Assembly: GCF_001713455.1 (NCBI RefSeq)
Contig: NZ_CP016464.1
Location: 4,822,001-4,886,000, forward strand
Direction of reading: 5' to 3'
DNA: 64,000 nt
DNA from: Bosea sp. RAC05
Lineage (GTDB): Bacteria; Pseudomonadota; Alphaproteobacteria; Rhizobiales; Beijerinckiaceae
In this document: one piece after another, positions 1 to 64,000 of the stretch
How positions within the stretch are numbered: the stretch's first letter is position 1
Layout of the letters: each line of letters starts with the position of its first letter
Program-made: the position numbers and the translations under genes
The notes under the pieces: model-generated
Database searches by the model: none
The model's input: only the letters and a program-made list of their open reading frames with translations
What the model was told of the DNA's origin: nothing

Positions 1-1
1 C

Positions 2-154
2 AGCTGGGGCGTCATGCTCAACGAGGCGCAGAACATCAATGTCGTGGCACTCTATCCCTGGCTGCTCTATCCGGTCGTGCCCGTCATCCTGATCATCCTC
101 GCCTTCAACTTCCTCGGCGACGGCCTGCGCGACGCGGCCGATCCCTATCGCTGA
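2..154 (+). CDS. ABC transporter permease, DppC/OppC type (3' end only)
   Basis: Only the last 50 codons are present; the gene begins before the window. The visible part has a hydrophobic segment (LYPWLLYPVVPVILIILAF) followed by the ending FNFLGDGLRDAADPYR. A C-terminal LGDGLRDxxDP is the usual end of DppC/OppC-type inner-membrane permeases of peptide/nickel/opine ABC importers. The GT4 gene starts 33 bases downstream on the same strand, so the two could share a transcript, although their functions look unrelated. The substrate cannot be told from this fragment. Confidence 0.8.
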   Translation, partial: SWGVMLNEAQNINVVALYPWLLYPVVPVILIILAFNFLGDGLRDAADPYR

Positions 155-187
155 ACCCGCAGCCAGCCCGTCCGACGCGAAGACCCG

Positions 188-1327
188 GTGCGCATCGCCT
201 TTCACACCCCGCTCAACGCCTATGACGACGGCCGCATTTCGGGCGACCGCCGCATGGCGAGGCAGCTCGTCGCGGTTCTGGAGGGCCTCGGCCACAGCGT
301 GACGCCCGGCATCGGCGCGCGCGACTTCATGCCGACGCCCGAGCCCGAGCGGCTCGCGGCCCATGAGGGCGCCGCCGCGCGGCGGGCGGACGACCTGCTC
401 TCGCAATGGCGCGCCGACGGCGCCGCCCCGGACCTCTGGTTCACCTACCACAACTACTACAAGGCGCCCGATCTGCTCGGCCCGAAGATCAGCGCGCGCC
501 TCGGCATTCCCTATGTCGTGGCCGAGGCCAGCGACGCGGAGCGACGCGCCAGCGGAGACTGGGCGCGGCACACGGCGATCGTCCGCGACGGTCTCTCGGC
601 CGCCGCCCTGCATCTCTATTTCACCGATCGGGACCGGCAGGGGCTCGAGCCCTGGCGGTCGCCCCACACCGCGCTGGTCGAGCTGCCGCCCTTCGTCGCG
701 TTCGACCGCGAGCCGCCGCGCCGGGCGGGCTGCACCGACGTGCCCCGGCTGGTGACGGTCGCGATGATGCGCGAAGGCACCAAGGAGAACAGCTACCGCC
801 TGCTCGCCCGCGCCCTGCATCATCTCGGGAACCGCCCCTGGAGCCTGACGATCATGGGCGATGGCCGCAGGCGCCCCGAGATCGAACAGGCTTTCGCGGG
901 CCTGCCCGAGGGGCGCATCGCCTGGCACGGCGCCGTCGCGCATGATCGCGTCGTCGCCGGTCTCGCCGGCCACGATCTCTTCATCTGGCCCGGCCTGCGC
1001 GAGGCCTATGGACTGGTCTATCTCGAGGCGCAGGCGGTCGGCCTGCCGATCGTCGCCTTCGACAGCGGCGGCGTCTCGGCGACGGTGCGCGACGGCCAGA
1101 CCGCCCTGCTCGTCGCGGAGGGCGACGAGGCGGCCCTGGCCGCGGCGCTGCAGAGCCTGATCGACGATCCCGACCGTCGCGCGACCATGGGCGCGGCCGC
1201 GCGTCGATTCGCGCTGGACGAACGCACCCCCGCCGCCGCCGCCGCCATCCTGGAGACGGCGCTGGCGACGGCGCTCGCCAACCATGCCGCGCGCCGGTCA
1301 GCGGGCGGCCGGGACATCGCGCCATGA
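188..1327 (+). CDS. GT4-family glycosyltransferase
   Basis: A 379-aa cytoplasmic GT-B-fold glycosyltransferase expected to transfer a sugar from a nucleotide-sugar donor. The C-terminal half carries the retaining GT4 donor-site signature EX7E (E272 and E280, in EAYGLVYLEAQAVGLPIVA), followed by the usual DSGG. The start is GTG at 188. The stop overlaps the ATG of the deacetylase-like gene by 4 bases (ATGA), so the two are probably translationally coupled and act in one pathway. With the MurG-like gene downstream this suggests synthesis of a surface or exopolysaccharide. Donor and acceptor are unknown. Confidence 0.85.
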   Translation: MRIAFHTPLNAYDDGRISGDRRMARQLVAVLEGLGHSVTPGIGARDFMPTPEPERLAAHEGAAARRADDLLSQWRADGAAPDLWFTYHNYYKAPDLLGPKISARLGIPYVVAEASDAERRASGDWARHTAIVRDGLSAAALHLYFTDRDRQGLEPWRSPHTALVELPPFVAFDREPPRRAGCTDVPRLVTVAMMREGTKENSYRLLARALHHLGNRPWSLTIMGDGRRRPEIEQAFAGLPEGRIAWHGAVAHDRVVAGLAGHDLFIWPGLREAYGLVYLEAQAVGLPIVAFDSGGVSATVRDGQTALLVAEGDEAALAAALQSLIDDPDRRATMGAAARRFALDERTPAAAAAILETALATALANHAARRSAGGRDIAP

Positions 1328-2094
1328 CGCGTGCCGCGACGGACTCCCTCTGGCTGCCGCTCGAGACGGAGCTCGACCGCTGGAGCGCCGCCGGCCGACG
1401 CGTCTCGCTCTGGCTGCGGGACGACGACGCGATCACCGCCAGCCCGGCTCTCGACCGCCTGTCGGCCCTGTCCCAGCGCCACGGGCTGCCCGTCCTGCTG
1501 GCGGTGATCCCGATGCTGGCTGAGCCGTCGCTGGCGGCGGCCCTGCGGCAGATGCCGTCCCTGCTGCCCTGCCAGCATGGCTGCTGGCACCGCAACCACG
1601 CCCCGGCCGGCGCCAAGAAGGCCGAGTTCGGGGCCGAGCGTGCGGCCAATGACATTCGTAACGAGCTCCGCGAGGCAAAGGCGCGCCTCGGCGATCTGCT
1701 CGGCCCCGCTCTGCTGCAGGTCTTCGTGCCGCCCTGGAACCGGATCGACCCCGCCCATGCCGCCCTGCTGCCCGACATCGGCTTTCGCGGCCTCTCCTGC
1801 TTCCGCGGCTACCGGCTGGGGGCGAAGGGCGGCCCGGCCCTCGTCAACACGGCACTCGACATCATGGATTGGCGCACACGCATCGGGCGCCCGGCGGCGG
1901 ACCTGGTCGACGAAGCCTGCCGCCTGCTGGCCGGACTGCGCGCCGAAGCCAGCGGCGGAGCCGCACTCGGCCTGCTGCTGCACCATCGCGATCATGACGA
2001 GGCCGCATGGGCCTTCCTCGAGGGCTTCCTGGCGCGCGCGTTCTCCCATCCCGCCGTCGCGCACGGCGACCCGCGCCGGCTGTTTGGGCTGTGA
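1324..2094 (+). CDS. polysaccharide deacetylase-like protein
   Basis: A 256-aa protein resembling the NodB/carbohydrate esterase 4 fold. An N-terminal acidic motif LRDDDA (D33-D35) fits the catalytic/metal Asp position, and a His cluster (H85, H89, H92 in CQHGCWHRNHAP) resembles the HxxxH metal site. A later VPPWNRID matches the PPxxxR-like loop of these enzymes. It has no signal peptide, so it may act on a cytoplasmic or lipid-linked sugar. The ATG overlaps the stop of the glycosyltransferase gene, which implies coupled translation. Similar GT plus deacetylase pairs occur in alphaproteobacterial polysaccharide loci; the exact substrate is unknown. Confidence 0.75.
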   Translation: MTRAATDSLWLPLETELDRWSAAGRRVSLWLRDDDAITASPALDRLSALSQRHGLPVLLAVIPMLAEPSLAAALRQMPSLLPCQHGCWHRNHAPAGAKKAEFGAERAANDIRNELREAKARLGDLLGPALLQVFVPPWNRIDPAHAALLPDIGFRGLSCFRGYRLGAKGGPALVNTALDIMDWRTRIGRPAADLVDEACRLLAGLRAEASGGAALGLLLHHRDHDEAAWAFLEGFLARAFSHPAVAHGDPRRLFGL

Positions 2095-2161
2095 CGTTCC
2101 CTTGCGTCCGCCCCACGGTTAGGGTCAGGGAACCGAATCGATCTCGGAGCGTTGGTCGCCC

Positions 2162-2446
2162 ATGAAAAAGCCGATCGCCGTCCTCGCCCTCGCCACCAGT
2201 CTTGCGGCCTGCAGCAGCCCGCCGCGCCCTCCCGTCGGCGAAATGCCCCGGGCGACGCCGACCAAGCGCATCGCCATCGTCGGCGCCGAGGTCGTCCTGC
2301 CCGACGGCTCGCGCACGGCCATGGACGCCGCCGGCGGCTTTGTTCTGCCCAATGGCGAGCGCGTCAGGCGCGATGCCCGGGGCGCCCTGGTGCTGCCGAA
2401 CGGCAATCGCTGCCTGCCTGACGGCACGGGCTACGTCTGTCCCTGA
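2162..2446 (+). CDS. small lipoprotein with a 16-residue VLP(D/N)G repeat
   Basis: A 94-aa predicted outer-membrane or periplasmic lipoprotein. The signal peptide (1-16) ends in a lipobox with Cys17 (SLAAC). After a Pro-rich linker the chain repeats VLPDG (45-49), VLPNG (61-65) and VLPNG (77-81) with an exact period of 16 residues, then CLPDG (84-88) and a final YVCP. Cys84 and Cys93 could form a disulfide. I do not recognise a named family. It sits between two glycosyltransferase genes, 67 bases after the deacetylase-like gene, so a link to polysaccharide export is possible but unproven. Confidence 0.7.
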   Translation: MKKPIAVLALATSLAACSSPPRPPVGEMPRATPTKRIAIVGAEVVLPDGSRTAMDAAGGFVLPNGERVRRDARGALVLPNGNRCLPDGTGYVCP

Positions 2447-2581
2447 CCCGGCCGCATGCCGCATCGGCACGGGCGGGCTTGGAGCCGCGCGAGGCACGCG
2501 CTATAACCCGGTCTCGTAATCTCAGGTGCGTTCGTCCTCGGCACGAGGTCGTCTGACCTATCTGCGGGGGGCGACGCGGAT

Positions 2582-3865
2582 ATGCCTTTCAACGTCGTCG
2601 ACCTTGCGGGCGCCGAGCGGACTCCACGCAGTCCTCAGGCGCCACGCGTGCTGATCTACAGCCACGACACCTTCGGTCTCGGCCACATCCGCCGCTGCCG
2701 TGCGATCGCCAACTCGCTGGTGGCGACCTACCCTCATATATCAGTGATCATCGTCTCGGGCTCGTCGGTGATCTCGAGCTTCCAGTTCGGCGACGGCGTC
2801 GACTACGTCCGCATCCCCGGCGTCGAGAAGCAGAGCGATGGCCGCTATGGCCCGCATCACCTCAATCTCGACCTTCACGACACCATCCGCCTGCGCACCG
2901 ACATCATCAAGCAGGTGGTCCTCTCCTTCGACCCCGACGTCGTCATCGTCGACAAGGAGCCGATCGGCCTGCGGGGCGAACTCGTGCCGGCGCTCGACAT
3001 CCTACGCCGCCGCGGGGCCCGCATCGTGCTCGGCCTGCGCGACGTGCTCGACGAGCCGGCCAAGCTCCATGAGGAGTGGCGCCAGAGCGGAGCGCTCGAG
3101 GCGCTCGGCCAGATCTATGACGACATCTTCGTCTACGGGCTGGAGAGCATCTACCAGCCGCTCGCCGGCCTGCCGAACCAGCATCTCTTCGCCCACAAGA
3201 TCCGCTACACCGGCTACCTCAAGCGCGCCGTCCCGAGCCCGATGCCGCCCACCCGCTACCCGCGGATCACCAAGGGCCCCTTCATCCTGGTGACGCCGGG
3301 CGGCGGCGGCGACGGCGCCGGCGTGATCGACTGGGTGATCTCCGCCTACGAGGCCGATCCGACGATCGAACTCCCCGCGTTGATCGTCTTCGGCCCCTTC
3401 ATGTCGCGCGAGCGCCGCAAGGACTTCGCCGAGCGGATCGCGCGCATCCCCAAGCTGGAAAGCCTCGGCTTCGAGCCGCGCCTCGAACTGCTGATGAACC
3501 GGGCCCATTGCGTGGTCGCGATGGGCGGCTACAACACCTTCTGCGAGGTGCTCTCCTTCGACAAGCCGGCGCTCATCGTCCCGCGCGTCAAGCCGCGCCT
3601 CGAGCAGGCGATCCGGGCGGAGCGGGCCGACCACCTTAAGCTGGTCGACGTCCTGCACGATCCCCAGGAGAACGGCGAAGGCGAGCGCGATCCGCTGGTG
3701 ATGGCGCGCGCGCTGCACGGCCTGCCGCGCCGCATGCCGCCCTCCCAGGCCTTCGTTCCGAGCCTGCTCGACGGCCTGCCCGCGATCAGCCGCGCGCTGG
3801 CCCCCGATCTCTCGCTGCCGATGCGCAGCCGCGCCGCCGTCAAGACCACGGCGGCGACCAGCTGA
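2582..3865 (+). CDS. MurG-like (GT28-type) glycosyltransferase
   Basis: A 427-aa GT-B-fold protein. The N-terminus has SHDTFGLGHIRRC (about residues 27-39), the glycine/histidine loop seen in MurG-like and EpsF-like transferases. The central TPGGGGDG (about 239-246) and C-terminal VAMGGYNTFCEVLSFDKPALIVPR match the nucleotide-sugar donor site of GT28 enzymes. No signal peptide or membrane segment is evident, so it probably works on the inner face of the membrane. It lies 135 bases downstream of the repeat lipoprotein on the same strand and is the last gene of the polysaccharide-like cluster. The sugar and acceptor are not identifiable. Confidence 0.8.
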   Translation: MPFNVVDLAGAERTPRSPQAPRVLIYSHDTFGLGHIRRCRAIANSLVATYPHISVIIVSGSSVISSFQFGDGVDYVRIPGVEKQSDGRYGPHHLNLDLHDTIRLRTDIIKQVVLSFDPDVVIVDKEPIGLRGELVPALDILRRRGARIVLGLRDVLDEPAKLHEEWRQSGALEALGQIYDDIFVYGLESIYQPLAGLPNQHLFAHKIRYTGYLKRAVPSPMPPTRYPRITKGPFILVTPGGGGDGAGVIDWVISAYEADPTIELPALIVFGPFMSRERRKDFAERIARIPKLESLGFEPRLELLMNRAHCVVAMGGYNTFCEVLSFDKPALIVPRVKPRLEQAIRAERADHLKLVDVLHDPQENGEGERDPLVMARALHGLPRRMPPSQAFVPSLLDGLPAISRALAPDLSLPMRSRAAVKTTAATS

Positions 3866-3987
3866 CCGCTGCGCCCATGCCCCCCTTGCGGGGCCGGCGA
3901 TGGACAAGCCGGACTAAAGTTCGCAATATATCAGCGTCCGGACAAAAGGCCTGCGGTGGCTGTGCCTTGCCGGGGGAGAAGCCCGCC

Positions 3988-5223
3988 ATGCCCGCGCTGC
4001 TGTTCCGGAATTTTCGCCTGCTCGAACCCGAGTTCGGCGAGGTGCGCGCCGGCTATGAGCTTCTGGTCGAGGGCGACACCATCCGCGAGCTCTCCGACAA
4101 GCCGATCAAGGCGGACTTCGCCGACGTCGTCGATTGCGGCGGCCGCACGCTCATGCCCGGGCTGATCGACAGCCATGTCCATGTCTTCCTCTCGGAGGTC
4201 GTGATCCGCTCGATGGAGAGCATGCCGCTGACGCTGATGACGGCGCGGGCGATCGGCCTGATGAAGCGCATGATCGACCGCGGCTTCACCACGGTGCGCG
4301 ACACCGGCGGTGCCGACTGGGGCATCAAGGAGGCCGTCGACAAGGGCCATGTCGCCGCGCCCAGGCTCTTCATCGCCGGCCAGGCGATCGGCCCGACCGG
4401 CGGCCACAGCGACCCGCGCCGCCGGACCGATTTCGGGTCCCGCTGCAATTGCTGCAACGCCATGGCCTATACGATGACCGTCTCCGACGGCGTCTCCTCC
4501 GTCCGCAAGTCGGTCCGCGAGCAGATGCGTCTCGGGGCCGACCACATCAAGATCATGATGTCGGGTGGCGTCGCCTCCCCTTATGACCCGCTCGATTCAC
4601 TCCAGTTCAGCCTCGACGAGGTCCGTACCGCCGTCGAGGAAGCCGCCGCCTTCGGCCGCTATGTCTGCGCCCATGCCTATACGCCCGAGTCGATCACGCG
4701 TGCGGCCCAGTGCGGCGTGCGCGCCATCGAGCACGGCAACCTGATCGACGACGCTTCGGCCAGGCTGATGGCCGAAAAGGGCATGTTCCTCACCGCCAAC
4801 CTCGTCGCCTATTACGCGATGAAGGAGCGTGCCTCGGAATTCGGCATGGATGGCGACATGCTCGCCAAGAACGACCTCGTCATCGATGGCGGGCTGCGGT
4901 CGCTGGAAATCTGCAAGCGCGCCGGCGTGCCGGTGGCCTATGGCTCCGACCTGCTCGGCCAGCTCCAGGTCGACCAGTCCCGCGAGTTCCTGCTGCGCCG
5001 CGAGGTGCTCTCACCGATCGAAATCATCCGTTCGGCAACCACCATCGGCGCACAGCTCCTGCGCATGGAGGGCAAGCTTGGCACGCTGCGTGCTGGGGCT
5101 TATGCGGATATGATCCTCGTCGACGGCAATCCGCTCGAGGATCTCGGCCTGTTGCAGGATCAGGGCGCACGGCTGCCCGTCATCATGAAGGGCGGCGCGT
5201 TCCACAAGAACACGCTGCAGTGA
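3988..5223 (+). CDS. amidohydrolase family protein (imidazolonepropionase/Xaa-Pro dipeptidase-like)
   Basis: A 411-aa metal-dependent hydrolase of the amidohydrolase superfamily. It shows HxH in LIDSHVHVF (N-terminal metal ligands), a candidate carboxylated Lys in ADHIKIMMSGG, His residues in CAHAYTPES and IEHGNLID, and the C-terminal Asp in AYGSDLLG. The ending TLRAGAYADMILVDGNPLEDL is the typical composite beta-domain closing segment. An upstream in-frame extension from 3877 has no family resemblance, so I place the start at 3988 (MPALLFRNFRL). It precedes a polyamine/opine-type ABC importer, so it may hydrolyse the imported compound; the substrate is unknown. Confidence 0.8.
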   Translation: MPALLFRNFRLLEPEFGEVRAGYELLVEGDTIRELSDKPIKADFADVVDCGGRTLMPGLIDSHVHVFLSEVVIRSMESMPLTLMTARAIGLMKRMIDRGFTTVRDTGGADWGIKEAVDKGHVAAPRLFIAGQAIGPTGGHSDPRRRTDFGSRCNCCNAMAYTMTVSDGVSSVRKSVREQMRLGADHIKIMMSGGVASPYDPLDSLQFSLDEVRTAVEEAAAFGRYVCAHAYTPESITRAAQCGVRAIEHGNLIDDASARLMAEKGMFLTANLVAYYAMKERASEFGMDGDMLAKNDLVIDGGLRSLEICKRAGVPVAYGSDLLGQLQVDQSREFLLRREVLSPIEIIRSATTIGAQLLRMEGKLGTLRAGAYADMILVDGNPLEDLGLLQDQGARLPVIMKGGAFHKNTLQ

Positions 5224-5251
5224 GAGCAGATTGAATGCGTAGGGAAACACG

Positions 5252-5327
5252 CCGTCATCCTGGACAAGCTGCGCAGCCGCGCCGCTCCGGGACCCAGCAT
5301 CAGGCTCGACTGCGCCCGATGACGGTT
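5252..5327 (+). repeat. intergenic palindromic (REP-like) repeat
   Basis: CCGTCATC at the left end is mirrored by GATGACGG at the right end, enclosing a GC-rich core containing CTCCGGGACCCAG. The layout resembles the better-preserved element at 40718-40825. It lies between the amidohydrolase and permease genes. The internal arms are imperfect, so this is a degraded copy. Confidence 0.5.
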
Positions 5328-5392
5328 TCCGGCGCTGCGCCTCGCTTCGCCCAGGAGAACGGCGTTCCGTCCGGCAGCGTCGGAGACTGCGT

Positions 5393-6211
5393 ATGAGCGC
5401 TGGCGCCCGCCCGAGCCTCGGCCGCATCGCGCTCAACGCGGCGGCGGGCCTGTCGCTGCTCTACATCCTGCTGCCGCTGATCTTCGTCACCTGGCTCGCC
5501 TTCTTCCGGCAGGAGATCCCCTCCTTCCCGCCGGAGGGCTATTCGCTGAAATGGTTCGCGGCCGCGGCCAACAACCAGCCCTTCATCAACGGCTTTCTGC
5601 TCAGCCTCAAGGTCGGCGTCGCGGCGACGCTGCTGGGCCTGCTCGTGGGCGTGCCCGCGAGCCTCGCCCTCGTGCGCCACCGCATCGTTCTGGGCCCGCT
5701 CTTCAACACGCTGCTGCTGATGCCGCTGGTGATGCCGGGCATCGTGCTGGGCACTGCGATCTACGTCTTCCAGATCGAGACCGAGATCGCGACCGGCCTG
5801 CCGGTGATGGGCTCGCAGGGCGGATTGATCGCGGCGCATACGCTCGTCGTCATCCCCTGGGTGGTGCGCTTGGTCACGGCGAGCCTTGTCGGCTTCGACC
5901 GCACCATCGAAGAAGCCGCGCAGAACCTCGGCGCCGGCCCCTTCACCACCTTCCGGCGGGTGACCCTGCCGAGCATCCGCCCCGGCATCGTCGCGGCGGG
6001 GCTGTTCGGTTTCGTCACCTCCTTCGGCAATCTGGAGATGAGCCTGTTCCTGGTGGGACCGGGCCGCACCACCCTGCCGATCGCCATCCTGCAATATCTC
6101 GAATGGAAGATCGATCCGACCGTGGCAGCCGCATCCCTGATCCAGATCGTCCTGATCGCCGTGGCGATGATCGTCACCGACCGTTACGTCAAGCTGAGCC
6201 GGGTGGTCTGA
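5393..6211 (+). CDS. ABC transporter permease, PotC type
   Basis: A 272-aa inner-membrane permease with about six hydrophobic segments. The EAA loop is visible as EEAAQNLGAGPFTTFRRVTLP, where the permease contacts the ATPase. Length and order fit the PotC-like (second) permease of spermidine/putrescine or opine importers. It starts at ATG 5393, after a REP-like repeat, and ends 4 bases before the ATPase gene. The partner permease is at 8589-9461 and the binding protein at 7331-8377, so a full importer is encoded here. Substrate inferred only at the level of the polyamine/opine class. Confidence 0.88.
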   Translation: MSAGARPSLGRIALNAAAGLSLLYILLPLIFVTWLAFFRQEIPSFPPEGYSLKWFAAAANNQPFINGFLLSLKVGVAATLLGLLVGVPASLALVRHRIVLGPLFNTLLLMPLVMPGIVLGTAIYVFQIETEIATGLPVMGSQGGLIAAHTLVVIPWVVRLVTASLVGFDRTIEEAAQNLGAGPFTTFRRVTLPSIRPGIVAAGLFGFVTSFGNLEMSLFLVGPGRTTLPIAILQYLEWKIDPTVAAASLIQIVLIAVAMIVTDRYVKLSRVV

Positions 6212-6215
6212 GACG

Positions 6216-7289
6216 ATGGCACGGCTTTCGATCGAGCATCTGCGCAAGACCTATGGCGACCTGACGGTCGTCAACGACGTCAACATCGACATCGCCGACG
6301 GCGAGTTCCTCGTGCTGCTCGGGCCTTCGGGCTGCGGCAAGACGACGACGCTGCGCATGGTCGCGGGCTTCATCGCCCCCAGCGCCGGCTCCATCACCAT
6401 CGGCGAGCGCAGCGTCACCACGCTGCCGCCCTGGAAGCGCAATTGCGGCCTGGTCTTCCAGAGCTATGCGCTCTTCCCGCACATGACGGTCGCCGAGAAC
6501 GTCGCCTTCGGCCTCGAGATGCGCAAGATCCCGCCGGCCGACCGGGCGCCGCGCGTCGCCGAGGCGCTGCGCCTCGTCCAGCTCGCCGGCTTCGACGAGC
6601 GCTATCCGCGCCAGCTCTCGGGCGGCCAGCAGCAGCGCGTCGCGCTCGCCCGCGCGCTCGCCATGGAGCCGGACGTGCTGCTGCTCGACGAACCGCTCTC
6701 CAATCTCGACGCCAAGCTGCGCCAGGAGGTCCGGGTCGAGATCCGCGACCTGCAGCGCAAGCTCGGCCTGACCACGATCATGGTCACCCACGACCAGGAA
6801 GAGGCGCTGACCATGGCCGACCGTCTGGTCGTCATGGAAAAGGGCGAGGTTCGCCAGATCGGCACCCAGCGCGAGCTCTACGAGAGGCCCGCCGACCGCT
6901 TCGTCGCCGGCTTCATCGGCCGCAGCGCCTTCCTCGACGGCGAGATCGTCGCGCCCGGTCGCTTCCGGACGAAGGGCGGCGTCGCCATCGGCTGCGCGGC
7001 GGCGACCGGCACCGGCGCGGCGACGCTCGCCCTGCGGCCGGAGCGCATCGCCGTCGGCGGCGAGGCGGACGGACTTCAGAACCGCTTCGAGGCGCGCGTC
7101 GAGCACGCCTCCTATCTCGGCGCGATCCTGGAGATCGACGTCAGCCTTTCGGGGCGGGACGCGATCGACAAGGACCGCATGCTGCTGCAGATCCCGAACA
7201 AGGCCGGCGTCGCCGAGCCGAAGCCGGGCGAGACCATCACCATAGGCTGGGCCGAAGACGCCGGGCTCGTTTATCCGCGCGAAGCCTGA
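6216..7289 (+). CDS. ABC transporter ATP-binding protein, PotA type
   Basis: A 357-aa ATPase of the importer. Walker A is GPSGCGKT (36-43), the signature LSGGQQQR lies near residue 135 and Walker B LLLDEP near 155-160, followed by the His switch in MVTHDQ. The last about 110 residues form a TOBE-like domain as in PotA/FbpC/UgpC ATPases. Translation starts 4 bases after the permease stop, so the genes are co-translated. Expected to power import by the permeases at 5393-6211 and 8589-9461. Confidence 0.9.
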   Translation: MARLSIEHLRKTYGDLTVVNDVNIDIADGEFLVLLGPSGCGKTTTLRMVAGFIAPSAGSITIGERSVTTLPPWKRNCGLVFQSYALFPHMTVAENVAFGLEMRKIPPADRAPRVAEALRLVQLAGFDERYPRQLSGGQQQRVALARALAMEPDVLLLDEPLSNLDAKLRQEVRVEIRDLQRKLGLTTIMVTHDQEEALTMADRLVVMEKGEVRQIGTQRELYERPADRFVAGFIGRSAFLDGEIVAPGRFRTKGGVAIGCAAATGTGAATLALRPERIAVGGEADGLQNRFEARVEHASYLGAILEIDVSLSGRDAIDKDRMLLQIPNKAGVAEPKPGETITIGWAEDAGLVYPREA

Positions 7290-7330
7290 TTTCAACGCTT
7301 CGACGGGCGTCCAACAGGGGAGTAACCACC

Positions 7331-8377
7331 ATGACGACATTCGACAGACGCGATCTTCTCAAGGGCGCCGGCGCCGCCGCGCTCGCCACCGGTCTCGGCA
7401 GCCCGGCTCTCGCCCAGGCCGCCGGCAAGGTCGTCGTCGGCACCTGGGGTGGCGACTATGCCCGCCTCCTGACCAAGAACATCGAGGACCCCTTCCTCAA
7501 GTCCAAGGGCATGGAAGTGGTGCAGGATCAGGCCGGCGACGCGCCCCGTCGCGCCAAGATGGTCGCCGAGCGCCGCCTCCCGCGCGGCACGGTCGACATC
7601 CAGGGCCTGTCCGCCGCCAACATGTTCGAAATGAACGAGGCCGGCGTCATCGATGCGATCGACTATGCCAAGATCCCGAACGCCAAGAACCTGCTGCCGA
7701 CGATGAAGTATCCCTACGGCGTCGGGCACATCTATTCGGGCAACGTGGTCATCTACAATCCCAAGGTCATCACGGCAGCCCCGACCGGCTTCAAGGACTG
7801 GCTCGATCCCAAGCACGGCAACAAGATCGGCTTCATCGACATCCAGTACCAGTCGATCATGATCGCGGCGTCGCTCGCCGGCACCAATGGCGCCAGCATG
7901 AACGACCTCGACAAGGCCAAGGAGGTGCTGATGGCGGTCAAGAAGGCCGGCGCCCGCGTCTACCCGACGAACGAGGCCTTCGCCGCCGCGATGAAGAACG
8001 AGGAGATCGGCATCAGCGCGATCTGGAAGGCGCGTGTCGTCCAGTGGCAGAACGCCGGCATCCCCTGCGAGGCCGTCGCCCCCGTCGAGGGCATCCCGAT
8101 CTATGTCTCGGGCTTCGTCATCCAGAAGAACGCGCCCAACAAGGACAACGCCTACGCCTATATGAACGCGATGCTGGAGAAGGCCGCCCAGGAGGCCTTC
8201 GCGGTCGACATGGGCTACAACGGCACCGTCACCGGGCTGACCGTTGCGCCCGACCTGCAGAAGCGCATCGGCTTCACCCCCGAAGAGGAGAAGAAGCTGC
8301 GCGACCTCGACTATGCCTTCCTCGCCAAGAACGATTCGGCGATGAAGGAGTGGTGGGACAAGGTCTTCAAGGCGTGA
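7331..8377 (+). CDS. extracellular solute-binding protein, PotD/FbpA-like
   Basis: A 348-aa periplasmic binding protein. The N-terminus has a twin-arginine-like motif (DRRDLLKG, residues 5-12), a hydrophobic stretch and a probable cleavage site after AQA (residue 30), so export through Tat is likely. The mature part begins GKVVVGTWGGDYARLL, typical of the spermidine/putrescine/opine binding-protein group. The same frame is open far upstream, but ATG 7331 gives the signal peptide and follows the ATPase gene by 41 bases. It is the substrate-recognition subunit of the importer. The ligand cannot be named from sequence alone. Confidence 0.88.
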   Translation: MTTFDRRDLLKGAGAAALATGLGSPALAQAAGKVVVGTWGGDYARLLTKNIEDPFLKSKGMEVVQDQAGDAPRRAKMVAERRLPRGTVDIQGLSAANMFEMNEAGVIDAIDYAKIPNAKNLLPTMKYPYGVGHIYSGNVVIYNPKVITAAPTGFKDWLDPKHGNKIGFIDIQYQSIMIAASLAGTNGASMNDLDKAKEVLMAVKKAGARVYPTNEAFAAAMKNEEIGISAIWKARVVQWQNAGIPCEAVAPVEGIPIYVSGFVIQKNAPNKDNAYAYMNAMLEKAAQEAFAVDMGYNGTVTGLTVAPDLQKRIGFTPEEEKKLRDLDYAFLAKNDSAMKEWWDKVFKA

Positions 8378-8424
8378 TGCAACTGCGGTCGGGCTCTGGC
8401 ACCATGAGCATTTCCCATCTCCCG

Positions 8425-8575
8425 TCATGGTCGGGCTTGTCCCGACCATCCACGTCTTGCGACGGGGATGGAGAACGGGGCGTGTCTCATGGCTGGGCCC
8501 GGTCGCTCCAGGCATGGCAGCCTGTGACGACAGGCGTTCAAGACGTGGATGGTCGGCACAAGGCCGGCCATGATG
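8425..8575 (+). repeat. composite inverted palindromic repeat (REP family)
   Basis: The left arm (8425-8459) contains ATGGTCGGGCTTGTCCCGACCAT, itself a hairpin, followed by CCACGTCTTG. The right arm (8539-8575) is its near-perfect inverse, beginning CAAGACGTGGATGGTCGG. A GC-rich centre separates the arms, giving a structure of about 150 bases. This is the common Rhizobiales/Bosea-type intergenic element. It sits inside the ABC importer operon, between the binding-protein and permease genes, where it could attenuate transcription or stabilise the upstream mRNA. Confidence 0.8.
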
Positions 8576-8588
8576 CTGAGGCCACGCC

Positions 8589-9461
8589 ATGAGCGTAACC
8601 GCTCCCGAACCCGTCGCGGGCGCACGGACCGGCCTCGCCGGTCTGCTCGTCGTGCCGGCGACACTCTTCGTCGCGATCGGGCTGCTCGGCCCGATCGCGA
8701 TCCTCTTCCGCTATTCGCTGAACCAGTTCATCCCCGGCCAGTTCATGGTCGACGGGCTGACGATCGAGAACTACGTCAAGTTCTTCACCGACAGCTATTA
8801 CCTCACCGTGCTGGCCCGCACCGTCCGGGTCGCCGTGATGTGCACCATCGCCTGCCTGGTAATGGGCTTCCCGCTCGCCTATGTGCTCGCGCGCACGCAG
8901 AGCCGCTTCAAGAACCTGCTGATCATCGCCGTGGTGCTGCCCCTCTTCGTCGGCAACGCCGTGCGCGCGGCCGGCTGGATGACCGCCTTCGGCAGCAAGG
9001 GCGCGCTCAACGCCTCGCTGATGGGGATGGGCCTGATCGATCAGCCGCTCGAGATCATGTACACCGAGAACGCCGTTCTGATCGGCATTATCGCGGTCAA
9101 CCTGCCCTTCATGGTGCTGACGCTGCAGAGCGTCATCGAGGGCATTCCCCGCAATGTCGAGGAGGCCGCCTTCAGCCTCGGCGCCGGCCCGGCGGCGATG
9201 TTTCGCCGCGTGCTCTGGCCGCTGGCCCTGCCCGGCATCCTCGCGGGCACGATCCTGACCTTCATCCTGGCGATGAACGCCTATGCCACGCCCGTCCTGC
9301 TCGGTGGCCCGAAGTTCCAGATGATGGGGCCGCTGGTCTATGGCCAGTTCGCCCAGCAGAACAACTGGCCCTTCGGCGGCGCGATCTCCTTCATCCTGAT
9401 GACGGCGACCATCCTGCTGACGGTGGCCGCCCATCTGATCGTGCAGCGGCGCTATCGGTGA
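8589..9461 (+). CDS. ABC transporter permease, PotB type
   Basis: A 290-aa inner-membrane permease with about six membrane segments and the EAA loop EEAAFSLGAGPAAMFRRVLWPLALPG. This is the PotB-like first permease of the importer encoded from 5393. It is separated from the binding-protein gene by the composite palindromic repeat, an unusual place for one, so its expression may be lower than that of the upstream genes. The start is ATG 8589. Confidence 0.88.
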   Translation: MSVTAPEPVAGARTGLAGLLVVPATLFVAIGLLGPIAILFRYSLNQFIPGQFMVDGLTIENYVKFFTDSYYLTVLARTVRVAVMCTIACLVMGFPLAYVLARTQSRFKNLLIIAVVLPLFVGNAVRAAGWMTAFGSKGALNASLMGMGLIDQPLEIMYTENAVLIGIIAVNLPFMVLTLQSVIEGIPRNVEEAAFSLGAGPAAMFRRVLWPLALPGILAGTILTFILAMNAYATPVLLGGPKFQMMGPLVYGQFAQQNNWPFGGAISFILMTATILLTVAAHLIVQRRYR

Positions 9462-9541
9462 ACGCGGGCCGGCTGCGGCCCAGCGTCACTGGCCGGGGAC
9501 GCCGCTGGCCAAGCCAGCGGGGCCGCGCTAAGGGCTGAGCC

Positions 9542-9730
9542 ATGACATTCAGCGGTACACTCGTTCCCGTCGCCGTCGGTGCCGTCGCCGTCGTCCTGGT
9601 CCTCGGGCTCGCCAACATGCTGCGCGGCGGCAGCGCCAACACCTCGCAGAAGCTGATGCGCCTGCGCGTCATCCTTCAGTTCGTCGCGATCCTGGTGATC
9701 CTGTTCGTGCTGTGGTGGCGCAGCGGCTGA
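9542..9730 (+). CDS. twin-transmembrane HIG1-type small protein
   Basis: A 62-aa membrane protein with two hydrophobic helices (about 7-25 and 43-58) joined by MLRGGSANTSQKLMRLRV. This matches the short bacterial HIG1/twin-transmembrane family, whose mitochondrial relatives bind cytochrome oxidase; the bacterial role is uncertain. In Rhizobiales it is commonly found near the cobalamin adenosyltransferase gene, as here (10574). No other domain is visible. Confidence 0.8.
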   Translation: MTFSGTLVPVAVGAVAVVLVLGLANMLRGGSANTSQKLMRLRVILQFVAILVILFVLWWRSG

Positions 9731-9905
9731 GGCGACGGCCACATCGGCGCGATCCCCAGCATTTTCACAAGACATTGATCTATCAGAGATTTTTCCTGCT
9801 TGCTACAGCAACCGATCGGCGCCGGCCGCAATCCCGCCATAATCCGGTCACGAGTCTTTGGGCAACCTTAAGGCTGTCCCCGACGGCAAGAAGTTCAGAT
9901 CGCCC

Positions 9906-10499
9906 ATGGTTCGCGTCGCGTTGCTTCTCCTCTCCGGCGTCCTTATCGCCTCGCCCATCGCGGCGCAGGCTCAGGACCTTCCGGCCGGAGCCTCGAGCTA
10001 CGCCCCGGCAAGCCTGCCCTCGCCATCGCTGTCCTGGGAGGCACGCATCGGCGCCGGCGCGGCCAATCCCGGCGGCCGCGAGAGCGGCCTGGCGAACTTC
10101 AGCGGCGAGATCGCGACGCCCCGGCCCTTCACCCTGAGCGACCGGTTCGCCAACGCCTTCGTGCCGCGTTTCCATCTCGGCGCCAGCGCCAATTTCAACG
10201 GCACGCGCTTCGCTTATGCCGGCGCGAGCTGGACCATCGACATCACCAGCAAGGTCTTCGTCGAGGCCAGCTTTGGCGCGGCGGTCAATGACGGCAAGAC
10301 CGGCGCGATCATCCCGCAGAACCGTCTCAACCTCGGCTGCAACGGCGGCACCCGCGAGGCCGCCGCTCTCGGCGTGCGCCTCGACGACCGCTGGAGCCTC
10401 GTCGCGACGCTGGAGCATTTCAGCACCACCGGCTGCGCCGACCGCGGCCAGGCCCGCGGCCCGGCCAACATCGGCGCCCGTCTCGGCTACAGCTTCTGA
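9906..10499 (+). CDS. acyloxyacyl hydrolase, PagL-like lipid A deacylase
   Basis: A 197-aa predicted outer-membrane protein with a Sec signal peptide (residues 1-23, ending AQAQ). The chain is rich in alternating beta-barrel strands and ends in GARLGYSF, a terminal aromatic typical of outer-membrane proteins. The PagL catalytic His-x-Ser is present as LEHFST (H171, S173). The catalytic Glu expected about 12 residues later is not obvious; Gly or Asn occupies that region. PagL removes the 3-O-acyl chain of lipid A. An upstream frame extension to 9858 adds no signal-like sequence, so ATG 9906 is preferred. Confidence 0.75.
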   Translation: MVRVALLLLSGVLIASPIAAQAQDLPAGASSYAPASLPSPSLSWEARIGAGAANPGGRESGLANFSGEIATPRPFTLSDRFANAFVPRFHLGASANFNGTRFAYAGASWTIDITSKVFVEASFGAAVNDGKTGAIIPQNRLNLGCNGGTREAAALGVRLDDRWSLVATLEHFSTTGCADRGQARGPANIGARLGYSF

Positions 10500-10573
10500 G
10501 CCGGGGCGTTTCGCCGCCGCTGCCGAGCGCGAAACGCCGCTTCCGTCGGCCGCGCGGCGCGCTATAAGGCGCC

Positions 10574-11155
10574 ATGGTCAAGCTGAACCGAATCTACACC
10601 CGCACCGGCGACGACGGCACCACCGGTCTCGCCACAGGCCCGCGCCGGCCAAAATACGACCTGCGCGTCGCCGCCTATGGCACGATCGACGAGACCAATG
10701 CCTGCATCGGGATCGCCCGGCTTCATGCCGCCGCGGAGGACCCAGAGGTCGACGCGATGCTCGGCCGCATCAGCAACGACCTCTTCGATCTCGGCGCCGA
10801 CCTGTCGACGCCCGACACCGGCGAGCCGCCGGCCTATGAGCCGCTGCGGATCGTATCGGCCCAGGTCGATCGCATCGAGGCCGACATCGACCGTCTCAAC
10901 GAGACGCTGGCCCCGCTGCGCTCCTTCGTCCTGCCCGGCGGGACACCGGCCGCCACCCATCTGCATCTCGCCCGCACGGTCAGCCGCCGCGCCGAACGCC
11001 TGATGACGGAACTCGCCCAGACGCCCGGCGAGATCGTCGGCCAGCCGGCGCTGCAATATGTCAACCGCCTCTCCGACTTCCTCTTCGTCGCGTCGCGCTA
11101 TCTCAACGCCAGGGCCGGGGGCGACGTGCTCTGGGTGCCCGGCCAGAACCGCTAG
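10574..11155 (+). CDS. cob(I)yrinic acid a,c-diamide adenosyltransferase (PduO type)
   Basis: A 193-aa cytoplasmic enzyme that transfers the adenosyl group of ATP to cob(I)alamin to make coenzyme B12. The PduO/MMAB signatures are clear: TRTGDDGTTGLA (9-20), AAYGTIDETNA, FVLPGG, RTVSRRAERL and YVNRLSDFLFVASRYLNA near the C-terminus. Length matches the family. It is followed 8 bases later by the rhomboid gene on the same strand. The gene is sometimes called cobO or mmaB, but it is not the CobA/CobO P-loop type. Confidence 0.93.
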   Translation: MVKLNRIYTRTGDDGTTGLATGPRRPKYDLRVAAYGTIDETNACIGIARLHAAAEDPEVDAMLGRISNDLFDLGADLSTPDTGEPPAYEPLRIVSAQVDRIEADIDRLNETLAPLRSFVLPGGTPAATHLHLARTVSRRAERLMTELAQTPGEIVGQPALQYVNRLSDFLFVASRYLNARAGGDVLWVPGQNR

Positions 11156-11163
11156 CGCGCCGC

Positions 11164-11859
11164 GTGTTCATCCCCCTGCATGACGGCGTGCCGCTGCGCT
11201 TCATGCGCGCACCCTTCGTGACTCATGCCCTGATCGCGCTGTGCACCGGGCTCTATCTGCTGGTCACCCTGCGCCGGGACGAAACGGCGCAGATCGCCGT
11301 CGCCGCCGGCTTCGGCCTGATCCCATCGGTGCTGTTTGGAACGGCGCAACTGCCGACCGAGTTGCTGCAGGCGCCGCCCTGGCTGACGCCGCTCAGCAAT
11401 GTCGTCCTGCATCTCGGCCTCGCCCATCTGCTGGGCAACATGCTGTTCCTCTTCGTCTTCGGCGACAATGTCGAGGATGCGATGGGCCATGCCCGGTTCC
11501 TGCTGTTCTTCTGCCTCTGCGGCCTCGGCGGATCCCTCGCCCACGCCCTGATGAACCCCGCCTCGGAGCAGCCGCTGATCGGTGCCTCGGGCGCGATCTC
11601 CGGCGTCATCGCCGCCTATCTGATGCTCTATCCGCGCGTCCGCATCTGGGGCCTCGCCTTCAACTGGATTCCGCTGCGGATCACCGCCCTCTACGCCATC
11701 GTCGCCTGGATCCTGTTCCAGCTCGTCCAGGCGCTGATCGACCCGGACGGCCATGTCGGCTGGTGGGCCCATCTGGGCGGGCTCGGCACCGGCGCCGCGC
11801 TCACGCCAATCCTGATCCACCGTCGCGTGGCCCTGTTCGGCCGCGCGGCGCGCGGCTGA
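11164..11859 (+). CDS. rhomboid family intramembrane serine protease
   Basis: A 231-aa polytopic membrane protease. The catalytic Ser is in GASGAISG (S142) and the catalytic His in WWAHLGG (H203). The N-terminal loop has HLGLAHLLGNMLFLFVFGDNVE, the conserved HxxxN-containing helix of rhomboids. It starts with GTG 8 bases after the adenosyltransferase gene, so the two are probably co-transcribed although functionally unrelated. Substrates are unknown. Confidence 0.92.
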   Translation: MFIPLHDGVPLRFMRAPFVTHALIALCTGLYLLVTLRRDETAQIAVAAGFGLIPSVLFGTAQLPTELLQAPPWLTPLSNVVLHLGLAHLLGNMLFLFVFGDNVEDAMGHARFLLFFCLCGLGGSLAHALMNPASEQPLIGASGAISGVIAAYLMLYPRVRIWGLAFNWIPLRITALYAIVAWILFQLVQALIDPDGHVGWWAHLGGLGTGAALTPILIHRRVALFGRAARG

Positions 11860-11899
11860 GGGGCGCGTTTTGGGGATCGGGGATGGGCCATCCGCGGCG

Positions 11900-11928
11900 T
11901 TGACAAGCGCAAACGCGCGTCGTTACGG
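11900..11928 (+). promoter_or_regulatory. possible sigma-70-type promoter of etfBA
   Basis: TTGACA at 11900-11905 is followed after 17 bases by a weak -10 candidate, TTACGG (11923-11928), about 110 bases before etfB. The perfect -35 is the main support; the -10 is poor, which is not unusual in alphaproteobacteria. Confidence 0.35.
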
Positions 11929-12036
11929 TCCCTCCGCATTCGAGCCGAGAGCCGCGATGCCGCCATCCTTCCGCCCTCTGCGGCACGGTCCGGGATGCGG
12001 CGGGACCAGCCTCTTTTCTGAACGGTGATGACGACG

Positions 12037-12786
12037 ATGAAGATCCTTGTGCCCGTGAAGCGGGTTGTCGACTACAACGTGAAGATCCGGGTGAAGGCGG
12101 ACGGCTCGGGCGTCGAACTCGCCAACGTCAAGATGTCGATGAACCCCTTCGACGAGATCGCCGTCGAGGAGGCGCTGCGGCTGAAGGAGGCCGGCAAGGC
12201 GACAGAGGTCGTCGTGGTCTCGATCGGGCCGGCGCAGGCCGCCGAGACGATCCGCACCGGGCTGGCCATGGGCGCCGATCGCGGCATCCTCGTGAAGGTC
12301 GAGGGCACGGTCGAGCCGCTCGCCGTCGCCAAGCTCCTGAAGAAGGTCGTCGAGCAGGAGAGCCCCGGCCTCGTCATCCTCGGCAAGCAGGCGATCGACG
12401 ACGACTGCAACCAGACCGGCCAGATGCTCGCAGCGCTGCTCGGCTGGCCGCAGGGCACCTTCGCCTCGAAGGTCGCGCTGGAGGCCGAGTCGGTCGACGT
12501 CACCCGCGAGGTCGATGGCGGCCTGCAGACGGTCTCGCTCAAGCTGCCGGCGATCGTCACCACCGATCTGCGCCTGAACGAGCCGCGCTACGCCTCGCTG
12601 CCCAACATCATGAAGGCCAAGAAGAAGCCGCTCGACGAGACCTCGGCCGAGGCGCTCGGCGTCGACGTCGCGCCGCGCCTGACGGTGCTGAAGACCGTCG
12701 AGCCGGCCGGCCGCTCCGCCGGCATCAAGGTCGGCTCCGTCGCCGAACTCGTCTCCAAGCTCAAGAACGAAGCCGGAGTGCTTTGA
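12037..12786 (+). CDS. etfB: electron transfer flavoprotein beta subunit
   Basis: A 249-aa subunit of the heterodimeric electron transfer flavoprotein, which accepts electrons from acyl-CoA and related dehydrogenases and passes them to ETF-ubiquinone oxidoreductase. It begins [20 protein letters not shown] and contains [18 protein letters not shown] and [16 protein letters not shown], all standard EtfB segments. GTG 12025 and ATG 12028 lie in frame just upstream, but the family start is at 12037. The alpha subunit follows after 4 bases. Confidence 0.95.
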
Positions 12787-12790
12787 CATC

Positions 12791-13738
12791 ATGACGACGC
12801 TGCTGCTCGCCGAGCACGACAACAAGAGCCTCAACGAGGCCACCCGCAAGGCCATGACCGCCGCCAAGGCGCTCGGTGCGCCCGTCCATGTCCTCGTCGC
12901 CGGCCAGGGCGCGCAAGCCGTGGCCGCCGCCGCTGCCAAGCTCGACGGGGTCGAGAAGGTCCTGCTGGCGGACGACGCCGCCTATGGCCATCATCTCGCC
13001 GAGCCGCTGGCTGCGCTGATCGTCTCGCTCGCCGGTGGCTATGGCGCGATCGTCGCGGCCGGCACCACCACGGGCAAGAACGTGACGCCGCGCGTCGCCG
13101 CGCTGCTCGACGTGATGCAGGTCTCGGAGATCACCAAGGTCGTCTCGCCCGATACCTTCGAGCGGCCGATCTATGCCGGCAACGCCATCCAGACGGTGCA
13201 GGCCAGCGACGCCAAGAAGGTCATCACCGTGCGCGGCGCCTCCTTCGCGGCCGCCGCCGACGGCGCCGCCACCGCGCCGGTCGAGGCCGTCGCCGCCACG
13301 GCCCAGGACGGTTCCTCCCAGTTCAAGGGCGAGGAGGTCGCCAAGTCCGACCGGCCGGAGCTGGCCTCGGCCAAGATCATCATCTCGGGCGGCCGGGCGC
13401 TCGGCTCGTCGGAGGCCTTCGGCAAGGTCATCGAGCCGATCGCCGACAAGCTCGGCGCGGCCATGGGCGCCTCGCGCGCGGCGGTCGACGCCGGCTACGC
13501 GCCCAATGACTGGCAGGTCGGCCAGACCGGCAAGGTCGTGGCGCCCGATCTCTACATCGCCGTCGGCATCTCCGGCGCGATCCAGCATCTCGCCGGCATG
13601 AAGGACTCCAAGGTCATCGTCGCGATCAACAAGGACGAGGAGGCCCCGATCTTCCAGGTCGCCGATTACGGCCTCGTCGGCGACCTCTTCACCCTGCTGC
13701 CGGAGCTCGAATCCGAACTCGCCAAGATCGGCAAGTGA
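12791..13738 (+). CDS. etfA: electron transfer flavoprotein alpha subunit
   Basis: A 315-aa FAD-binding partner of EtfB. The C-terminal FAD domain is recognisable by [43 protein letters not shown] and [12 protein letters not shown]. It starts 4 bases after the etfB stop and is followed by the 3-hydroxybutyryl-CoA dehydrogenase gene, the common alphaproteobacterial order for fatty acid and hydroxybutyrate metabolism. Confidence 0.95.
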
Positions 13739-13881
13739 GGGCCGGGGACCGGCAGGTCGCGGCGCTCAGCCAATCGGACGCTGCGCAGCGCCCGTGATTG
13801 ATATATGAAGAGGCGGCCGCGCGCGGCGGCCCGCATCCGCCTCCGACCATGGACGCGGTGACACCGGAGATGGAACAGACC

Positions 13882-14766
13882 ATGTCGGCTCAGGCGATCA
13901 GGACGATCGGCATCATCGGCGCGGGCCAGATGGGCAACGGCATCGCCCATGTGGCGGCCGTGGCGGGGTTCGAGGTGAGGCTGCACGACATCGCCGAGGA
14001 GCGCATCAACGCGGCGCTGGCGACGATCGACGGCAACATGGCCCGCCAGGTCGCCAAGGGCGCCATCGGCGACGAGATCCGCCGCGATGCGATGGCCAAG
14101 ATCGCCGCCGCCCCGAAGCTCGAAGGCCTCGCCGATTGTGACCTCGTCATCGAGGCCGCGACCGAGAGCGAGGAAACCAAGCGCAAGATCTTCACCGCCG
14201 TCTGCCAGCACATCAAGCCGGAGACGATGCTGGCCTCCAACACCTCCTCGATCTCGATCACGCGGCTGGCCGCCGCGACCGACCGGCCCGAGCGCTTCAT
14301 CGGCATCCATTTCATGAACCCCGTGCCGCTGATGCAGCTCGTCGAGCTGATCCGCGGCATCGCCACCGACGACCAGACCTTCGAGCTCGCCAAGGAGTTC
14401 GTCGGCAAGCTCCACAAGACGGTCTCGGTCTCAGAGGATTTCCCCGCCTTCATCGTCAACCGCATCCTGCTGCCGATGATCAACGAGGCGGTCTACACGC
14501 TCTATGAGGGCGTCGGCTCGGTCGAGGCGATCGACACCGCGATGAAGCTCGGCGCCAATCACCCGATGGGGCCGCTGCAGCTGGCCGACTTCATCGGCCT
14601 CGACACCTGCCTCTCGGTCATGCAGGTACTTCATGACGGCCTGGCGGATTCCAAGTATCGCCCCTGCCCGCTGCTGGTGAAATACGTCGAGGCTGGCTGG
14701 CTCGGCCGCAAGACCAAGCGCGGTTTCTACGATTACCGCGGCGAGAAGCCGGTCCCGACGCGCTGA
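13882..14766 (+). CDS. 3-hydroxybutyryl-CoA dehydrogenase
   Basis: A 294-aa NAD(P)-dependent enzyme interconverting 3-hydroxybutyryl-CoA and acetoacetyl-CoA in beta-oxidation and polyhydroxybutyrate metabolism. The Rossmann motif GAGQMGNGIAHVAA is near the N-terminus. The catalytic His is in GIHFMNPVPLM, and HPMGPLQLADFIGLD is the C-terminal domain signature. The frame is open back to 13798, but alignment with the family favours ATG 13882 (MSAQAIRTIGI); ATG 13870 is also possible. It lies 143 bases after etfA on the same strand, matching its use of ETF-linked acyl-CoA oxidation. Often named hbdA or fadB-like. Confidence 0.92.
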   Translation: MSAQAIRTIGIIGAGQMGNGIAHVAAVAGFEVRLHDIAEERINAALATIDGNMARQVAKGAIGDEIRRDAMAKIAAAPKLEGLADCDLVIEAATESEETKRKIFTAVCQHIKPETMLASNTSSISITRLAAATDRPERFIGIHFMNPVPLMQLVELIRGIATDDQTFELAKEFVGKLHKTVSVSEDFPAFIVNRILLPMINEAVYTLYEGVGSVEAIDTAMKLGANHPMGPLQLADFIGLDTCLSVMQVLHDGLADSKYRPCPLLVKYVEAGWLGRKTKRGFYDYRGEKPVPTR

Positions 14767-14778
14767 AGTCGCCTTCAA

Positions 14779-14797
14779 GCCCGGGTTTGACCCGGGC
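14779..14797 (+). repeat. short perfect inverted repeat downstream of the dehydrogenase gene
   Basis: GCCCGGG (14779-14785) and CCCGGGC (14791-14797) form a 7-bp stem with a 5-base loop, 12 bases after the stop codon. There is no T-run, so it is either a hairpin stabilising the mRNA or part of a REP-like element. Confidence 0.5.
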
Positions 14798-14958
14798 ATT
14801 GCCTCCCATCACACCCTGAATCAGAGGGTCGGGTCGTCCCCGATCCCGACGGTCGCGGCGGCCCAATCGCCGCACCCCTTCACATTCCTGTCGTGCCGCG
14901 CTTACATTGATGCCCATGCGGGATTCGTCTTGCATGTGAAAGCGGAGGTGCGGCGGGT

Positions 14959-15531
14959 TTGACGGCGCATGTGATGCATCCGATGGCCTCGCCGGATGGT
15001 TGTCCGGCGCTGGTTCTCAATGCCGATTTTCGGCCCCTGAGCTATTATCCGCTCTCCCTCTGGAGCTGGCAGGACGCGATCAAGGCGGTCTTCATGGACC
15101 GCGTGAACATCGTCTCCGAATACGACACCGTCGTCCGCAGCCCGAGCTTCGACATGCGGCTGCCCTCGGTCGTGTCGCTGAAGACCTACATCAAGCCCTC
15201 GCGCACGCCGGCCTTCACGCGCTTCAACGTCTTCCTGCGCGACCGTTTCGCCTGCCAGTATTGCGGCGCCCGCGACGAACTGACCTTCGACCACGTCATC
15301 CCGCGCTCGAAGGGCGGCCTGACTACCTGGGAGAACGTGGTCGCGGCCTGCTCGCCCTGCAATCTGCGCAAGGGCGACAAGATGCCGGCTGCGGTCGATA
15401 TGTTCCCGATGCAGAAGGCCTACGCGCCGACGATCAACGACCTGCACCGCAACGGCAAGCTCTTCCCGCCGAACTATCTCCACGAGAGCTGGCTCGACTA
15501 TCTCTACTGGGATTCCGAACTGGAGCCGTAA
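14959..15531 (+). CDS. HNH endonuclease
   Basis: A 190-aa protein with a complete HNH nuclease module: CQYCG (C99, C102), TFDHVIPRSKGG (D111-H112), N126 and CSPCN (C131, C134, N135). The four Cys bind a structural zinc and D111-H112/N126/N135 form the beta-beta-alpha metal site. Stand-alone HNH proteins of this size are widespread in alphaproteobacteria and of unknown role. The longest frame starts at TTG 14959, 10 bases after a GGAGG; in-frame ATGs at 14974 and 14983 are alternatives. The convergent dsbB gene ends 9 bases away. Confidence 0.88.
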   Translation: MTAHVMHPMASPDGCPALVLNADFRPLSYYPLSLWSWQDAIKAVFMDRVNIVSEYDTVVRSPSFDMRLPSVVSLKTYIKPSRTPAFTRFNVFLRDRFACQYCGARDELTFDHVIPRSKGGLTTWENVVAACSPCNLRKGDKMPAAVDMFPMQKAYAPTINDLHRNGKLFPPNYLHESWLDYLYWDSELEP

Positions 15532-15540
15532 GGCGACCGC

Positions 15541-16062
15541 TCAAGCGCGCCCGCGCCCGAGCACGCCCGTCAGAGCCCCCGCGAACAGGGCGAGCGAGGC
15601 CAGCACGTTCCAGCCCGCGAGAGACAGGCCGAGGAACCGCCACGCCGCCTCCGTGCAGCTGACGACCCGCGTGGTCTGGAGCTGCTTCATGAAATCCTGC
15701 ACGCCGGCCGCGGCCGGCGCAGCCGCCCCGCCGCAATCATTGGGGCCGGCGAACCATCCCCATTCGACGCCGGCATGATAGACGCCGAGCCCCGTGCTCC
15801 AGGCCATCAGGCCGGCGAGCCCCAGCAGCACCAGCCATTGCAGCCGCGGCGAGCGCGCCAGCACCAGCCCGGCCGCGGCGAGGCCGATCGCGGCATAATG
15901 TGGCAGGCGCTGCTCGAGGCAGAGCTTGCACGGCCTCAGGCCCACCACGATCTCGAAGAACCAGGCGCCCGCGATCAGGGCGAGGCAGGCGAGGCCGATG
16001 AGCGCGATCAGGCGCCGCGGCGTCAGTCCGGAGCGTTGCGTGACGGAGGCGGAGAGGGTCAT
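15541..16062 (-). CDS. dsbB: disulfide bond formation protein B
   Basis: A 173-aa inner-membrane protein that reoxidises DsbA and passes electrons to quinone. Four hydrophobic helices are visible. The first redox pair is CKLC (C45, C48) in the first periplasmic loop and the second pair is C110 and C136 in the second loop, as in DsbB. No dsbA is nearby. It faces the HNH gene tail to tail. Confidence 0.9.
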   Translation of the reverse strand: MTLSASVTQRSGLTPRRLIALIGLACLALIAGAWFFEIVVGLRPCKLCLEQRLPHYAAIGLAAAGLVLARSPRLQWLVLLGLAGLMAWSTGLGVYHAGVEWGWFAGPNDCGGAAAPAAAGVQDFMKQLQTTRVVSCTEAAWRFLGLSLAGWNVLASLALFAGALTGVLGRGRA

Positions 16063-16216
16063 CGGCAGGCTCGGCGGGCGCGGTCGGAGGACGAAGCAGA
16101 CGAGCCCACCCTGCGACCCGCTTGCGGCCGAAATACAGCAGGACAGGCGCGACGGCAGCCCTGTCGTCGATCATTTTTCAGGCGCGACGACCGTGCACTC
16201 CGCGGGCCCGCGCGCC

Positions 16217-16244
16217 GATTGACCGGCCGCAGTCGATCGCTATA
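16217..16244 (+). promoter_or_regulatory. sigma-70-type promoter of tRNA-Leu
   Basis: TTGACC (16217-16222), 16-base spacer, TATAGT (16239-16244); the tRNA begins 21 bases after the -10. Spacing and match to consensus are good for a stable-RNA promoter. Confidence 0.7.
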
Positions 16245-16264
16245 GTCCGCCCCGCCCGAAAGGG

Positions 16265-16349
16265 GCCCCTGTGGCGGAATTGGTAGACGCGCTCGACTCA
16301 AAATCGAGTTCCGCAAGGAGTGCTGGTTCGATCCCGGCCAGGGGCACCA
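16265..16349 (+). tRNA. tRNA-Leu (anticodon CAA)
   Basis: Eighty-five bases with the 3' CCA encoded. The acceptor stem pairs GCCCCTG with CAGGGGC, the discriminator is A (16346) and CCA follows at 16347-16349. The anticodon stem pairs CTCGA with TCGAG around the loop CTCAAAA, giving anticodon CAA, which reads TTG. A long variable arm marks it as a class II tRNA, and the T-loop GGTTCGATCCC is intact. A good promoter lies just upstream. Confidence 0.96.
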
Positions 16350-16405
16350 TCATCAGCCGAGGCGTTCGCGCCCGGCGATATCAGGCAATGCCCCCGGCCA
16401 CATCG

Positions 16406-17380
16406 CTATTCGGGTTTGATCCCAGCCGCCCGCGCGATGGACTTCATGGCCGCGATCTCCGCGGTGATCTCGCCCGGCCAGTCGGCATAGGGCCGGTAGA
16501 CCGGCTCGAACCCTGATTTCGTCATCGCGGCCAGCGCCGCCGGATCGCGCATCACGGCGGCCAGAGCATCGCCGAGCCTGGCCCTGGCCTCGGCGGGGAT
16601 GCCCTTCGCGGTGACCAGCGCGACCCAGGAGGAGAGGTCGATGCCTGGAAAGCCGAGCTCCTGCAGCGTCGGCACGTCCGGCAGCATGGCCGAGCGCTTC
16701 GCCGAGGTGACCGCCAGCGGGCGGATCTTGCCGGCCTCGATCTGCGGTTTGGCCGCCACGATCGTGTCGATCAGGAAGGGTACATGCTTGCCGACGAGAT
16801 CGTTCATGGCCGGGCCGCTGCCCCGATAGGGGACATGCGCCATCTTGATCCCGGCCACGGCTTTGAACCATTCGCCGGCGAAATGCGAGACGGTGGCCGT
16901 TCCAAACGACGCCAGGGTCAGTTTGTCGGGCTCGGCCCTGGCCGCCGCCACGAGCGCCGCCACATCCCGCGCCGCATGGTCGGCATGGGTCACCAGCACG
17001 AGATTGGCGGTGGCGACCTGCGCCAGGGGCTCGAAATCCTGAGCGGCGTCGTAAGGCAGGCTCGGCATCACAGCCGGGTTGAGCGTGAAGGTGGAGTTCG
17101 AGCTGATGAACAGGGTGTAGCCGTCCCGGGGCGCCTGCAGCAGCGCCTGGGCCCCGATCACCGTCCCCGCGCCCGGCCGGTTCTGCACGATCACCGGCTG
17201 CCCGAGCCGGCTCTCCAGCTCCTTGGCGAGGAAGCGGCTCAGGACATCAGCGGCCCCGCCCGCCGCATAGGGCGCGATGATCTGCAGCGGCCGGTTCGGA
17301 AACGCCGCCTGGCCCAGCGCAGCCAGCGGCACCAGGGTCCCCAGCCCGACGAGCACGGCCCGCGCGAATGTCCTGATCAT
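16406..17380 (-). CDS. tripartite tricarboxylate transporter substrate-binding protein (TctC/Bug family)
   Basis: A 324-aa periplasmic binding protein with a Sec signal peptide (about residues 1-25). The mature start FPNRPLQIIAPYAAGGAADVLSR and the inner FISSNSTFTLNP and MAHVPYRGSGPAMNDL are hallmarks of Bug/TctC receptors for carboxylates and related small molecules. ATG 17380 is preceded by a purine-rich GAGGGGGAGGG and gives a clean signal peptide; the frame extends 14 codons further without support. No tctA or tctB membrane genes are adjacent, so it is an orphan receptor. The MarR gene is divergent, with an operator between them. Confidence 0.88.
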   Translation of the reverse strand: MIRTFARAVLVGLGTLVPLAALGQAAFPNRPLQIIAPYAAGGAADVLSRFLAKELESRLGQPVIVQNRPGAGTVIGAQALLQAPRDGYTLFISSNSTFTLNPAVMPSLPYDAAQDFEPLAQVATANLVLVTHADHAARDVAALVAAARAEPDKLTLASFGTATVSHFAGEWFKAVAGIKMAHVPYRGSGPAMNDLVGKHVPFLIDTIVAAKPQIEAGKIRPLAVTSAKRSAMLPDVPTLQELGFPGIDLSSWVALVTAKGIPAEARARLGDALAAVMRDPAALAAMTKSGFEPVYRPYADWPGEITAEIAAMKSIARAAGIKPE

Positions 17381-17419
17381 GTCACCCTCCCCCTCGGGCC
17401 TGTCGCCGGCCCGCTCGGT

Positions 17420-17444
17420 CAATCAATTGACTGATCAATGATTG
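17420..17444. promoter_or_regulatory. nested palindrome, candidate MarR operator
   Basis: CAATCA (17420-17425) mirrors TGATTG (17439-17444), and inside these TTGA (17427-17430) mirrors TCAA (17435-17438). Only one extra base breaks symmetry. It lies in the 97-base gap between the divergent TctC-type and MarR-type genes, where an autoregulatory MarR dimer would be expected to bind. Confidence 0.6.
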
Positions 17445-17477
17445 CAACGTCAAGCGTGCTGCCGCCAAGATGGCCTC

Positions 17478-17936
17478 ATGACGCAAGACATGACTCCCCA
17501 GCAGCCGGCGGACCTCGAAGCGCTCCTGACCTTCCGTCTGGTCCGCTTCAACGCGGCCCTGAACCGCCAGAGCGTCCGGTTGCTGCGCGAGGCCGGCGGG
17601 CTGAACATCCCCCAATGGCGCATCATCGCGTTCCTGGCCGCCCATGGCGCAATGACGGGGCGTCAACTCGCCGAGATCGCAGGCCTCGATCCCGGCCTGA
17701 CGAGCCGCTGCCTGCAGGAACTCACCCAGCGTGGCCTCGCCTCCTGTGAACGGCGGCCGGGGGATCGCCGCGCCGTCTGGGCGCAGCTGACCGACGAGGG
17801 CCGCGCCCTCGAAGCGCGGGTGCGACCGGTCATGCGGGCGCGCCACGAACGCCTTCTCGCAGCCCTGGACGAGACCGAGCGGCAGCAGGTCTTCGTGATC
17901 ATCGAGAAGCTCAGGGAGGCGGTCCTGCGCGGCTGA
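17478..17936 (+). CDS. MarR family transcriptional regulator
   Basis: A 152-aa winged-helix dimeric repressor. The recognition region reads LNIPQWRIIAFLAAHGAMTGRQLAEIAGL followed by TSRCLQELTQRGLASCERRPGDRRAVWAQLTDEG, where the DxR of the wing is typical of MarR. ATG 17478 is favoured over the longer frame from 17442. It is divergent from the TctC-type receptor and probably controls both itself and that gene through the palindrome at 17420-17444. The effector is unknown. Confidence 0.9.
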   Translation: MTQDMTPQQPADLEALLTFRLVRFNAALNRQSVRLLREAGGLNIPQWRIIAFLAAHGAMTGRQLAEIAGLDPGLTSRCLQELTQRGLASCERRPGDRRAVWAQLTDEGRALEARVRPVMRARHERLLAALDETERQQVFVIIEKLREAVLRG

Positions 17937-18026
17937 GCCGCCCTGATCTGGCAGGGACGCGACGGGGCCGTGCCGCCGGGCGCGTCCGCACCGGGAGACG
18001 CAGGATCGGCGCTCGGACGCCCGTCG

Positions 18027-18209
18027 CTAGCCCCAGCCCTCCGAATCGTCCTCGTGCCGGGCTTCCCATTTCTCGATCGCCTCAATGAGGCCGATGAGTT
18101 CGGCCTCCTCCGCGGTGCCCGGCGCCGGATGGCCGAGCTCCGCGACCCGCTCGAGCGCCCGCTCGTAATCGTCCGCGCAGCAGACGATCGCCTTCTTGTC
18201 CGCGATCAT
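18027..18209 (-). CDS. 60-aa protein resembling the N-terminal part of HigA-type antitoxins
   Basis: A 60-aa acidic cytoplasmic protein. The segment YERALERVAELGHPAPGTAE, continuing to LIEAIEKWEARH, resembles the N-terminal dimerisation region of HigA-family antitoxins (ALxRLxEL...PGTPExxELxLLxxLIExYE). The DNA-binding HTH that follows in HigA is absent; the chain simply ends. The ATG overlaps the stop of the 55-aa gene (ATGA) and has GGAGAC 7 bases ahead, so translation is coupled. No toxin of the RelE/HigB fold is visible next to it. The resemblance is by eye and function is unknown. Confidence 0.6.
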   Translation of the reverse strand: MIADKKAIVCCADDYERALERVAELGHPAPGTAEEAELIGLIEAIEKWEARHEDDSEGWG

Positions 18210-18373
18210 GTCCCGTCTCCCTGAACGAGGGCCGGATGGTTGCGCGTCTTATAGGCGACCATCGCGGCACTGATGGCGAGAAACACCTTCGGCTCCGGCC
18301 TGTCGGCCGGAGTGTCGCCCGGCACGGCCAGCCCGGCGAAGGCGGCGTCATCCTCGCTGGTCTCGCTCGTCAT
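18206..18373 (-). CDS. hypothetical 55-aa protein
   Basis: A 55-aa protein, first gene of a coupled pair. It starts at ATG 18373 with GGAGG 8 bases upstream, a strong ribosome-binding site that supports it as real. The N-terminus is acidic and the C-terminus (PKVFLAISAAMVAYKTRNHPALVQ) is a possible amphipathic helix. No family recognised. The stop codon overlaps the next start. The pair lies between a MarR gene and an esterase gene with no obvious connection to either. Confidence 0.5.
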   Translation of the reverse strand: MTSETSEDDAAFAGLAVPGDTPADRPEPKVFLAISAAMVAYKTRNHPALVQGDGT

Positions 18374-18437
18374 GGCCACCGCCTCCGCTCGTCTTCGACT
18401 CACAAACCGGGAGCGGCGCCGATCGTTCCCGGCCAGC

Positions 18438-19538
18438 CTAGCGCATCAGCCCCGCCGCCCGTAGCGCATCGGCGATGACCTGGCCGGGCCCGGAGGCCGC
18501 CGGCTGTGGCGGCAGGGGCCGAGCCGTCTCGGCCGGCCGGCTCCGGGCAGTGGATGCATCTGCGCCCGGAGCCGTGGCAGCCGCCGCGACGGCATCCGTG
18601 AGATGCCAGAAGGCCGCGATGTGCCGCGTCGAGGAAATGCCGGCCTGCAACATGTGCGGCCCCGGCACGCCGATCCCGTCGCCGCCATCGATCGGCGTGC
18701 CATGCCCGAGGCCGGCCACCGTGAAGGCCTCGATCCGCGCCGTGCCGGTGCCATCGCGCCAGACGCGGCGCTGGTGGGGGCCGAGCGACAGGGTCTGCGA
18801 CGGGCTCTCGGAGAGGCCGTGGAGCTGCCGCCACTGCGCCAGCACGGCCTCGCCATTGGCCGGCGCGACCGTGTGGTCGCGCGACCCGTGCCAGACCGAC
18901 AGCGTCGGCCAGGGCCCGCTATGGCGCGAAGCCGCACGCACCGCGCGCAGCAGCTCGGCCTCGCCCGGCAGGCCATGTCCGCGCATGCGCTCCAAGGCCT
19001 CGGGAACGCCCGAGGCGCTGCCATAGGGCAGGCCGGCGATGACCGCCCCGCCGGCAAAGAGCTCCGGATAGGTCGCGAGCATCGCGGCCGCCATCGCCCC
19101 GCCGGCGGACAGGCCGGTGACGAAGACGCGGCGGCGGTCGAGCCCGTACCCGGTGATCGTCCCCTCGATCATCTGGGCGATCGAGAGCGCCTCGCCCGCC
19201 TCGCGGGCGATGTCGCCGGGCGCGAACCAGTTGAAGCAGAGATTGGCGTTGTTGGCGCGCTGCTGCTCCGGAAACAGCAGGGCGAAGCCGTGCCGGTCGG
19301 CAAGGCGGGACCATCCCGAGCCGAGGTCGTAGGCCGCCGCGCTCTGGGTGCAGCCATGCAGCACCACCACGAGCGGCGCGCCGGGCGCGAGCCCCTCGGG
19401 ACGATAGCGGTGGGCCCGCAGGGCGCCGGGATTGGAGCCGAAGCCGGCCCATTCGGTCAGGCGGGACGCGACGGCGGCGTCCTGTCCCGGACCGCGGGCG
19501 GCGGCGAGGCGGGCGATGGTATCCGACAGTCGGGGCAT
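18438..19538 (-). CDS. PHB depolymerase family esterase
   Basis: A 366-aa alpha/beta hydrolase of the LpqC/poly(3-hydroxybutyrate) depolymerase-like family. The oxyanion motif is VVLHGCTQ (57-64), and the lipase box GLSAGG places the nucleophile at S144. FNWFAPGDIAREAGEALSI is also typical of this family. No signal peptide is evident, so it may be intracellular or exported otherwise. The C-terminal 50 residues are Pro/Ala rich. Members act on hydroxyalkanoate oligomers or feruloyl/acetyl esters; the true substrate is uncertain. Confidence 0.85.
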   Translation of the reverse strand: MPRLSDTIARLAAARGPGQDAAVASRLTEWAGFGSNPGALRAHRYRPEGLAPGAPLVVVLHGCTQSAAAYDLGSGWSRLADRHGFALLFPEQQRANNANLCFNWFAPGDIAREAGEALSIAQMIEGTITGYGLDRRRVFVTGLSAGGAMAAAMLATYPELFAGGAVIAGLPYGSASGVPEALERMRGHGLPGEAELLRAVRAASRHSGPWPTLSVWHGSRDHTVAPANGEAVLAQWRQLHGLSESPSQTLSLGPHQRRVWRDGTGTARIEAFTVAGLGHGTPIDGGDGIGVPGPHMLQAGISSTRHIAAFWHLTDAVAAAATAPGADASTARSRPAETARPLPPQPAASGPGQVIADALRAAGLMR

Positions 19539-19710
19539 GAAGCGCTCCTGCGCCGGCCGCGACGAGATGACGGCGGCCTTCGATCCTCAACGCGATCATA
19601 GCTGCTTATGTTGCAACGCAACATCACCGATGCGGCATCGGGCCCGCGGGATTGCCCGGCACAGCCCGATCGCGGAGAGTGACGCAGCCCTCAACGGACG
19701 ATGTCTTCCC

Positions 19711-20472
19711 GTGCGCATCCTGCTGATCAATCCGAACACGACGGCCGAGGTGACGGCGCTGATGGCGCGGGTGCTGGCGCCGATGCTGCCGCCGGGCGTC
19801 ACGCTGAAGCCCGTCACGGGGCGCTTCGGCGCGCGCTACATCGCCAGCCGCAGCGCCGCCGCGATTGCCGGGCACGCCGCCCTCGACGCCCTCGCCGAAC
19901 ATGGCGGCGATTGCGATGCGGTCTATCTCGCCTGTTTCGGGGACCCCGGGCTGCTCGCCCTGAAGGAGCTCGCCGCCGTGCCGGTGATCGGCATGGCCGA
20001 GGCGAGCTGCATCGCCGCGGCCAAACGCGCCGAGCGCTTCGCCATCGTCACCGGCGGGCAGCGCTGGGGGCCGATGCTGCGGGAATTCGTCGGCACGCTC
20101 GGGCTGGGAGACCGGCTCGCCGGGATCGAGACCGTCGCCCCGACCGGCGCCGAGATCGCGCGCGACCCCGACGGCGCCATCGCCCTGCTGACGCAGGCCT
20201 GCCGAGACGCGGCGGCACGCGACGGCGCCGGCGCCGTCATTCTCGGCGGCGCGGGGCTGGCCGGCCTCGCGGCGCGCATCAGGCCCCATCTCGACCTGCC
20301 CGTCATCTGCTCGGTCGAGGCCGGTCTGGCCGCCGTCCTGGCAGCCCTGCGGGACCCACCGCCCAAACCCGAGACCGGCGACCTTTCGGCGCCGGCCCCG
20401 ATCGCGAGCATCGGCCTCTCCGAGCGGCTCGCCGCCCGGCTGGCCGAAGCCGGAGCGACGCCGCCCTCGTGA
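19711..20472 (+). CDS. aspartate/glutamate/hydantoin racemase family protein
   Basis: A 253-aa protein starting at GTG (MRILLINPNTT), the HyuE-type N-terminus. The first catalytic Cys is present in VYLACFGDPG (C75), followed by PVIGMAEAS. At the second catalytic position, where the family normally has LGCAG, this protein has LGGAG (G180), so the two-base racemase mechanism may be lost or altered. Cys200 in PVICSVEAG could not replace it directly. It is divergent from the esterase and convergent with a dehydrogenase. Possible roles are a one-cysteine isomerase or decarboxylase. Confidence 0.8.
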   Translation: MRILLINPNTTAEVTALMARVLAPMLPPGVTLKPVTGRFGARYIASRSAAAIAGHAALDALAEHGGDCDAVYLACFGDPGLLALKELAAVPVIGMAEASCIAAAKRAERFAIVTGGQRWGPMLREFVGTLGLGDRLAGIETVAPTGAEIARDPDGAIALLTQACRDAAARDGAGAVILGGAGLAGLAARIRPHLDLPVICSVEAGLAAVLAALRDPPPKPETGDLSAPAPIASIGLSERLAARLAEAGATPPS

Positions 20473-20488
20473 CGGGCACCGGCGGCGC

Positions 20489-21400
20489 TCAGCCTTTGCC
20501 GGCGAGGGAAATGCCGTTCTGCCCGGCGACGAAGTCCGACAGCATCGGCACATAATCGTCGCCCTTTCCGGCGGCGACCGCGGTGGCGAAGCTGTTCTTC
20601 ACGGCGTTGCCGATCGGATTGGGGACACCGGCGGCGTTCGCCACGCTTTCGAGATAGCGCACGTCCTTCAGCGCGTTGACGAGCGTGAACTTGTGGGCGT
20701 TGCGGTCGCGCTCGAGCACATACTGCATGAAGGTCTGGTAGAAGCCGCAATCCATCCGGCTGCCGCGCAGCACGCTGTCGAAGGTCTGCGGGGTGATGCC
20801 GATCTTCGAGGCCAGCGTCAGCGCCTCGGCATAGATCGCCGCATAGCCCATCGAGAGGAAGTTGTTCAGGAGCTTCATCTTGTGGCCGTCGCCGACGGGG
20901 CCGAGATGCACGACCTTCTGCGCCCAGGCCTCGATCGCCGGCTTGATCCGCGCGAAGACCTCCGGCGTCGTCCCGACCATCGCCGAGAGCTGGCCGAGCG
21001 CGGCCTGGGCCGGCGTTCCGCCGAGCGGCGCATCGGCCAGATGCAGGCCCTTGGCCTCCAGCTCTCCGGCGATCCGCACCGTCACCGTCGGGTCCGAGGT
21101 CGAGCAGTCGACGATCACCGTGCCGGGCTTGGCGCCCGCCGCGATGCCGTCGGGCCCGTTCACCACGGCCTCGACCTGGGCCGAACCGGTCACGCACAGG
21201 AAGATGATGGTGGCGTTCTGCGCGAGCTCCCGGGGCGTCTTGGCCTCCTTCGCGCCGCCGGCGACGAGGGTCTCGACCGGCTTGCGGTTGCGATGCCCCA
21301 TCACGGTCAAGGGGAAGCCCTTGTTGAGCAGGCTCTGGGCCATGCCCTGCCCCATCAGCCCGACGCCGATGAAGCCCACTGATTCTTTGGTTGCGGTCAT
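20489..21400 (-). CDS. NAD(P)-dependent beta-hydroxyacid dehydrogenase
   Basis: A 303-aa member of the 3-hydroxyisobutyrate/6-phosphogluconate dehydrogenase superfamily. The cofactor motif is FIGVGLMGQGMA (10-21), the substrate loop is DAPLGGTPAQA, and the catalytic Lys is K176 in GDGHKMKLLNNF. The start at 21400 has AGGAG upstream in the right place; the longer frame to 21583 lacks support. It is divergent from the LacI gene 103 bases away, so that regulator may control it. Likely oxidises a 3-hydroxyacid or aldonate; exact substrate unknown. Confidence 0.85.
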   Translation of the reverse strand: MTATKESVGFIGVGLMGQGMAQSLLNKGFPLTVMGHRNRKPVETLVAGGAKEAKTPRELAQNATIIFLCVTGSAQVEAVVNGPDGIAAGAKPGTVIVDCSTSDPTVTVRIAGELEAKGLHLADAPLGGTPAQAALGQLSAMVGTTPEVFARIKPAIEAWAQKVVHLGPVGDGHKMKLLNNFLSMGYAAIYAEALTLASKIGITPQTFDSVLRGSRMDCGFYQTFMQYVLERDRNAHKFTLVNALKDVRYLESVANAAGVPNPIGNAVKNSFATAVAAGKGDDYVPMLSDFVAGQNGISLAGKG

Positions 21401-21503
21401 CTTCAATTTCTCCTGTTTATATGAGAATGACGGATCGACGTGATGGAACGCCCGACCAAGAACCGGTCGCAGGGTCGCGTATCCGACGCCGGAGAAGAGC
21501 GTC

Positions 21504-22580
21504 ATGACCAGCAGCGGCCCCGTCAGTGCCGGTTCCCCCGTCAAGCCAGCGGCTGCGCTCTCGGTCGCGCGCGGTCGCGTCACGCTTCAGATCATCGCCG
21601 ATCGGCTCGCGGTCTCGACCGCGACCGTGTCGCTGGCCCTGCGCGGCTCGCCGCTGGTGGCGGAGTCGACCAGGGTCCGCGTCCAGCAGACGGCCCGCGA
21701 ACTGGGCTACAGCTACAACCGCAGCGCCGCGTCGCTGCGGACCGACCGCACCAACATCCTCGGCGTCGGCTTCCACGACATCACCAATCCCTATTTCGCC
21801 GAGCTTTTGGCCGCGATCGAGGAAACCACCACGGCCCATGGCCGCTCGATCCTGCTCGGCACCTATGGCGAGGATCTCGAGCGGCAGGACCGTGTCCTCA
21901 ACACGCTCAAGGAGTATCGCCCGGACGGGATGATCCTCTGTGCCGCCGGCGGCTCGACGCCGGAGACCTTCGCCCATCTGATCGCGGCCGGCGTTCCGAT
22001 CGTCCAGCTCTCGCGCGAGATCACGCCCGATCTCGACTTCGTCGGCTCCGACGACCGCCACGGCACCATCCTGGCGATGGAGCATCTGATCGGCCTCGGC
22101 CACCGGCGCATCGCCTTCATCTGCCAGAACCAGAAGATCTCGACGGGCGCCAACCGCTACGGCGGCTACTGCGAGGTTCTGGCGCGCAACGGCATCCCGG
22201 TCGACCCGACGCTGGTCTATCCCGGGCACGGCACGCGCGAGAACGGCTCCAAGGGCATCCAGGCGGTTCTCGATGCGCCCGACCCGCCGACGGCGGCGGT
22301 CTGCATGAACGATCTCGCCGCCTTCGGAGCCATGCTCGGGCTGCGCCATCGCGGCCGCGAGGCCGGGCCCGACTTCTCGATCATCGGCTGCGACGACGTT
22401 CAGGAGGCGGCGCAGTGGTACCCGGCCCTGACGACCATCCGCAATTTCCAGGACGAGATGGGCCGCACCTCGGCCGAATTCCTGATCAGCCGCATCGCCG
22501 ATCCCGCCGCGCCGCCGCGCCGGCTGCTGCTGACACCCGCTCTCGTCGTCCGCGGCACGACCGCCCCGGCCCGCGCCTGA
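21504..22580 (+). CDS. LacI family transcriptional regulator
   Basis: A 358-aa repressor. After a 25-residue extension the HTH reads VTLQIIADRLAVSTATVSLALRG, followed by the hinge region TARELGYSYNRSAASLRT and the periplasmic-binding-like effector domain (IGCDDVQEAAQWYPALTTI near the end). GGAG stands 8 bases ahead of ATG 21504. Neighbouring genes (two beta-hydroxyacid dehydrogenases and a sugar importer) suggest the effector is a sugar or sugar acid. It ends 16 bases from the convergent dehydrogenase gene. Confidence 0.92.
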   Translation: MTSSGPVSAGSPVKPAAALSVARGRVTLQIIADRLAVSTATVSLALRGSPLVAESTRVRVQQTARELGYSYNRSAASLRTDRTNILGVGFHDITNPYFAELLAAIEETTTAHGRSILLGTYGEDLERQDRVLNTLKEYRPDGMILCAAGGSTPETFAHLIAAGVPIVQLSREITPDLDFVGSDDRHGTILAMEHLIGLGHRRIAFICQNQKISTGANRYGGYCEVLARNGIPVDPTLVYPGHGTRENGSKGIQAVLDAPDPPTAAVCMNDLAAFGAMLGLRHRGREAGPDFSIIGCDDVQEAAQWYPALTTIRNFQDEMGRTSAEFLISRIADPAAPPRRLLLTPALVVRGTTAPARA

Positions 22581-22596
22581 GCCCAGGGCGCGTGGC

Positions 22597-23490
22597 TCAT
22601 GCATCGTTGGCGGGCTTGGCGTTGAGCGCGCGATAGGCCCGCACCACCTGCGAATCGTCACGGCCGCCATGGCCCAGCCCCGATGTCGCCAGGAACATCT
22701 GATGCGCTGCGGCCGCCAGCGGCAGCGCGGTGCGCGCCGCCCGGCCGGCATCGAGAACGATCGACAGGTCCTTGACGAAGATGTCGACGGCGCTGGTCAC
22801 CGCCGGCTCGGCCTCGTGCATGCGCGGCCCGCGATCCCTGAGCATCCAGGAGGAGGCGGCCGAGCCGCCCATGATCTCGAACAGGAGCCGGCCGTCGATC
22901 CCCGCCTTCTCCGCAAGCGAAAGCGCCTCCGCTGCGACCGCGATATGGACGCCGCAGAGCAGCTGGTTGACCGTCTTGACCGTCGCCCCCTGCCCCGGCT
23001 TCTGGCCGACATGGAAGACCTTGTCGCCCAGCGCCTCGAGCATCGGCCGCGCCAGCGCCAGGGTCTCGTCGGGCGCCCCGACCATGATCGAGAGCGTCGC
23101 GGCGCGCGCGCCGACGACGCCGCCCGACACCGGGGCGTCGACGAAGCGTCGGCCGCTCTTGACGACCTCGGCCGCGATCGCCTCGACCTCGCCCGGAGGG
23201 CAGGTCGCCATCAGGATGACCACCGCGCCCGGCGCCAGCGCCGCGAGCGCCCCGGCCTCGAACAGCACGGCGCGCGCCTGCGCCGCGTTGACGACCATCA
23301 GGACCATCGCCTCGGCCCCCGCGGCCGCGGCCGCGGCGCTCTCCGCCGCATGGCCGCCGGCGGCGACCAGCACCTCGCGCGCACTGGCGCGCATATCGAA
23401 GCCGGTGACGCGGAACTGGCGCTTGACGAGGTTCTCGGCCATCGGCGCACCCATGGCGCCGAGCCCGATGAAGGCGATGGAGGTCGGCAT
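22597..23490 (-). CDS. NAD(P)-dependent oxidoreductase, L-threonate dehydrogenase-like
   Basis: A 297-aa beta-hydroxyacid dehydrogenase. It shows the cofactor motif IGLGAMGAPMAENL (8-21), the loop DAPVSGGVVGA and the catalytic Lys in GATVKTVNQLLCGVHIAVAAEA (K172). The QLLxGVHIAxAAEA stretch is typical of the LtnD-like branch acting on four-carbon acid sugars. It is the last gene of the importer operon transcribed leftward from 28159, so it probably oxidises the imported compound. A second paralogue is at 20489-21400. Confidence 0.83.
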   Translation of the reverse strand: MPTSIAFIGLGAMGAPMAENLVKRQFRVTGFDMRASAREVLVAAGGHAAESAAAAAAGAEAMVLMVVNAAQARAVLFEAGALAALAPGAVVILMATCPPGEVEAIAAEVVKSGRRFVDAPVSGGVVGARAATLSIMVGAPDETLALARPMLEALGDKVFHVGQKPGQGATVKTVNQLLCGVHIAVAAEALSLAEKAGIDGRLLFEIMGGSAASSWMLRDRGPRMHEAEPAVTSAVDIFVKDLSIVLDAGRAARTALPLAAAAHQMFLATSGLGHGGRDDSQVVRAYRALNAKPANDA

Positions 23491-23666
23491 CTTCTGGTCA
23501 GGTCCTCTGTTGACGTCCCCCCGGCGACGTCAGGCGCCGGCCGGGGATCGGGCCGCGAGACTGGACGATCGCCGCCCGCGGCGCGAGCCCCGATCCGGGC
23601 TGACCCACCGCCGCGCTAGGCATGACGGCGCAGGGGGCTCCGACAGCCCGCCTGCGCCGCAGGACC

Positions 23667-24575
23667 TCACTCCTTCACGGCTCCGGTCATCGCGCTCACA
23701 TAGTGCTCGACGAAGAAGGCGTAGAGGATCACCAGCGGCAGCGAGCCGATCAGGGCGCCCGCCATCAGCGAGCCCCAGCGGAAGATGTCGCCATCGACGA
23801 AGTTGGAGATGATCGCCACCGGCACCGTCTTGTTGTGGTCCGAGGAGATGAAGGTCAGCGCGTAGATGAACTCGTTCCAGCACAGCGTGAAGGCGAAGAT
23901 GAAGGCCGAGATCAGGCCGGGGATCGCCAGCGGCAGCACGATCTTGACCAGGATCTGCCAGCGGCTCGCCCCGTCCATCAGGGCGCATTCCTCGAGCTCG
24001 TAGGGAATGGTCTTGAAATAGCCCATCAGCAGCCAGGTGCAGAACGGGATCAGGATGGTCGGATAGGTCAGGATCAGCGCGAACGGCGTGTCGAACAGGC
24101 CGTAGGCGTGGATCACGGCCGAGAGCGGGATGAACAGGATCGACGGCGGCACGAGATAGGCCAGGAAGATCAGCCCGCCCACCGTCGCCGCGCCCTTGTA
24201 GCGGATGCGGGTGATGGCATAGGCCGACAGCACGCTGGCGAAGATCGAGAGGAAGGTCGCCGCCGTGGCGACCATCATCGTCGTCATCAGCCAGCGCGGA
24301 TAGGCGCTCTCGAACAGCAGCTTGTAGATGTGCTGGAAGGTCGGCTGGCTGACCCAGAGCGGGTTGCTGTTGTCGAGGTCGAGCAGCTGCGCATCCGGTT
24401 TGATCGAGGTGATCACCATCCAGTAGAACGGGAACAGCAGCACCACGAGGATGATGGCCAGCGGCATGTAGACGACCACCAGCTTGCGCGGCAGCGTCTC
24501 CAGATAGGCCATGCCCTCGCGATGGTCGGACAGCGTGCCCGGGGCGGTGGTGGATTTCAGGGCGGCGTCAGTCAT
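23667..24575 (-). CDS. carbohydrate ABC transporter permease, MalG/UgpE type
   Basis: A 302-aa inner-membrane permease with about six helices. The EAA loop reads YELEECALMDGASRWQILVKIVLPLAIPG, and FTLCWNEFIYALTF is the common C-terminal MalG-type motif. The start overlaps the stop of the MalF-type gene by 8 bases. Part of the five-gene importer/dehydrogenase operon running leftward from 28159. Confidence 0.9.
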   Translation of the reverse strand: MTDAALKSTTAPGTLSDHREGMAYLETLPRKLVVVYMPLAIILVVLLFPFYWMVITSIKPDAQLLDLDNSNPLWVSQPTFQHIYKLLFESAYPRWLMTTMMVATAATFLSIFASVLSAYAITRIRYKGAATVGGLIFLAYLVPPSILFIPLSAVIHAYGLFDTPFALILTYPTILIPFCTWLLMGYFKTIPYELEECALMDGASRWQILVKIVLPLAIPGLISAFIFAFTLCWNEFIYALTFISSDHNKTVPVAIISNFVDGDIFRWGSLMAGALIGSLPLVILYAFFVEHYVSAMTGAVKE

Positions 24576-25515
24576 TGCTCTCTCCCTGCTGCCACTTGCG
24601 GCGCTGAAGGCCGAACCAGCTGACCATGATCGCGGCCAGGAGGAAGGGCACCATGGCGGTGGCGATCGCCGCGCCCTCGCCCAAGCGCCCGCCCAGGATG
24701 CCGCGCTGATAGGACAGCGTCGCCATCAGCTGCGTGGCGTTGACCGGACCGCCGCGGGTCATGGCCCAGATCAGCTGGAAATCGGTGAAGGTGAACAGAA
24801 CCGAGAACGTCATCACCACGGCGATGATCGGCGTCAGCAGCGGATAGGTCACGAAGCGGAAGCGCTGCCAGCCCGAGGCGCCGTCGAGCGTCGCGGCCTC
24901 GTAGAGCGAGGGCGAGACGGTCTGCAGCCCGGCCAGCAGCGTGATGGCGATGAAGGGGATGCCGCGCCAGATATTGGCGAAGATCACGCTGCACTGCGCC
25001 AGGAACGGATCGCCGAGCCAGTTGATGTATTGGCCCTTGGCCAGGAAGCCGGCCTTCTGCAGCAGCCAGGTGAAGATCGAGAACTGCGTGTCGAAGATCC
25101 ACCAGAACGCCACCGCCGACAGCACCGTCGGCACGATGAAGGGGATCAGCACGATGGCGCGGATGAACGCCTTGAACGGCATGTGGTTGTTCAGGAGGAT
25201 GGCGAGATAGAGCCCGACCGCGAACTTCACCACCGAGGCGACCGCCGTATAGGCGAGCGTGAACGCGGTCGCGTTCAGGAAATCGCTGTCGTCGAGCAGG
25301 TACTGGTAGTTCTCCAGCCCGATGAACACGCCGCCGCGGCCGATGCGCATGTCGGTCATGCTCATCCACATGCCCAGGATCAGCGGCCAGGCCAGGAAGA
25401 ACACCAGGAAGATCATGGTCGGAACCATGAACCAGAAGCCCAGCCAGTTCCGGTTGACCATCAGCCTTGTCCAGGCGGTGGTCTCCGGCGGTGCGGCGAA
25501 CGAGCCTGAAGCCAT
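24568..25515 (-). CDS. sugar ABC transporter permease, MalF/UgpA type
   Basis: A 315-aa inner-membrane permease. The EAA loop is SLYEAATLDGASGWQRFRFVTYPLL, and the first helix (FWFMVPTMIFLVFFLAWPL) is typical of MalF/UgpA/LacF proteins. It lies between the binding-protein gene and the MalG-type gene on the same strand and should form the translocation pore with the latter. Confidence 0.9.
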   Translation of the reverse strand: MASGSFAAPPETTAWTRLMVNRNWLGFWFMVPTMIFLVFFLAWPLILGMWMSMTDMRIGRGGVFIGLENYQYLLDDSDFLNATAFTLAYTAVASVVKFAVGLYLAILLNNHMPFKAFIRAIVLIPFIVPTVLSAVAFWWIFDTQFSIFTWLLQKAGFLAKGQYINWLGDPFLAQCSVIFANIWRGIPFIAITLLAGLQTVSPSLYEAATLDGASGWQRFRFVTYPLLTPIIAVVMTFSVLFTFTDFQLIWAMTRGGPVNATQLMATLSYQRGILGGRLGEGAAIATAMVPFLLAAIMVSWFGLQRRKWQQGESND

Positions 25516-25663
25516 CGCGAGCGCTTCCTCGATAAAAGGGGGATCGTCTCCCCGGCGGCGCGAACGGCGCCGGGAAGAAGACCCGTAGACATGGATGAAA
25601 GGCCCTCCCTCGGCGCCGGTCAGGCGCTCCGGCCGGCGTCACCGCCGGCCGGAAAGGGTTCGG

Positions 25664-26989
25664 TCAGCGGTAGATGCGCTGCAACTGCCGTTCGGCGAGC
25701 TGCATGGCACCCGCAGCCGTCTCGCGGCCGGTGCAGAAGCTGGCGAACATGTCGACGACGATGAAGTCCGCCATCGCCGTCGCCGCCTTCTCGTCGAGCT
25801 TGCCGCGATGACCCGCGACGAGGCTGCGCTTGGAGGCGTCGCGGAACACCTTGTTCTTCGGGTCCTTGGTCCAGACCGGGTTGTTGTCGAAGGCGTTCAG
25901 CGTATGCGTGAGGTAGCCGGCGGCCGCCTCCAGCCACGGATTGAACTGCTCGGCTTCCAGCATGTAGGCCATGAACGCTTTGCAGGCGTTCGGGAACTTC
26001 GTGTAGGTCATCGCCATCATCGGGAAGCAGAGCTGGATCTCGGTCGGCTTGCCCGCCGGGCCGATCGGCCAGTAGGCATGGTCCATATCCGCCGCGATTT
26101 CCTTCTGCTTCGGGTCGTTCGAAGCGTTCGCCGCGGCATAGATCGAGATGCCGTTGGCGGTCAGTCCGAGTTCGCCCGACAGGAACAGACGGTTGTTGGA
26201 GGCGTCGTTCCAGGCCGCCGTGCCCTGGATGAAGGTGTCGTACAGCGCCTTGGAATAGTTCAGCGCCGCTTCCGTCTCGGGCGAGCGGATGATCACCTTG
26301 CTGTTCTCGTCGACCTGCGCGGCGTTGTGGGACCACAGCAGCCAGTAGGCGTAGGAGTTGCCGTCGCCAGAGGCGCGGCCGAGCGGGAAGCCGGCCGGGG
26401 TGTTCTTGGCCTTCAGCGCCTTGCAGAGCTCCAGGAACCCGGCCGTGGTCTGCGGCACTTCATTGAAGCCGGCCGCCTTGATCTGCGAGATGCGGTAGTT
26501 GATGTAGCCGCCGTTGATCGCGGCGGGGATCGCGATCCACTTGTTGCCGAGCTTGCCATAGGCCTCGGCCACCGGAACCCAGCCGCCATACTTCTTGCCG
26601 AGATAATCGGCGACGTCGCTGACGTCGACGCAGCGGTTCGGGAACAGATGGGGCGTCGAATACAGCGACCAGAACAGGTCCGGGCCCGTGCCGGTGTTGG
26701 CGGCGACGGAGGCCTTCGGCTGCATGTCGTCGAAGGATTCCGACGTCACCGTGACGCGCACGCCCGTGGCCGCAGTGAAGGCGGCGACGATTTTGTTGAA
26801 GGCTTCGTCCTCGGCGACGACGAAGCGGCGCCAGCGCATCAGGTTGAGGGTCGCGCCCGCCTCGGGCTTGAACGGCGAGGCCTGCGCCCAGGCCTTGGCC
26901 CATTCGGTCATGCCGGAGCCGACGAGAGCGCCGGCGCCCGCCACGCCGGCGAGGCCCTTCAATGCGGAACGTCGTGTCGGTGTGGTCAT
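25664..26989 (-). CDS. extracellular sugar-binding protein (family 1 SBP)
   Basis: A 441-aa periplasmic receptor with a twin-arginine signal: TRRSALKGLAGVAGAGAL near residues 5-22 and a probable cleavage after AWAQA (about 36). The mature chain has the family 1 layout, with DLFWSLYSTPHLFPN and later PIGPAGKPTEIQLCFPMMAM. It probably captures the sugar or sugar acid moved by the permeases at 24568-25515 and 23667-24575. The ligand is not identifiable by eye. Confidence 0.88.
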   Translation of the reverse strand: MTTPTRRSALKGLAGVAGAGALVGSGMTEWAKAWAQASPFKPEAGATLNLMRWRRFVVAEDEAFNKIVAAFTAATGVRVTVTSESFDDMQPKASVAANTGTGPDLFWSLYSTPHLFPNRCVDVSDVADYLGKKYGGWVPVAEAYGKLGNKWIAIPAAINGGYINYRISQIKAAGFNEVPQTTAGFLELCKALKAKNTPAGFPLGRASGDGNSYAYWLLWSHNAAQVDENSKVIIRSPETEAALNYSKALYDTFIQGTAAWNDASNNRLFLSGELGLTANGISIYAAANASNDPKQKEIAADMDHAYWPIGPAGKPTEIQLCFPMMAMTYTKFPNACKAFMAYMLEAEQFNPWLEAAAGYLTHTLNAFDNNPVWTKDPKNKVFRDASKRSLVAGHRGKLDEKAATAMADFIVVDMFASFCTGRETAAGAMQLAERQLQRIYR

Positions 26990-27100
26990 CAGCGTCCTCC
27001 CATGGACTGGTTTTTCGGCCCGGGGTCTGAAGCGCCCCGCTTGCCTCGTGGTTCATCGCGCGCTCGGGGTTGCTCCCCCGATACGCGCGGATGATTCAGG

Positions 27101-28159
<1,059 letters not shown>

Positions 28160-28334
28160 CGGGCCTGTCTCCTCACGTCGTTTCCCAGTGGGCCCGGTGA
28201 TCCGCCATGGGGGGCGGGGTCCGGGCCGCATCGTCTATCGGCCTGTTGCGACCGATCGATGAAGGTTGCCGTCGGCTAAGAACCGTCGCGTTCCGGAGAA
28301 CGGCGGTCCCTTGCACCGGCCTTCATCTGCGATA

Positions 28335-28346
28335 AAGTCATACAAT
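28335..28346. promoter_or_regulatory. candidate GntR operator (copy 1)
   Basis: AAGTCATACAAT lies in the gap between the divergent importer operon (first gene ends at 28159) and the GntR gene (starts 28423). The core AAGTCATA recurs just after the GntR gene at 29187. It is A+T rich in a G+C-rich context, as expected of a FadR-type site. Confidence 0.4.
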
Positions 28347-28422
28347 ACCCACAGGCGTGTCAAGCGCCGGGGCGGCGACGGGCCGGCAACCCGTCTCAGC
28401 CGCGAGGAGGAGGCGCCAGACG

Positions 28423-29184
28423 ATGCGGATGCGCGACTATTCGCGGCCCACGACGCTCAATCCCGACCGCCTGTTCGGCCAGGTCGCCCAGAGGCTCGCG
28501 GTCGCCATCATCACCGGAGCCGTCAAGGCCGGCGAGGTGCTGCCGGACGAGGACGATCTGAGGGGCGACATCTCGGTCTCGCGCACCGCCTATCGCGAGG
28601 CGGTCAAGGTGCTGACCGCCAAGGGCCTGGTCGAGGCGCGGCCGAAGAGCGGCACCCGCGCCGCGCCGCGTGACAGCTGGAATCTGCTCGATCCCGACGT
28701 CCTCGCCTGGCATTTCGAGGCCGACCCGAACGAGAAATTCATTCGCGATCTCTTCGAGTTGCGCCGTTTCGCCGAGCCGGCGGCGGCCCAGCTGGCGGCG
28801 CAGCGGCGCACACCCGCCGACATCGCCCGCATCGAGGCCGCCTTTCGCGGCATGGCGGACAACGAGCCCTATGACGACGTCACCATCCGGGCCGACCTCG
28901 CCTTCCACGAAGCGGTCTTCGCCGCATCCCACAACGCCACCCTGATGTGTCTGGCGAGTGCGGTGGCGGCGACGGTGCAATGGTCCCTGCTGCTCAAATC
29001 GATCCATGACCGCGACTTCTTCATCGCCTCACTGGTCGATCACGAGCGCGTCCTGGACGCCATCGTCCAGCGCGACGGAGACCTCGCGGCCGTCCGCATG
29101 AAGGCCCTGGTGATCGACAGCCTGAACACGACGCTGGCGATGCTGACCCCGCTTTCGACGACGGCCATCCAGAAAACAGCGTGA
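28423..29184 (+). CDS. FadR-type GntR family transcriptional regulator (FCD domain)
   Basis: A 253-aa regulator. The N-terminal winged HTH contains AGEVLPDEDDLRGDISVSRTAYREAVKVLTAKGLVEARPKSGTRA in a GntR arrangement. The FCD effector domain follows (LFELRRFAEPAAAQLAAQRRT, later DLAFHEAVFAASHN and HERVLDAIVQRD), where Asp/His ligands hold a metal and bind a small acid. GAGGAGGAGG lies about 10 bases before ATG 28423. It is divergent from the sugar importer operon and followed by a hydroxyacid dehydrogenase; it probably responds to the substrate and controls both sides. Confidence 0.9.
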   Translation: MRMRDYSRPTTLNPDRLFGQVAQRLAVAIITGAVKAGEVLPDEDDLRGDISVSRTAYREAVKVLTAKGLVEARPKSGTRAAPRDSWNLLDPDVLAWHFEADPNEKFIRDLFELRRFAEPAAAQLAAQRRTPADIARIEAAFRGMADNEPYDDVTIRADLAFHEAVFAASHNATLMCLASAVAATVQWSLLLKSIHDRDFFIASLVDHERVLDAIVQRDGDLAAVRMKALVIDSLNTTLAMLTPLSTTAIQKTA

Positions 29185-29186
29185 TT

Positions 29187-29203
29187 AAGTCATATTATAT
29201 ATG
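29187..29203. promoter_or_regulatory. candidate GntR operator (copy 2)
   Basis: AAGTCATATTATATATG starts 2 bases after the GntR stop codon and 165 bases before the 2-hydroxyacid dehydrogenase gene. It repeats the AAGTCATA core of the site at 28335 and ends in TATATATG, which could also supply a -10 element. Confidence 0.4.
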
Positions 29204-29367
29204 CACCGGCGGCGCTTCCGCAGCGCCCCGCGCTATGGTGGGATGCACGCTGGCCGATCACACCGTGCCGAAGGCTTCCCAAGCGCCGGCAATGGCTGCA
29301 TTTAATCGATTCACCTCGGCCTGATCAAGCGCCGCCCTCCACCCAGAAGCCTGACGGAAACGCACCC

Positions 29368-30339
29368 ATGACACGGCCCAACGCCACCGAGATCCTGATG
29401 ACGGGCCCGCTGATGGCCTATGCGGCGGACCAGCTGAAGGCCCGTTTCACCGTGCACGAACTGTGGAAGGCGGAGGACAAGGCGGCCTTCCTGCGCGAGA
29501 TCTCGGGCCGGGTCCGCGGCATCGCCGGCGGCGGCCATGTCCGCATTGACGGGGCTCTGTTCGACGCCCTGCCGAAGGTCGAGATGATCGCCAATTTCGG
29601 CGTCGGCTACGACAATGTCGACGCCGCCGAGGCCGGCCGCCGCGGGCTCGTGGTCTCCAATACGCCCGACGTCCTCACCGACGAGGTCGCCGATCTCGCC
29701 ATCGGCCTGCTGATCGCCACCGTCCGCCAGCTGCCGCAGGTCGACCGCTATCTGCGCGAGGGCAAGTGGCTGAAGGCGCCCTATCCGCTGACGACCTCGC
29801 TGCGCAAGCGCAAGGTCGGCATCGTCGGCTTGGGGCGCATCGGCAAGGCGGTGGCGCAGCGCATCGAGGCCTTCGGCCTGCCGATCGTCTATCACGGCCG
29901 CTCGCGCCAGGCCGACGTCGCCTATCGCTACTATCCCTCGCTGGTCGAGATGGCCCAGGACGTCGACACGCTGATCTCGGTCGCGCCCGGCGGCGCCTCG
30001 ACCCACCACATCATCAACGCCGAGGTGCTGAAGGCGCTCGGTCCCGACGGCATCGTGGTCAATGTCGGCCGCGGCACGGTGGTCGACGAGCAGGCGCTGA
30101 TCGAGGCCCTGCGCAGCAAGACCATCCTCTCGGCCGGGCTCGACGTCTTCGAGGACGAGCCCCGCGTTCCCGCCGAGCTGATCGCCATCGACCATGTCGT
30201 GCTCCTCCCCCATGTCGGCTCGGCCTCGGTCCACACCCGCGAGCAGATGGGCCAGCTCCTCGTCGACAACCTCTTCTCCTGGTTCGACGGCAAGGGCCCG
30301 CTGACGCCCGTCGCCGAGACGCCCTGGACGAAGGCCTGA
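29368..30339 (+). CDS. D-isomer 2-hydroxyacid dehydrogenase (glyoxylate/hydroxypyruvate reductase-like)
   Basis: A 323-aa NAD(P)-dependent enzyme. The cofactor domain has VGIVGLGRIGKAVAQR, and catalytic residues appear as Arg in NVGRGTVVDE, Glu in DVFEDEPRVP and His in LLPHVGSAS. The N-terminal part includes FGVGYDNVD. This pattern fits glyoxylate/hydroxypyruvate reductases and sugar-acid dehydrogenases. It lies after the GntR gene and a copy of the putative operator, so it is probably part of the same sugar-acid regulon. Confidence 0.9.
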   Translation: MTRPNATEILMTGPLMAYAADQLKARFTVHELWKAEDKAAFLREISGRVRGIAGGGHVRIDGALFDALPKVEMIANFGVGYDNVDAAEAGRRGLVVSNTPDVLTDEVADLAIGLLIATVRQLPQVDRYLREGKWLKAPYPLTTSLRKRKVGIVGLGRIGKAVAQRIEAFGLPIVYHGRSRQADVAYRYYPSLVEMAQDVDTLISVAPGGASTHHIINAEVLKALGPDGIVVNVGRGTVVDEQALIEALRSKTILSAGLDVFEDEPRVPAELIAIDHVVLLPHVGSASVHTREQMGQLLVDNLFSWFDGKGPLTPVAETPWTKA

Positions 30340-30344
30340 GGGCG

Positions 30345-31145
30345 ATGGCCGGCGCGCTGCGACGCGCGCTGGCCGCGGGCGGCCTGGCTCTCTGGAGCCT
30401 CGCCGTCGCGGCGCAGACGGCCCCGCCCCCACGCGGGGCCGACCGGGCGCCGCCGGCCGTCGCGCGGCTGCTGGGCGCCTGGACGCTCGAGCAGGTCGGC
30501 GCCTCCCGCCAATGCACGGTCACCTTCGGCGCAGAACTAGCGCCCCAGGGCCGCCAGATCCGCTTCCCCGCGACCTGCCGGCGCGCCCTGCCGATCCTCG
30601 ACAGCGTCATCGCCTGGTCGTCGACGCCCGATGGCGGGATCGCGCTGAGCGATGCCGGCGGCAAGCCCGTCATCCAGTTCGGCCCCGCCAGCGGGCAGCG
30701 CCGTCAGGGTCGGGGCTCCGACGGCAAGGACTACGGGCTCGATGCCACCGGCTTCGCCCGCGCGGCGACACGGCCCCCGGTCGGCCCGGCCGAGGCCGCC
30801 GCCACCGCCGCCCAGCGCCCGACCCAGGTCGACCCCCGCCGCGCGCCGGCGGCTGCAACCCTGCCGGGGCTCTATGTCCTGATGCGGCAGCAGGGCCGCG
30901 AAGCCTGCCGCCTGCGCCTGGACGCGCCGTCTCTGGAGGGCGAGGCGGCCGGCGCCCGGCTCGAGCGTCCCTGCCCGGACACCGGCATCACCATCTTCGA
31001 CCCCACGACATGGCGCTATGCCGGCGGCCGGCTGACCCTGGTCGCGCGCAAGGGCCATGGCGTCGATCTCGTCTTTGAGGAGGGCGTCTGGCGCAAGGAC
31101 CCGGCGGTCGGCGCGCCATTGCTGCTGCGCCGGCTGCAGCCCTGA
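30345..31145 (+). CDS. secreted protein with two AprI/Inh-type inhibitor domains
   Basis: A 266-aa exported protein with a Sec signal peptide (about 1-23, ending AVAAQ). Two similar halves follow, each with a Cys pair: SRQCTVTFG...FPATCRRA in the first and REACRLRLD...LERPCPDTG in the second, and each ends in a segment like GGRLTLVARKG. This matches the small beta-barrel of AprI/Inh inhibitors of secreted metalloproteases, duplicated. The start ATG 30345 is 5 bases after the dehydrogenase stop; the open frame upstream of it overlaps that gene and is not used. No metalloprotease gene is adjacent. Confidence 0.72.
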   Translation: MAGALRRALAAGGLALWSLAVAAQTAPPPRGADRAPPAVARLLGAWTLEQVGASRQCTVTFGAELAPQGRQIRFPATCRRALPILDSVIAWSSTPDGGIALSDAGGKPVIQFGPASGQRRQGRGSDGKDYGLDATGFARAATRPPVGPAEAAATAAQRPTQVDPRRAPAAATLPGLYVLMRQQGREACRLRLDAPSLEGEAAGARLERPCPDTGITIFDPTTWRYAGGRLTLVARKGHGVDLVFEEGVWRKDPAVGAPLLLRRLQP

Positions 31146-31295
31146 GGCGAAAGGCCCCGTCAGGACGGTCGCCGGATCTTCCCGCAGGGCAGTATTTCGA
31201 CCGGGCACCTCCGTCCGTCTCTGGCGATCGGCGCCCTTCGTTCCTAGATGGGCTGTCGGCGCCCGACCCTTCGGCGCAGTCAGGAGGATCGCCCG

Positions 31296-32198
31296 ATGTT
31301 CAACGCCAAGTCGCTTCTCGATGCCCTCGTCAGTGCCGGCACCCAGGCCGGCCAGCCCGGCGGGCAGGGCCAGACCGGCTCGCTCGGCCAGATCCTCGGC
31401 GGACTGGCGACGAAGGTTCAGCAGGGCGGCGGCCTCGGCGGTCTCGCGGGCATGGCCGGCCAGATCCTGACCCAGGCCTCGCAGGGCGTCGGCGACGCGG
31501 CGCGCCAGACCGGCGTCCAGCAGAAGGCCGGAGACGTCATGGGTCAGGTCACCGGCGGGCGCTCCGCACAGGACGTGCTGGCCCAGGCCAAGGCGATGTT
31601 CGACAAGAATCCCGCGATGGCGACCGCCGTGCTCGGCGGCCTCGGCGCGCTCGTCTTCGGCTCCTCGACCGGCCGCGCCGTCGTCGGCTCCGCGGCCAAG
31701 CTCGGCGGCATGGCCCTGATCGGTGGCCTCGCCTACAAGGCCTACCAGAACTACCAGTCCGGCAAGCCGATGCTCGATATCGGCAGCAGCCCCGAGCTGC
31801 TTCCCGCGCCGCGCGGCACCGGCTTCGAGGCCGAAGCCGCGACCGAGGCGACCGCGCTGCTCTTCATCCGCGCGATGATCGCCGCCGCCGCCGCCGACGG
31901 CGCCATCGATGCCGAAGAGCGCACCACCATCCTCGGCGGCCTGCGCGAGGCCGGCTTCGACCAGGAGGCGAATGAATGGCTGGAGCAGGAGATGGCCAGC
32001 CCCGCCTCGATCGAGACGCTGGTGGCCGGGGCCGAAAGCCCCGAGCTTGCCGCGCAGATCTACACCGCGGCCCGCATCGCCATCAATCCGGACACGGCCG
32101 GGGAGAAGAACTTCCTGGCGGGCCTCTCCGCCGAGCTCGGACTCGATGCCGAACTCGTGGCCAACATCGACGCGGCCGCGAGCGCCGCCAAGGTCTGA
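31296..32198 (+). CDS. TerB-like tellurite resistance/DUF533 family protein
   Basis: A 300-aa inner-membrane-associated protein. The N-terminus is Gly/Gln rich (GGLATKVQQGGGLGGLAGMAGQ is too long to quote as a repeat but shows GG-L periodicity). A hydrophobic segment (AVLGGLGALVFGSS, then LGGMALIGGLAYKAYQNYQSG) precedes a C-terminal TerB-like helical domain starting ATEATALLFIRAMIAAAAADG with DGAIDAEE, a possible metal-binding acidic loop. AGGAGG lies ahead of ATG 31296. DUF533 proteins of this type are common in alphaproteobacteria; function is unknown. Confidence 0.82.
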   Translation: MFNAKSLLDALVSAGTQAGQPGGQGQTGSLGQILGGLATKVQQGGGLGGLAGMAGQILTQASQGVGDAARQTGVQQKAGDVMGQVTGGRSAQDVLAQAKAMFDKNPAMATAVLGGLGALVFGSSTGRAVVGSAAKLGGMALIGGLAYKAYQNYQSGKPMLDIGSSPELLPAPRGTGFEAEAATEATALLFIRAMIAAAAADGAIDAEERTTILGGLREAGFDQEANEWLEQEMASPASIETLVAGAESPELAAQIYTAARIAINPDTAGEKNFLAGLSAELGLDAELVANIDAAASAAKV

Positions 32199-32221
32199 GC
32201 GGCCCCGCAGGGCCGCTTGCG

Positions 32222-32253
32222 AGAGCCGTCGCCGTCCCGCGGGACGGCTCTTT
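32222..32253 (+). terminator. rho-independent terminator-like hairpin
   Basis: AGAGCCGTC (32222-32230) pairs with GACGGCTCT (32243-32251), followed by a short TTT, 24 bases after the DUF533 stop codon. The U-run is short but the stem is strong. Confidence 0.6.
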
Positions 32254-32487
32254 CGACCGGGCCCTGCCGTTATCTTGCCGGCAAGGCGCGCAATCGCGCC
32301 ACGACGTCAGCGTGGCATTAATCATCGCGGCCGAATGACCGCCTGACGCGCCTCTCATCCACGGAGGTTTAGGATTTATCGGCCAGGAAGGCAGGCATCG
32401 AGCGGCGTCATGCCGCTCGATGCTCGCCCGGCCCTGTTGACGGCTCCCGGACGCAGCAACGGCGTAGGGGGAGAGAGAGACAGGCCC

Positions 32488-33378
32488 ATGGCTTTGATGG
32501 CGATGATCAGGGCGATGCGACCGCATCACTGGCTCAAGAACGGGCTGGTGTTCGTCCCCATCCTGCTCAACCACGACGTTTTCGACCTCGACGCGCTGCG
32601 TGACGGCGCCTTGGCCTTCGTCGCCTTCAGCCTGCTGGCCTCGGCAATCTACCTGCTCAACGACATCGTCGATGTCGAGGCCGATCGCCGCCATCCGACG
32701 AAATGCAAGCGCCCGCTCGCGGCCGGCGAGATCACCGAGCGCCAGGCCTATGCGATGATCCCGCTGCTGACGGTGACCGCCTTCGCGCTCGCCTGGCTGC
32801 TGCCGCAGCCGCGGCTGTTTCTGATGGCGCTGGGCGCCTATCTCGTGCTGGCGCTGGCCTATCTCTTCGTGCTCAAGCGCAAGCTCCTGGTCGATGTGCT
32901 GGGCCTGGCGGCCCTCCACACCCTGCGCATCCTGGCCGGCAACGCTGCGGGTTCGATTCCGCTGTCGTCCTGGCTGCTGGCGTTCTCGATGTTCCTGTTC
33001 CTCAGCCTGGCGCTGGTGAAGCGCTATGCCGAGCTGCGCATCACCCAGGACCAGTCGGGCCTGAAGAAGGCCGGGCGCGGCTACCATGCCGAGGACATCG
33101 AGGCGCTCTCGCAACTCGGCATGGCCTCGGGCTGCACCTGCGCGCTGATCATGGCGCTCTATGTCGACAGCGCCGCCGTGAAGGAGCGCTACGCCCATCC
33201 CGAGCTGATCTGGCTGCTCTGCCCGATCATTCTCTACCAGATGTCGCGGATCTGGTTCCTGGCACGGCGGGGACAGATGCCGGACGATCCGCTCGTGTTC
33301 ATGATCCGCGACTGGCGCAGCCAGGTGACTGGCGCGGCCGTGGTCGGGATTCTCGTCGCCGCGACTCTGCTTCCGTGA
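32488..33378 (+). CDS. UbiA-family prenyltransferase, decaprenyl-phosphate phosphoribosyltransferase-like
   Basis: A 296-aa polytopic membrane enzyme. The N-terminus MRPHHWLKNGLVFVPI and the Asp motif NDIVDVEADRRHPTKCKRPL are typical of the branch that includes mycobacterial Rv3806c and rhizobial NoeC, which load phosphoribose onto polyprenyl phosphate. A second motif is KRKLLVDVLGLAALHTLR. ATG 32488 is preferred over the longer frame from 32410. The stop overlaps the GTG of a DprE1-like oxidase, so the two form a coupled pair implying synthesis of polyprenyl-phosphoryl arabinose. Family membership is clear; this specific reaction is inferred. Confidence 0.85.
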   Translation: MALMAMIRAMRPHHWLKNGLVFVPILLNHDVFDLDALRDGALAFVAFSLLASAIYLLNDIVDVEADRRHPTKCKRPLAAGEITERQAYAMIPLLTVTAFALAWLLPQPRLFLMALGAYLVLALAYLFVLKRKLLVDVLGLAALHTLRILAGNAAGSIPLSSWLLAFSMFLFLSLALVKRYAELRITQDQSGLKKAGRGYHAEDIEALSQLGMASGCTCALIMALYVDSAAVKERYAHPELIWLLCPIILYQMSRIWFLARRGQMPDDPLVFMIRDWRSQVTGAAVVGILVAATLLP

Positions 33379-34688
33379 CCGGACCGGCGCCCCGCATCGC
33401 ATCCTGGGGCGGCCTGACGCCGCGCGCGACGACGACGCTGGCGCCGGACCTCTGGCTGGCCGCGCCGGCGCCCGAGGCTGGCCCCGTGCTCGCCTATGGC
33501 AATGGCCGCTCCTATGGCGATTCCTGCCTGAACGACGGCGGGCGCCTGATCCTGGCACGCCGCCTCGACCGCGTTCTGGCCTTCGACCGCGAGAGCGGCC
33601 TCGTCACCTGCGAGGCCGGCGTCCTGCTCGACGATCTGCTGAACCTCGTGGTGCCCGCCGGCTGGTTCCCGCCCGTGACGCCCGGCACCTGCTACGTCAC
33701 CATTGGCGGCGCGCTCGCCAATGACGTCCACGGCAAGAACCATCACCGCGCCGGCACCTTCGGCCGCCATGTCCGCGCCTTCGAGCTCGTCCGCTCCGAC
33801 GGGCGCCGCCTGACCTGCGCGCCCGACATGAATGGCGCGCTCTTCGCCGCCACCATCGGCGGCATGGGCCTCACCGGCCTCGTCACGCAGGTGACGCTGC
33901 AGCTGATGCCCGTCGCCTCCGCCGAGATGCTGCAGGAAGTCATCCATTTCGGCGGGCTCGACGACTTCTTCGCGCTCGCCGCCGGCTCGGACGCCAGCCA
34001 TGACTACACCGTCGCCTGGATCGACGCGCTGGCCGGTGGCGCCGGCTTCGGCCGCGGCGTCTTCTTCCGGGCTAATCATGCCCCGGCCAGCGACGAGCCT
34101 CCGGCGCAGCCCGGCCGCATTCTGCCCTTCCCGCTGAAGCCGCCCGTCCCGCTGATCAACCGGCTGACGCTGCAGGCCTTCAATGCGCTCTACCGCGCCG
34201 CCCAGCCGCGCTCGCCCGAGCCGCGCCGCATCGCCTACCGCCCGTTCTTCTACCCGCTCGATCGCGTCTCCGACTGGAACCGCGCCTATGGTCCGGGGGG
34301 CTTGCGCCAGTTCCAGTGCGCGATTCCGACGGCTCACGCCCGGCAGGCCGTGGAGGAGATGCTGCGCCGGACGCTCGCCGCCGGCGAAGCCTCCTTCCTG
34401 ACCGTGCTGAAGCTCTTCGGCGACGTGCCCTCGCCGGGAATGATGTCCTTCCCCGTCGCGGGGGCGACGCTGACGCTCGACTTCCCGAACCGCGGTGCGC
34501 GCACCGAGCGCCTGCTGGCGGAGCTGGACGCGGTGACGCTTGCCGCCAGGGGCCGCGTCAACCCCTACAAGGATGCCCGCATGTCGCCGGCGACCTTCGA
34601 GGCTTCCTTCCCGCACTGGCGCGACTTCGCGGCCCATCTCGATCCGGGCTTCTCGTCGAGCTTCTGGCGCCGCGTCACCGCCGGCTGA
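33375..34688 (+). CDS. FAD-binding oxidoreductase, DprE1-like (decaprenylphosphoryl-ribose oxidase type)
   Basis: A 437-aa flavoprotein. The FAD domain shows YGNGRSYGDSCLNDGG, then VTPGTCYVTIGGALANDVHG followed by KNHHRAGTFGRHV. ANDVHGKNHH is a hallmark of DprE1, which oxidises decaprenylphosphoryl ribose to the 2-keto intermediate of arabinose synthesis. The C-terminus (PYKDARMSPATFEASFP) is also DprE1-like. It starts with GTG at 33375, overlapping the UbiA-type gene by 4 bases. The reductase partner (DprE2, a short-chain dehydrogenase) is not in the window. A large in-frame extension upstream overlaps the UbiA gene and is not real. Confidence 0.85.
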   Translation: MTGPAPRIASWGGLTPRATTTLAPDLWLAAPAPEAGPVLAYGNGRSYGDSCLNDGGRLILARRLDRVLAFDRESGLVTCEAGVLLDDLLNLVVPAGWFPPVTPGTCYVTIGGALANDVHGKNHHRAGTFGRHVRAFELVRSDGRRLTCAPDMNGALFAATIGGMGLTGLVTQVTLQLMPVASAEMLQEVIHFGGLDDFFALAAGSDASHDYTVAWIDALAGGAGFGRGVFFRANHAPASDEPPAQPGRILPFPLKPPVPLINRLTLQAFNALYRAAQPRSPEPRRIAYRPFFYPLDRVSDWNRAYGPGGLRQFQCAIPTAHARQAVEEMLRRTLAAGEASFLTVLKLFGDVPSPGMMSFPVAGATLTLDFPNRGARTERLLAELDAVTLAARGRVNPYKDARMSPATFEASFPHWRDFAAHLDPGFSSSFWRRVTAG

Positions 34689-34810
34689 GGGCCGTCCCCC
34701 GGCCTGTCCGAAAAAAACCGACACACGCTTGAACCTCCCGGCCGCGGGCCGCGACCAAGGGTCATGGAGGGCGAATGGTTCGCTCCCGAAGCCTCAGGGA
34801 GACCCTGACG

Positions 34811-35107
34811 ATGACCCGCTTCAAGACGATCGCCGCCGGCACCCTCGCCGCTCTGACCCTCGCCACCACCCTCGTCGCCACCTCCGCCGAAGCCCGCCCA
34901 CGCTACTGGGGCCATGGCCGCGGCGCCGCCGTCGGAGCCGGCATCGTCGGGGCGCTCGCCGCCGGCGCCCTCGTCGCCGCCGCCACCCGCCCGTCCTATG
35001 CCCACGGCTATTACGGCTACGCCCCGGTTCGCCAGTGCGACATGGTCGAGCGCATCAACCGCTATGGCGAGGTCGTCGGCTACCGCCGGGTCTGCGGCTA
35101 CTACTGA
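34811..35107 (+). CDS. small secreted protein, unknown function
   Basis: A 98-aa protein with a Sec signal peptide (about 1-28, ending TSAEA). The mature part has an aromatic/Gly start (RPRYWGHGRG), a hydrophobic Gly/Ala segment (AAVGAGIVGALAAGALVAAA) like a glycine zipper, and a C-terminus with two Cys (QCDMVERINRYGEVVGYRRVC). Proteins of this build are common in Hyphomicrobiales and remain uncharacterised. AGGGAGA precedes ATG 34811, which gives a cleaner signal peptide than the frame from 34775. Confidence 0.65.
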   Translation: MTRFKTIAAGTLAALTLATTLVATSAEARPRYWGHGRGAAVGAGIVGALAAGALVAAATRPSYAHGYYGYAPVRQCDMVERINRYGEVVGYRRVCGYY

Positions 35108-35185
35108 GCGGCTCTCCGGGGCCAGGAACCCCGGCAGGACCCGCTGACAATCGCCTCCCCCGTTCGAGACCTCCCGATACGACTT

Positions 35186-35216
35186 GGGCTCCCCGGTTTC
35201 CCGGAGAGCCCTTTTT
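35186..35216 (+). terminator. rho-independent terminator
   Basis: GGGCTCCCCGG (35186-35196) pairs with CCGGAGAGCCC (35201-35211) with one mismatched position, followed by TTTTT (35212-35216). It lies between the small secreted protein gene and the convergent azoR gene. Confidence 0.8.
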
Positions 35217-35245
35217 CGTTGGCTCCGTGGCGAGTTGCCGGCGCG

Positions 35246-35851
35246 TCAGGCGACGCGGGCGAGCTCCGCCTTGGCGTCGTTGATCGCCTGCTCGCGCGCC
35301 TCGGGGCCGTAGCCCAGCTTCTCGGCGCGCACGAAGGTGACGTCGCTGATGCCGATGAAGCCCAGCATCGTGCGCAGATGCGGCTCCTGCGAATCCAGCG
35401 CCTGGGTCGGGCCGGAGCTGTAGATCCCGCCGCGGCTCTCGACGACGATGGCGCGCTTGCCCTCGAGCAGCCCGACCGGGCCCTTCTCGCCATATTTGAA
35501 GGTCACGCCGGCCCGCAGCACATGGTCGAACCAGGACTTCAGCGTCGAAGGGATGCCGAAATTATACATCGGCGCGCCGATGATCAGGGTGTCGGCCGCC
35601 TTCAGCTCGGCGACGAGCGAATCCGACAGGGCCTTCGCCGTGCGCTGCGCGTCGTTGGCGGGCTCGGCGCCACGGATCGCGGCGGTGGAATCGGTGGTCA
35701 GATGCGGCACGGGGTTGGCGCCGAGATCGCGCTCCACCACGACCAGCGCGGGATCGGCTGTGCGCAGGCGGGCGACCGTCTCGTCGATGAGCTGCTTCGA
35801 GACCGAAGCCGCACCGGCGGCGCTGCTGTTGATGACGAGAAGATGGGACAT
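35246..35851 (-). CDS. azoR: FMN-dependent NADH-azoreductase
   Basis: A 201-aa flavodoxin-fold NAD(P)H:quinone/azo oxidoreductase. The sequence MSHLLVINSSAAGAASVSKQL fits the FMN phosphate loop. The middle has IIGAPMYNFGIPSTLKSWFDHVLRAGVTF, a signature of AzoR, and later ESRGGIYSSGP. The start is ATG 35851; the longer open frame upstream reaches into the divergent LysR gene and is not real. The LysR gene 114 bases away in the other direction probably senses an electrophile or quinone and controls azoR. Confidence 0.92.
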   Translation of the reverse strand: MSHLLVINSSAAGAASVSKQLIDETVARLRTADPALVVVERDLGANPVPHLTTDSTAAIRGAEPANDAQRTAKALSDSLVAELKAADTLIIGAPMYNFGIPSTLKSWFDHVLRAGVTFKYGEKGPVGLLEGKRAIVVESRGGIYSSGPTQALDSQEPHLRTMLGFIGISDVTFVRAEKLGYGPEAREQAINDAKAELARVA

Positions 35852-35965
35852 GGTGCTTGATCCTGAAACCGGGAACGGGTTCGATGCGATGGATGTAGCG
35901 GCGCAGGTCCAGCAACGGTATGCGCGGGAGAAGCACCAAACTGTTGCACCCACGGGAACAGCGTC

Positions 35966-36961
35966 ATGTCCGAGCTGGACGACATCCGCAGCTTCGTCGC
36001 CGTGGTCGAGAGCGGCGGCTTCGGGCGGGCCGGGCATCGGCTCGGCCTGTCCAAGTCGATCATCAGCCGCCGCGTCGCGCGGCTGGAGGCCGAACTCGGC
36101 ACGCGCCTGCTCAGCCGGACCACGCGCGGCATCGCCGCCACCGAGGCCGGCCTCGAATTCAAGGCGCGCGGCGAGCGCATCCTCGCGGATCTGGCCGAGG
36201 CCCGCGACGCCGTCGCCCAACAGGCGGGCGGGGTCGTCGGGCGGCTGCGCCTGTCGATGCCGCTCACCTTCGGCAACCGGCATGTCGCGCCGGTCCTCGG
36301 CGAACTCGCGACGCGCCATCCCGGCCTCGAGCTCGATGTCGAGGCCAGCGACCGCTATGTCGACCTGATCGGGGAGCGCTTCGACGCCGCCATCCGCATC
36401 GGCACACTGAAGGATTCGAGCCTGATCGCCCGCAGGATCGCGCCGATCCATGGCGTTATCCTCGCCAGCCCGGCCTATCTCGCGGCGCGGGGGCGGCCCG
36501 CGACCCCGGTCGATCTCGCCGGCCATGACTGCCTGCTCTACACCGGCACCAGCAATCCCGACTGGACCTTCCGGGTCGGACGGCGCCGCGTCTCGGTTCG
36601 CCCGGCCGGTCGCCTGCGCTCCGACAGCGGCGAGACGCTGCTGGACTGGGCCAAGGCGGGACTCGGCATCGTGCAGTTGCCGACCTTCATCGCCAGCGAC
36701 GCCATTCGCGACGGCGCGCTCGAGCCGCTGCTCTGGGAGTTCCCGCTGCAGGAACACGCCCTCTTCGTCGTGAGGCCGCCGGGAGCCTATGTGCCGGGCA
36801 AGGTCCGCGTGCTGATCGACCTGCTGGTCGAGCGTTTCGGCGGCGCGCCCTATTGGGACCCCTGCCAGGCGGCGGCGCGCGAGCGCGGCGTCACGCTCGG
36901 GTTCAAGCCCGGCTTCGATACCGAAGCGGAGGACGCGCAGGAGGATCATCAGCCGGCGTGA
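35966..36961 (+). CDS. LysR family transcriptional regulator (divergent from azoR)
   Basis: A 331-aa regulator. The HTH begins MSELDDIRSFVAVVESGGFGRAGHRLGLSKSIISRRVARLEAELGTRLLSRTTRG, a standard LysR N-terminus, and the two-lobed effector domain follows. The C-terminus is about 30 residues longer than usual and is charged (DTEAEDAQEDHQPA). Divergent from azoR, so it is the likely activator or repressor of that gene. The neighbouring GST gene may also respond to the same stress. Confidence 0.9.
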   Translation: MSELDDIRSFVAVVESGGFGRAGHRLGLSKSIISRRVARLEAELGTRLLSRTTRGIAATEAGLEFKARGERILADLAEARDAVAQQAGGVVGRLRLSMPLTFGNRHVAPVLGELATRHPGLELDVEASDRYVDLIGERFDAAIRIGTLKDSSLIARRIAPIHGVILASPAYLAARGRPATPVDLAGHDCLLYTGTSNPDWTFRVGRRRVSVRPAGRLRSDSGETLLDWAKAGLGIVQLPTFIASDAIRDGALEPLLWEFPLQEHALFVVRPPGAYVPGKVRVLIDLLVERFGGAPYWDPCQAAARERGVTLGFKPGFDTEAEDAQEDHQPA

Positions 36962-37040
36962 TCGGGCTCATCACCCGATTTCGCGTGGCTTCAGGCATCC
37001 GTCCCAGCACTGTGGCAACCTCATCCGATGGAGACCGCCG

Positions 37041-37649
37041 ATGCTGCTCGTGGGAATGCTCGATAGCCCCTATGTCCGCCGGGCTGCGGTCACAGGGACC
37101 TTGCTGGGGCTGGAATTCGAGCACCGCTCCGTCTCGGTCTTCCGGCACATGGACGAATTCCGGGCGATCAACCCGCTGATCAAGGCGCCGAGCCTCGTGA
37201 CCGACGACGGCACGGTGATCAGCGAATCGCTGCTGATCATCCAGCATTTCGAGGATCTCTCCGGCCGCTCGCTGCGTCCGGTCGAGGCGAGCGTCCGGAT
37301 GCGGGACCTGTCGCTGACCGGCATCGGCATCGTCGCGGCCGACAAGGCGGTCGCCATCGAATACGAACGCAAAAGGCCAGAGGGCCAGCGCCATGCGCCC
37401 TGGCAGGAGCGCATCGTGGCGCAGTTGCACACCGCGCTGGACCTGCTTGACGCCGCCGCGGGACGAGGCGAGCTGACCGCAGGCCCCGACCTGCTGCCGA
37501 GCGACATCGCCGCCGCGATCGCCTGGGGCTTCTGCCGCTTCGTCACGCCCGAATTCGCGCCCGTCGAGCGCTGGCCGGCGCTCGACGCGCAGGCCAGCGC
37601 CTGTGAGGCACTCGACGTCTTCAAGCAGTGGCCGATCGACCGGGAATAG
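37041..37649 (+). CDS. glutathione S-transferase family protein
   Basis: A 202-aa cytosolic transferase. The thioredoxin-like domain starts MLLVGMLDSPYVRRAAVTGTLLGLEFEHRSVSV, with the active-site region near SPYVRR, cis-Pro in KAPSLVTDDG and the glutathione gamma-Glu contact ISESLLIIQHFE. The C-terminal helical domain follows. It lies 79 bases after the LysR gene on the same strand. Subclass and substrate unknown. Confidence 0.88.
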   Translation: MLLVGMLDSPYVRRAAVTGTLLGLEFEHRSVSVFRHMDEFRAINPLIKAPSLVTDDGTVISESLLIIQHFEDLSGRSLRPVEASVRMRDLSLTGIGIVAADKAVAIEYERKRPEGQRHAPWQERIVAQLHTALDLLDAAAGRGELTAGPDLLPSDIAAAIAWGFCRFVTPEFAPVERWPALDAQASACEALDVFKQWPIDRE

Positions 37650-37824
37650 CGGTCGCAGACGCCGATATCGGCGGTTTCGCGTTCACCATGCCGAAAATTG
37701 CTGCACTGCAACAGCCCGCGCCTCTTGCAATCGGGCGGCGCGGGCGCATCTTCCGGAGCGAGTTAGGGAAGAATCGCCTCCTGGTCGGTCCCGCGCCTTC
37801 AGCGCTGACAACAGGAGATGACAA

Positions 37825-38439
37825 TTGGCTCGTTCCAGAAAGGCCGGCACGACGACCGGCCATGGCGAAGTCCGCCGGCTCTGGCCCGCGGAACGCGACC
37901 TCTTCAAGGCCCATCTGTTGAGGCTCGACGAGGTGACCCGCCGCGAACGCTTCGGCACCGCGGTGAATGACGACTTTCTCGAGAACTACGCGGTCACCAC
38001 CTTCGGTGTCGGCGGGCTCGTCTATGCCTATATCGAGGACGGCGCGGTGCGCGGCGCCGCCGAGCTGCGCGGGCTCGAGGACATCATGGCCCAGACCGGC
38101 GAGGCCGCCTTCAGCGTCGAGCGCGACTGGCGTCGGCGCGGAATCGGCGGCGTTCTCTTCGGCCGGCTGATCACCGCCGCGCGCAACCGCGGCATCCGCA
38201 CGCTCTACATGACCTGCCTGCCCGGGAACGCGGCGATGCGCCGTCTCGCCCGCAAGTTCGAGGCCGATCTCGCCGGCGGCTATGCCGATGTCGAGGGCGT
38301 GATCGCCACCGGCCGGCCGACGCCCTTCACCATCCTCGACGAGGCGCTCGACACCGCCCGCGGCTTCGCCGCGATGGCGCTGTCGCTGCAGCGGCGCCTC
38401 TGGCGGCCGGCCCTGTTCGGCCGCTCGCCCGGCGCCTGA
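37825..38439 (+). CDS. GNAT family N-acetyltransferase
   Basis: A 204-aa acetyltransferase. The CoA-binding loop RRRGIGGVLFGRL (R/QxxGxG/A type) follows the beta-strand GEAAFSVERDW, and MTCLPGNAAMRRLARKF is the typical GNAT helix after it. The start is TTG at 37825, with AGGAG 7 bases upstream; no in-frame ATG matches as well. It ends 4 bases from the convergent AprI-type gene. Substrate unknown. Confidence 0.82.
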   Translation: MARSRKAGTTTGHGEVRRLWPAERDLFKAHLLRLDEVTRRERFGTAVNDDFLENYAVTTFGVGGLVYAYIEDGAVRGAAELRGLEDIMAQTGEAAFSVERDWRRRGIGGVLFGRLITAARNRGIRTLYMTCLPGNAAMRRLARKFEADLAGGYADVEGVIATGRPTPFTILDEALDTARGFAAMALSLQRRLWRPALFGRSPGA

Positions 38440-38443
38440 CCGC

Positions 38444-39133
38444 TCAGCGGCTGAGCGAGAGCGCGGCGCCCGACTTGGTGACGGCGCCGTCCATCGCGCC
38501 GCCGCCGCTGGTGCGCAGCCGCGCCACCACCGTGCCGCCCTGCTGGTAGAGATAGACCTCGCCGTCGCGGTAGTCCCAGGCCGTGACCTTCTGCAGGTCC
38601 CGGTTGGAGCAGCCGGCGGCGCTGGCGCGGTAGAGGTCGAGCGCCGGCGCGCTCGAGAGCTGCACCCGGCAGGACCCGCCGGTCGCCTCGCGGGCGGTCC
38701 AGTTGCCGATCACGCCATCGCGCGAGGTCACGGCCGGTCGGGCGGCATTGCTGCCGGCGCCGAGCGTCGCGATCTGCCCGCCACCGCCGCGCAGCGTCGG
38801 CACGTCGCTGGGCTGCGGCGCGGCCGGGGCCGGCGTCTGCTGCGGCATGCCCGGAGCGGCGGGGTTGTAATAGGGGTCCTGTGGTGGCGGCAGCGCGCCG
38901 GGCTGTCCGGCCGGAGGCGCGGACGCGACCGGATAACCGCCGGGCGGCGGCAGCGGCTCGGAGACGACCGGCGCGGAGCTGATCGCCGGGGCCGGCGGCA
39001 GGCTGGGCTGGCCATAGGCCTGCGGCGCGGGGCCGACGAAGCGCTGCGAGCCGGCGCAGGCGGTCAGGGCCAGCAGCGGCAGCAGGCCGGCGGCCTTCAG
39101 GGTCATGGCCATGGTCGCGGTCTTCTTGGTCAT
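38444..39133 (-). CDS. AprI/Inh-type (Omp19-like) lipoprotein
   Basis: A 229-aa lipoprotein. The lipobox is LLALTAC (Cys26). A long Pro/Ala/Gln-rich linker (about 35-110) links it to a C-terminal AprI/Inh-type beta-barrel: IGNWTAREATGGSCRVQLSS, then AAGCSNRDL and WDYRDGEVYLYQQGG. The two Cys match the disulfide of this inhibitor fold. Brucella Omp19, of the same build, inhibits host proteases. A second, tandem AprI-type protein is at 30345-31145. Confidence 0.8.
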   Translation of the reverse strand: MTKKTATMAMTLKAAGLLPLLALTACAGSQRFVGPAPQAYGQPSLPPAPAISSAPVVSEPLPPPGGYPVASAPPAGQPGALPPPQDPYYNPAAPGMPQQTPAPAAPQPSDVPTLRGGGGQIATLGAGSNAARPAVTSRDGVIGNWTAREATGGSCRVQLSSAPALDLYRASAAGCSNRDLQKVTAWDYRDGEVYLYQQGGTVVARLRTSGGGAMDGAVTKSGAALSLSR

Positions 39134-39340
39134 GAGGCGTCGGTTCCGATCGATCGGGCAATGCGGGCAGGCGAACGCGTCGCAGGAAACGGTTGAATCC
39201 TAGACCATTCCCGTGAACGTGACATGAGCATGATCGTGCCGGGCGTCCATAGCCCAGCCGATCTGGTTTGCGAACCCGCCGCGCGCGCTCCGGTTCCCGT
39301 TCGTCAACCGATCGGATCCCGCGGCCACAGGAGAGACCGG

Positions 39341-39760
<420 letters not shown>

Positions 39761-39774
39761 CCGCCTCCAGGCCC

Positions 39775-40707
39775 TCAGCCCTTGCGGACCATCAGCACGG
39801 CCGCGAGGATCGCGATGCCGCCGAAGGCCTGCGCCGGGGAAGGCTGTTCGCCGAAGATCGCCCAGGCGGCGAGCACCGACACCAGCGCCGGCCACACCAT
39901 GACCAGCGAGGCCGCGCTGGCGCCGTACTGGCCGAGCGACAGCGTGATCAGACCCTGGCCCAGCGCATGGGAGACGAGGCCGAGCGCGATCACCGCGAGC
40001 CAGCCCTGCAGGCTCGACGGCAGAATCGCCTCGCCCAGCGCCAGTGCGGCGACGAGGCAGAAGACCGCGCAGATCGCGCTGGAGATCAGGCTGATGCGAC
40101 CGGCCTCGGCCCTGTCCCGGGCGCGGCGGACGGCCATGATGTAGGCGGCGTAGGACAGGGCGGCGCCGACCGCCAGGCTGTCCCCGAACAGACTGCCGGG
40201 CATGGCGACCGCCGAGCCAGCCAGTTTCGGCAGGACCAGCATCAGCGCGCCGCCGATCGCCAGCGCCAGCGCGCCGAGGATGCGCCGGCTCGGCCGCTCG
40301 GCGAACAGAAGCCAGCCGCCCAGTACCACAGCGACCGGCGAGAGATTGCCGAGCAGCGAGGCGTTGGCGATCGTCGTGAAGCCGAGCGCGGCGTTGTAGA
40401 GGACGACGTCGACGCCGAAGGCGAGACCGGCGAGCACGATCGGCAGCAGCGCAGCGGAGGTCGCGGCGGGCCGGTCGGGGCGGCGCCGCTCCAGCCCCAT
40501 CCACAGCGCCAGCACCGGCAGGGCGAAGATCATCCGCCAGAATCCGGCTGCGGCGGGCCCGACATCGGCGAAGCGCACGAACACGCCCGAGAAGCCGATG
40601 CAGGTCGCCCCCGTGAGCAGCGCGACGAACATGGCGAGCGCAGGCGCGGTCGGGGAAGGCATGACGGTCGCCGGGGTGGACATGGGTGGGCTTTCGGGAA
40701 TTTGCAC
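39775..40707 (-). CDS. EamA/DMT family transporter
   Basis: A 310-aa inner-membrane protein with about ten hydrophobic segments in two EamA repeats (FSGVFVRFADVGPAAAGFWRM in the first, FGEQPSPAQAFGGIAILAAV in the second). DMT members export metabolites or amino acids. The GTG at 40707 has a strong GGAGG 5 bases before it; ATG 40683 is an alternative without a clear ribosome-binding site. It is divergent from a LysR gene, with a palindromic repeat between them. Confidence 0.88.
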   Translation of the reverse strand: MQIPESPPMSTPATVMPSPTAPALAMFVALLTGATCIGFSGVFVRFADVGPAAAGFWRMIFALPVLALWMGLERRRPDRPAATSAALLPIVLAGLAFGVDVVLYNAALGFTTIANASLLGNLSPVAVVLGGWLLFAERPSRRILGALALAIGGALMLVLPKLAGSAVAMPGSLFGDSLAVGAALSYAAYIMAVRRARDRAEAGRISLISSAICAVFCLVAALALGEAILPSSLQGWLAVIALGLVSHALGQGLITLSLGQYGASAASLVMVWPALVSVLAAWAIFGEQPSPAQAFGGIAILAAVLMVRKG

Positions 40708-40717
40708 CCGAACCTCC

Positions 40718-40825
40718 GCGTCATCCCGGACAAGCGGCGAAGCCGCGCAGATCCGGGATCCATCGGAGGGCGCTGCTCCCTACGATGGATCCCGGAGTTC
40801 CGCTTCGCTCCATCCGGGATGACGC
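40718..40825. repeat. intergenic palindromic repeat (REP family)
   Basis: GCGTCATCCCGGA at the left end is mirrored by TCCGGGATGACGC at the right, and an inner pair GATCCGGGATCCATCG/CGATGGATCCCGGA gives a long nearly symmetrical structure of 108 bases. It lies between divergent genes (EamA and LysR), overlapping the likely promoter region of EamA. Confidence 0.85.
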
Positions 40826-40932
40826 GAGGTTCGAGCGGTTCGATGAATGACGGCTTACCCCGTTCCCATCCATCGAAAAAACGGATTATTCTGATTTAAC
40901 CATTCTTAAAACCGATCGACGGAGGCGGCGCC

Positions 40933-41799
40933 ATGTCCACGCATTTCGATCTGGCGGCGCTCGACATGCTGGTGGCGGTGGTCGAGAGCGGCGGCTTCAC
41001 CGCAGCCGGCGCGCGGCTCGGGCGCACGCAGTCGGCGATCTCGGTCCGCATCCAGGATCTCGAGAACCAGCTCGGCCACCGGCTCCTCGAACGCTCGCGC
41101 CGCGGCGTGGTCCCGACGCCGGCCGGCGAGCGTCTGCTCGCCCATGCCAGGCGCCTGCTGGCGATCCAGCGCGAGGCGCTCGACGATCTCGGCGGCTCCA
41201 GCGCCTCGGGGCGGCTGCGGATCGGCATTCCCGACGACTATGTCGACGCCTTCCTGCGCCCGCTGATCGCGCGCTTCGCCGCCGAGCATCCCAAGGTCGA
41301 GCTGGAACTCCATTGCGACCTGTCGAAGCGGATCGAACCCGCCGTCGCGGCCGGCGAGTTCGACGTCGCGGTGGTAACGCAGGACCCGCGTCGCCCTGTC
41401 GGCGAGGTCGTCAGGCGCGAGCCGGTTGTCTGGATCGCGGCCCGCGGGCACCGGCCGGAACTGCAGGAGCCCTTGCCGCTGGCGCTGTTCTCGGAGGGCT
41501 GCCGGGTCAGGCCGCGCCTGCTGGCGGCCCTGGCGGAGGCCGGGACCGACCATCGCCTCGTCTTTTCCTGTTCGCATACCTCGGGCATGCTGTCGGCGGT
41601 CGAGGCGGGGTTCTGCGTGACCGCCGTCACCGAGAGCGCCGTGCCGGCCACCGCGCGGCGGCTCGGCCCGGCGGAGGGGCTGCCGGCGCTCTTCGAGCTC
41701 TCGGTCGGGCTGATCATGGGCCCGCAGCCGGGGCTGGCGGCGCGCCGCTTCGCCGATGCGCTGCGCGAGGAAATGGCGGCGCCGCGGCTGGCCGCGTGA
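40933..41799 (+). CDS. LysR family transcriptional regulator
   Basis: A 288-aa regulator. The HTH runs LDMLVAVVESGGFTAAGARLGRTQSAISVRIQDLENQLG and LLERSRRGVVPTPAGE, and the effector domain follows. Divergent from the EamA transporter gene, so it may control that exporter; effectors are unknown. The region ahead of it contains an A+T-rich patch (GGATTATTCTGATTTAACCATTC) that could be part of its promoter. Confidence 0.9.
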   Translation: MSTHFDLAALDMLVAVVESGGFTAAGARLGRTQSAISVRIQDLENQLGHRLLERSRRGVVPTPAGERLLAHARRLLAIQREALDDLGGSSASGRLRIGIPDDYVDAFLRPLIARFAAEHPKVELELHCDLSKRIEPAVAAGEFDVAVVTQDPRRPVGEVVRREPVVWIAARGHRPELQEPLPLALFSEGCRVRPRLLAALAEAGTDHRLVFSCSHTSGMLSAVEAGFCVTAVTESAVPATARRLGPAEGLPALFELSVGLIMGPQPGLAARRFADALREEMAAPRLAA

Positions 41800-41847
41800 G
41801 GCTGTCGCCCGCGCCGCATTGCCCTTTCCCCCCGCGAACACTACTGA

Positions 41848-42897
<1,050 letters not shown>

Positions 42898-42915
42898 GGA
42901 CACCGGCCCTTGGAC

Positions 42916-43125
42916 TCAGCGGGTGGCGCGGCGCGTCTCGCGCACGACGGTCGGCGCGGTGATGGCTCCGGCCGCCCCGCCCACGACGGCACCGACCGGG
43001 CCCGCGACGAGGGCGCCCGTCCCGGCTCCCGCGGCCGCGCCGCCGATGCGCTGTTCGGTGGTGTTGCCGCAGGCGGCGAGCAGGACGGTCGCGGCTGCGA
43101 CGAAGCCCAGGGTCGAAATCTTCAT
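42916..43125 (-). CDS. glycine-zipper lipoprotein
   Basis: A 69-aa outer-membrane lipoprotein with a lipobox LLAAC (Cys19). The mature part has a glycine-zipper segment (IGGAAAGAGTGALVAGPVGA, then VVGGAAGA) and ends TAPTVVRETRRATR. Proteins of this build resemble the small SlyB/YMGG-type or entericidin-like lipoproteins. The start at 43125 gives a proper signal peptide; a longer open frame reaching 43434 overlaps the rpmJ region and is not used. Confidence 0.75.
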   Translation of the reverse strand: MKISTLGFVAAATVLLAACGNTTEQRIGGAAAGAGTGALVAGPVGAVVGGAAGAITAPTVVRETRRATR

Positions 43126-43354
43126 GGTGTTGGTTCCCCAGCGTGGCGATGGGGCTGGAACGTGCCGCACGGCCCTTGGGTTCCACCCCTGCGCCGGACG
43201 GGCCTGCGCCGTCGCCGCCGCTGTGCGCTTTTCCTCAAGCCGACGCAGCCTGCGGCCTTGCGATCTCCGCAGAAATCCGTATACAGCCGGCATCGCATCA
43301 GTCGTACCATTCGCGTGGTCGATGAGGGCCCGGTTCGGCCCACGTCGCTGATCT

Positions 43355-43384
43355 CGTTTTGACAGGTTCCGTTTTGACCGGTTC
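43355..43384 (+). repeat. 15-bp tandem direct repeat in the rpmJ leader
   Basis: CGTTTTGACAGGTTC (43355-43369) is followed at once by CGTTTTGACCGGTTC (43370-43384), one base different. Each contains a TTGAC(A/C) that could act as a -35. It ends 36 bases before rpmJ. Confidence 0.6.
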
Positions 43385-43420
43385 GCCCCTTCAAAAGAGC
43401 GGATCGATGGAGTTGAGATT

Positions 43421-43546
43421 ATGAAGATCCGCAATTCGCTGAAGTCGCTGCGCGCCCGTCACCGCGACAACCAGCTCGTGCGCCGCAAGGGCCGCGTCTA
43501 CATCATCAACAAGGTCCAGAAGCGCTTCAAGGCGCGCCAGGGCTGA
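43421..43546 (+). CDS. rpmJ: 50S ribosomal protein L36 (zinc-free type)
   Basis: A 41-aa protein, [18 protein letters not shown] then [18 protein letters not shown], ending KARQG. The basic, short sequence and the [12 protein letters not shown] core identify L36. None of the four zinc-ligand positions of the C-plus form is occupied by Cys, so it is the zinc-independent form normal in alphaproteobacteria. ATG 43421 has weak AGTTGAG upstream. A terminator follows at 43595-43626. Confidence 0.95.
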
Positions 43547-43594
43547 TGCTGCGGCGGGCTTGCGCCCGCCCGGTTGCCCGGTGGACGACGACCA

Positions 43595-43626
43595 GGCGGG
43601 GCGCCCCCGGGCGCACCCGCCTTTTT
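43595..43626 (+). terminator. rho-independent terminator of rpmJ
   Basis: GGCGGGGCGCCC pairs with GGGCGCACCCGCC (one bulge) around a short loop, followed by TTTTT at 43622-43626, about 50 bases after the rpmJ stop. Confidence 0.85.
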
Positions 43627-43685
43627 GCGTTTGCGGTCGCCGCTCCGTGAATTGACCTGCGCCCGTCCCCCGCTAGACTGGAGCG

Positions 43686-44336
43686 ATGATGACCGTGCGC
43701 AAGCTGACGGCAGCCGCCGTCTTGGCCGCTCTGGCGGCAGCCCCCTCGATCGCCGCCGCCCAGGCGCAGCCCCTGCCGCCCCAGCGCCCGGGCGCAGTCG
43801 CACCGGCGGACAAGGACGACAATCCCGCTGCGGCGACGGCCCCCTCGCGCGGGCCGGCCGCGACGCTCGAGCGGCTCTTCGAGCGGCTCGCCGCGGCCCA
43901 GTCGCCGGAAGAAGCCAAGGGCATCGCCAATCTGATCCAGCGCCGCTGGGCCCGTTCCGGCTCGGCCACGGCCGATCTGCTGATGACGCGCGCCCAGACC
44001 GCGATGAAGGAGAAGCGCCTCGAACTCGCGATCGAGCTGCTCGACCGCGTGATCAGCCTCGATCCCGATTGGGCGGAGGGCTGGAACCAGCGTGCCAATG
44101 CGCTGTTCCTCGCCGGCGATTCGATCCGTTCGATGCTCGATATCGGCGAGACGCTGAAACGCGAGCCGCGCCATTACGGCGCGATGATGGGACTGGGCAC
44201 GATCCTGCGGCAGCAGGGCGACGACAAGCGCGCCATGGTCGCCTATCGCCGGGCGCTGGAGATCTACCCGCAGCTCGAGGCGGTCAAGAACGCCGTCGAT
44301 TCGCTCAAGATCGAGGTCGACGGCCGCGACGCCTGA
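43686..44336 (+). CDS. tetratricopeptide repeat protein
   Basis: A 216-aa exported protein with a Sec signal peptide (1-25, ending IAAAQAQ). A Pro-rich linker leads to helical TPR units, visible in ARTAMKEKRLELAIELLDRVISLDPDWAEGWNQRANALFLAG and MGLGTILRQQGDDKRAMVAYRRALEIYPQ. TPR proteins mediate protein contacts, here probably in the periplasm. It lies just upstream of an alpha/beta hydrolase gene. Role unknown. Confidence 0.83.
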   Translation: MMTVRKLTAAAVLAALAAAPSIAAAQAQPLPPQRPGAVAPADKDDNPAAATAPSRGPAATLERLFERLAAAQSPEEAKGIANLIQRRWARSGSATADLLMTRAQTAMKEKRLELAIELLDRVISLDPDWAEGWNQRANALFLAGDSIRSMLDIGETLKREPRHYGAMMGLGTILRQQGDDKRAMVAYRRALEIYPQLEAVKNAVDSLKIEVDGRDA

Positions 44337-44379
44337 ACCGGCCGCAAATCCGGACCCGGCCTCGCCGCGTATCCGCATC

Positions 44380-45369
44380 ATGCTGACCCGCTCACTCGTC
44401 ATTCTCGCCGCCCTCGCCGTCGCGGGGCTTTGGCTCTGGTCGGAATGGCTGGGCGCCCAGGTCGCCCGGCGCCATCCGCCCGCGGGCAGTTTCGTCTCCT
44501 TCGACCAGGGCCGGCTCCACTACCGCGAGCGCCGCGCGGAGGGCGAGGCGAGGGGCACCGTCGTCCTGATCCACGGCGCCTCCTCCAGCCATGCCGACAT
44601 GCTGGCGACGCTCGGCCCCGAGCTCCCCCGCTATCGCATCATCGCCTTCGACCGCCCGGGCCATGGCTGGAGCGACCGTCTCGAGGGCGATGCGATGGCC
44701 GATCCGGCGCGCCAGGCCGCGGCGCTGATGCGGGGCATCGATGCCGTCGTCCCCGAGCGCTTCGTCCTCGTCGCCCACTCGCTCGGCGGCGCCTCGGCGA
44801 CCCGGATCGCGCTGGAGCGTCCCGACCGCCTGCATGGGCTGGTCCTGCTCGGTGCCGTCACCCATCCCTGGCCGGGCGGCATTTCCTGGTATCACCATCC
44901 CACGACCTGGCCCCTGGTCGGCCCGCTCTTCACCCGGCTCGTCGGCGTCCCGGCCGCGAGCACCCTGCTGGACTCCGGTGCCGAGAGTGTCTTCGCGCCG
45001 CGGCCGGTGACGCCGGGCTACCTCGCCGCCGCGCAGATCGAGCTGCTGCTGCGGCCCGAGACCTTCCGCGCCAACTCGCAGGACATCGCCGCGACGCTGG
45101 ATTTCGTCACGGCCCAGGCGCCGCTCTACCGCGGCATGAAGGTGCCCGTCATCGCCATCACCGGCGACAGCGACACCATCGTCTCCCCGGTCATCCACTC
45201 GGCGACGATCGCCCGGCAGGCGCCGCAGGGCCGCTTCGTCCTGCTGCCCGGCGTCGGCCACATGCCGCATCACGCCGCGCCCGAAATCGTCGCCGCCGCG
45301 GTCGATGAACTGGCGGGTCGCCGCTCAAATCTGGCGAGCCTTGCGGGCGCTGCCGCCCGGCGCGACTAA
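44380..45369 (+). CDS. alpha/beta hydrolase
   Basis: A 329-aa hydrolase anchored or exported by an N-terminal hydrophobic segment (about 5-20). The oxyanion motif is LIHGASSSH, the nucleophile elbow VAHSLGGASA, and the Asp/His of the triad are plausible in TGDSDTIV and GVGHMPHH. Starts 43 bases after the TPR gene on the same strand. Substrate unknown; relatives include haloalkane dehalogenase-like esterases and peroxidases. Confidence 0.86.
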   Translation: MLTRSLVILAALAVAGLWLWSEWLGAQVARRHPPAGSFVSFDQGRLHYRERRAEGEARGTVVLIHGASSSHADMLATLGPELPRYRIIAFDRPGHGWSDRLEGDAMADPARQAAALMRGIDAVVPERFVLVAHSLGGASATRIALERPDRLHGLVLLGAVTHPWPGGISWYHHPTTWPLVGPLFTRLVGVPAASTLLDSGAESVFAPRPVTPGYLAAAQIELLLRPETFRANSQDIAATLDFVTAQAPLYRGMKVPVIAITGDSDTIVSPVIHSATIARQAPQGRFVLLPGVGHMPHHAAPEIVAAAVDELAGRRSNLASLAGAAARRD

Positions 45370-45522
45370 AGGTATAAGACTTTTGTCGCGCTTTCCGAGG
45401 GTCGGGGATTCCGCCACCTTACCCTGCGCTTTAGTTCAAACTTGACGTAACGACGCCAGCCCTTCGCCCATCATGGCGCGGGGCCAGAGACGTATTGACA
45501 CGTCACAAACGGGGGAACGTCC

Positions 45523-45783
45523 ATGCCACCAGATGACAAGGTCAAGGCCCATTGGGCCGAGACCCAGCGCCTGACCTACATCATGCTCGGGATCTGGGCC
45601 TTTTTCGCATTCTTCATCCACATGTTCTCGCCCGTGCTCAACGGCGTGAAGATCGCCGGCTTCCCGATGGGCTTCTACATGGCCGCCCAAGGCTCCCTGA
45701 TCGTATTCGTTGCCCAGCTTTTCTGGTTCGCCAAGGCCCAGGACAAGGTGGACCGCAAGTACGGCATGGCCGAAGACGATTGA
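45523..45783 (+). CDS. DUF4212 small membrane subunit of a sodium:solute symporter
   Basis: An 86-aa protein with two hydrophobic segments (MLGIWAFFAFFIHMF and FYMAAQGSLIVFVAQLFWFA). DUF4212 proteins are encoded directly before VC_2705-type sodium:solute symporters and are thought to form their small partner, as YhjB-like subunits do. The symporter starts 13 bases later. GGGGGAA precedes ATG 45523. Confidence 0.88.
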   Translation: MPPDDKVKAHWAETQRLTYIMLGIWAFFAFFIHMFSPVLNGVKIAGFPMGFYMAAQGSLIVFVAQLFWFAKAQDKVDRKYGMAEDD

Positions 45784-45796
45784 GGGGAACAGATCC

Positions 45797-47752
45797 ATGT
45801 CCGCAGGAGCTCAAAAGAGCGACTTCACCTCGAATCTAGGCCGGATCTACGGCATCTATACGGGTGGTTTCGTCGCCTTCGTCGTCTTTATCGGCGTTCT
45901 CGAACGCGCTGGCGTTCCCAACCACATTCTCGGCTATCTCTTCGTCGCCTTCACCATCGGCGTCTATGCCGCGATCGGCATCATGTCGCGCACCATGCAG
46001 GTCGACGAATACTACGTCGCCGGCCGCAAGGTGCCGTCCTTCTACAACGGCATGGCCACGGCGGCGGACTGGATGTCGGCGGCCTCCTTCATCGGCATGG
46101 CCGGCACGCTCTACCTGCTCGGCTATGACGGCCTCGCCTTCATCCTCGGCTGGACCGGCGGTTACGTGCTGGTGGCGACGCTGATTGCGCCCTACCTGCG
46201 CAAGTTCGGCTGCTACACGGTGCCGGACTTCCTCGCCTTCCGCTTCGGCGGCAATGCGGCGCGCATCGCCGGCATCGTCGTGCTGATGAGCTGCTCCTTC
46301 ACCTATGTGGTGGCGCAGATCGTCGGCACCGGCCTGATCGGCGCCCGCCTGCTCGGGATGAGCTTCGAAGTTGCCGTCTTCGTCGGCCTCGTCGGCATTC
46401 TCGTCTGCTCCATGCTCGGCGGCATGCGCGCCGTCACCTGGACGCAGGTCGCGCAGTACATCGTGCTGATCGTCGCCTATCTGATCCCGGTGATCATCCT
46501 CTCGACCCAGAAGTTCGGCATCCCGATCCCGCAGCTCACCTACGGCACGGTTCTCTCCGAGATCCAGGTCCGGGAAGCGGCGCTCGGTGTCTCGGCGGCG
46601 GCCTCTCATTCCGTGCCCTTCGCCCGCTACGACCCCCTGAACTTCTTCGCCCTCGTGCTCTGCCTGATGGTCGGCACGGCCTCGCTGCCCCACGTGCTGA
46701 TGCGCTACTTCACCACGCCGTCCGTGCGTGAAGCGCGCTCCTCCGTGGCCTGGACGCTGCTGTTCATCTTCATCCTCTACTTCACGGCACCGGCCTATGC
46801 CGCCTTCGCGAAGCTCGAAGTGTTCACCAACGTCATCGGCAAGCCGCTGGGCGAACTGCCGGGCTGGCTCTACAGCTACGGCAAGATCGGCCTGATTCAG
46901 GTCTGCGGCACCAACGCCGTCGATCTGGCGACCATCACCGCTGCCTGCGGCAAGATCGCCGGCCATACCGGCATCCTGCAGCTCGCCAACTTCACCATCC
47001 AGGCGGACGCGATCGTCATCGCGACGCCGGAAATCGCGGGCCTGCCCTATGTCGTCTCCGGCCTCGTCGCCGCCGGCGGCCTGGCGGCGGCGCTTTCGAC
47101 CGCCGACGGCCTGCTGCTGGCGATCGCGAACGCGCTCTCGCATGACGTCTATGCCAGGATGATCAACAAGAACGCGCCGGTGGCGAGGAAACTCATCATC
47201 GCCCGCGTCATCCTCATCCTGGTCGCGCTGATTGCCGCCTGGGTCGCTGCGCAGCGCCCGGCCGACATCGTCGCGATGGTGGCCTGGGCCTTCTCGCTGG
47301 CCGCAGCGGGGCTGTTCCCGGCGCTGGTCATGGGCATCTGGTCGAAGAAGACCACCGCGACCGCGGCCGTGGCGGGCATCTGGGCCGGCTTCCTGGCGAC
47401 GCTGACCTATCTCGTCGTGACCCGCTACTTCCCGGGCTTCGGCGTGAACGTGCTCGGCATGTACTCGAACGTCCACCCGCTCACCGGGGCGGCGCTCGTC
47501 GACATCGCCAAGCTCAAGGCCGAGCAGCCGCAGATCTTCCAGCAGGGCTGGGTGGCGATCAACCACCCGCTCGCCTCGCGGGTCGGCTACTTCAACGTCG
47601 CCAACATCTCGGCCGGCCTGTTCGGCATGCCGATCGGCTTCCTGACGATGTACATCGTCTCGAAGTTCACCACGGCGCCGAACAAGGAGCTGCAGGACTT
47701 CATCGACCAGATCCGTCAGCCGCGCGGCGCGGCGGTGATGATCGAGAAGTGA
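45797..47752 (+). CDS. sodium:solute symporter, VC_2705 subfamily
   Basis: A 651-aa polytopic carrier of the SSS family with about 13 membrane segments. VDEYYVAGRKVPSFYNGMATAADWMSAASFIGMAG and GCYTVPDFLAFRFGGNAARI are hallmark regions, and sodium-site residues lie in ALSTADGLLLAI. It follows its DUF4212 partner, so a two-component acetate/monocarboxylate-type importer is likely. ATG 45797 is used because it closely follows the DUF4212 stop. It ends before a strong double-hairpin terminator. Substrate not determined. Confidence 0.92.
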   Translation: MSAGAQKSDFTSNLGRIYGIYTGGFVAFVVFIGVLERAGVPNHILGYLFVAFTIGVYAAIGIMSRTMQVDEYYVAGRKVPSFYNGMATAADWMSAASFIGMAGTLYLLGYDGLAFILGWTGGYVLVATLIAPYLRKFGCYTVPDFLAFRFGGNAARIAGIVVLMSCSFTYVVAQIVGTGLIGARLLGMSFEVAVFVGLVGILVCSMLGGMRAVTWTQVAQYIVLIVAYLIPVIILSTQKFGIPIPQLTYGTVLSEIQVREAALGVSAAASHSVPFARYDPLNFFALVLCLMVGTASLPHVLMRYFTTPSVREARSSVAWTLLFIFILYFTAPAYAAFAKLEVFTNVIGKPLGELPGWLYSYGKIGLIQVCGTNAVDLATITAACGKIAGHTGILQLANFTIQADAIVIATPEIAGLPYVVSGLVAAGGLAAALSTADGLLLAIANALSHDVYARMINKNAPVARKLIIARVILILVALIAAWVAAQRPADIVAMVAWAFSLAAAGLFPALVMGIWSKKTTATAAVAGIWAGFLATLTYLVVTRYFPGFGVNVLGMYSNVHPLTGAALVDIAKLKAEQPQIFQQGWVAINHPLASRVGYFNVANISAGLFGMPIGFLTMYIVSKFTTAPNKELQDFIDQIRQPRGAAVMIEK

Positions 47753-47794
47753 GCCCGAGGCTGCGGGCGCCCGCGCCCGCAGCCTCTCCTCTTC

Positions 47795-47824
47795 GGGGGC
47801 GGACCATGGTCCGCCCCCTTTTTT
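47795..47824 (+). terminator. rho-independent terminator of the symporter operon
   Basis: GGGGGCGGACC (47795-47805) pairs with GGTCCGCCCCC (47808-47818) around a 2-base centre, followed by TTTTTT (47819-47824). A second strong hairpin precedes it (GAGGCTGCGGGCG... at 47758-47787). Confidence 0.9.
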
Positions 47825-47910
47825 GTGAACGCACGAATCGCATGCTTGCCTGCCCTGCCAATGTCGGGCACAGGCAAAGCCGATCTCGACACAGCAAGGA
47901 TGCATCCTGA

Positions 47911-48234
47911 ATGGCCGATGTCGACAGCCAGGGCCTGTTCTGGCTCTATCAGGCTCCCAATCTCGCGCTGGCAGCGCTGATGTACACGCTGCTGGGCCGC
48001 TTCCTGCTGTCGATCGTTTTCCCGCCCGACAGCGAGAAGGTCATCTGGAAGACCTTCCGGCAGATCACCCAGCCCGCCATCGCGGCCGTGCGGATCGTCA
48101 CGCCGATGGCGGTCCATGAGCGCATCGTCGTCCTGCTCGCCTTCGTCTGGCTGCTCTTCATCCGCATGCTGCTCTTCGTCGGCTTCGCCGCCGCGGGCTG
48201 GCTGCCGTCGATCGTGGGGGTGCCCAAGCCATGA
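47911..48234 (+). CDS. small membrane protein, YggT-like
   Basis: A 107-aa protein with two hydrophobic segments (APNLALAALMYTLLGRFLLSIVF and VVLLAFVWLLFIRMLLFVGF) separated by a polar loop with TQPAIAAVRIVTPM. The layout, including the (I/V)xQPxxxxxRxVTP core, resembles the YggT/DUF6460-like family, but the match is by eye. It overlaps the next gene by 4 bases (ATGA), so both are translated together. AAGGATG precedes the ATG. Function unknown. Confidence 0.6.
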   Translation: MADVDSQGLFWLYQAPNLALAALMYTLLGRFLLSIVFPPDSEKVIWKTFRQITQPAIAAVRIVTPMAVHERIVVLLAFVWLLFIRMLLFVGFAAAGWLPSIVGVPKP

Positions 48235-48578
48235 CCGATGATCGCGAGGACATTCTCCGCCGGGACGGCCTCACCATCGGCATCGCCGGGATGTCGCTGC
48301 TCAACGGCATGCATTTCTCGGCCTATTTCGATCCCGTCTTCATCCTGATGAAGCAGTTTGCGCCGGGCTTCTTCATCTCGTCGCCGCTGCTGATCTTCTA
48401 CTTCACCTCGCTCTTCATCTCGGCCCTGACGCTCGCCATCGGCGGCATCCCGGCCGCGATCTACGAGCGCGGCAAGGGTCTGGAGACCAGCACCGCGACC
48501 TCGATGTGGATCTGGCTCGGCGGCATCCTGCTGCTGACGATCCCGACCCTGCTTCAGATGACGGCGCGCCCGGCCTGA
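48231..48578 (+). CDS. hypothetical membrane protein
   Basis: A 115-aa protein with about three hydrophobic segments (around 42-55, 60-80 and 92-110) after a polar N-terminus. The chain contains GMHFSAYFDPVFILMKQFAPGFFISSPLLIFYFTSLFIS. No known family recognised. It is translationally coupled to the YggT-like gene by a 4-base overlap, so they probably act together in the inner membrane. Confidence 0.6.
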   Translation: MTDDREDILRRDGLTIGIAGMSLLNGMHFSAYFDPVFILMKQFAPGFFISSPLLIFYFTSLFISALTLAIGGIPAAIYERGKGLETSTATSMWIWLGGILLLTIPTLLQMTARPA

Positions 48579-48667
48579 GCCGGAAGCGCGCGCTGCACTC
48601 ACACGATTTTGTGATTCTCGCCGGGCTCCGGCCGCTTTAGCCTTTTCCCAAACGGAAGGGCCCAGGC

Positions 48668-49033
48668 ATGGATCCGGCGCGCGTGCGCGAACTGGCACTG
48701 TTGTCCGTCTCTCGCGGCTGCGGCTTCGCCGGCCTCGCGATCATCTGCTTCATGGTCGGGCTGGCGGGCTATCCGCGCGTCGCAATGGAAAGTGGCGCCG
48801 TCCTGATGATGGCGACGGCCGCGCTCCTCCTGCTCAAGGGCGATGCCTCGACCAGCAAGCCCTATAAGCGCACTGAACTCTGGATCCTGCTGTCAGACGA
48901 GGAGCGGCCCCGAGCCGATTACGCGCAGCAGCTGATCGGCCGCACCCTGCAGCAGGTCTACCGCCGGTTCGCGGTCTATTTCGGCGTCGGCGGCGTGCTC
49001 TGCTTCCTCGGCTCCTTCGTGCTGCCAGGCTGA
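48668..49033 (+). CDS. hypothetical membrane protein
   Basis: A 121-aa protein with two N-terminal hydrophobic segments (GFAGLAIICFMVGLAGY and GAVLMMATAALLLLKG), a polar middle containing YKRTELWILLSDEERP, and a C-terminal hydrophobic segment (FGVGGVLCFLGSFVLPG). No known family recognised by eye. It ends 4 bases from the convergent pyruvate kinase gene. The start ATG 48668 lies 89 bases after the preceding coupled pair, so it may have its own promoter. Confidence 0.6.
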   Translation: MDPARVRELALLSVSRGCGFAGLAIICFMVGLAGYPRVAMESGAVLMMATAALLLLKGDASTSKPYKRTELWILLSDEERPRADYAQQLIGRTLQQVYRRFAVYFGVGGVLCFLGSFVLPG

Positions 49034-49037
49034 CAGC

Positions 49038-50477
49038 TCACGCCTTCTCGACATGCTCCTTCGCCACGAAGGCGATGCGCACCATGTTGGTCGCGCCCGG
49101 CGTCCCGAACGGCACGCCGGCGACGACGATGATGCGGTCGCCCAGCTTGGCGAATTTCTCGCGCACGGCGAACTTGCAGGCGCGCGAGGCCATGTCGTCG
49201 ACGTCGCTGGCGTCCTTCGTCACCACCGAGTGCACGCCCCAGACCAGGGTGAGCTGCCGCGCCGTGGCGCGGTTGGGGGTCAGCGCGATCACGGTCGAGT
49301 TCGGCCGCTCGCGCGCCAGGCGGAACGCGGTCGAGCCCGAGGAGGTCCAGGCGGCGATGACCTTGAGGTTCAGCGTGTCGGCGATCTCGTGCGAGGCCTT
49401 GGCGATGGCGTCCGCGCCCGTCGCCTCCGGCTCGGCGCGCTGCGCCTCGAGGATCGAGCGATAGACCGATTCGCTCTCCACCTCCTCGGCGATGCGGTTC
49501 ATCATCGACACCGCCTCGATCGGGAACTGGCCCGCCGCGCTCTCGGCCGAGAGCATCACCGCATCGGCGCCCTCGAACACGGCGGTGGCGACGTCGGAGA
49601 CCTCGGCGCGCGTCGGCACCGGGCTGGTGATCATGCTCTCCAGCATCTGCGTCGCGACGACGACGGGCTTGCCCATCCGCCGGCAGGTCCGCGTGATGCG
49701 CTTCTGCGTGCCCGGCACCTTCTCGAGCGGCATCTCGACGCCGAGATCGCCACGGGCGACCATGATCGCATCCGACGCGTCGATGATCTCCTCCAGCCGC
49801 AGCAGCGCCTGGGGCTTCTCGATCTTGGCCAGCGCCAGCGCCCGCCCGCGCACGATCTTGCGCAGATCGGCCATGTCCTCGGGCCGCTGCACGAAGGACA
49901 AAGCGATCCAGTCGACGCCGGCCTCGGCCGCGGCTTCCGCGTCGGAGCGGTCCTTGTCGGTCATCGCCGAGACGGCGATGGTCGTGTCCGGCAGGCTGAC
50001 GCCCTTGCGCGAGGACAGCCGCCCGCCGACGACGACCCGCGTCACCGCCTGCTTCTCGCTCGCCTTCTCGACGACGAGACGCAGCTTGCCGTCGTCGAGG
50101 ATCAGCGTGTGCCCGGGCTCGAGCGCAGTCAGGATCTCGGGATGGGGCAGATGAACGCGCTTCACCGTGCCGGGAGCGGGGTCGGAATCGAGGGTGAAGC
50201 GGGCGCCGTTCTCCAGCGTCACCCCGCCATCGCCACCGAAGGCGCCGACGCGCAGCTTCGGACCCTGGAGATCGGCCAGGATGCCGACCGGGCGGCGGAA
50301 CTGCGACTCGAGCGCGCGCAGCATCGCGACCTTCTCGGGCAAGGTCTCGCGCTGGGTGTGGCTCATATTGATGCGGAAGACGTCGACACCCGCCTCGAAC
50401 AGCTTCGCGCACATCTCCGGCGTCGACGACGCCGGCCCCAGCGTGGCGATGATCTTGATTCGGCGCTCGCGCTTCAT
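49038..50477 (-). CDS. pyk: pyruvate kinase
   Basis: A 479-aa glycolytic enzyme that converts phosphoenolpyruvate and ADP to pyruvate and ATP. The N-terminus reads KIIATLGPASSTPEMCAKLFEAGVDVFRINMSHT, with the catalytic MIARGDLGVEMPLEKVPGTQKRI (Lys before Glu) and MLESMITSPVPTRAEVSDVATAVFEGADA. The C-terminal allosteric domain is present and the length is standard. It is the last gene of a leftward run with the DUF1036 and glycerate kinase genes upstream, linking glycerate to pyruvate. Confidence 0.96.
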   Translation of the reverse strand: MKRERRIKIIATLGPASSTPEMCAKLFEAGVDVFRINMSHTQRETLPEKVAMLRALESQFRRPVGILADLQGPKLRVGAFGGDGGVTLENGARFTLDSDPAPGTVKRVHLPHPEILTALEPGHTLILDDGKLRLVVEKASEKQAVTRVVVGGRLSSRKGVSLPDTTIAVSAMTDKDRSDAEAAAEAGVDWIALSFVQRPEDMADLRKIVRGRALALAKIEKPQALLRLEEIIDASDAIMVARGDLGVEMPLEKVPGTQKRITRTCRRMGKPVVVATQMLESMITSPVPTRAEVSDVATAVFEGADAVMLSAESAAGQFPIEAVSMMNRIAEEVESESVYRSILEAQRAEPEATGADAIAKASHEIADTLNLKVIAAWTSSGSTAFRLARERPNSTVIALTPNRATARQLTLVWGVHSVVTKDASDVDDMASRACKFAVREKFAKLGDRIIVVAGVPFGTPGATNMVRIAFVAKEHVEKA

Positions 50478-50488
50478 GAATGGTTTCC

Positions 50489-50932
50489 TCAGGGCCGGGC
50501 GGGCGCGCCGCCGGTGGTGTCGGTGAGCTGGATCGTCCAGCTCTTCTGTTCGCCGGTGTCGACCTCGAAGAAGCCCGCGCGCTCATAGCCGCGCGCCAGA
50601 CAGTCTTCTATGCCGCGAATGGTGAATTCCTTGTTGCGGGTGCACATGACGGATTTACCTGTCCACTCGCCGCCGCGGTCGTAGTCGACCGCATGGACAT
50701 AGTAGAACCGCGCCGCCAGCGTCCCGCGCAGCAGGGTCTCGCAGGCCCGCGGCGCGATGTTCCACCAGCCCTCCGTGGTCCAGCCCTGCGCATCGCGATA
50801 GCCGATCGCGACGCCGACGCGGCTGCCGGTGGTGTTGCACATGCGCAGATCCGCCAGCGCGGGCGCCGAGCCGGCGAGCAGGGCGCCGGCGACCAGGCCG
50901 AGGCGCAGGATCGATGTCGGGCTCCGGTTCAT
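50489..50932 (-). CDS. DUF1036 family secreted protein
   Basis: A 147-aa periplasmic protein with a Sec signal peptide (about 1-27, ending APALA). The mature part has LRMCNTTGSRVGVAIGYRD, GWTTEGWWNIAPRACETLLRG and FYYVHAVDYDRGGEWTGKSVMCT, typical of DUF1036, a widespread alphaproteobacterial family of unknown function. Three or four Cys suggest disulfides. It lies 11 bases upstream of the pyruvate kinase gene on the same strand, so they are probably co-transcribed. Confidence 0.87.
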   Translation of the reverse strand: MNRSPTSILRLGLVAGALLAGSAPALADLRMCNTTGSRVGVAIGYRDAQGWTTEGWWNIAPRACETLLRGTLAARFYYVHAVDYDRGGEWTGKSVMCTRNKEFTIRGIEDCLARGYERAGFFEVDTGEQKSWTIQLTDTTGGAPARP

Positions 50933-50935
50933 CGC

Positions 50936-52210
50936 TCAGGGCTCGATCAGGATGACGCGGCAGTCATTGACGTTGGTCAGGGTCGGCCCGGTCCGCAGCA
51001 GATCGCCCAGCGGCTCGAAGAAGCCGGTGGAATCGTTCTCGGCGAGGGATCGGGCGGGATCAAGGCCGAGCGCGACGGCGCGCGCGAGCGTCGTGGCGTC
51101 GATGACCGCCCCGGCCGGGTCGCTCGCCTCGCCGCCGCCGCCATCGGTGCCGTCGGTATCGCCGGACAGCGCAACGATGCCGGGCTCCCCGCCGAGCGCA
51201 ATCGCCAGCGCCAGCGCATATTCCTGGTTCGGCCCGCCGCGGCCCTGCCCGCGCAGCGTGACCGTCAGTTCGCCGCCCGACAGGATGGCGGCGCGCCGGC
51301 CCCCGCGCTTCAGCGAGAGCGCGAGTTCGGCATGACGCGCCGCGACGTCGCGTGCCTCGCCCTCCAGATCGGCGCCGAGATCATGAACCTCGTAGCCGGC
51401 CGCGACGGCCACCGCATGGGCGGCGGCGATAGACTCGGCTGGCCGGGCGATGATGCGGAATTCGCTGCGGGCGAAGGCGGGGTGGCCGGGCTTGGGCGTC
51501 TCGCTGGCCTCGTCCTCGAGCAGCGCCTTCGCCGCCGCCGGCAGGTCGAGGCGATAGCGCGCGACGATCGCCCGCGCCTGCGCCATCGTCGTCGGGTCGG
51601 GCACCGTCGGCCCCGAGGCGATCGCCGTCGGCTCGTCGGCCGGCACGTCGGAGATGGCGAGCGTCAAAAGCCGCGCCGGTGCGGCAGCCAGCGCCAGCCG
51701 CCCACCCTTGATCCGCGACAGGCGCTTGCGGACGATGTTCATCTCGCCGATCGGCGCGCCCGAGCGCAGCAGCGCCTTGTTGACCGCCTGCTTCTCGGCC
51801 AGCGTCAGGGCGCCGGCCGGCGCGACCCAGTTCGCCGAGCCGCCGCCCGAAAGCAGCACCAGCACGAGGTCGTCGGCCGTGGCGGATGAGGCCAGCTCCA
51901 GCGCGCGGGCGGCGCTGTCGATGCTGCCCTGGTCGGGGACGGGATGGCCGGCAGCGACCATCGGGACATGGCGGGTGGTGGTCTCGTAGCCGTGTCGCGC
52001 GACCGCATGGCCGAGCAGGCGTTCCGGCGGAACGCCGCCATCGAGATAATGCGCCTCGGCCAGCGCGGTCATGCTGCCGGCCGCCTTGCCGGCCGCGAGC
52101 AGGATCAGCCGGCCCGTCGCGGGCATGGGCGGCAAATGCGCCGGCAGGCAGCCGGACGGGTGCGCCCGCGCCACCGCCGCGTCGAAGACCGCGCGCGCGG
52201 TCGCGCGCAT
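50936..52210 (-). CDS. ttuD: glycerate 2-kinase, MOFRL/GckA-TtuD type
   Basis: A 424-aa kinase that phosphorylates D-glycerate to 2-phosphoglycerate, feeding glycolysis just above pyruvate kinase. The chain contains ILLAAGKAAGSMTALAEAHY, VLLSGGGSANWVAPAGALTL, RSGAPIGEMNIVRKRLSRIKGGRLA and the C-terminal MOFRL domain (ALSGDTDGTDGGGGEASDPAGA). The open frame reaches 52480, but the family begins near MRATARAVFDAAVARAHP, so I use ATG 52210; a TTG at 52240 is also possible. Together with the 2-hydroxyacid dehydrogenases it suggests glycerate from hydroxypyruvate or tartronate. Confidence 0.9.
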   Translation of the reverse strand: MRATARAVFDAAVARAHPSGCLPAHLPPMPATGRLILLAAGKAAGSMTALAEAHYLDGGVPPERLLGHAVARHGYETTTRHVPMVAAGHPVPDQGSIDSAARALELASSATADDLVLVLLSGGGSANWVAPAGALTLAEKQAVNKALLRSGAPIGEMNIVRKRLSRIKGGRLALAAAPARLLTLAISDVPADEPTAIASGPTVPDPTTMAQARAIVARYRLDLPAAAKALLEDEASETPKPGHPAFARSEFRIIARPAESIAAAHAVAVAAGYEVHDLGADLEGEARDVAARHAELALSLKRGGRRAAILSGGELTVTLRGQGRGGPNQEYALALAIALGGEPGIVALSGDTDGTDGGGGEASDPAGAVIDATTLARAVALGLDPARSLAENDSTGFFEPLGDLLRTGPTLTNVNDCRVILIEP

Positions 52211-52509
52211 CCGCTCCAATTGATCGCCGGCTCGCTGCAAGGCCCCCTCGTCTCCTCCCCGATCGCGCGCGCCGTGAGTCGCAAGCCCGGCGTCGTTGCC
52301 GATTCTTTTAAGTGCGAGGCGGGCCCTCGTCATCAGGGTTTTGCGGCAATAATCATACTTATCGATGACGCCGGGGATCGCGCGAAGCCGGTGCGCGGCC
52401 ACGCGGCTGTTGAGAGCGACCCGCCCCATGCCGCAGCCGGCTTGACGCCGGGGGGCGCGCGGTGCGAACCCTCCGGCCAAATCTCCCCATCACCGAGAAG
52501 GACATTCAG

Positions 52510-52752
52510 ATGGACGATCCGATCGCGGGCGACCAGCTCAAGAGCATCGTGGAGCGCATCGAGCGTCTCGAGGAAGAGAAGAAGACCATCGCCGACGACA
52601 TCAAGGAGGTCTACGCCGAGGCCAAGGGCAACGGCTACGACGTCAAGGTGCTCAGGAAGGTCATCGCCATCCGCAAGCGCGACGCCAATGAGCGCGCCGA
52701 GGAGGAGGCGATCCTCGATCTCTACCTCCAGGCCGTCGGCGAGAGCGCCTGA
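52510..52752 (+). CDS. gapR: nucleoid-associated protein GapR (DUF2312)
   Basis: An 80-aa DNA-binding protein, [21 protein letters not shown] at the N-terminus and a helical [24 protein letters not shown] core, ending [13 protein letters not shown]2312/GapR of Caulobacter binds overtwisted A+T-rich DNA ahead of replication forks and stimulates topoisomerases. Length and motif are standard. ATG 52510 has GAGAAGG upstream; the longer frame lacks support. It is divergent from the glycerate kinase gene. Confidence 0.93.
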
Positions 52753-52773
52753 GCCCCCCATTGGTGAGAATCA

Positions 52774-52807
52774 AAACGCCCGCCCCGGGAGACGGGGGCG
52801 GGCGTTT
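52774..52807. terminator. bidirectional rho-independent terminator
   Basis: AACGCCCGCCCC pairs with GGGGCGGGCGTT around an 8-base loop; an A-run precedes and a T-run follows, so it can terminate gapR and the convergent aminotransferase gene (stop at 52839). Confidence 0.85.
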
Positions 52808-52838
52808 CGCGTTTGGGGCGGGTGGGCCGCCGTAGGCC

Positions 52839-54284
52839 TCAGCCTTTCGAGACGGCGACCTTGCGCAGATAATCGGTCACGATGCGGGTGATGCCGCGCG
52901 AGAGCAGGTCGTCCAGCGCGTTGATGAAGGTGTCGCAATCCTCGCGCGTCGCGATCAGCGGCGGCTCGAGCCGGATGACGTTGCGGTTGTACTCGGTAAA
53001 GGCGACGAGCACGTCGTAGTCCTTCAGCAGCAGCGCCCCGATGAAGCCGCAGAGCGAGCCCTTCAGCTTGTCGTCGAGCAGCGCGACCATGTGCTTGAGC
53101 CCGAAGGGCATGGTCTCGCTGATGTCCTGGAACTCGACGCCGATCATCAGGCCGCGCCCGCGGATTTCCTTGAGCAGGCTCGGATACTTGACCCGCAGCG
53201 CGTTGAGCCGCTCGATCAGGTAGTCGCCCTGGCGCTGCGCATTGCCCATGAGGTCTTCCTCATAGAGCACGTTGAGTGCCTCGATCGCGGAGACGCAGGC
53301 CTCGCCCATGCCGCCGAACGTCGCCTGGGCATGGATCAGCGCGGTCTTGGGCTTGCCATAGGCCTTCATGTAGAGCTCGCGGCGGGCGATCATCGCGCCC
53401 ATCGCGGCCTTGGACCCGCCCAGCGCCTTGGCCAGCGCCGTGACGTCCGGCACCACGCCGTCGCGCTCGAAGGCGAAGAACTGCCCGGTGCGGCCGAGAC
53501 CGCACTGCACCTCGTCGGCGACCCAGAGCACGCCATGCTTGTCGCAGAGCGCCCGCAATTCGCGCCAGAAGCCGAGCGGCGCCTCGATGATGCCGCCGCC
53601 GCCCTGGATCGTCTCCATCACGACGATGCCGATCGACGGGTCGCTCTCCAGCGCCTGGCGCACCGCCTCGATGTCGCCGAAGGGCACCTTGACCCGGTTC
53701 TCGACCAGCTTGAACTGCGACTGGTAGAGCGTCGAATCCGTGACCGACAGCACGCCCTTGGTCTTGCCGTGGAAGGAGTTCGCGGCATGCAGGATCTTGG
53801 ACTTGCCCGGCCCCTGCGCCTGCTCGGCGACCTTCAGCGCGGCTTCCATGGCCTCCGAGCCGGTCGAGCCGAGGAAGACCATGTCGAGATCGCCGGGCGA
53901 GATCGCGGCGAGATTGGCCGCCAGCGCCGAGGCGTATTGCGACATGAACGCCATGCAGATCTCATGGCGGTTCTCGTCCTGGAATCTCTTCCGGGCCGCG
54001 ACGATGCGCGGATGGTTGTGGCCGAAGGCGACCGAGCAGAACCCGCCGAAGAAGTCGAGGATCTTGCGGCCGTCCTTGGTGATGTAGTGCATGCCCTCGG
54101 CGCGATCGACGAGGATCTTGTCGAAGCCGAGCAGCTTCAGGAAATGCACCTGGCCCGGGTTGATGTGACTGGTGAAGAGTTCCTTCACCGTCTGCACGTC
54201 GAGCTGCTTGGCCTCCTCGACGCTGTACAGCTTGGGGCGGGCCGGCGTGGCCATGTCGTCGGTCTTGAATGCGGGCATGCTCAT
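52839..54284 (-). CDS. class III PLP-dependent aminotransferase
   Basis: A 481-aa fold type I aminotransferase. The PLP Lys is K286 (TALAKALGGSK), the PLP-contacting DE pair is in VLWVADEVQCGLGRTG (D257, E258), and GSTGSEAMEAAL (139-150) holds the phosphate. The N-terminus SHINPGQVHFLKLLGFD is typical of the group with putrescine/diamine and HpnO-type enzymes. It overlaps the stop of the epimerase gene upstream (ATGA), so both are co-translated. A role in adding an amino group to a sugar or polyol made by that epimerase is inferred from context. Confidence 0.85.
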   Translation of the reverse strand: MSMPAFKTDDMATPARPKLYSVEEAKQLDVQTVKELFTSHINPGQVHFLKLLGFDKILVDRAEGMHYITKDGRKILDFFGGFCSVAFGHNHPRIVAARKRFQDENRHEICMAFMSQYASALAANLAAISPGDLDMVFLGSTGSEAMEAALKVAEQAQGPGKSKILHAANSFHGKTKGVLSVTDSTLYQSQFKLVENRVKVPFGDIEAVRQALESDPSIGIVVMETIQGGGGIIEAPLGFWRELRALCDKHGVLWVADEVQCGLGRTGQFFAFERDGVVPDVTALAKALGGSKAAMGAMIARRELYMKAYGKPKTALIHAQATFGGMGEACVSAIEALNVLYEEDLMGNAQRQGDYLIERLNALRVKYPSLLKEIRGRGLMIGVEFQDISETMPFGLKHMVALLDDKLKGSLCGFIGALLLKDYDVLVAFTEYNRNVIRLEPPLIATREDCDTFINALDDLLSRGITRIVTDYLRKVAVSKG

Positions 54285-55285
54285 GCGGCGACACTCCTGG
54301 GCGCTTGCTGGGAGGGCGCTTTGGCCCGGCGATATTCGGTGTAGGCGGCGAGCAGCATGTCCTCGTCGCGGTGCAGCGGCTTCCAGCCCAGCTCGCGCTT
54401 GGCCTTGGAGGTGTCGAGGATGCAGATCTCGTCGGCGATCATGTACTGCTCGGGGTCCATGATCGGCAGGTTGATCGCGTCGAGCGCGTTCAGCGTCAGC
54501 TTGACCAGCGGCGCCGGGGTCGGCAGCAGGATCGACTTCGAGCCGGCATGCCTGATCAGGTCGCCGAGCAGCTTCTTCACCGGCGGCGGATCGTCCGAGC
54601 CGAGATTGTAGGCCGAGTTCGGGAAATCCGCCTTCCAGGCCGCGACGCAGGCGCTGGCGCAGTCGAAGACCGAGATGAACTGGTAGGGGTTCTTGCCCGA
54701 ACCGATCATCGGCACCGGCAGGTTGAGGTCGATCAGCTTGAACAGCTTGACGAGGATGCCCAGCCGCCCGGGTCCGATGATCAGCCGGGGCCGGAAGATC
54801 GGGATCTGGAAGCCGCGGTCGCGATAGGTCTGGGCCAGCGTCTCGGTCGCGAGCTTGCTCTCGCCATATTCGCCCAGCGGCTTGGCGGGATGCGTCTCGT
54901 CCTGCGGCACGGTCACCGAATGGCCGTAGATCATGTCGGTGGTGAAGTGGACGAGCTTGTGGGCGCCCGCCTTGTCCATCCAGCTCAGGATGTTCTGCGT
55001 GCCGTGATAGTTCACCGGCCAGAAGAAGTCGTGCCGCTCCGCGCGGGTCACGATCGGCGAGAGCATCTTGGCCGAGAGGTTGTAGACGAGGTCGTCCTGG
55101 CGCAGCGGGATGCCGGCGACGCTCTGCGCATCCGTCACGTCGATGCGGTGGAAGGGCACCTTGGCGTAATGCGGATGCGGGCTCTTGACGATGTCGGCGA
55201 CCAGCACCTCCTCGCCCATGGCCGCAAGATCGGCCGCCAGATGCGAGCCGACGAAGCCGTCGCCGCCGATGATGATGTGCTTCAT
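54281..55285 (-). CDS. NAD-dependent epimerase/dehydratase family protein (extended SDR)
   Basis: A 334-aa nucleotide-sugar epimerase/dehydratase. The dinucleotide motif is GGDGFVGSH (7-15), and the active-site Tyr/Lys are Y140 and K144 in GEYGESK, with Thr115/Thr116 at the usual Ser/Thr position. The C-terminus has FISVFDCASACVAAW and LGWKPLHRDEDMLLAAYTEYRR, typical of sugar epimerases. It follows a 37-aa ORF and precedes a class III aminotransferase gene. The three-dimensional resemblance to HpnA-like enzymes is possible but not decisive. Substrate unknown. Confidence 0.85.
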   Translation of the reverse strand: MKHIIIGGDGFVGSHLAADLAAMGEEVLVADIVKSPHPHYAKVPFHRIDVTDAQSVAGIPLRQDDLVYNLSAKMLSPIVTRAERHDFFWPVNYHGTQNILSWMDKAGAHKLVHFTTDMIYGHSVTVPQDETHPAKPLGEYGESKLATETLAQTYRDRGFQIPIFRPRLIIGPGRLGILVKLFKLIDLNLPVPMIGSGKNPYQFISVFDCASACVAAWKADFPNSAYNLGSDDPPPVKKLLGDLIRHAGSKSILLPTPAPLVKLTLNALDAINLPIMDPEQYMIADEICILDTSKAKRELGWKPLHRDEDMLLAAYTEYRRAKAPSQQAPRSVAA

Positions 55286-55293
55286 GGGAACGC

Positions 55294-55407
55294 TCAGGCT
55301 CGGCGCGGCAGGCGCGGGCGCTGGGCGCGCACCGGCACGGGAACGGGAGCCGGCTGCGGTTCCAGCAGGGCGCCGAGGCGCATGAACAGGCGAACGATCA
55401 GATCCAT
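55294..55407 (-). CDS. hypothetical 37-aa protein within the epimerase operon
   Basis: A 37-aa ORF, MDLIVRLFMRLGALLEP then QPAPVPVPVRAQRPRLPRRA. The N-terminal half is an amphipathic hydrophobic helix, the rest a Pro/Arg-rich tail. GAGGGA stands about 8 bases before the ATG at 55407, a better ribosome-binding site than most in the window, and the ORF fits exactly between the half-EamA gene and the epimerase gene. Coding by position and RBS, but no homology is recognised; it could be a small membrane-associated partner of the transporter or enzyme. Confidence 0.5.
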   Translation of the reverse strand: MDLIVRLFMRLGALLEPQPAPVPVPVRAQRPRLPRRA

Positions 55408-55415
55408 GATGTCCC

Positions 55416-55784
55416 TCAGCTTTGTGCGATGAAAATGGTGCCGAGCACGATGAGACCGATGCCGGCGATGCGCGCCGGCCCGAGATCCTCGTGGAAGACG
55501 AAGAAGGCGTAGGCCGCGACCACGACATAGGCGAGGCTCAGGAAGGGGTAGGCGTAGGAGATCTGCACCTTCGAGAGCACGATCAGATGCGAGGCCATGC
55601 TGATGACGAAGGTGCACAGCCCCGCAAAAACGAAGGGGTTGAAGACCACGCGGAAGACGGTCGCGATCAGCCCGTCGCCGGCCACGTCGAGCGTCCCCAC
55701 TCCGGTCATGCCGCGCTTCAGCATGAGCTGCGCCGCGGCGTTGGTCAGCACCGTGAACAGGATCAGGGGAAGAAAGGCGTTCAT
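55416..55784 (-). CDS. half-size EamA/SMR-type transporter (flippase-like)
   Basis: A 122-aa membrane protein with four hydrophobic helices, the size of SMR or ArnE/ArnF-type half transporters: NAFLPLILFTVLTNAAAQLML, PFVFAGLCTFVISMASHLIVLS, YPFLSLAYVVVAAYAFFVF and IAGIGLIVLGTIFIAQS. ArnE/F-like proteins flip lipid-linked aminosugars. It is the first gene of the leftward operon with the epimerase and aminotransferase. As it is alone it may work as a homodimer. Substrate unknown. Confidence 0.75.
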   Translation of the reverse strand: MNAFLPLILFTVLTNAAAQLMLKRGMTGVGTLDVAGDGLIATVFRVVFNPFVFAGLCTFVISMASHLIVLSKVQISYAYPFLSLAYVVVAAYAFFVFHEDLGPARIAGIGLIVLGTIFIAQS

Positions 55785-55896
55785 CGGCGCAGGAGCATTG
55801 TTGCGGTCATCCGCTGTTCCAAGGTCATCGGGCGGCAGTGATGTCGTCGGGCCTCTGGATGACGTGGAAAATACTTCAAATGCGTTGCGCCGCAGG

Positions 55897-55913
55897 TGTT
55901 ACCTCGCTGTAAC
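55897..55913. promoter_or_regulatory. PHO-box-like or palindromic site
   Basis: TGTTAC-CTCG-CTGTAAC gives two 7-base direct repeats, (G)TGTTAC and CTGTAAC, spaced by 4 bases, which is the spacing of PhoB boxes. It also reads as an inverted repeat GTTAC/GTAAC. It lies 113 bases upstream of the half-EamA gene, though the box is on the opposite orientation to that operon. Confidence 0.3.
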
Positions 55914-55951
55914 GTTAAGATGATCCTGACGGGATCGCAGAAAGACGCCGG

Positions 55952-57868
<1,917 letters not shown>

Positions 57869-57876
57869 GGCAGCTC

Positions 57877-57927
57877 ACGAATTTTCGTTACCGGGAATAC
57901 GATTTTTCGTGATTCACGAGAATTCGT
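57877..57927. promoter_or_regulatory. enhancer region with three ACGA-N4-TCGT sites
   Basis: Three copies of the dyad ACGA-N4-TCGT occur: 57877-57888, 57899-57910 and 57916-57927, 22 and 17 bases apart (start to start). They are next to the activator gene's start and about 58-108 bases upstream of the -24 element of the divergent operon, the usual place for enhancer-binding protein sites. They are the likely sites for the product of 55952-57868. Confidence 0.75.
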
Positions 57928-57984
57928 CAAGCGCGATCTCGCGCTAAGTCCTTGATGTTTCGTCGCCCATTGCGCTCGGCCGGG

Positions 57985-58000
57985 TTGGCCCGCCGCTTGC
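57985..58000 (+). promoter_or_regulatory. sigma-54 (-24/-12) promoter of the cyanate operon
   Basis: TTGGCCC-GCCGC-TTGC keeps the essential GG (-24) and GC (-12) exactly 10 bases apart. Transcription would begin near 58012, about 40 bases before the binding-protein gene (58053), and the enhancer repeats lie upstream at a suitable distance. Confidence 0.8.
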
Positions 58001-58052
58001 TAAATCCCCTGCAGCGACCAGCCGCCCACTCGATCAGCCGGAGGACACGCGC

Positions 58053-59426
58053 ATGGCCTTGTTCAAGAACCCGTTCGACGCCGACCGCCGCATCCGCCGC
58101 GGCTGCGATTGCGGCCGGCATGAGAGCCAATCCGCGCATGAGCGGGCGATTCGGGCCGAGGCCGTCGAAGTATCCGCGACGGAAGACGGACGCTATCAGC
58201 GCGTCGTCGAGAACGCCGTGATGCGGGCGCTGTTTCCACAGGATGCGCAGCGCCGTTTCTTCCTGAAGCAGGTCGGCGCCTCGACCGCCCTGGCGGCGAT
58301 CTCGAGCCTCTTCCCGCTGGCGGCCGCCACCGAGGCCTTCGCCCAGGCTGTGCCGGAGAAGAAGGACCTCAAGGTCGGCTTCATCCCGATCACCTGCGCG
58401 ACGCCGATCATCATGGCCTCGCCGATGGGCTTCTATGCCAAGCACGGCCTCAACGTCGAAGTGATCAAGACCGCCGGCTGGGCCGTGATCCGCGACAAGA
58501 CGATCAACAAGGAATACGACGCCGCCCACATGCTCTCGCCGATGCCGCTGGCGATCTCGATGGGCGCGGGCTCGAACCCGATTCCCTACACGATGCCGGC
58601 GGTCGAGAACATCAACGGCCAGGCCATCACGCTCGCGATGAAGCACAAGGACAAGCGCGATCCGAAGTCCTGGAAGGGCTTCAAATTCGCCGTGCCCTTC
58701 GACTATTCGATGCACAACTACCTGCTGCGCTACTATCTCGCCGAGAACGGCATCGATCCCGACACGGACGTCCAGATCCGCGCCGTGCCGCCGCCGGAGA
58801 TGGTCGCCAACCTGCGCGCCGACAACATCGACGGATTCCTCGCGCCCGATCCGGTCAACCAGCGCGCGGTCTTCGACGGCGTCGGCTTCATCCACATGCT
58901 CTCCAAGGAGATCTGGGACGGCCATCCCTGCTGCGCCTTCGCAGCCTCCAGGGAGTTCGTGACGCAGACCCCCAACACCTATGCCGCGCTGCTCAAGGCG
59001 ATCATCGACGCGACCGCCTTCGCCTCCAAGGCCGAGAACCGGAAAGCCATCGCCGAGGCGATCGCGCCGGCCAACTACCTCAACCAGCCCGTCACCGTGG
59101 TCGAGCAGGTCCTGACCGGGACCTATGCGGACGGGCTCGGCAACATCAAGCGCGACCCCAAGCGGATCGATTTCGACCCCTTTCCCTGGGAGGGTTTCGC
59201 GGTCTGGATTCTCACCCAGATGAAGCGCTGGGGCCAGATCAAGGGCGATGTCGACTACGCCAAGGTGGCCAAGGAGGTCTTCCTCCAGACCGACACGGCC
59301 AAGCTGATGACCGAGGTCGGGCTGGCGCCGCCCACCGGCTCGAAGACCATCGTCGTGATGGGCAAGACCTTCGATGCCACCAAGCCGGAGGACTACATCA
59401 AGAGCTTCGCGATCAAGCGGACGTGA
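58053..59426 (+). CDS. cynA: CmpA/NrtA-family ABC substrate-binding protein (cyanate/nitrate type, CynA-like)
   Basis: A 457-aa receptor. It has an unusual 65-residue N-terminal extension with a Cys/His motif (C18, C20, H23, H29 in GCDCGRHESQSAH), then a twin-arginine motif RRFFLK (67-72), a hydrophobic segment and a cleavage site near AQA (97-99). The mature part VGFIPITCATPIIMA and later DGFLAPDPVNQRAVFDG are typical of CmpA/NrtA/CynA. Location upstream of cyanase suggests cyanate or nitrate uptake. GGAGG stands 8 bases before ATG 58053. The function of the extension is unknown. Confidence 0.85.
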   Translation: MALFKNPFDADRRIRRGCDCGRHESQSAHERAIRAEAVEVSATEDGRYQRVVENAVMRALFPQDAQRRFFLKQVGASTALAAISSLFPLAAATEAFAQAVPEKKDLKVGFIPITCATPIIMASPMGFYAKHGLNVEVIKTAGWAVIRDKTINKEYDAAHMLSPMPLAISMGAGSNPIPYTMPAVENINGQAITLAMKHKDKRDPKSWKGFKFAVPFDYSMHNYLLRYYLAENGIDPDTDVQIRAVPPPEMVANLRADNIDGFLAPDPVNQRAVFDGVGFIHMLSKEIWDGHPCCAFAASREFVTQTPNTYAALLKAIIDATAFASKAENRKAIAEAIAPANYLNQPVTVVEQVLTGTYADGLGNIKRDPKRIDFDPFPWEGFAVWILTQMKRWGQIKGDVDYAKVAKEVFLQTDTAKLMTEVGLAPPTGSKTIVVMGKTFDATKPEDYIKSFAIKRT

Positions 59427-59452
59427 GTCGCGTGATGTCGCGCGAAGCGCCA

Positions 59453-59539
59453 ACCGTCATTGCGAGCAAAGTGAAGCAATCCAGCGCCTCGCGCCGACGC
59501 TGGATTGCTTCGTCGGCTGCGCCTCGTCGCAATGACGGT
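59453..59539. repeat. intergenic palindromic repeat (REP family)
   Basis: CGTCATTGCGAGC...GAAGCAATCCAGCG on the left mirrors CGCTGGATTGCTTCG...CGCAATGACG on the right, making an almost perfect hairpin of about 87 bases. This sequence family is common in Hyphomicrobiales. It lies inside the cyanate operon between the binding-protein and permease genes. Confidence 0.88.
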
Positions 59540-59550
59540 GGAGTCCTGAC

Positions 59551-60396
59551 ATGACCCTCCCTCTCAACCTGCGCGCGCTGGTGCTCTCGCTGGCGATCCT
59601 CGTCGTCTTCCTCACCGCGTGGCATGTCGGCACGCAGTCCGGCGGGGCCGGGCCTGCCGCCAACATCGACCCCGAATACGCCAAGCTGATGGGCCAGCAG
59701 GTGACGCAGGGCAAATCGGCCATGCCCGGCCCGCTCGACGTCGCCGCGACGATCTGGGGACACCTGCGCGACCCGTTCTACGACAAGGGCCCCAACGACA
59801 AGGGGCTCGGCATCCAGCTCGCCTATTCGCTCGGCCGCGTCCTGCTCGGCTATGCCTTCGCCGTGCTGCTCGCGGTCCCGCTCGGCTTCCTGATCGGCAT
59901 GTCGCCGCTGATCTCGAAGGCGCTCGACCCGTTCATCCAGGTCCTGAAGCCGATCTCGCCCTTGGCGTGGATGCCGCTCGCGCTCTACACGATCAAGGAT
60001 TCCAGCGTCTCCGCGATCTTCGTGATCTTCATCTGCTCGGTCTGGCCGATGCTGCTGAACACGGCCTTCGGCGTCTCCGCCGTGCGCAAGGAGTGGCTCA
60101 ACGTCGCCCGCACGCTCGAGGTCGGGCCGGTCCGGCGCGCCTTCACGATCATCCTGCCGGCGGCCGCGCCGACCATCCTGACCGGCATGCGCATCTCGAT
60201 CGGCATCGCCTGGCTCGTCATCGTCGCGGCCGAGATGCTCGTGGGCGGCACCGGCATCGGCTACTTCGTCTGGAACGAGTGGAACAACCTCTCGATCACC
60301 AATGTCATCGTCGCCATCACCGTCATCGGCGTGATGGGCATGATCTTGGACCAGACGCTCGCCCGCCTGCAGCGCGCCGTGACCTATCCGGATTGA
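59551..60396 (+). CDS. cynB: ABC transporter permease (CynB/NrtB-like)
   Basis: A 281-aa inner-membrane permease with about six helices. The EAA-like loop follows SVWPMLLNTAFGVSAVRKEWLNVARTLEVGPVRRAFTIILPAAAPTI, as in NrtB/SsuC-type permeases. It follows the binding-protein gene after the REP repeat. It ends 4 bases before the ATPase gene. Naming as CynB rests on the adjacent cyanase gene. Confidence 0.83.
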   Translation: MTLPLNLRALVLSLAILVVFLTAWHVGTQSGGAGPAANIDPEYAKLMGQQVTQGKSAMPGPLDVAATIWGHLRDPFYDKGPNDKGLGIQLAYSLGRVLLGYAFAVLLAVPLGFLIGMSPLISKALDPFIQVLKPISPLAWMPLALYTIKDSSVSAIFVIFICSVWPMLLNTAFGVSAVRKEWLNVARTLEVGPVRRAFTIILPAAAPTILTGMRISIGIAWLVIVAAEMLVGGTGIGYFVWNEWNNLSITNVIVAITVIGVMGMILDQTLARLQRAVTYPD

Positions 60397-60400
60397 GGCG

Positions 60401-61285
60401 ATGAGCGACCGTTACATCTCGATCGAAGGCATCGCCCGCCGCTACCCGAAGGCCGGCGGCGGCACCACCACCGTCTTCGAGGACCTCTGGTTCTCGATGA
60501 GGAAGGGCGAGTTCGTCTGCGTCATCGGCCATTCCGGCTGCGGCAAGACAACCGTGCTCAACATCCTCAACGGGCTCGACGCGCCCGATGACGGCGCGGC
60601 CATCGTCGACGGCAAGGCGATCGAGGGCCCTTCGCTCGACCGCGCCGTGATCTTCCAGGGCCATTCGCTGCTGCCCTGGCGCAGCGTGCTCGGCAATGTC
60701 GCCTATGCGGTCGCCGCCAGGCATCGCGACTGGCCAAGGGCGAAGGTGACGGCGCATGCCATGGCCTTCATCGAGAAGGTCGGCCTCAAGGGCTCGGAGC
60801 TGAAGAAGCCCTCGGAACTCTCCGGCGGCATGAAGCAGCGCGTCGGCATCGCCCGCGCGCTCTCGATCGAGCCCAAGATGATGCTGATGGACGAGCCCTT
60901 CTCGGCGCTCGACGCGCTCACCCGCGGCACGCTGCAGGACGAGGTTCGCCGCATCTGCCTGGAGACCGGCCAGACCGCCTTCATGATCACCCATGACGTC
61001 GACGAGGCGATCTATCTCGCCGACCGCATCGTGCTGATGACCAACGGTCCGCAGGCGATGATCGCCGAGATCGTCGAGAACCCGCTGCCGCGCGATCGCA
61101 TCCGCAGCGAGGTCCACCACCACCGCGACTACTACGCCATCCGCAACCACCTGATCGACTTCCTGGTGGTGCGCTCGAAGAGCTTCCGGGACGACATTCC
61201 CGAGGGCTACGACCGCCGCCATCCGCCGATCGTGCGACCGGGCGCCGACGGAACCGGCCCCGACGCCGGCCGCAAGGCGGCCTGA
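60401..61285 (+). CDS. cynD: ABC transporter ATP-binding protein (CynD/NrtD-like)
   Basis: A 294-aa ATPase. Walker A is GHSGCGKTT near residue 45, the signature LSGGMKQR near 140 and Walker B LLMDEPFSALDALTR near 160, with the His in MITHDVDEAIYLADRI. It matches SsuB/TauB/NrtD-type ATPases. It starts 4 bases after the permease gene, and the cyanase gene follows 44 bases later. It powers import by the CynA/B-type transporter. Confidence 0.87.
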   Translation: MSDRYISIEGIARRYPKAGGGTTTVFEDLWFSMRKGEFVCVIGHSGCGKTTVLNILNGLDAPDDGAAIVDGKAIEGPSLDRAVIFQGHSLLPWRSVLGNVAYAVAARHRDWPRAKVTAHAMAFIEKVGLKGSELKKPSELSGGMKQRVGIARALSIEPKMMLMDEPFSALDALTRGTLQDEVRRICLETGQTAFMITHDVDEAIYLADRIVLMTNGPQAMIAEIVENPLPRDRIRSEVHHHRDYYAIRNHLIDFLVVRSKSFRDDIPEGYDRRHPPIVRPGADGTGPDAGRKAA

Positions 61286-61329
61286 CGACCACCACCTCAA
61301 GAAACTGACACGCCAAGGAGACCGACCCC

Positions 61330-61818
61330 ATGAAGCGCGAAGAGCTCACCGAGAAGATCCTCGACATCAAGCGCGAGAAGGGCTGGAGCTGGAAATACAT
61401 CACCGAAGAGATCGGCGGCATGTCCGAGGTGCTGATCGTCGGCGCCCTGCTCGGCCAGATGAAGCTGGTCAAGCCGCTGGCCGAGAAGGCCGCCGCCCTC
61501 TTCGGCCTGACCGAGAACGAGAAGCGCATGCTCAACGAGGTGCCCTATCGCGGCACCGGCACGCCGATGCCGCCGACCGACCCGCTGATCTACCGCTTCT
61601 ACGAGATGGTGATGGTCAACGGCCCGGCCTGGAAGGCGCTGATCGAGGAAGAGTTCGGCGACGGCATCATGTCGGCGATCGACTTCAACATCGAGTTCGA
61701 GCGCGAGCCGAACCCGAAGGGCGACCGCGTCAAGATCGGCATGTCCGGCAAGTTCCTGCCCTACAAGTACTACGGCAACGAGCAGGGCATCCCCGATTAC
61801 GGCTTCAAGGAAGCCTGA
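61330..61818 (+). CDS. cynS: cyanate hydratase (cyanase)
   Basis: A 162-aa enzyme that converts cyanate and bicarbonate to carbamate and CO2; carbamate then decomposes to ammonia and CO2. The catalytic triad of E. coli cyanase (R96, E99, S122) is found at R89, E92 and S115 with the same spacing, in YRFYEMVMVNG and GIMSAIDFN. The C-terminus is a few residues longer (ending YGFKEA). AAGGAG precedes the ATG. It ends the operon; the convergent DUF3422 gene stops 18 bases away. Confidence 0.96.
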   Translation: MKREELTEKILDIKREKGWSWKYITEEIGGMSEVLIVGALLGQMKLVKPLAEKAAALFGLTENEKRMLNEVPYRGTGTPMPPTDPLIYRFYEMVMVNGPAWKALIEEEFGDGIMSAIDFNIEFEREPNPKGDRVKIGMSGKFLPYKYYGNEQGIPDYGFKEA

Positions 61819-61836
61819 GCCCGGCGGCGGGGGCGC

Positions 61837-63132
61837 TCAGCCCTCGCCATGGCCCCGGCGGATGCGCCGCACCGCCGCCCAGACGCCGAGCAGCGCGACC
61901 GGCACGAACAGCGCGGTTGCAAGGCCCGGCTCGATCTTGAGCCAGCCCGAATCCTTCGCGCCCTTGGCGAGATAGCCGAACAGGCTGACGATGTAATAGG
62001 CGATCGCCGCGACCGAGAGCCCCTCGACCGTCTGCTGCAGCCGCAACTGCAGCCGCGTGCGCTCGTTCATCGCCGCCAGCAGGTCGCGGTTCTGCTGCTC
62101 AAGCGCGACGTCGACGCGCGTGCGCAGCAGGTTGGCGGCGCGCGCCAGCTTGGTCGCGAGATCGGCCTGGCGCTCCTGCAGCATCTGGCAGGTGCGCATC
62201 GCCGGCGCCATCCGCCGTGCCAGGAAGGCGGCAATCGTCGGCCAGCCGCCATGGCCCTGCTCGCCGATCGCGACGAGCCGCTGCTGGACGATGTTGTCAT
62301 AGGCGCGGCTCGCCCCGAAACGGTAGTTCGAGGAGGCCGCTTCCGCCTCCAGCCGCGAGGCGAGCGCCGTCATCTCGTCGAGCAGCGCATGGTCGGCGGC
62401 CAGCCCATCCGTCTGCGTCATCGTGCCGGCGATGCGCACCAGCGTCTCCTCGGCGCTGCGCACGGAGGGGCCGATCCGCTGCGATTCCGGCATGCCGAGC
62501 AGCGCCAGCGTGCGATAGGTCTCGATCTCGAGCAGGCGCTGCGCCAGCGCCCCCGCGCGGGCCGGAGTCAGTTCGCGGTCGAGCACCAGGATGCGCACGA
62601 AACCGTCCGCCCCCGCCCGGAAATCCGTCGCCGCGACCGCCCCGCCATTGTCGACAAGAGCCGCCGCCAGGCTGGCGGGGTCGAACAGCGCCCCGAGATC
62701 GGGCTCGGCCACCGCCGGCATCAGATGCAGATCGGCGGAGACCAGATGCGGCCCCGGCTGCGGCAGGCCGCGCATGCCATGCGGCAGCGCGCCGGTCGGC
62801 GGCAGGAAGGGCGTCGCCTCCGTGCCCGGCAACTCCCAGCTATAGGTGGTGAACTCGCTGTGCTGCTCCCAGCGCAGGCTGGTTTCGCCGAAGCGGGCGC
62901 GGTGATGCTTGGCCTCGTCGAGAGGCCCCGGCACGCCGCGTTCGGCGCAGAAGCGGCCGAGCGCCGCACGGTCGGCGGCCGCCTGGCGGGAATCGGTCAT
63001 GAAGGCGAAATGCAAAAGCCGCCGCGGCGTCTCCAGCGGCGCGAAGGGCCGGGCATGCACCTCCGCCAGGATGGCGCCACGCTCCGGATGCGGAACGAGC
63101 GACGCCGGATCGTCGAAACTGCTGGCCGCCAT
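61837..63132 (-). CDS. DUF3422 family protein
   Basis: A 431-aa membrane-associated protein. The N-terminal region (HPERGAILAEVHARPFAPLETPRRLLHFAFMTD) is typical of DUF3422, followed by a mixed domain and a helical segment (LQLRLQQTVEGLSVAAIAYYIVSLFGYL). Near the C-terminus a hydrophobic segment (LATALFVPVALLGVWAAV) is followed by RRIRRGHGEG. A strong GGAGG lies 8 bases ahead of ATG 63132, so this start is preferred over the longer frame to 63171. Function unknown; common in alphaproteobacteria. Confidence 0.85.
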   Translation of the reverse strand: MAASSFDDPASLVPHPERGAILAEVHARPFAPLETPRRLLHFAFMTDSRQAAADRAALGRFCAERGVPGPLDEAKHHRARFGETSLRWEQHSEFTTYSWELPGTEATPFLPPTGALPHGMRGLPQPGPHLVSADLHLMPAVAEPDLGALFDPASLAAALVDNGGAVAATDFRAGADGFVRILVLDRELTPARAGALAQRLLEIETYRTLALLGMPESQRIGPSVRSAEETLVRIAGTMTQTDGLAADHALLDEMTALASRLEAEAASSNYRFGASRAYDNIVQQRLVAIGEQGHGGWPTIAAFLARRMAPAMRTCQMLQERQADLATKLARAANLLRTRVDVALEQQNRDLLAAMNERTRLQLRLQQTVEGLSVAAIAYYIVSLFGYLAKGAKDSGWLKIEPGLATALFVPVALLGVWAAVRRIRRGHGEG

Positions 63133-63297
63133 GCCCCACCCCTCCGGATCGGGTCTGTCGCCCTCTCCCATCGGAAGCTTGCGTCATCGCGGGGGCGCTT
63201 GCCAACCCCACGCGCCGCCGCAGCCCGGGCCACGCAGCCTGCTGTCGCGATCGGGCTCCGCGAGCCCTAGGATAGGGCCACGCACAAGGAGAGCCCC

Positions 63298-63921
63298 ATG
63301 CCCCTGCCCAACCGCGTCGCGCCCGATGGCGGCCTGCTGGCCGCCCCGGCCCGCGGCCTGCTCATGGGTAATCGCGGCGGGCGCTTCCATGATCCGCAGA
63401 CCCGCGCCTTGCCGCGCCGCATCCAGGCGAGCCGGCAGTGGATCTGCTGTGTCCTGTCCTTCAAGAACCGCCGCCGCCAGGTCTGGAGCCGCGGCTACAC
63501 CGAACTGTTCTTCTGCGACGAGGTCACCGCGCTCGCCGCCGGCCATCGGCCCTGCATGGAATGCCGCCGCGCGGATGCGCTGGCCTACCGAGCCGCGCTC
63601 GTCGAGGGGCTGGGCTTGAGCGAGACCCCGCTCTTTCCCGCAATCGACCGGGTGCTGGACGGCGAACGCCGCGACGGCCGGGCGAAACGCCTGCATCGGC
63701 TGCCGGCCGAGGCCCTGCCGGACGGCGCGATGATCGCCGAGGAGGGCCGCTTCCTGGCGCTGCGCGCCGATGCGGCGCTGCCCTGGTCGCCGGCGGGCTA
63801 TGTCGGCCGGCAAACCCGGCCGACGGGAATGGTGTCGGTGCTGACGCCGCCGGCCTCGCTCGCCGCCCTGGCGCGGGGCTATCGGCCGCTCTGGCATCCG
63901 AGCGCGCACCCAGCGCCCTGA
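63298..63921 (+). CDS. conserved hypothetical protein with Ada-like CxxC motif
   Basis: A 207-aa protein, MPLPNRVAPDGGLLAAPARG onward. The middle has a Cys-rich region: WICCVLSF, YTELFFCDEVTALAAGHRPCMECRR. The ALAAGHRPCxxCR core resembles the zinc-binding edge of the Ada repair protein, although only one CxxC pair is obvious. Proteins of this form are conserved in Hyphomicrobiales and their role is unknown; DNA contact is a guess from the resemblance. It ends 79 bases before the window end, with no further ORF visible. Confidence 0.6.
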   Translation: MPLPNRVAPDGGLLAAPARGLLMGNRGGRFHDPQTRALPRRIQASRQWICCVLSFKNRRRQVWSRGYTELFFCDEVTALAAGHRPCMECRRADALAYRAALVEGLGLSETPLFPAIDRVLDGERRDGRAKRLHRLPAEALPDGAMIAEEGRFLALRADAALPWSPAGYVGRQTRPTGMVSVLTPPASLAALARGYRPLWHPSAHPAP

Positions 63922-64000
63922 CCATTTTCGGGAAATGCCCGCTTCGCCGTTGATTTCGGGCCGAATCTGCCCATTCTGCGCGGCGTTGCGGGACGGACCG

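Follow-up and report, generated by a model that had tools for sequence, protein, structure and literature searches.

The window analysed here, a 64,000-nucleotide stretch of the Bosea sp. RAC05 genome, contains a cynABDS operon with the cyanase gene at its end and an activator gene transcribed divergently from it (Table 1). The activator-cynA intergenic region measures 184 bp and accommodates three ACGA-N4-TCGT dyads and one GG-N10-GC promoter. An rpoN gene is present in the Bosea sp. RAC05 genome.

Table 1. Genes and predicted control elements of the cyn locus, in window coordinates.
Feature	Position	Strand	Remarks
cynF-type activator	55952..57868	-	GTG start; PAS, PAS, AAA+ with GAFTGA (residue 387), Fis/FhlA-type HTH
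enhancer dyad I, ACGAATTTTCGT	57877..57888	.	exact match, conserved
enhancer dyad II, ACGATTTTTCGT	57899..57910	.	22 bp from dyad I, spacing conserved
sigma-70-like cynF promoter (TTGACG, 17, AAAAAT)	57902..57930	-	on dyads II and III
enhancer dyad III, ACGAGAATTCGT	57916..57927	.	17 bp from dyad II, spacing conserved
IHF-like site CATCAAGGACTTA	57945..57957	-	1 mismatch to WATCAANNNNTTR; between enhancer and promoter
-24/-12 sigma-54 promoter TTGGCCCGCCGCTTGC	57985..58000	+	GG-N10-GC; dyad III start to TGG, 70 bp
cynA, substrate-binding protein (NMT1_2, NMT1-type SBP)	58053..59426	+	
cynB, ABC permease	59551..60396	+	
cynD, ABC ATPase	60401..61285	+	
cynS, cyanase	61330..61818	+	TIGR00673 over cut-off

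A preliminary description of this DNA had credited the activator with PAS domains, a GAFTGA motif and a Fis-type HTH, and all of these were found, the first PAS and the HTH falling just under their cut-offs in this protein. The AAA+ sigma-54 domain carries Walker A and B motifs as well as GAFTGA. A single PAS, at residues 155-273, scored over the Pfam cut-off; the N-terminal PAS exceeded it in six of seven orthologues tested, the seventh (L049) giving no match. The HTH (PF02954) was matched at E 3.6e-4 with 20.6 bits, against a curated cut-off of 22, and 36 of 56 aligned orthologues hit HTH_8 with E values of 1e-3 or lower. Within the second PAS (residues 194-218), His198, His202 and Cys216 are invariant in all 56 aligned activators and His203 is kept in 55; the three invariant residues are a candidate sensor site, possibly a metal, haem or cyanate-reactive one. 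Comparison by sequence with solved structures matched PAS sensors and AAA+ activators and no full-length relative.

The three dyads had been placed at 57877, 57899 and 57916, and these coordinates proved exact to the base. They are the only matches to ACGANNNNTCGT in the 64 kb (0.9 expected) and all lie inside 51 bp; three or more matches anywhere in 64 kb were seen in 8 of 100 shuffles. Three dyads within the 184-bp region arose in none of 5000 dinucleotide shuffles, and at least one dyad in 19 of the 5000 shuffles of a second dinucleotide set. The whole genome (5.62 Mb) has 36 dyads versus 66 for the reversed-pattern control, and dyads separated by 5-28 bp occur at this locus alone. The 12-mer dyad is not rare genome-wide; its clustering is. 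Inspection of 7 of the 33 other dyads revealed no array and no activator beside them, and several of the seven fall within long open frames. The activator's GTG start lies 9 bp from the beginning of dyad I, which is upstream of it, so the promoter of the activator gene probably overlaps the array too. A perfect inverted repeat (AGCGCGA-TC-TCGCGCT) was also noted at 57930-57945, close after dyad III, and was not seen in two near relatives (L002 and L003) read by eye.

The -24/-12 promoter proposed at 57985 was confirmed as GG-N10-GC, with the exact GG/GC spacing claimed for it. It scored 13 of 14 points against the TGGCACG and TTGC boxes of the sigma-54 consensus, and it and two other sites in the 64 kb differ from TTGGCACGNNNNTTGC at no more than one position. 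Allowing three mismatches gave 45 sites in the 64 kb versus 60 expected, no commoner than chance. Since the match alone is not beyond chance in 64 kb, the promoter call rests on place and conservation. For cynF itself, one sigma-70-like promoter was found versus a mean of 0.1 in shuffles. Its position on dyads II and III suggests CynF autorepression, which is likely at least in this genome. A conserved cynF -35 element over dyad III was considered and rejected, the TTGACG half occurring in only 5 of 99 loci. Sites with at most one mismatch to the IHF consensus WATCAANNNNTTR lie between dyads and promoter in 27 of 81 loci versus 50 of 810 shuffles, an enrichment that is only moderate.

Searches by protein (E cut-offs of 1e-120 or 1e-140) detected the activator in 8 of 149 family, 19 of 385 class and 21 of 398 phylum genomes, samples that overlap. 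They gave 41 loci, including the window's own, of which 32 have cynA divergent within 1.5 kb. Those 32 contain 60 exact dyads, whereas 300 shuffles gave a mean of 0.14 and a maximum of 3, and ACGA with a gap of 4 ranked first among 256 arms and 13 gaps. At least one exact dyad is present in 27 of the 32 loci, at least two in 23 and three in 10; the loci are related by descent, and these counts are not independent events. Dyads are thus kept in most orthologous loci, as a check suggested in the preliminary description had asked, and this conservation supports its proposal that a dedicated sigma-54 activator acts here through enhancer repeats of its own. Loci with a single exact dyad (L009, L017, L018 and L023) have one-mismatch dyads 22, 17 or 38 bp away. 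Exact dyads are absent from five of the 32 loci (L020, L021, L022, L024 and L025): L025 has a pair of one-mismatch dyads 17 bp apart, while one-mismatch dyads were found neither in L020, L022 and L024 nor in the 59 bp scanned of L021, whose whole locus lacks an exact dyad. GAFTGA is retained in L020, L022, L024 and L025 together with -24/-12 matches of 13-14 points (L021 was not scored there). Because these four dyad-less loci keep both GAFTGA and a strong promoter, some relatives must, to judge from the sequences, use another or a decayed operator. Nine of the 41 loci have no cynA nearby. Six of them (L032-L034, L036-L038) still have dyads, beside cynS, an FNT transporter or both, or beside a nit1C-like cluster; in the other three (L039-L041) the activator match begins only at about residue 143-156 and there are no dyads at the gene start.

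The arrangement of dyads and promoter was compared across 103 CynF-like activators (aligned from residue 60 or before to residue 600 or beyond, at least 480 bits), most of whose loci had been chosen by dyad pattern. The geometry set comprised 96 of these, four loci without an exact dyad and three with too little DNA being left out. Beyond the last dyad, 82 of the 96 reach a -24/-12 score of 11 or more (maximum 14); the opposite strand does so in 21 of 96, and shuffles in 8%. Measured from the start of the last dyad, TGG lies at 69-72 bp in 44 loci, 79-83 bp in 27 and 91-98 bp in 9, and at 103 and 111 bp in one locus each; the classes step by 11-13 bp, about one turn of DNA. Dyads are spaced by 17 bp (81 times), 18 bp (once), 21-23 bp (38 times) or 38-40 bp (7 times).

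A scan by DNA only, for two dyads with AT-rich cores 17 bp apart, recovered at least 116 loci from a collection of 84,980 species. Among the 116 double-dyad loci listed, 83 have cynA (71), cynS (10) or an FNT gene (2) divergent beside the dyads, and 7 more have a CynF-like activator with its target not in view (six at a locus edge, and L123). The remaining 26 are in other settings, and in 23 of these another sigma-54 activator lies in the locus; the idea that the dyad is a signature of CynF only was accordingly rejected. Nine such loci (L051, L060, L077, L083, L085, L091, L106, L108 and L117) have double dyads beside other sigma-54 activators and belong to Planctomycetes, Verrucomicrobia, Nitrospira, sulfate reducers, Ignavibacteriales and others; carboxymuconolactone-decarboxylase-like, isochorismatase-like and OsmC-like genes were recognized among their neighbours by translation. 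At the level of the class, paired dyads occur in 15 of 385 genomes, namely 10 of 19 with the activator versus 5 of 366 without it, and pairs of the reversed control pattern in 8 of 385 (read from the table).

Targets other than cynABD were also observed. In L032, L037, L038, L052, L084, L105, L138 and L150, a CynF-like activator and the same dyads precede cynS and an FNT-family (formate/nitrite type) transporter, assigned by reading translations, which suggests that an FNT channel may be able to serve cyanate uptake. L033, which is the same locus as L174, has a nit1C-like cluster (NitB-like and nitrilase genes) divergent to an activator of the CynF group, with three dyads spaced by 22 and 18 bp. 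Dyads are absent from a second nit1C-like locus (L175), and nit1C as a general target was rejected, since one of the two nit1C-like loci found has them and the other does not. Locus L056 has two cynA copies, which flank a cynF-like gene on both sides.

A midpoint-rooted tree with 82 rows, built from the AAA+ and HTH regions, placed 59 of them in a single CynF group (support 99/98). The group includes Pseudomonas, with P. sediminis as a stand-in for the CynF of Pseudomonas pseudoalcaligenes CECT5344; the Bosea and Pseudomonas activators are about 56% identical, by the same stand-in. Cyn, FNT or nit1C genes adjoin 57 of the 59 (L021 included), the other two lying at a locus edge, and the remaining 23 rows are different sigma-54 activators.

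The preliminary description had presented this arrangement as looking like a distinct way of regulating cyanate use, and here it is not supported: the CynF/sigma-54 arrangement is already published, and the claim of novelty was rejected on two articles (PMC6627978; PMC12316311). In CECT5344, cynF is divergent to cynABDS and a sigma-54 promoter is predicted before cynA; a cynF mutant loses cyanase, cyanate induces and ammonium represses (PMC6627978). That cynFABDS cluster resembles the Bosea locus in its divergent sigma-54-type activator, cynABDS order and predicted sigma-54 promoter, whereas its intergenic gap is 268 bp as compared with 184 bp (PMC6627978). Cyanate lyase likewise appears in a list of sigma-54-regulated genes, which are enriched in alpha- and gammaproteobacteria (PMC12316311). 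Control by CynF and sigma-54 is thus known, and the operator array is what is added here: no operator for CECT5344 was met in the abstract, section 2.1 and further passages of PMC6627978, and none of the form ACGA-N4-TCGT was found in searches of the main text of open-licence papers, where the dyad spellings matched unrelated papers only. The cyn genes of P. mendocina are reported to be 97-98% identical to those of CECT5344 (PMC6627978). The cynF-cynA gap of P. mendocina EF27 (L153) measures 268 bp, equal to the gap printed for CECT5344, and contains three dyads (spacing 23 and 17) and a GG-N10-GC site, TGGTACAGCTCCTGC. A glutamate-synthase-like gene, read from its translation, adjoins cynF in L153.

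A degenerate GAFTGA loop was found in 12 of the 103 CynF-like activators, mostly in Rhodobacterales (GAFPGA, GAFAGA, GAPGGA, GAGPGA, GAYPGS, GAFQGA and GAYPGA; L127 was read from the alignment). At a score of 11.5, a -24/-12 promoter was present in none of these 12 versus 85 of 91 loci with GAFTGA, GAFSGA or GSFTGA (Fisher 1.2e-11, kinship ignored); at a score of 11, two of the 12 had one. Of the six misses among GAFTGA-type loci, two offered no DNA for scanning and another (L149) lay at a locus edge; the four dyad-less loci were scanned over a wider stretch. The dyads of the degenerate-loop loci prove nothing by themselves, because 11 of the 12 had been chosen by dyad pattern. A protein search of 198 genomes in the family of L047 gave 12 with such a CynF, 10 of them new. 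Nine of the ten new loci have an exact dyad and the tenth has two one-mismatch dyads; a dyad pair 17 bp apart is present in eight when one mismatch is allowed and in three exactly. One loop is GAFTGA, eight are degenerate and one was not read, and the best -24/-12 score is 10 or lower in all ten.

We also looked for rpoN, called as PF04552 over cut-off, in genomes some of which are drafts. It was found in none of the first 13 Rhodobacterales-type genomes tested, two of which gave hits below cut-off; these 13 were fetched by dyads and picked for loops or missing promoters (11 of the 12 degenerate cases plus L075 and L097, which have GAFSGA and GAFTGA, respectively, and no promoter). All 17 chosen comparison genomes have rpoN, including L023 with its degenerate loop. 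Three of the ten further genomes chosen by protein have rpoN, two of these with degenerate loops, which weakens a strict co-loss of loop, promoter and rpoN; overall, rpoN was not found in 20 of 23 Rhodobacterales-type genomes. Loop and promoter decay together while the dyads are kept, and rpoN is usually but not always gone. The contrast between broken and intact loops supports the use of sigma-54 at the Bosea locus, where loop, promoter and rpoN are all present. With the dyads largely intact in the Rhodobacterales-type loci found by protein, and rpoN undetected in most of the genomes, sigma-54-independent use of the same enhancer is plausible there; no consistent sigma-70 promoter site was found in these loci. 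L023, with GAYPGA, no -24/-12 and rpoN present, stands apart from the Rhodobacterales group in the tree and is probably an independent loss of the sigma-54 loop.

We conclude, with a probability of roughly 0.87, that a CynF-type sigma-54 operon is controlled from this region, with CynF binding the dyads as an enhancer for cynABDS. The grounds computed here are gene order, exact sites, conservation, geometry, the CynF grouping, rpoN and the joint loss of GAFTGA and promoter elsewhere; the protein-DNA contact, signal, role of IHF, start site and autorepression are steps that we infer. CynF from the divergent gene would bind the three ACGA-N4-TCGT dyads as an upstream enhancer, presumably with one dimer per dyad, and would assemble as an AAA+ ring upon a cyanate-related signal received via its PAS domains. 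With the DNA bent, probably by IHF, the GAFTGA loop would remodel the RpoN-polymerase at the -24/-12 promoter at 57985, and transcription of cynABDS, for uptake and cyanase, would start near 58011. CynF bound at dyads II and III would probably also repress cynF.

In a different reading, the dyads are mainly an autoregulatory operator of cynF and cynA is activated through other sites. The proximity of dyad I to the cynF start, the sigma-70-like promoter on dyads II-III and the closeness of the first dyad to the assigned activator start (60 bp or less in 82 of 99 loci) all agree with it, as do the four loci that keep -24/-12 without exact dyads. The narrow classes of distance from the last dyad to -24 would be needless for autoregulation alone, however, and an unsystematic look between dyads and promoter revealed no conserved element other than the IHF-like site. 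The two roles can coexist, and we regard a mainly autoregulatory operator as improbable.

Less probable still is control of the operon by nitrogen status alone, with the dyads bound by a different regulator such as NtrC. The NtrC consensus differs from the dyad, and the dyads track the adjacent activator (10 of 19 versus 5 of 366 class genomes), staying with it when the target is FNT/cynS or, in one locus, nit1C; the ammonium repression published for CECT5344 (PMC6627978) is what speaks for such a control. Chance palindromes together with a chance GG-GC match in GC-rich DNA would agree with the genomic dyads being fewer than in the reversed control and with -24/-12-like sites being no commoner than chance in the window, but conservation of sites, spacing and position across alpha- and gammaproteobacteria makes this explanation barely credible.

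Among known activators, E. coli FhlA has the same type of C-terminal HTH (GAAxxLGxxxTTLxSRMKxLGI) as the Bosea activator, and the sensor part of FhlA is not PAS. Against the full-length FhlA model PRK15429, the Bosea activator scored 368.5 bits, below the cut-off of 830. A listed FhlA site, CATTTCGTACGAAATG, shares the ACGA/TCGT core with the dyads, but its half-sites are inverted, TCGT-ACGA abutting instead of ACGA-N4-TCGT, and the FhlA signal is formate (PMC4987338). The dyads thus do not have the FhlA operator arrangement, the core being shared and the order inverted. NitA of nit1C is a Fis-family sigma-54 regulator divergent from nitB, as CynF is from its target (PMC11049912); the targets differ, and the nit1C-linked activator of L033 falls in the CynF group with three dyads. 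The broken-loop CynF of Rhodobacterales is paralleled by NtrC of Rhodobacter capsulatus and Caulobacter, which is without GAFTGA and reported to work at sigma-70 promoters (PMC10274813); the NtrC loop is deleted, whereas the Rhodobacterales CynF loop is mostly substituted and its use of sigma-70 would be by analogy.

On balance we lean towards a broader reading, held with clearly less confidence than the main one: that the CynF enhancer outlives its sigma factor, the Rhodobacterales operator having been rewired from sigma-54 to the housekeeping polymerase, and that ACGA-N4-TCGT arrays are a common operator code of activators with FhlA-type helices across several phyla and across cyanate, cyanide-nitrilase, peroxidase-like and other operons. 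The weakening of a strict co-loss does not lower our confidence in an outliving enhancer, because dyads persist in loci not chosen by dyads. Lineages with a broken GAFTGA could then serve as a natural experiment in which a sigma-54 activator turns sigma-54-independent with its binding sites kept. For the published CynF system, the gain would be a precise, testable, predicted binding array, which could be used in pattern searches for cyanate and cyanide regulons and in the construction of cyanate biosensors.

Finally, the gap between cynA and cynB (59427-59550) contains a palindromic element with the sequence CGTCATTGCGAGC and its mirror GCAATGACGG. It is of a kind that occurs as dispersed repeats in Rhizobiales, and it may affect the expression of cynB.
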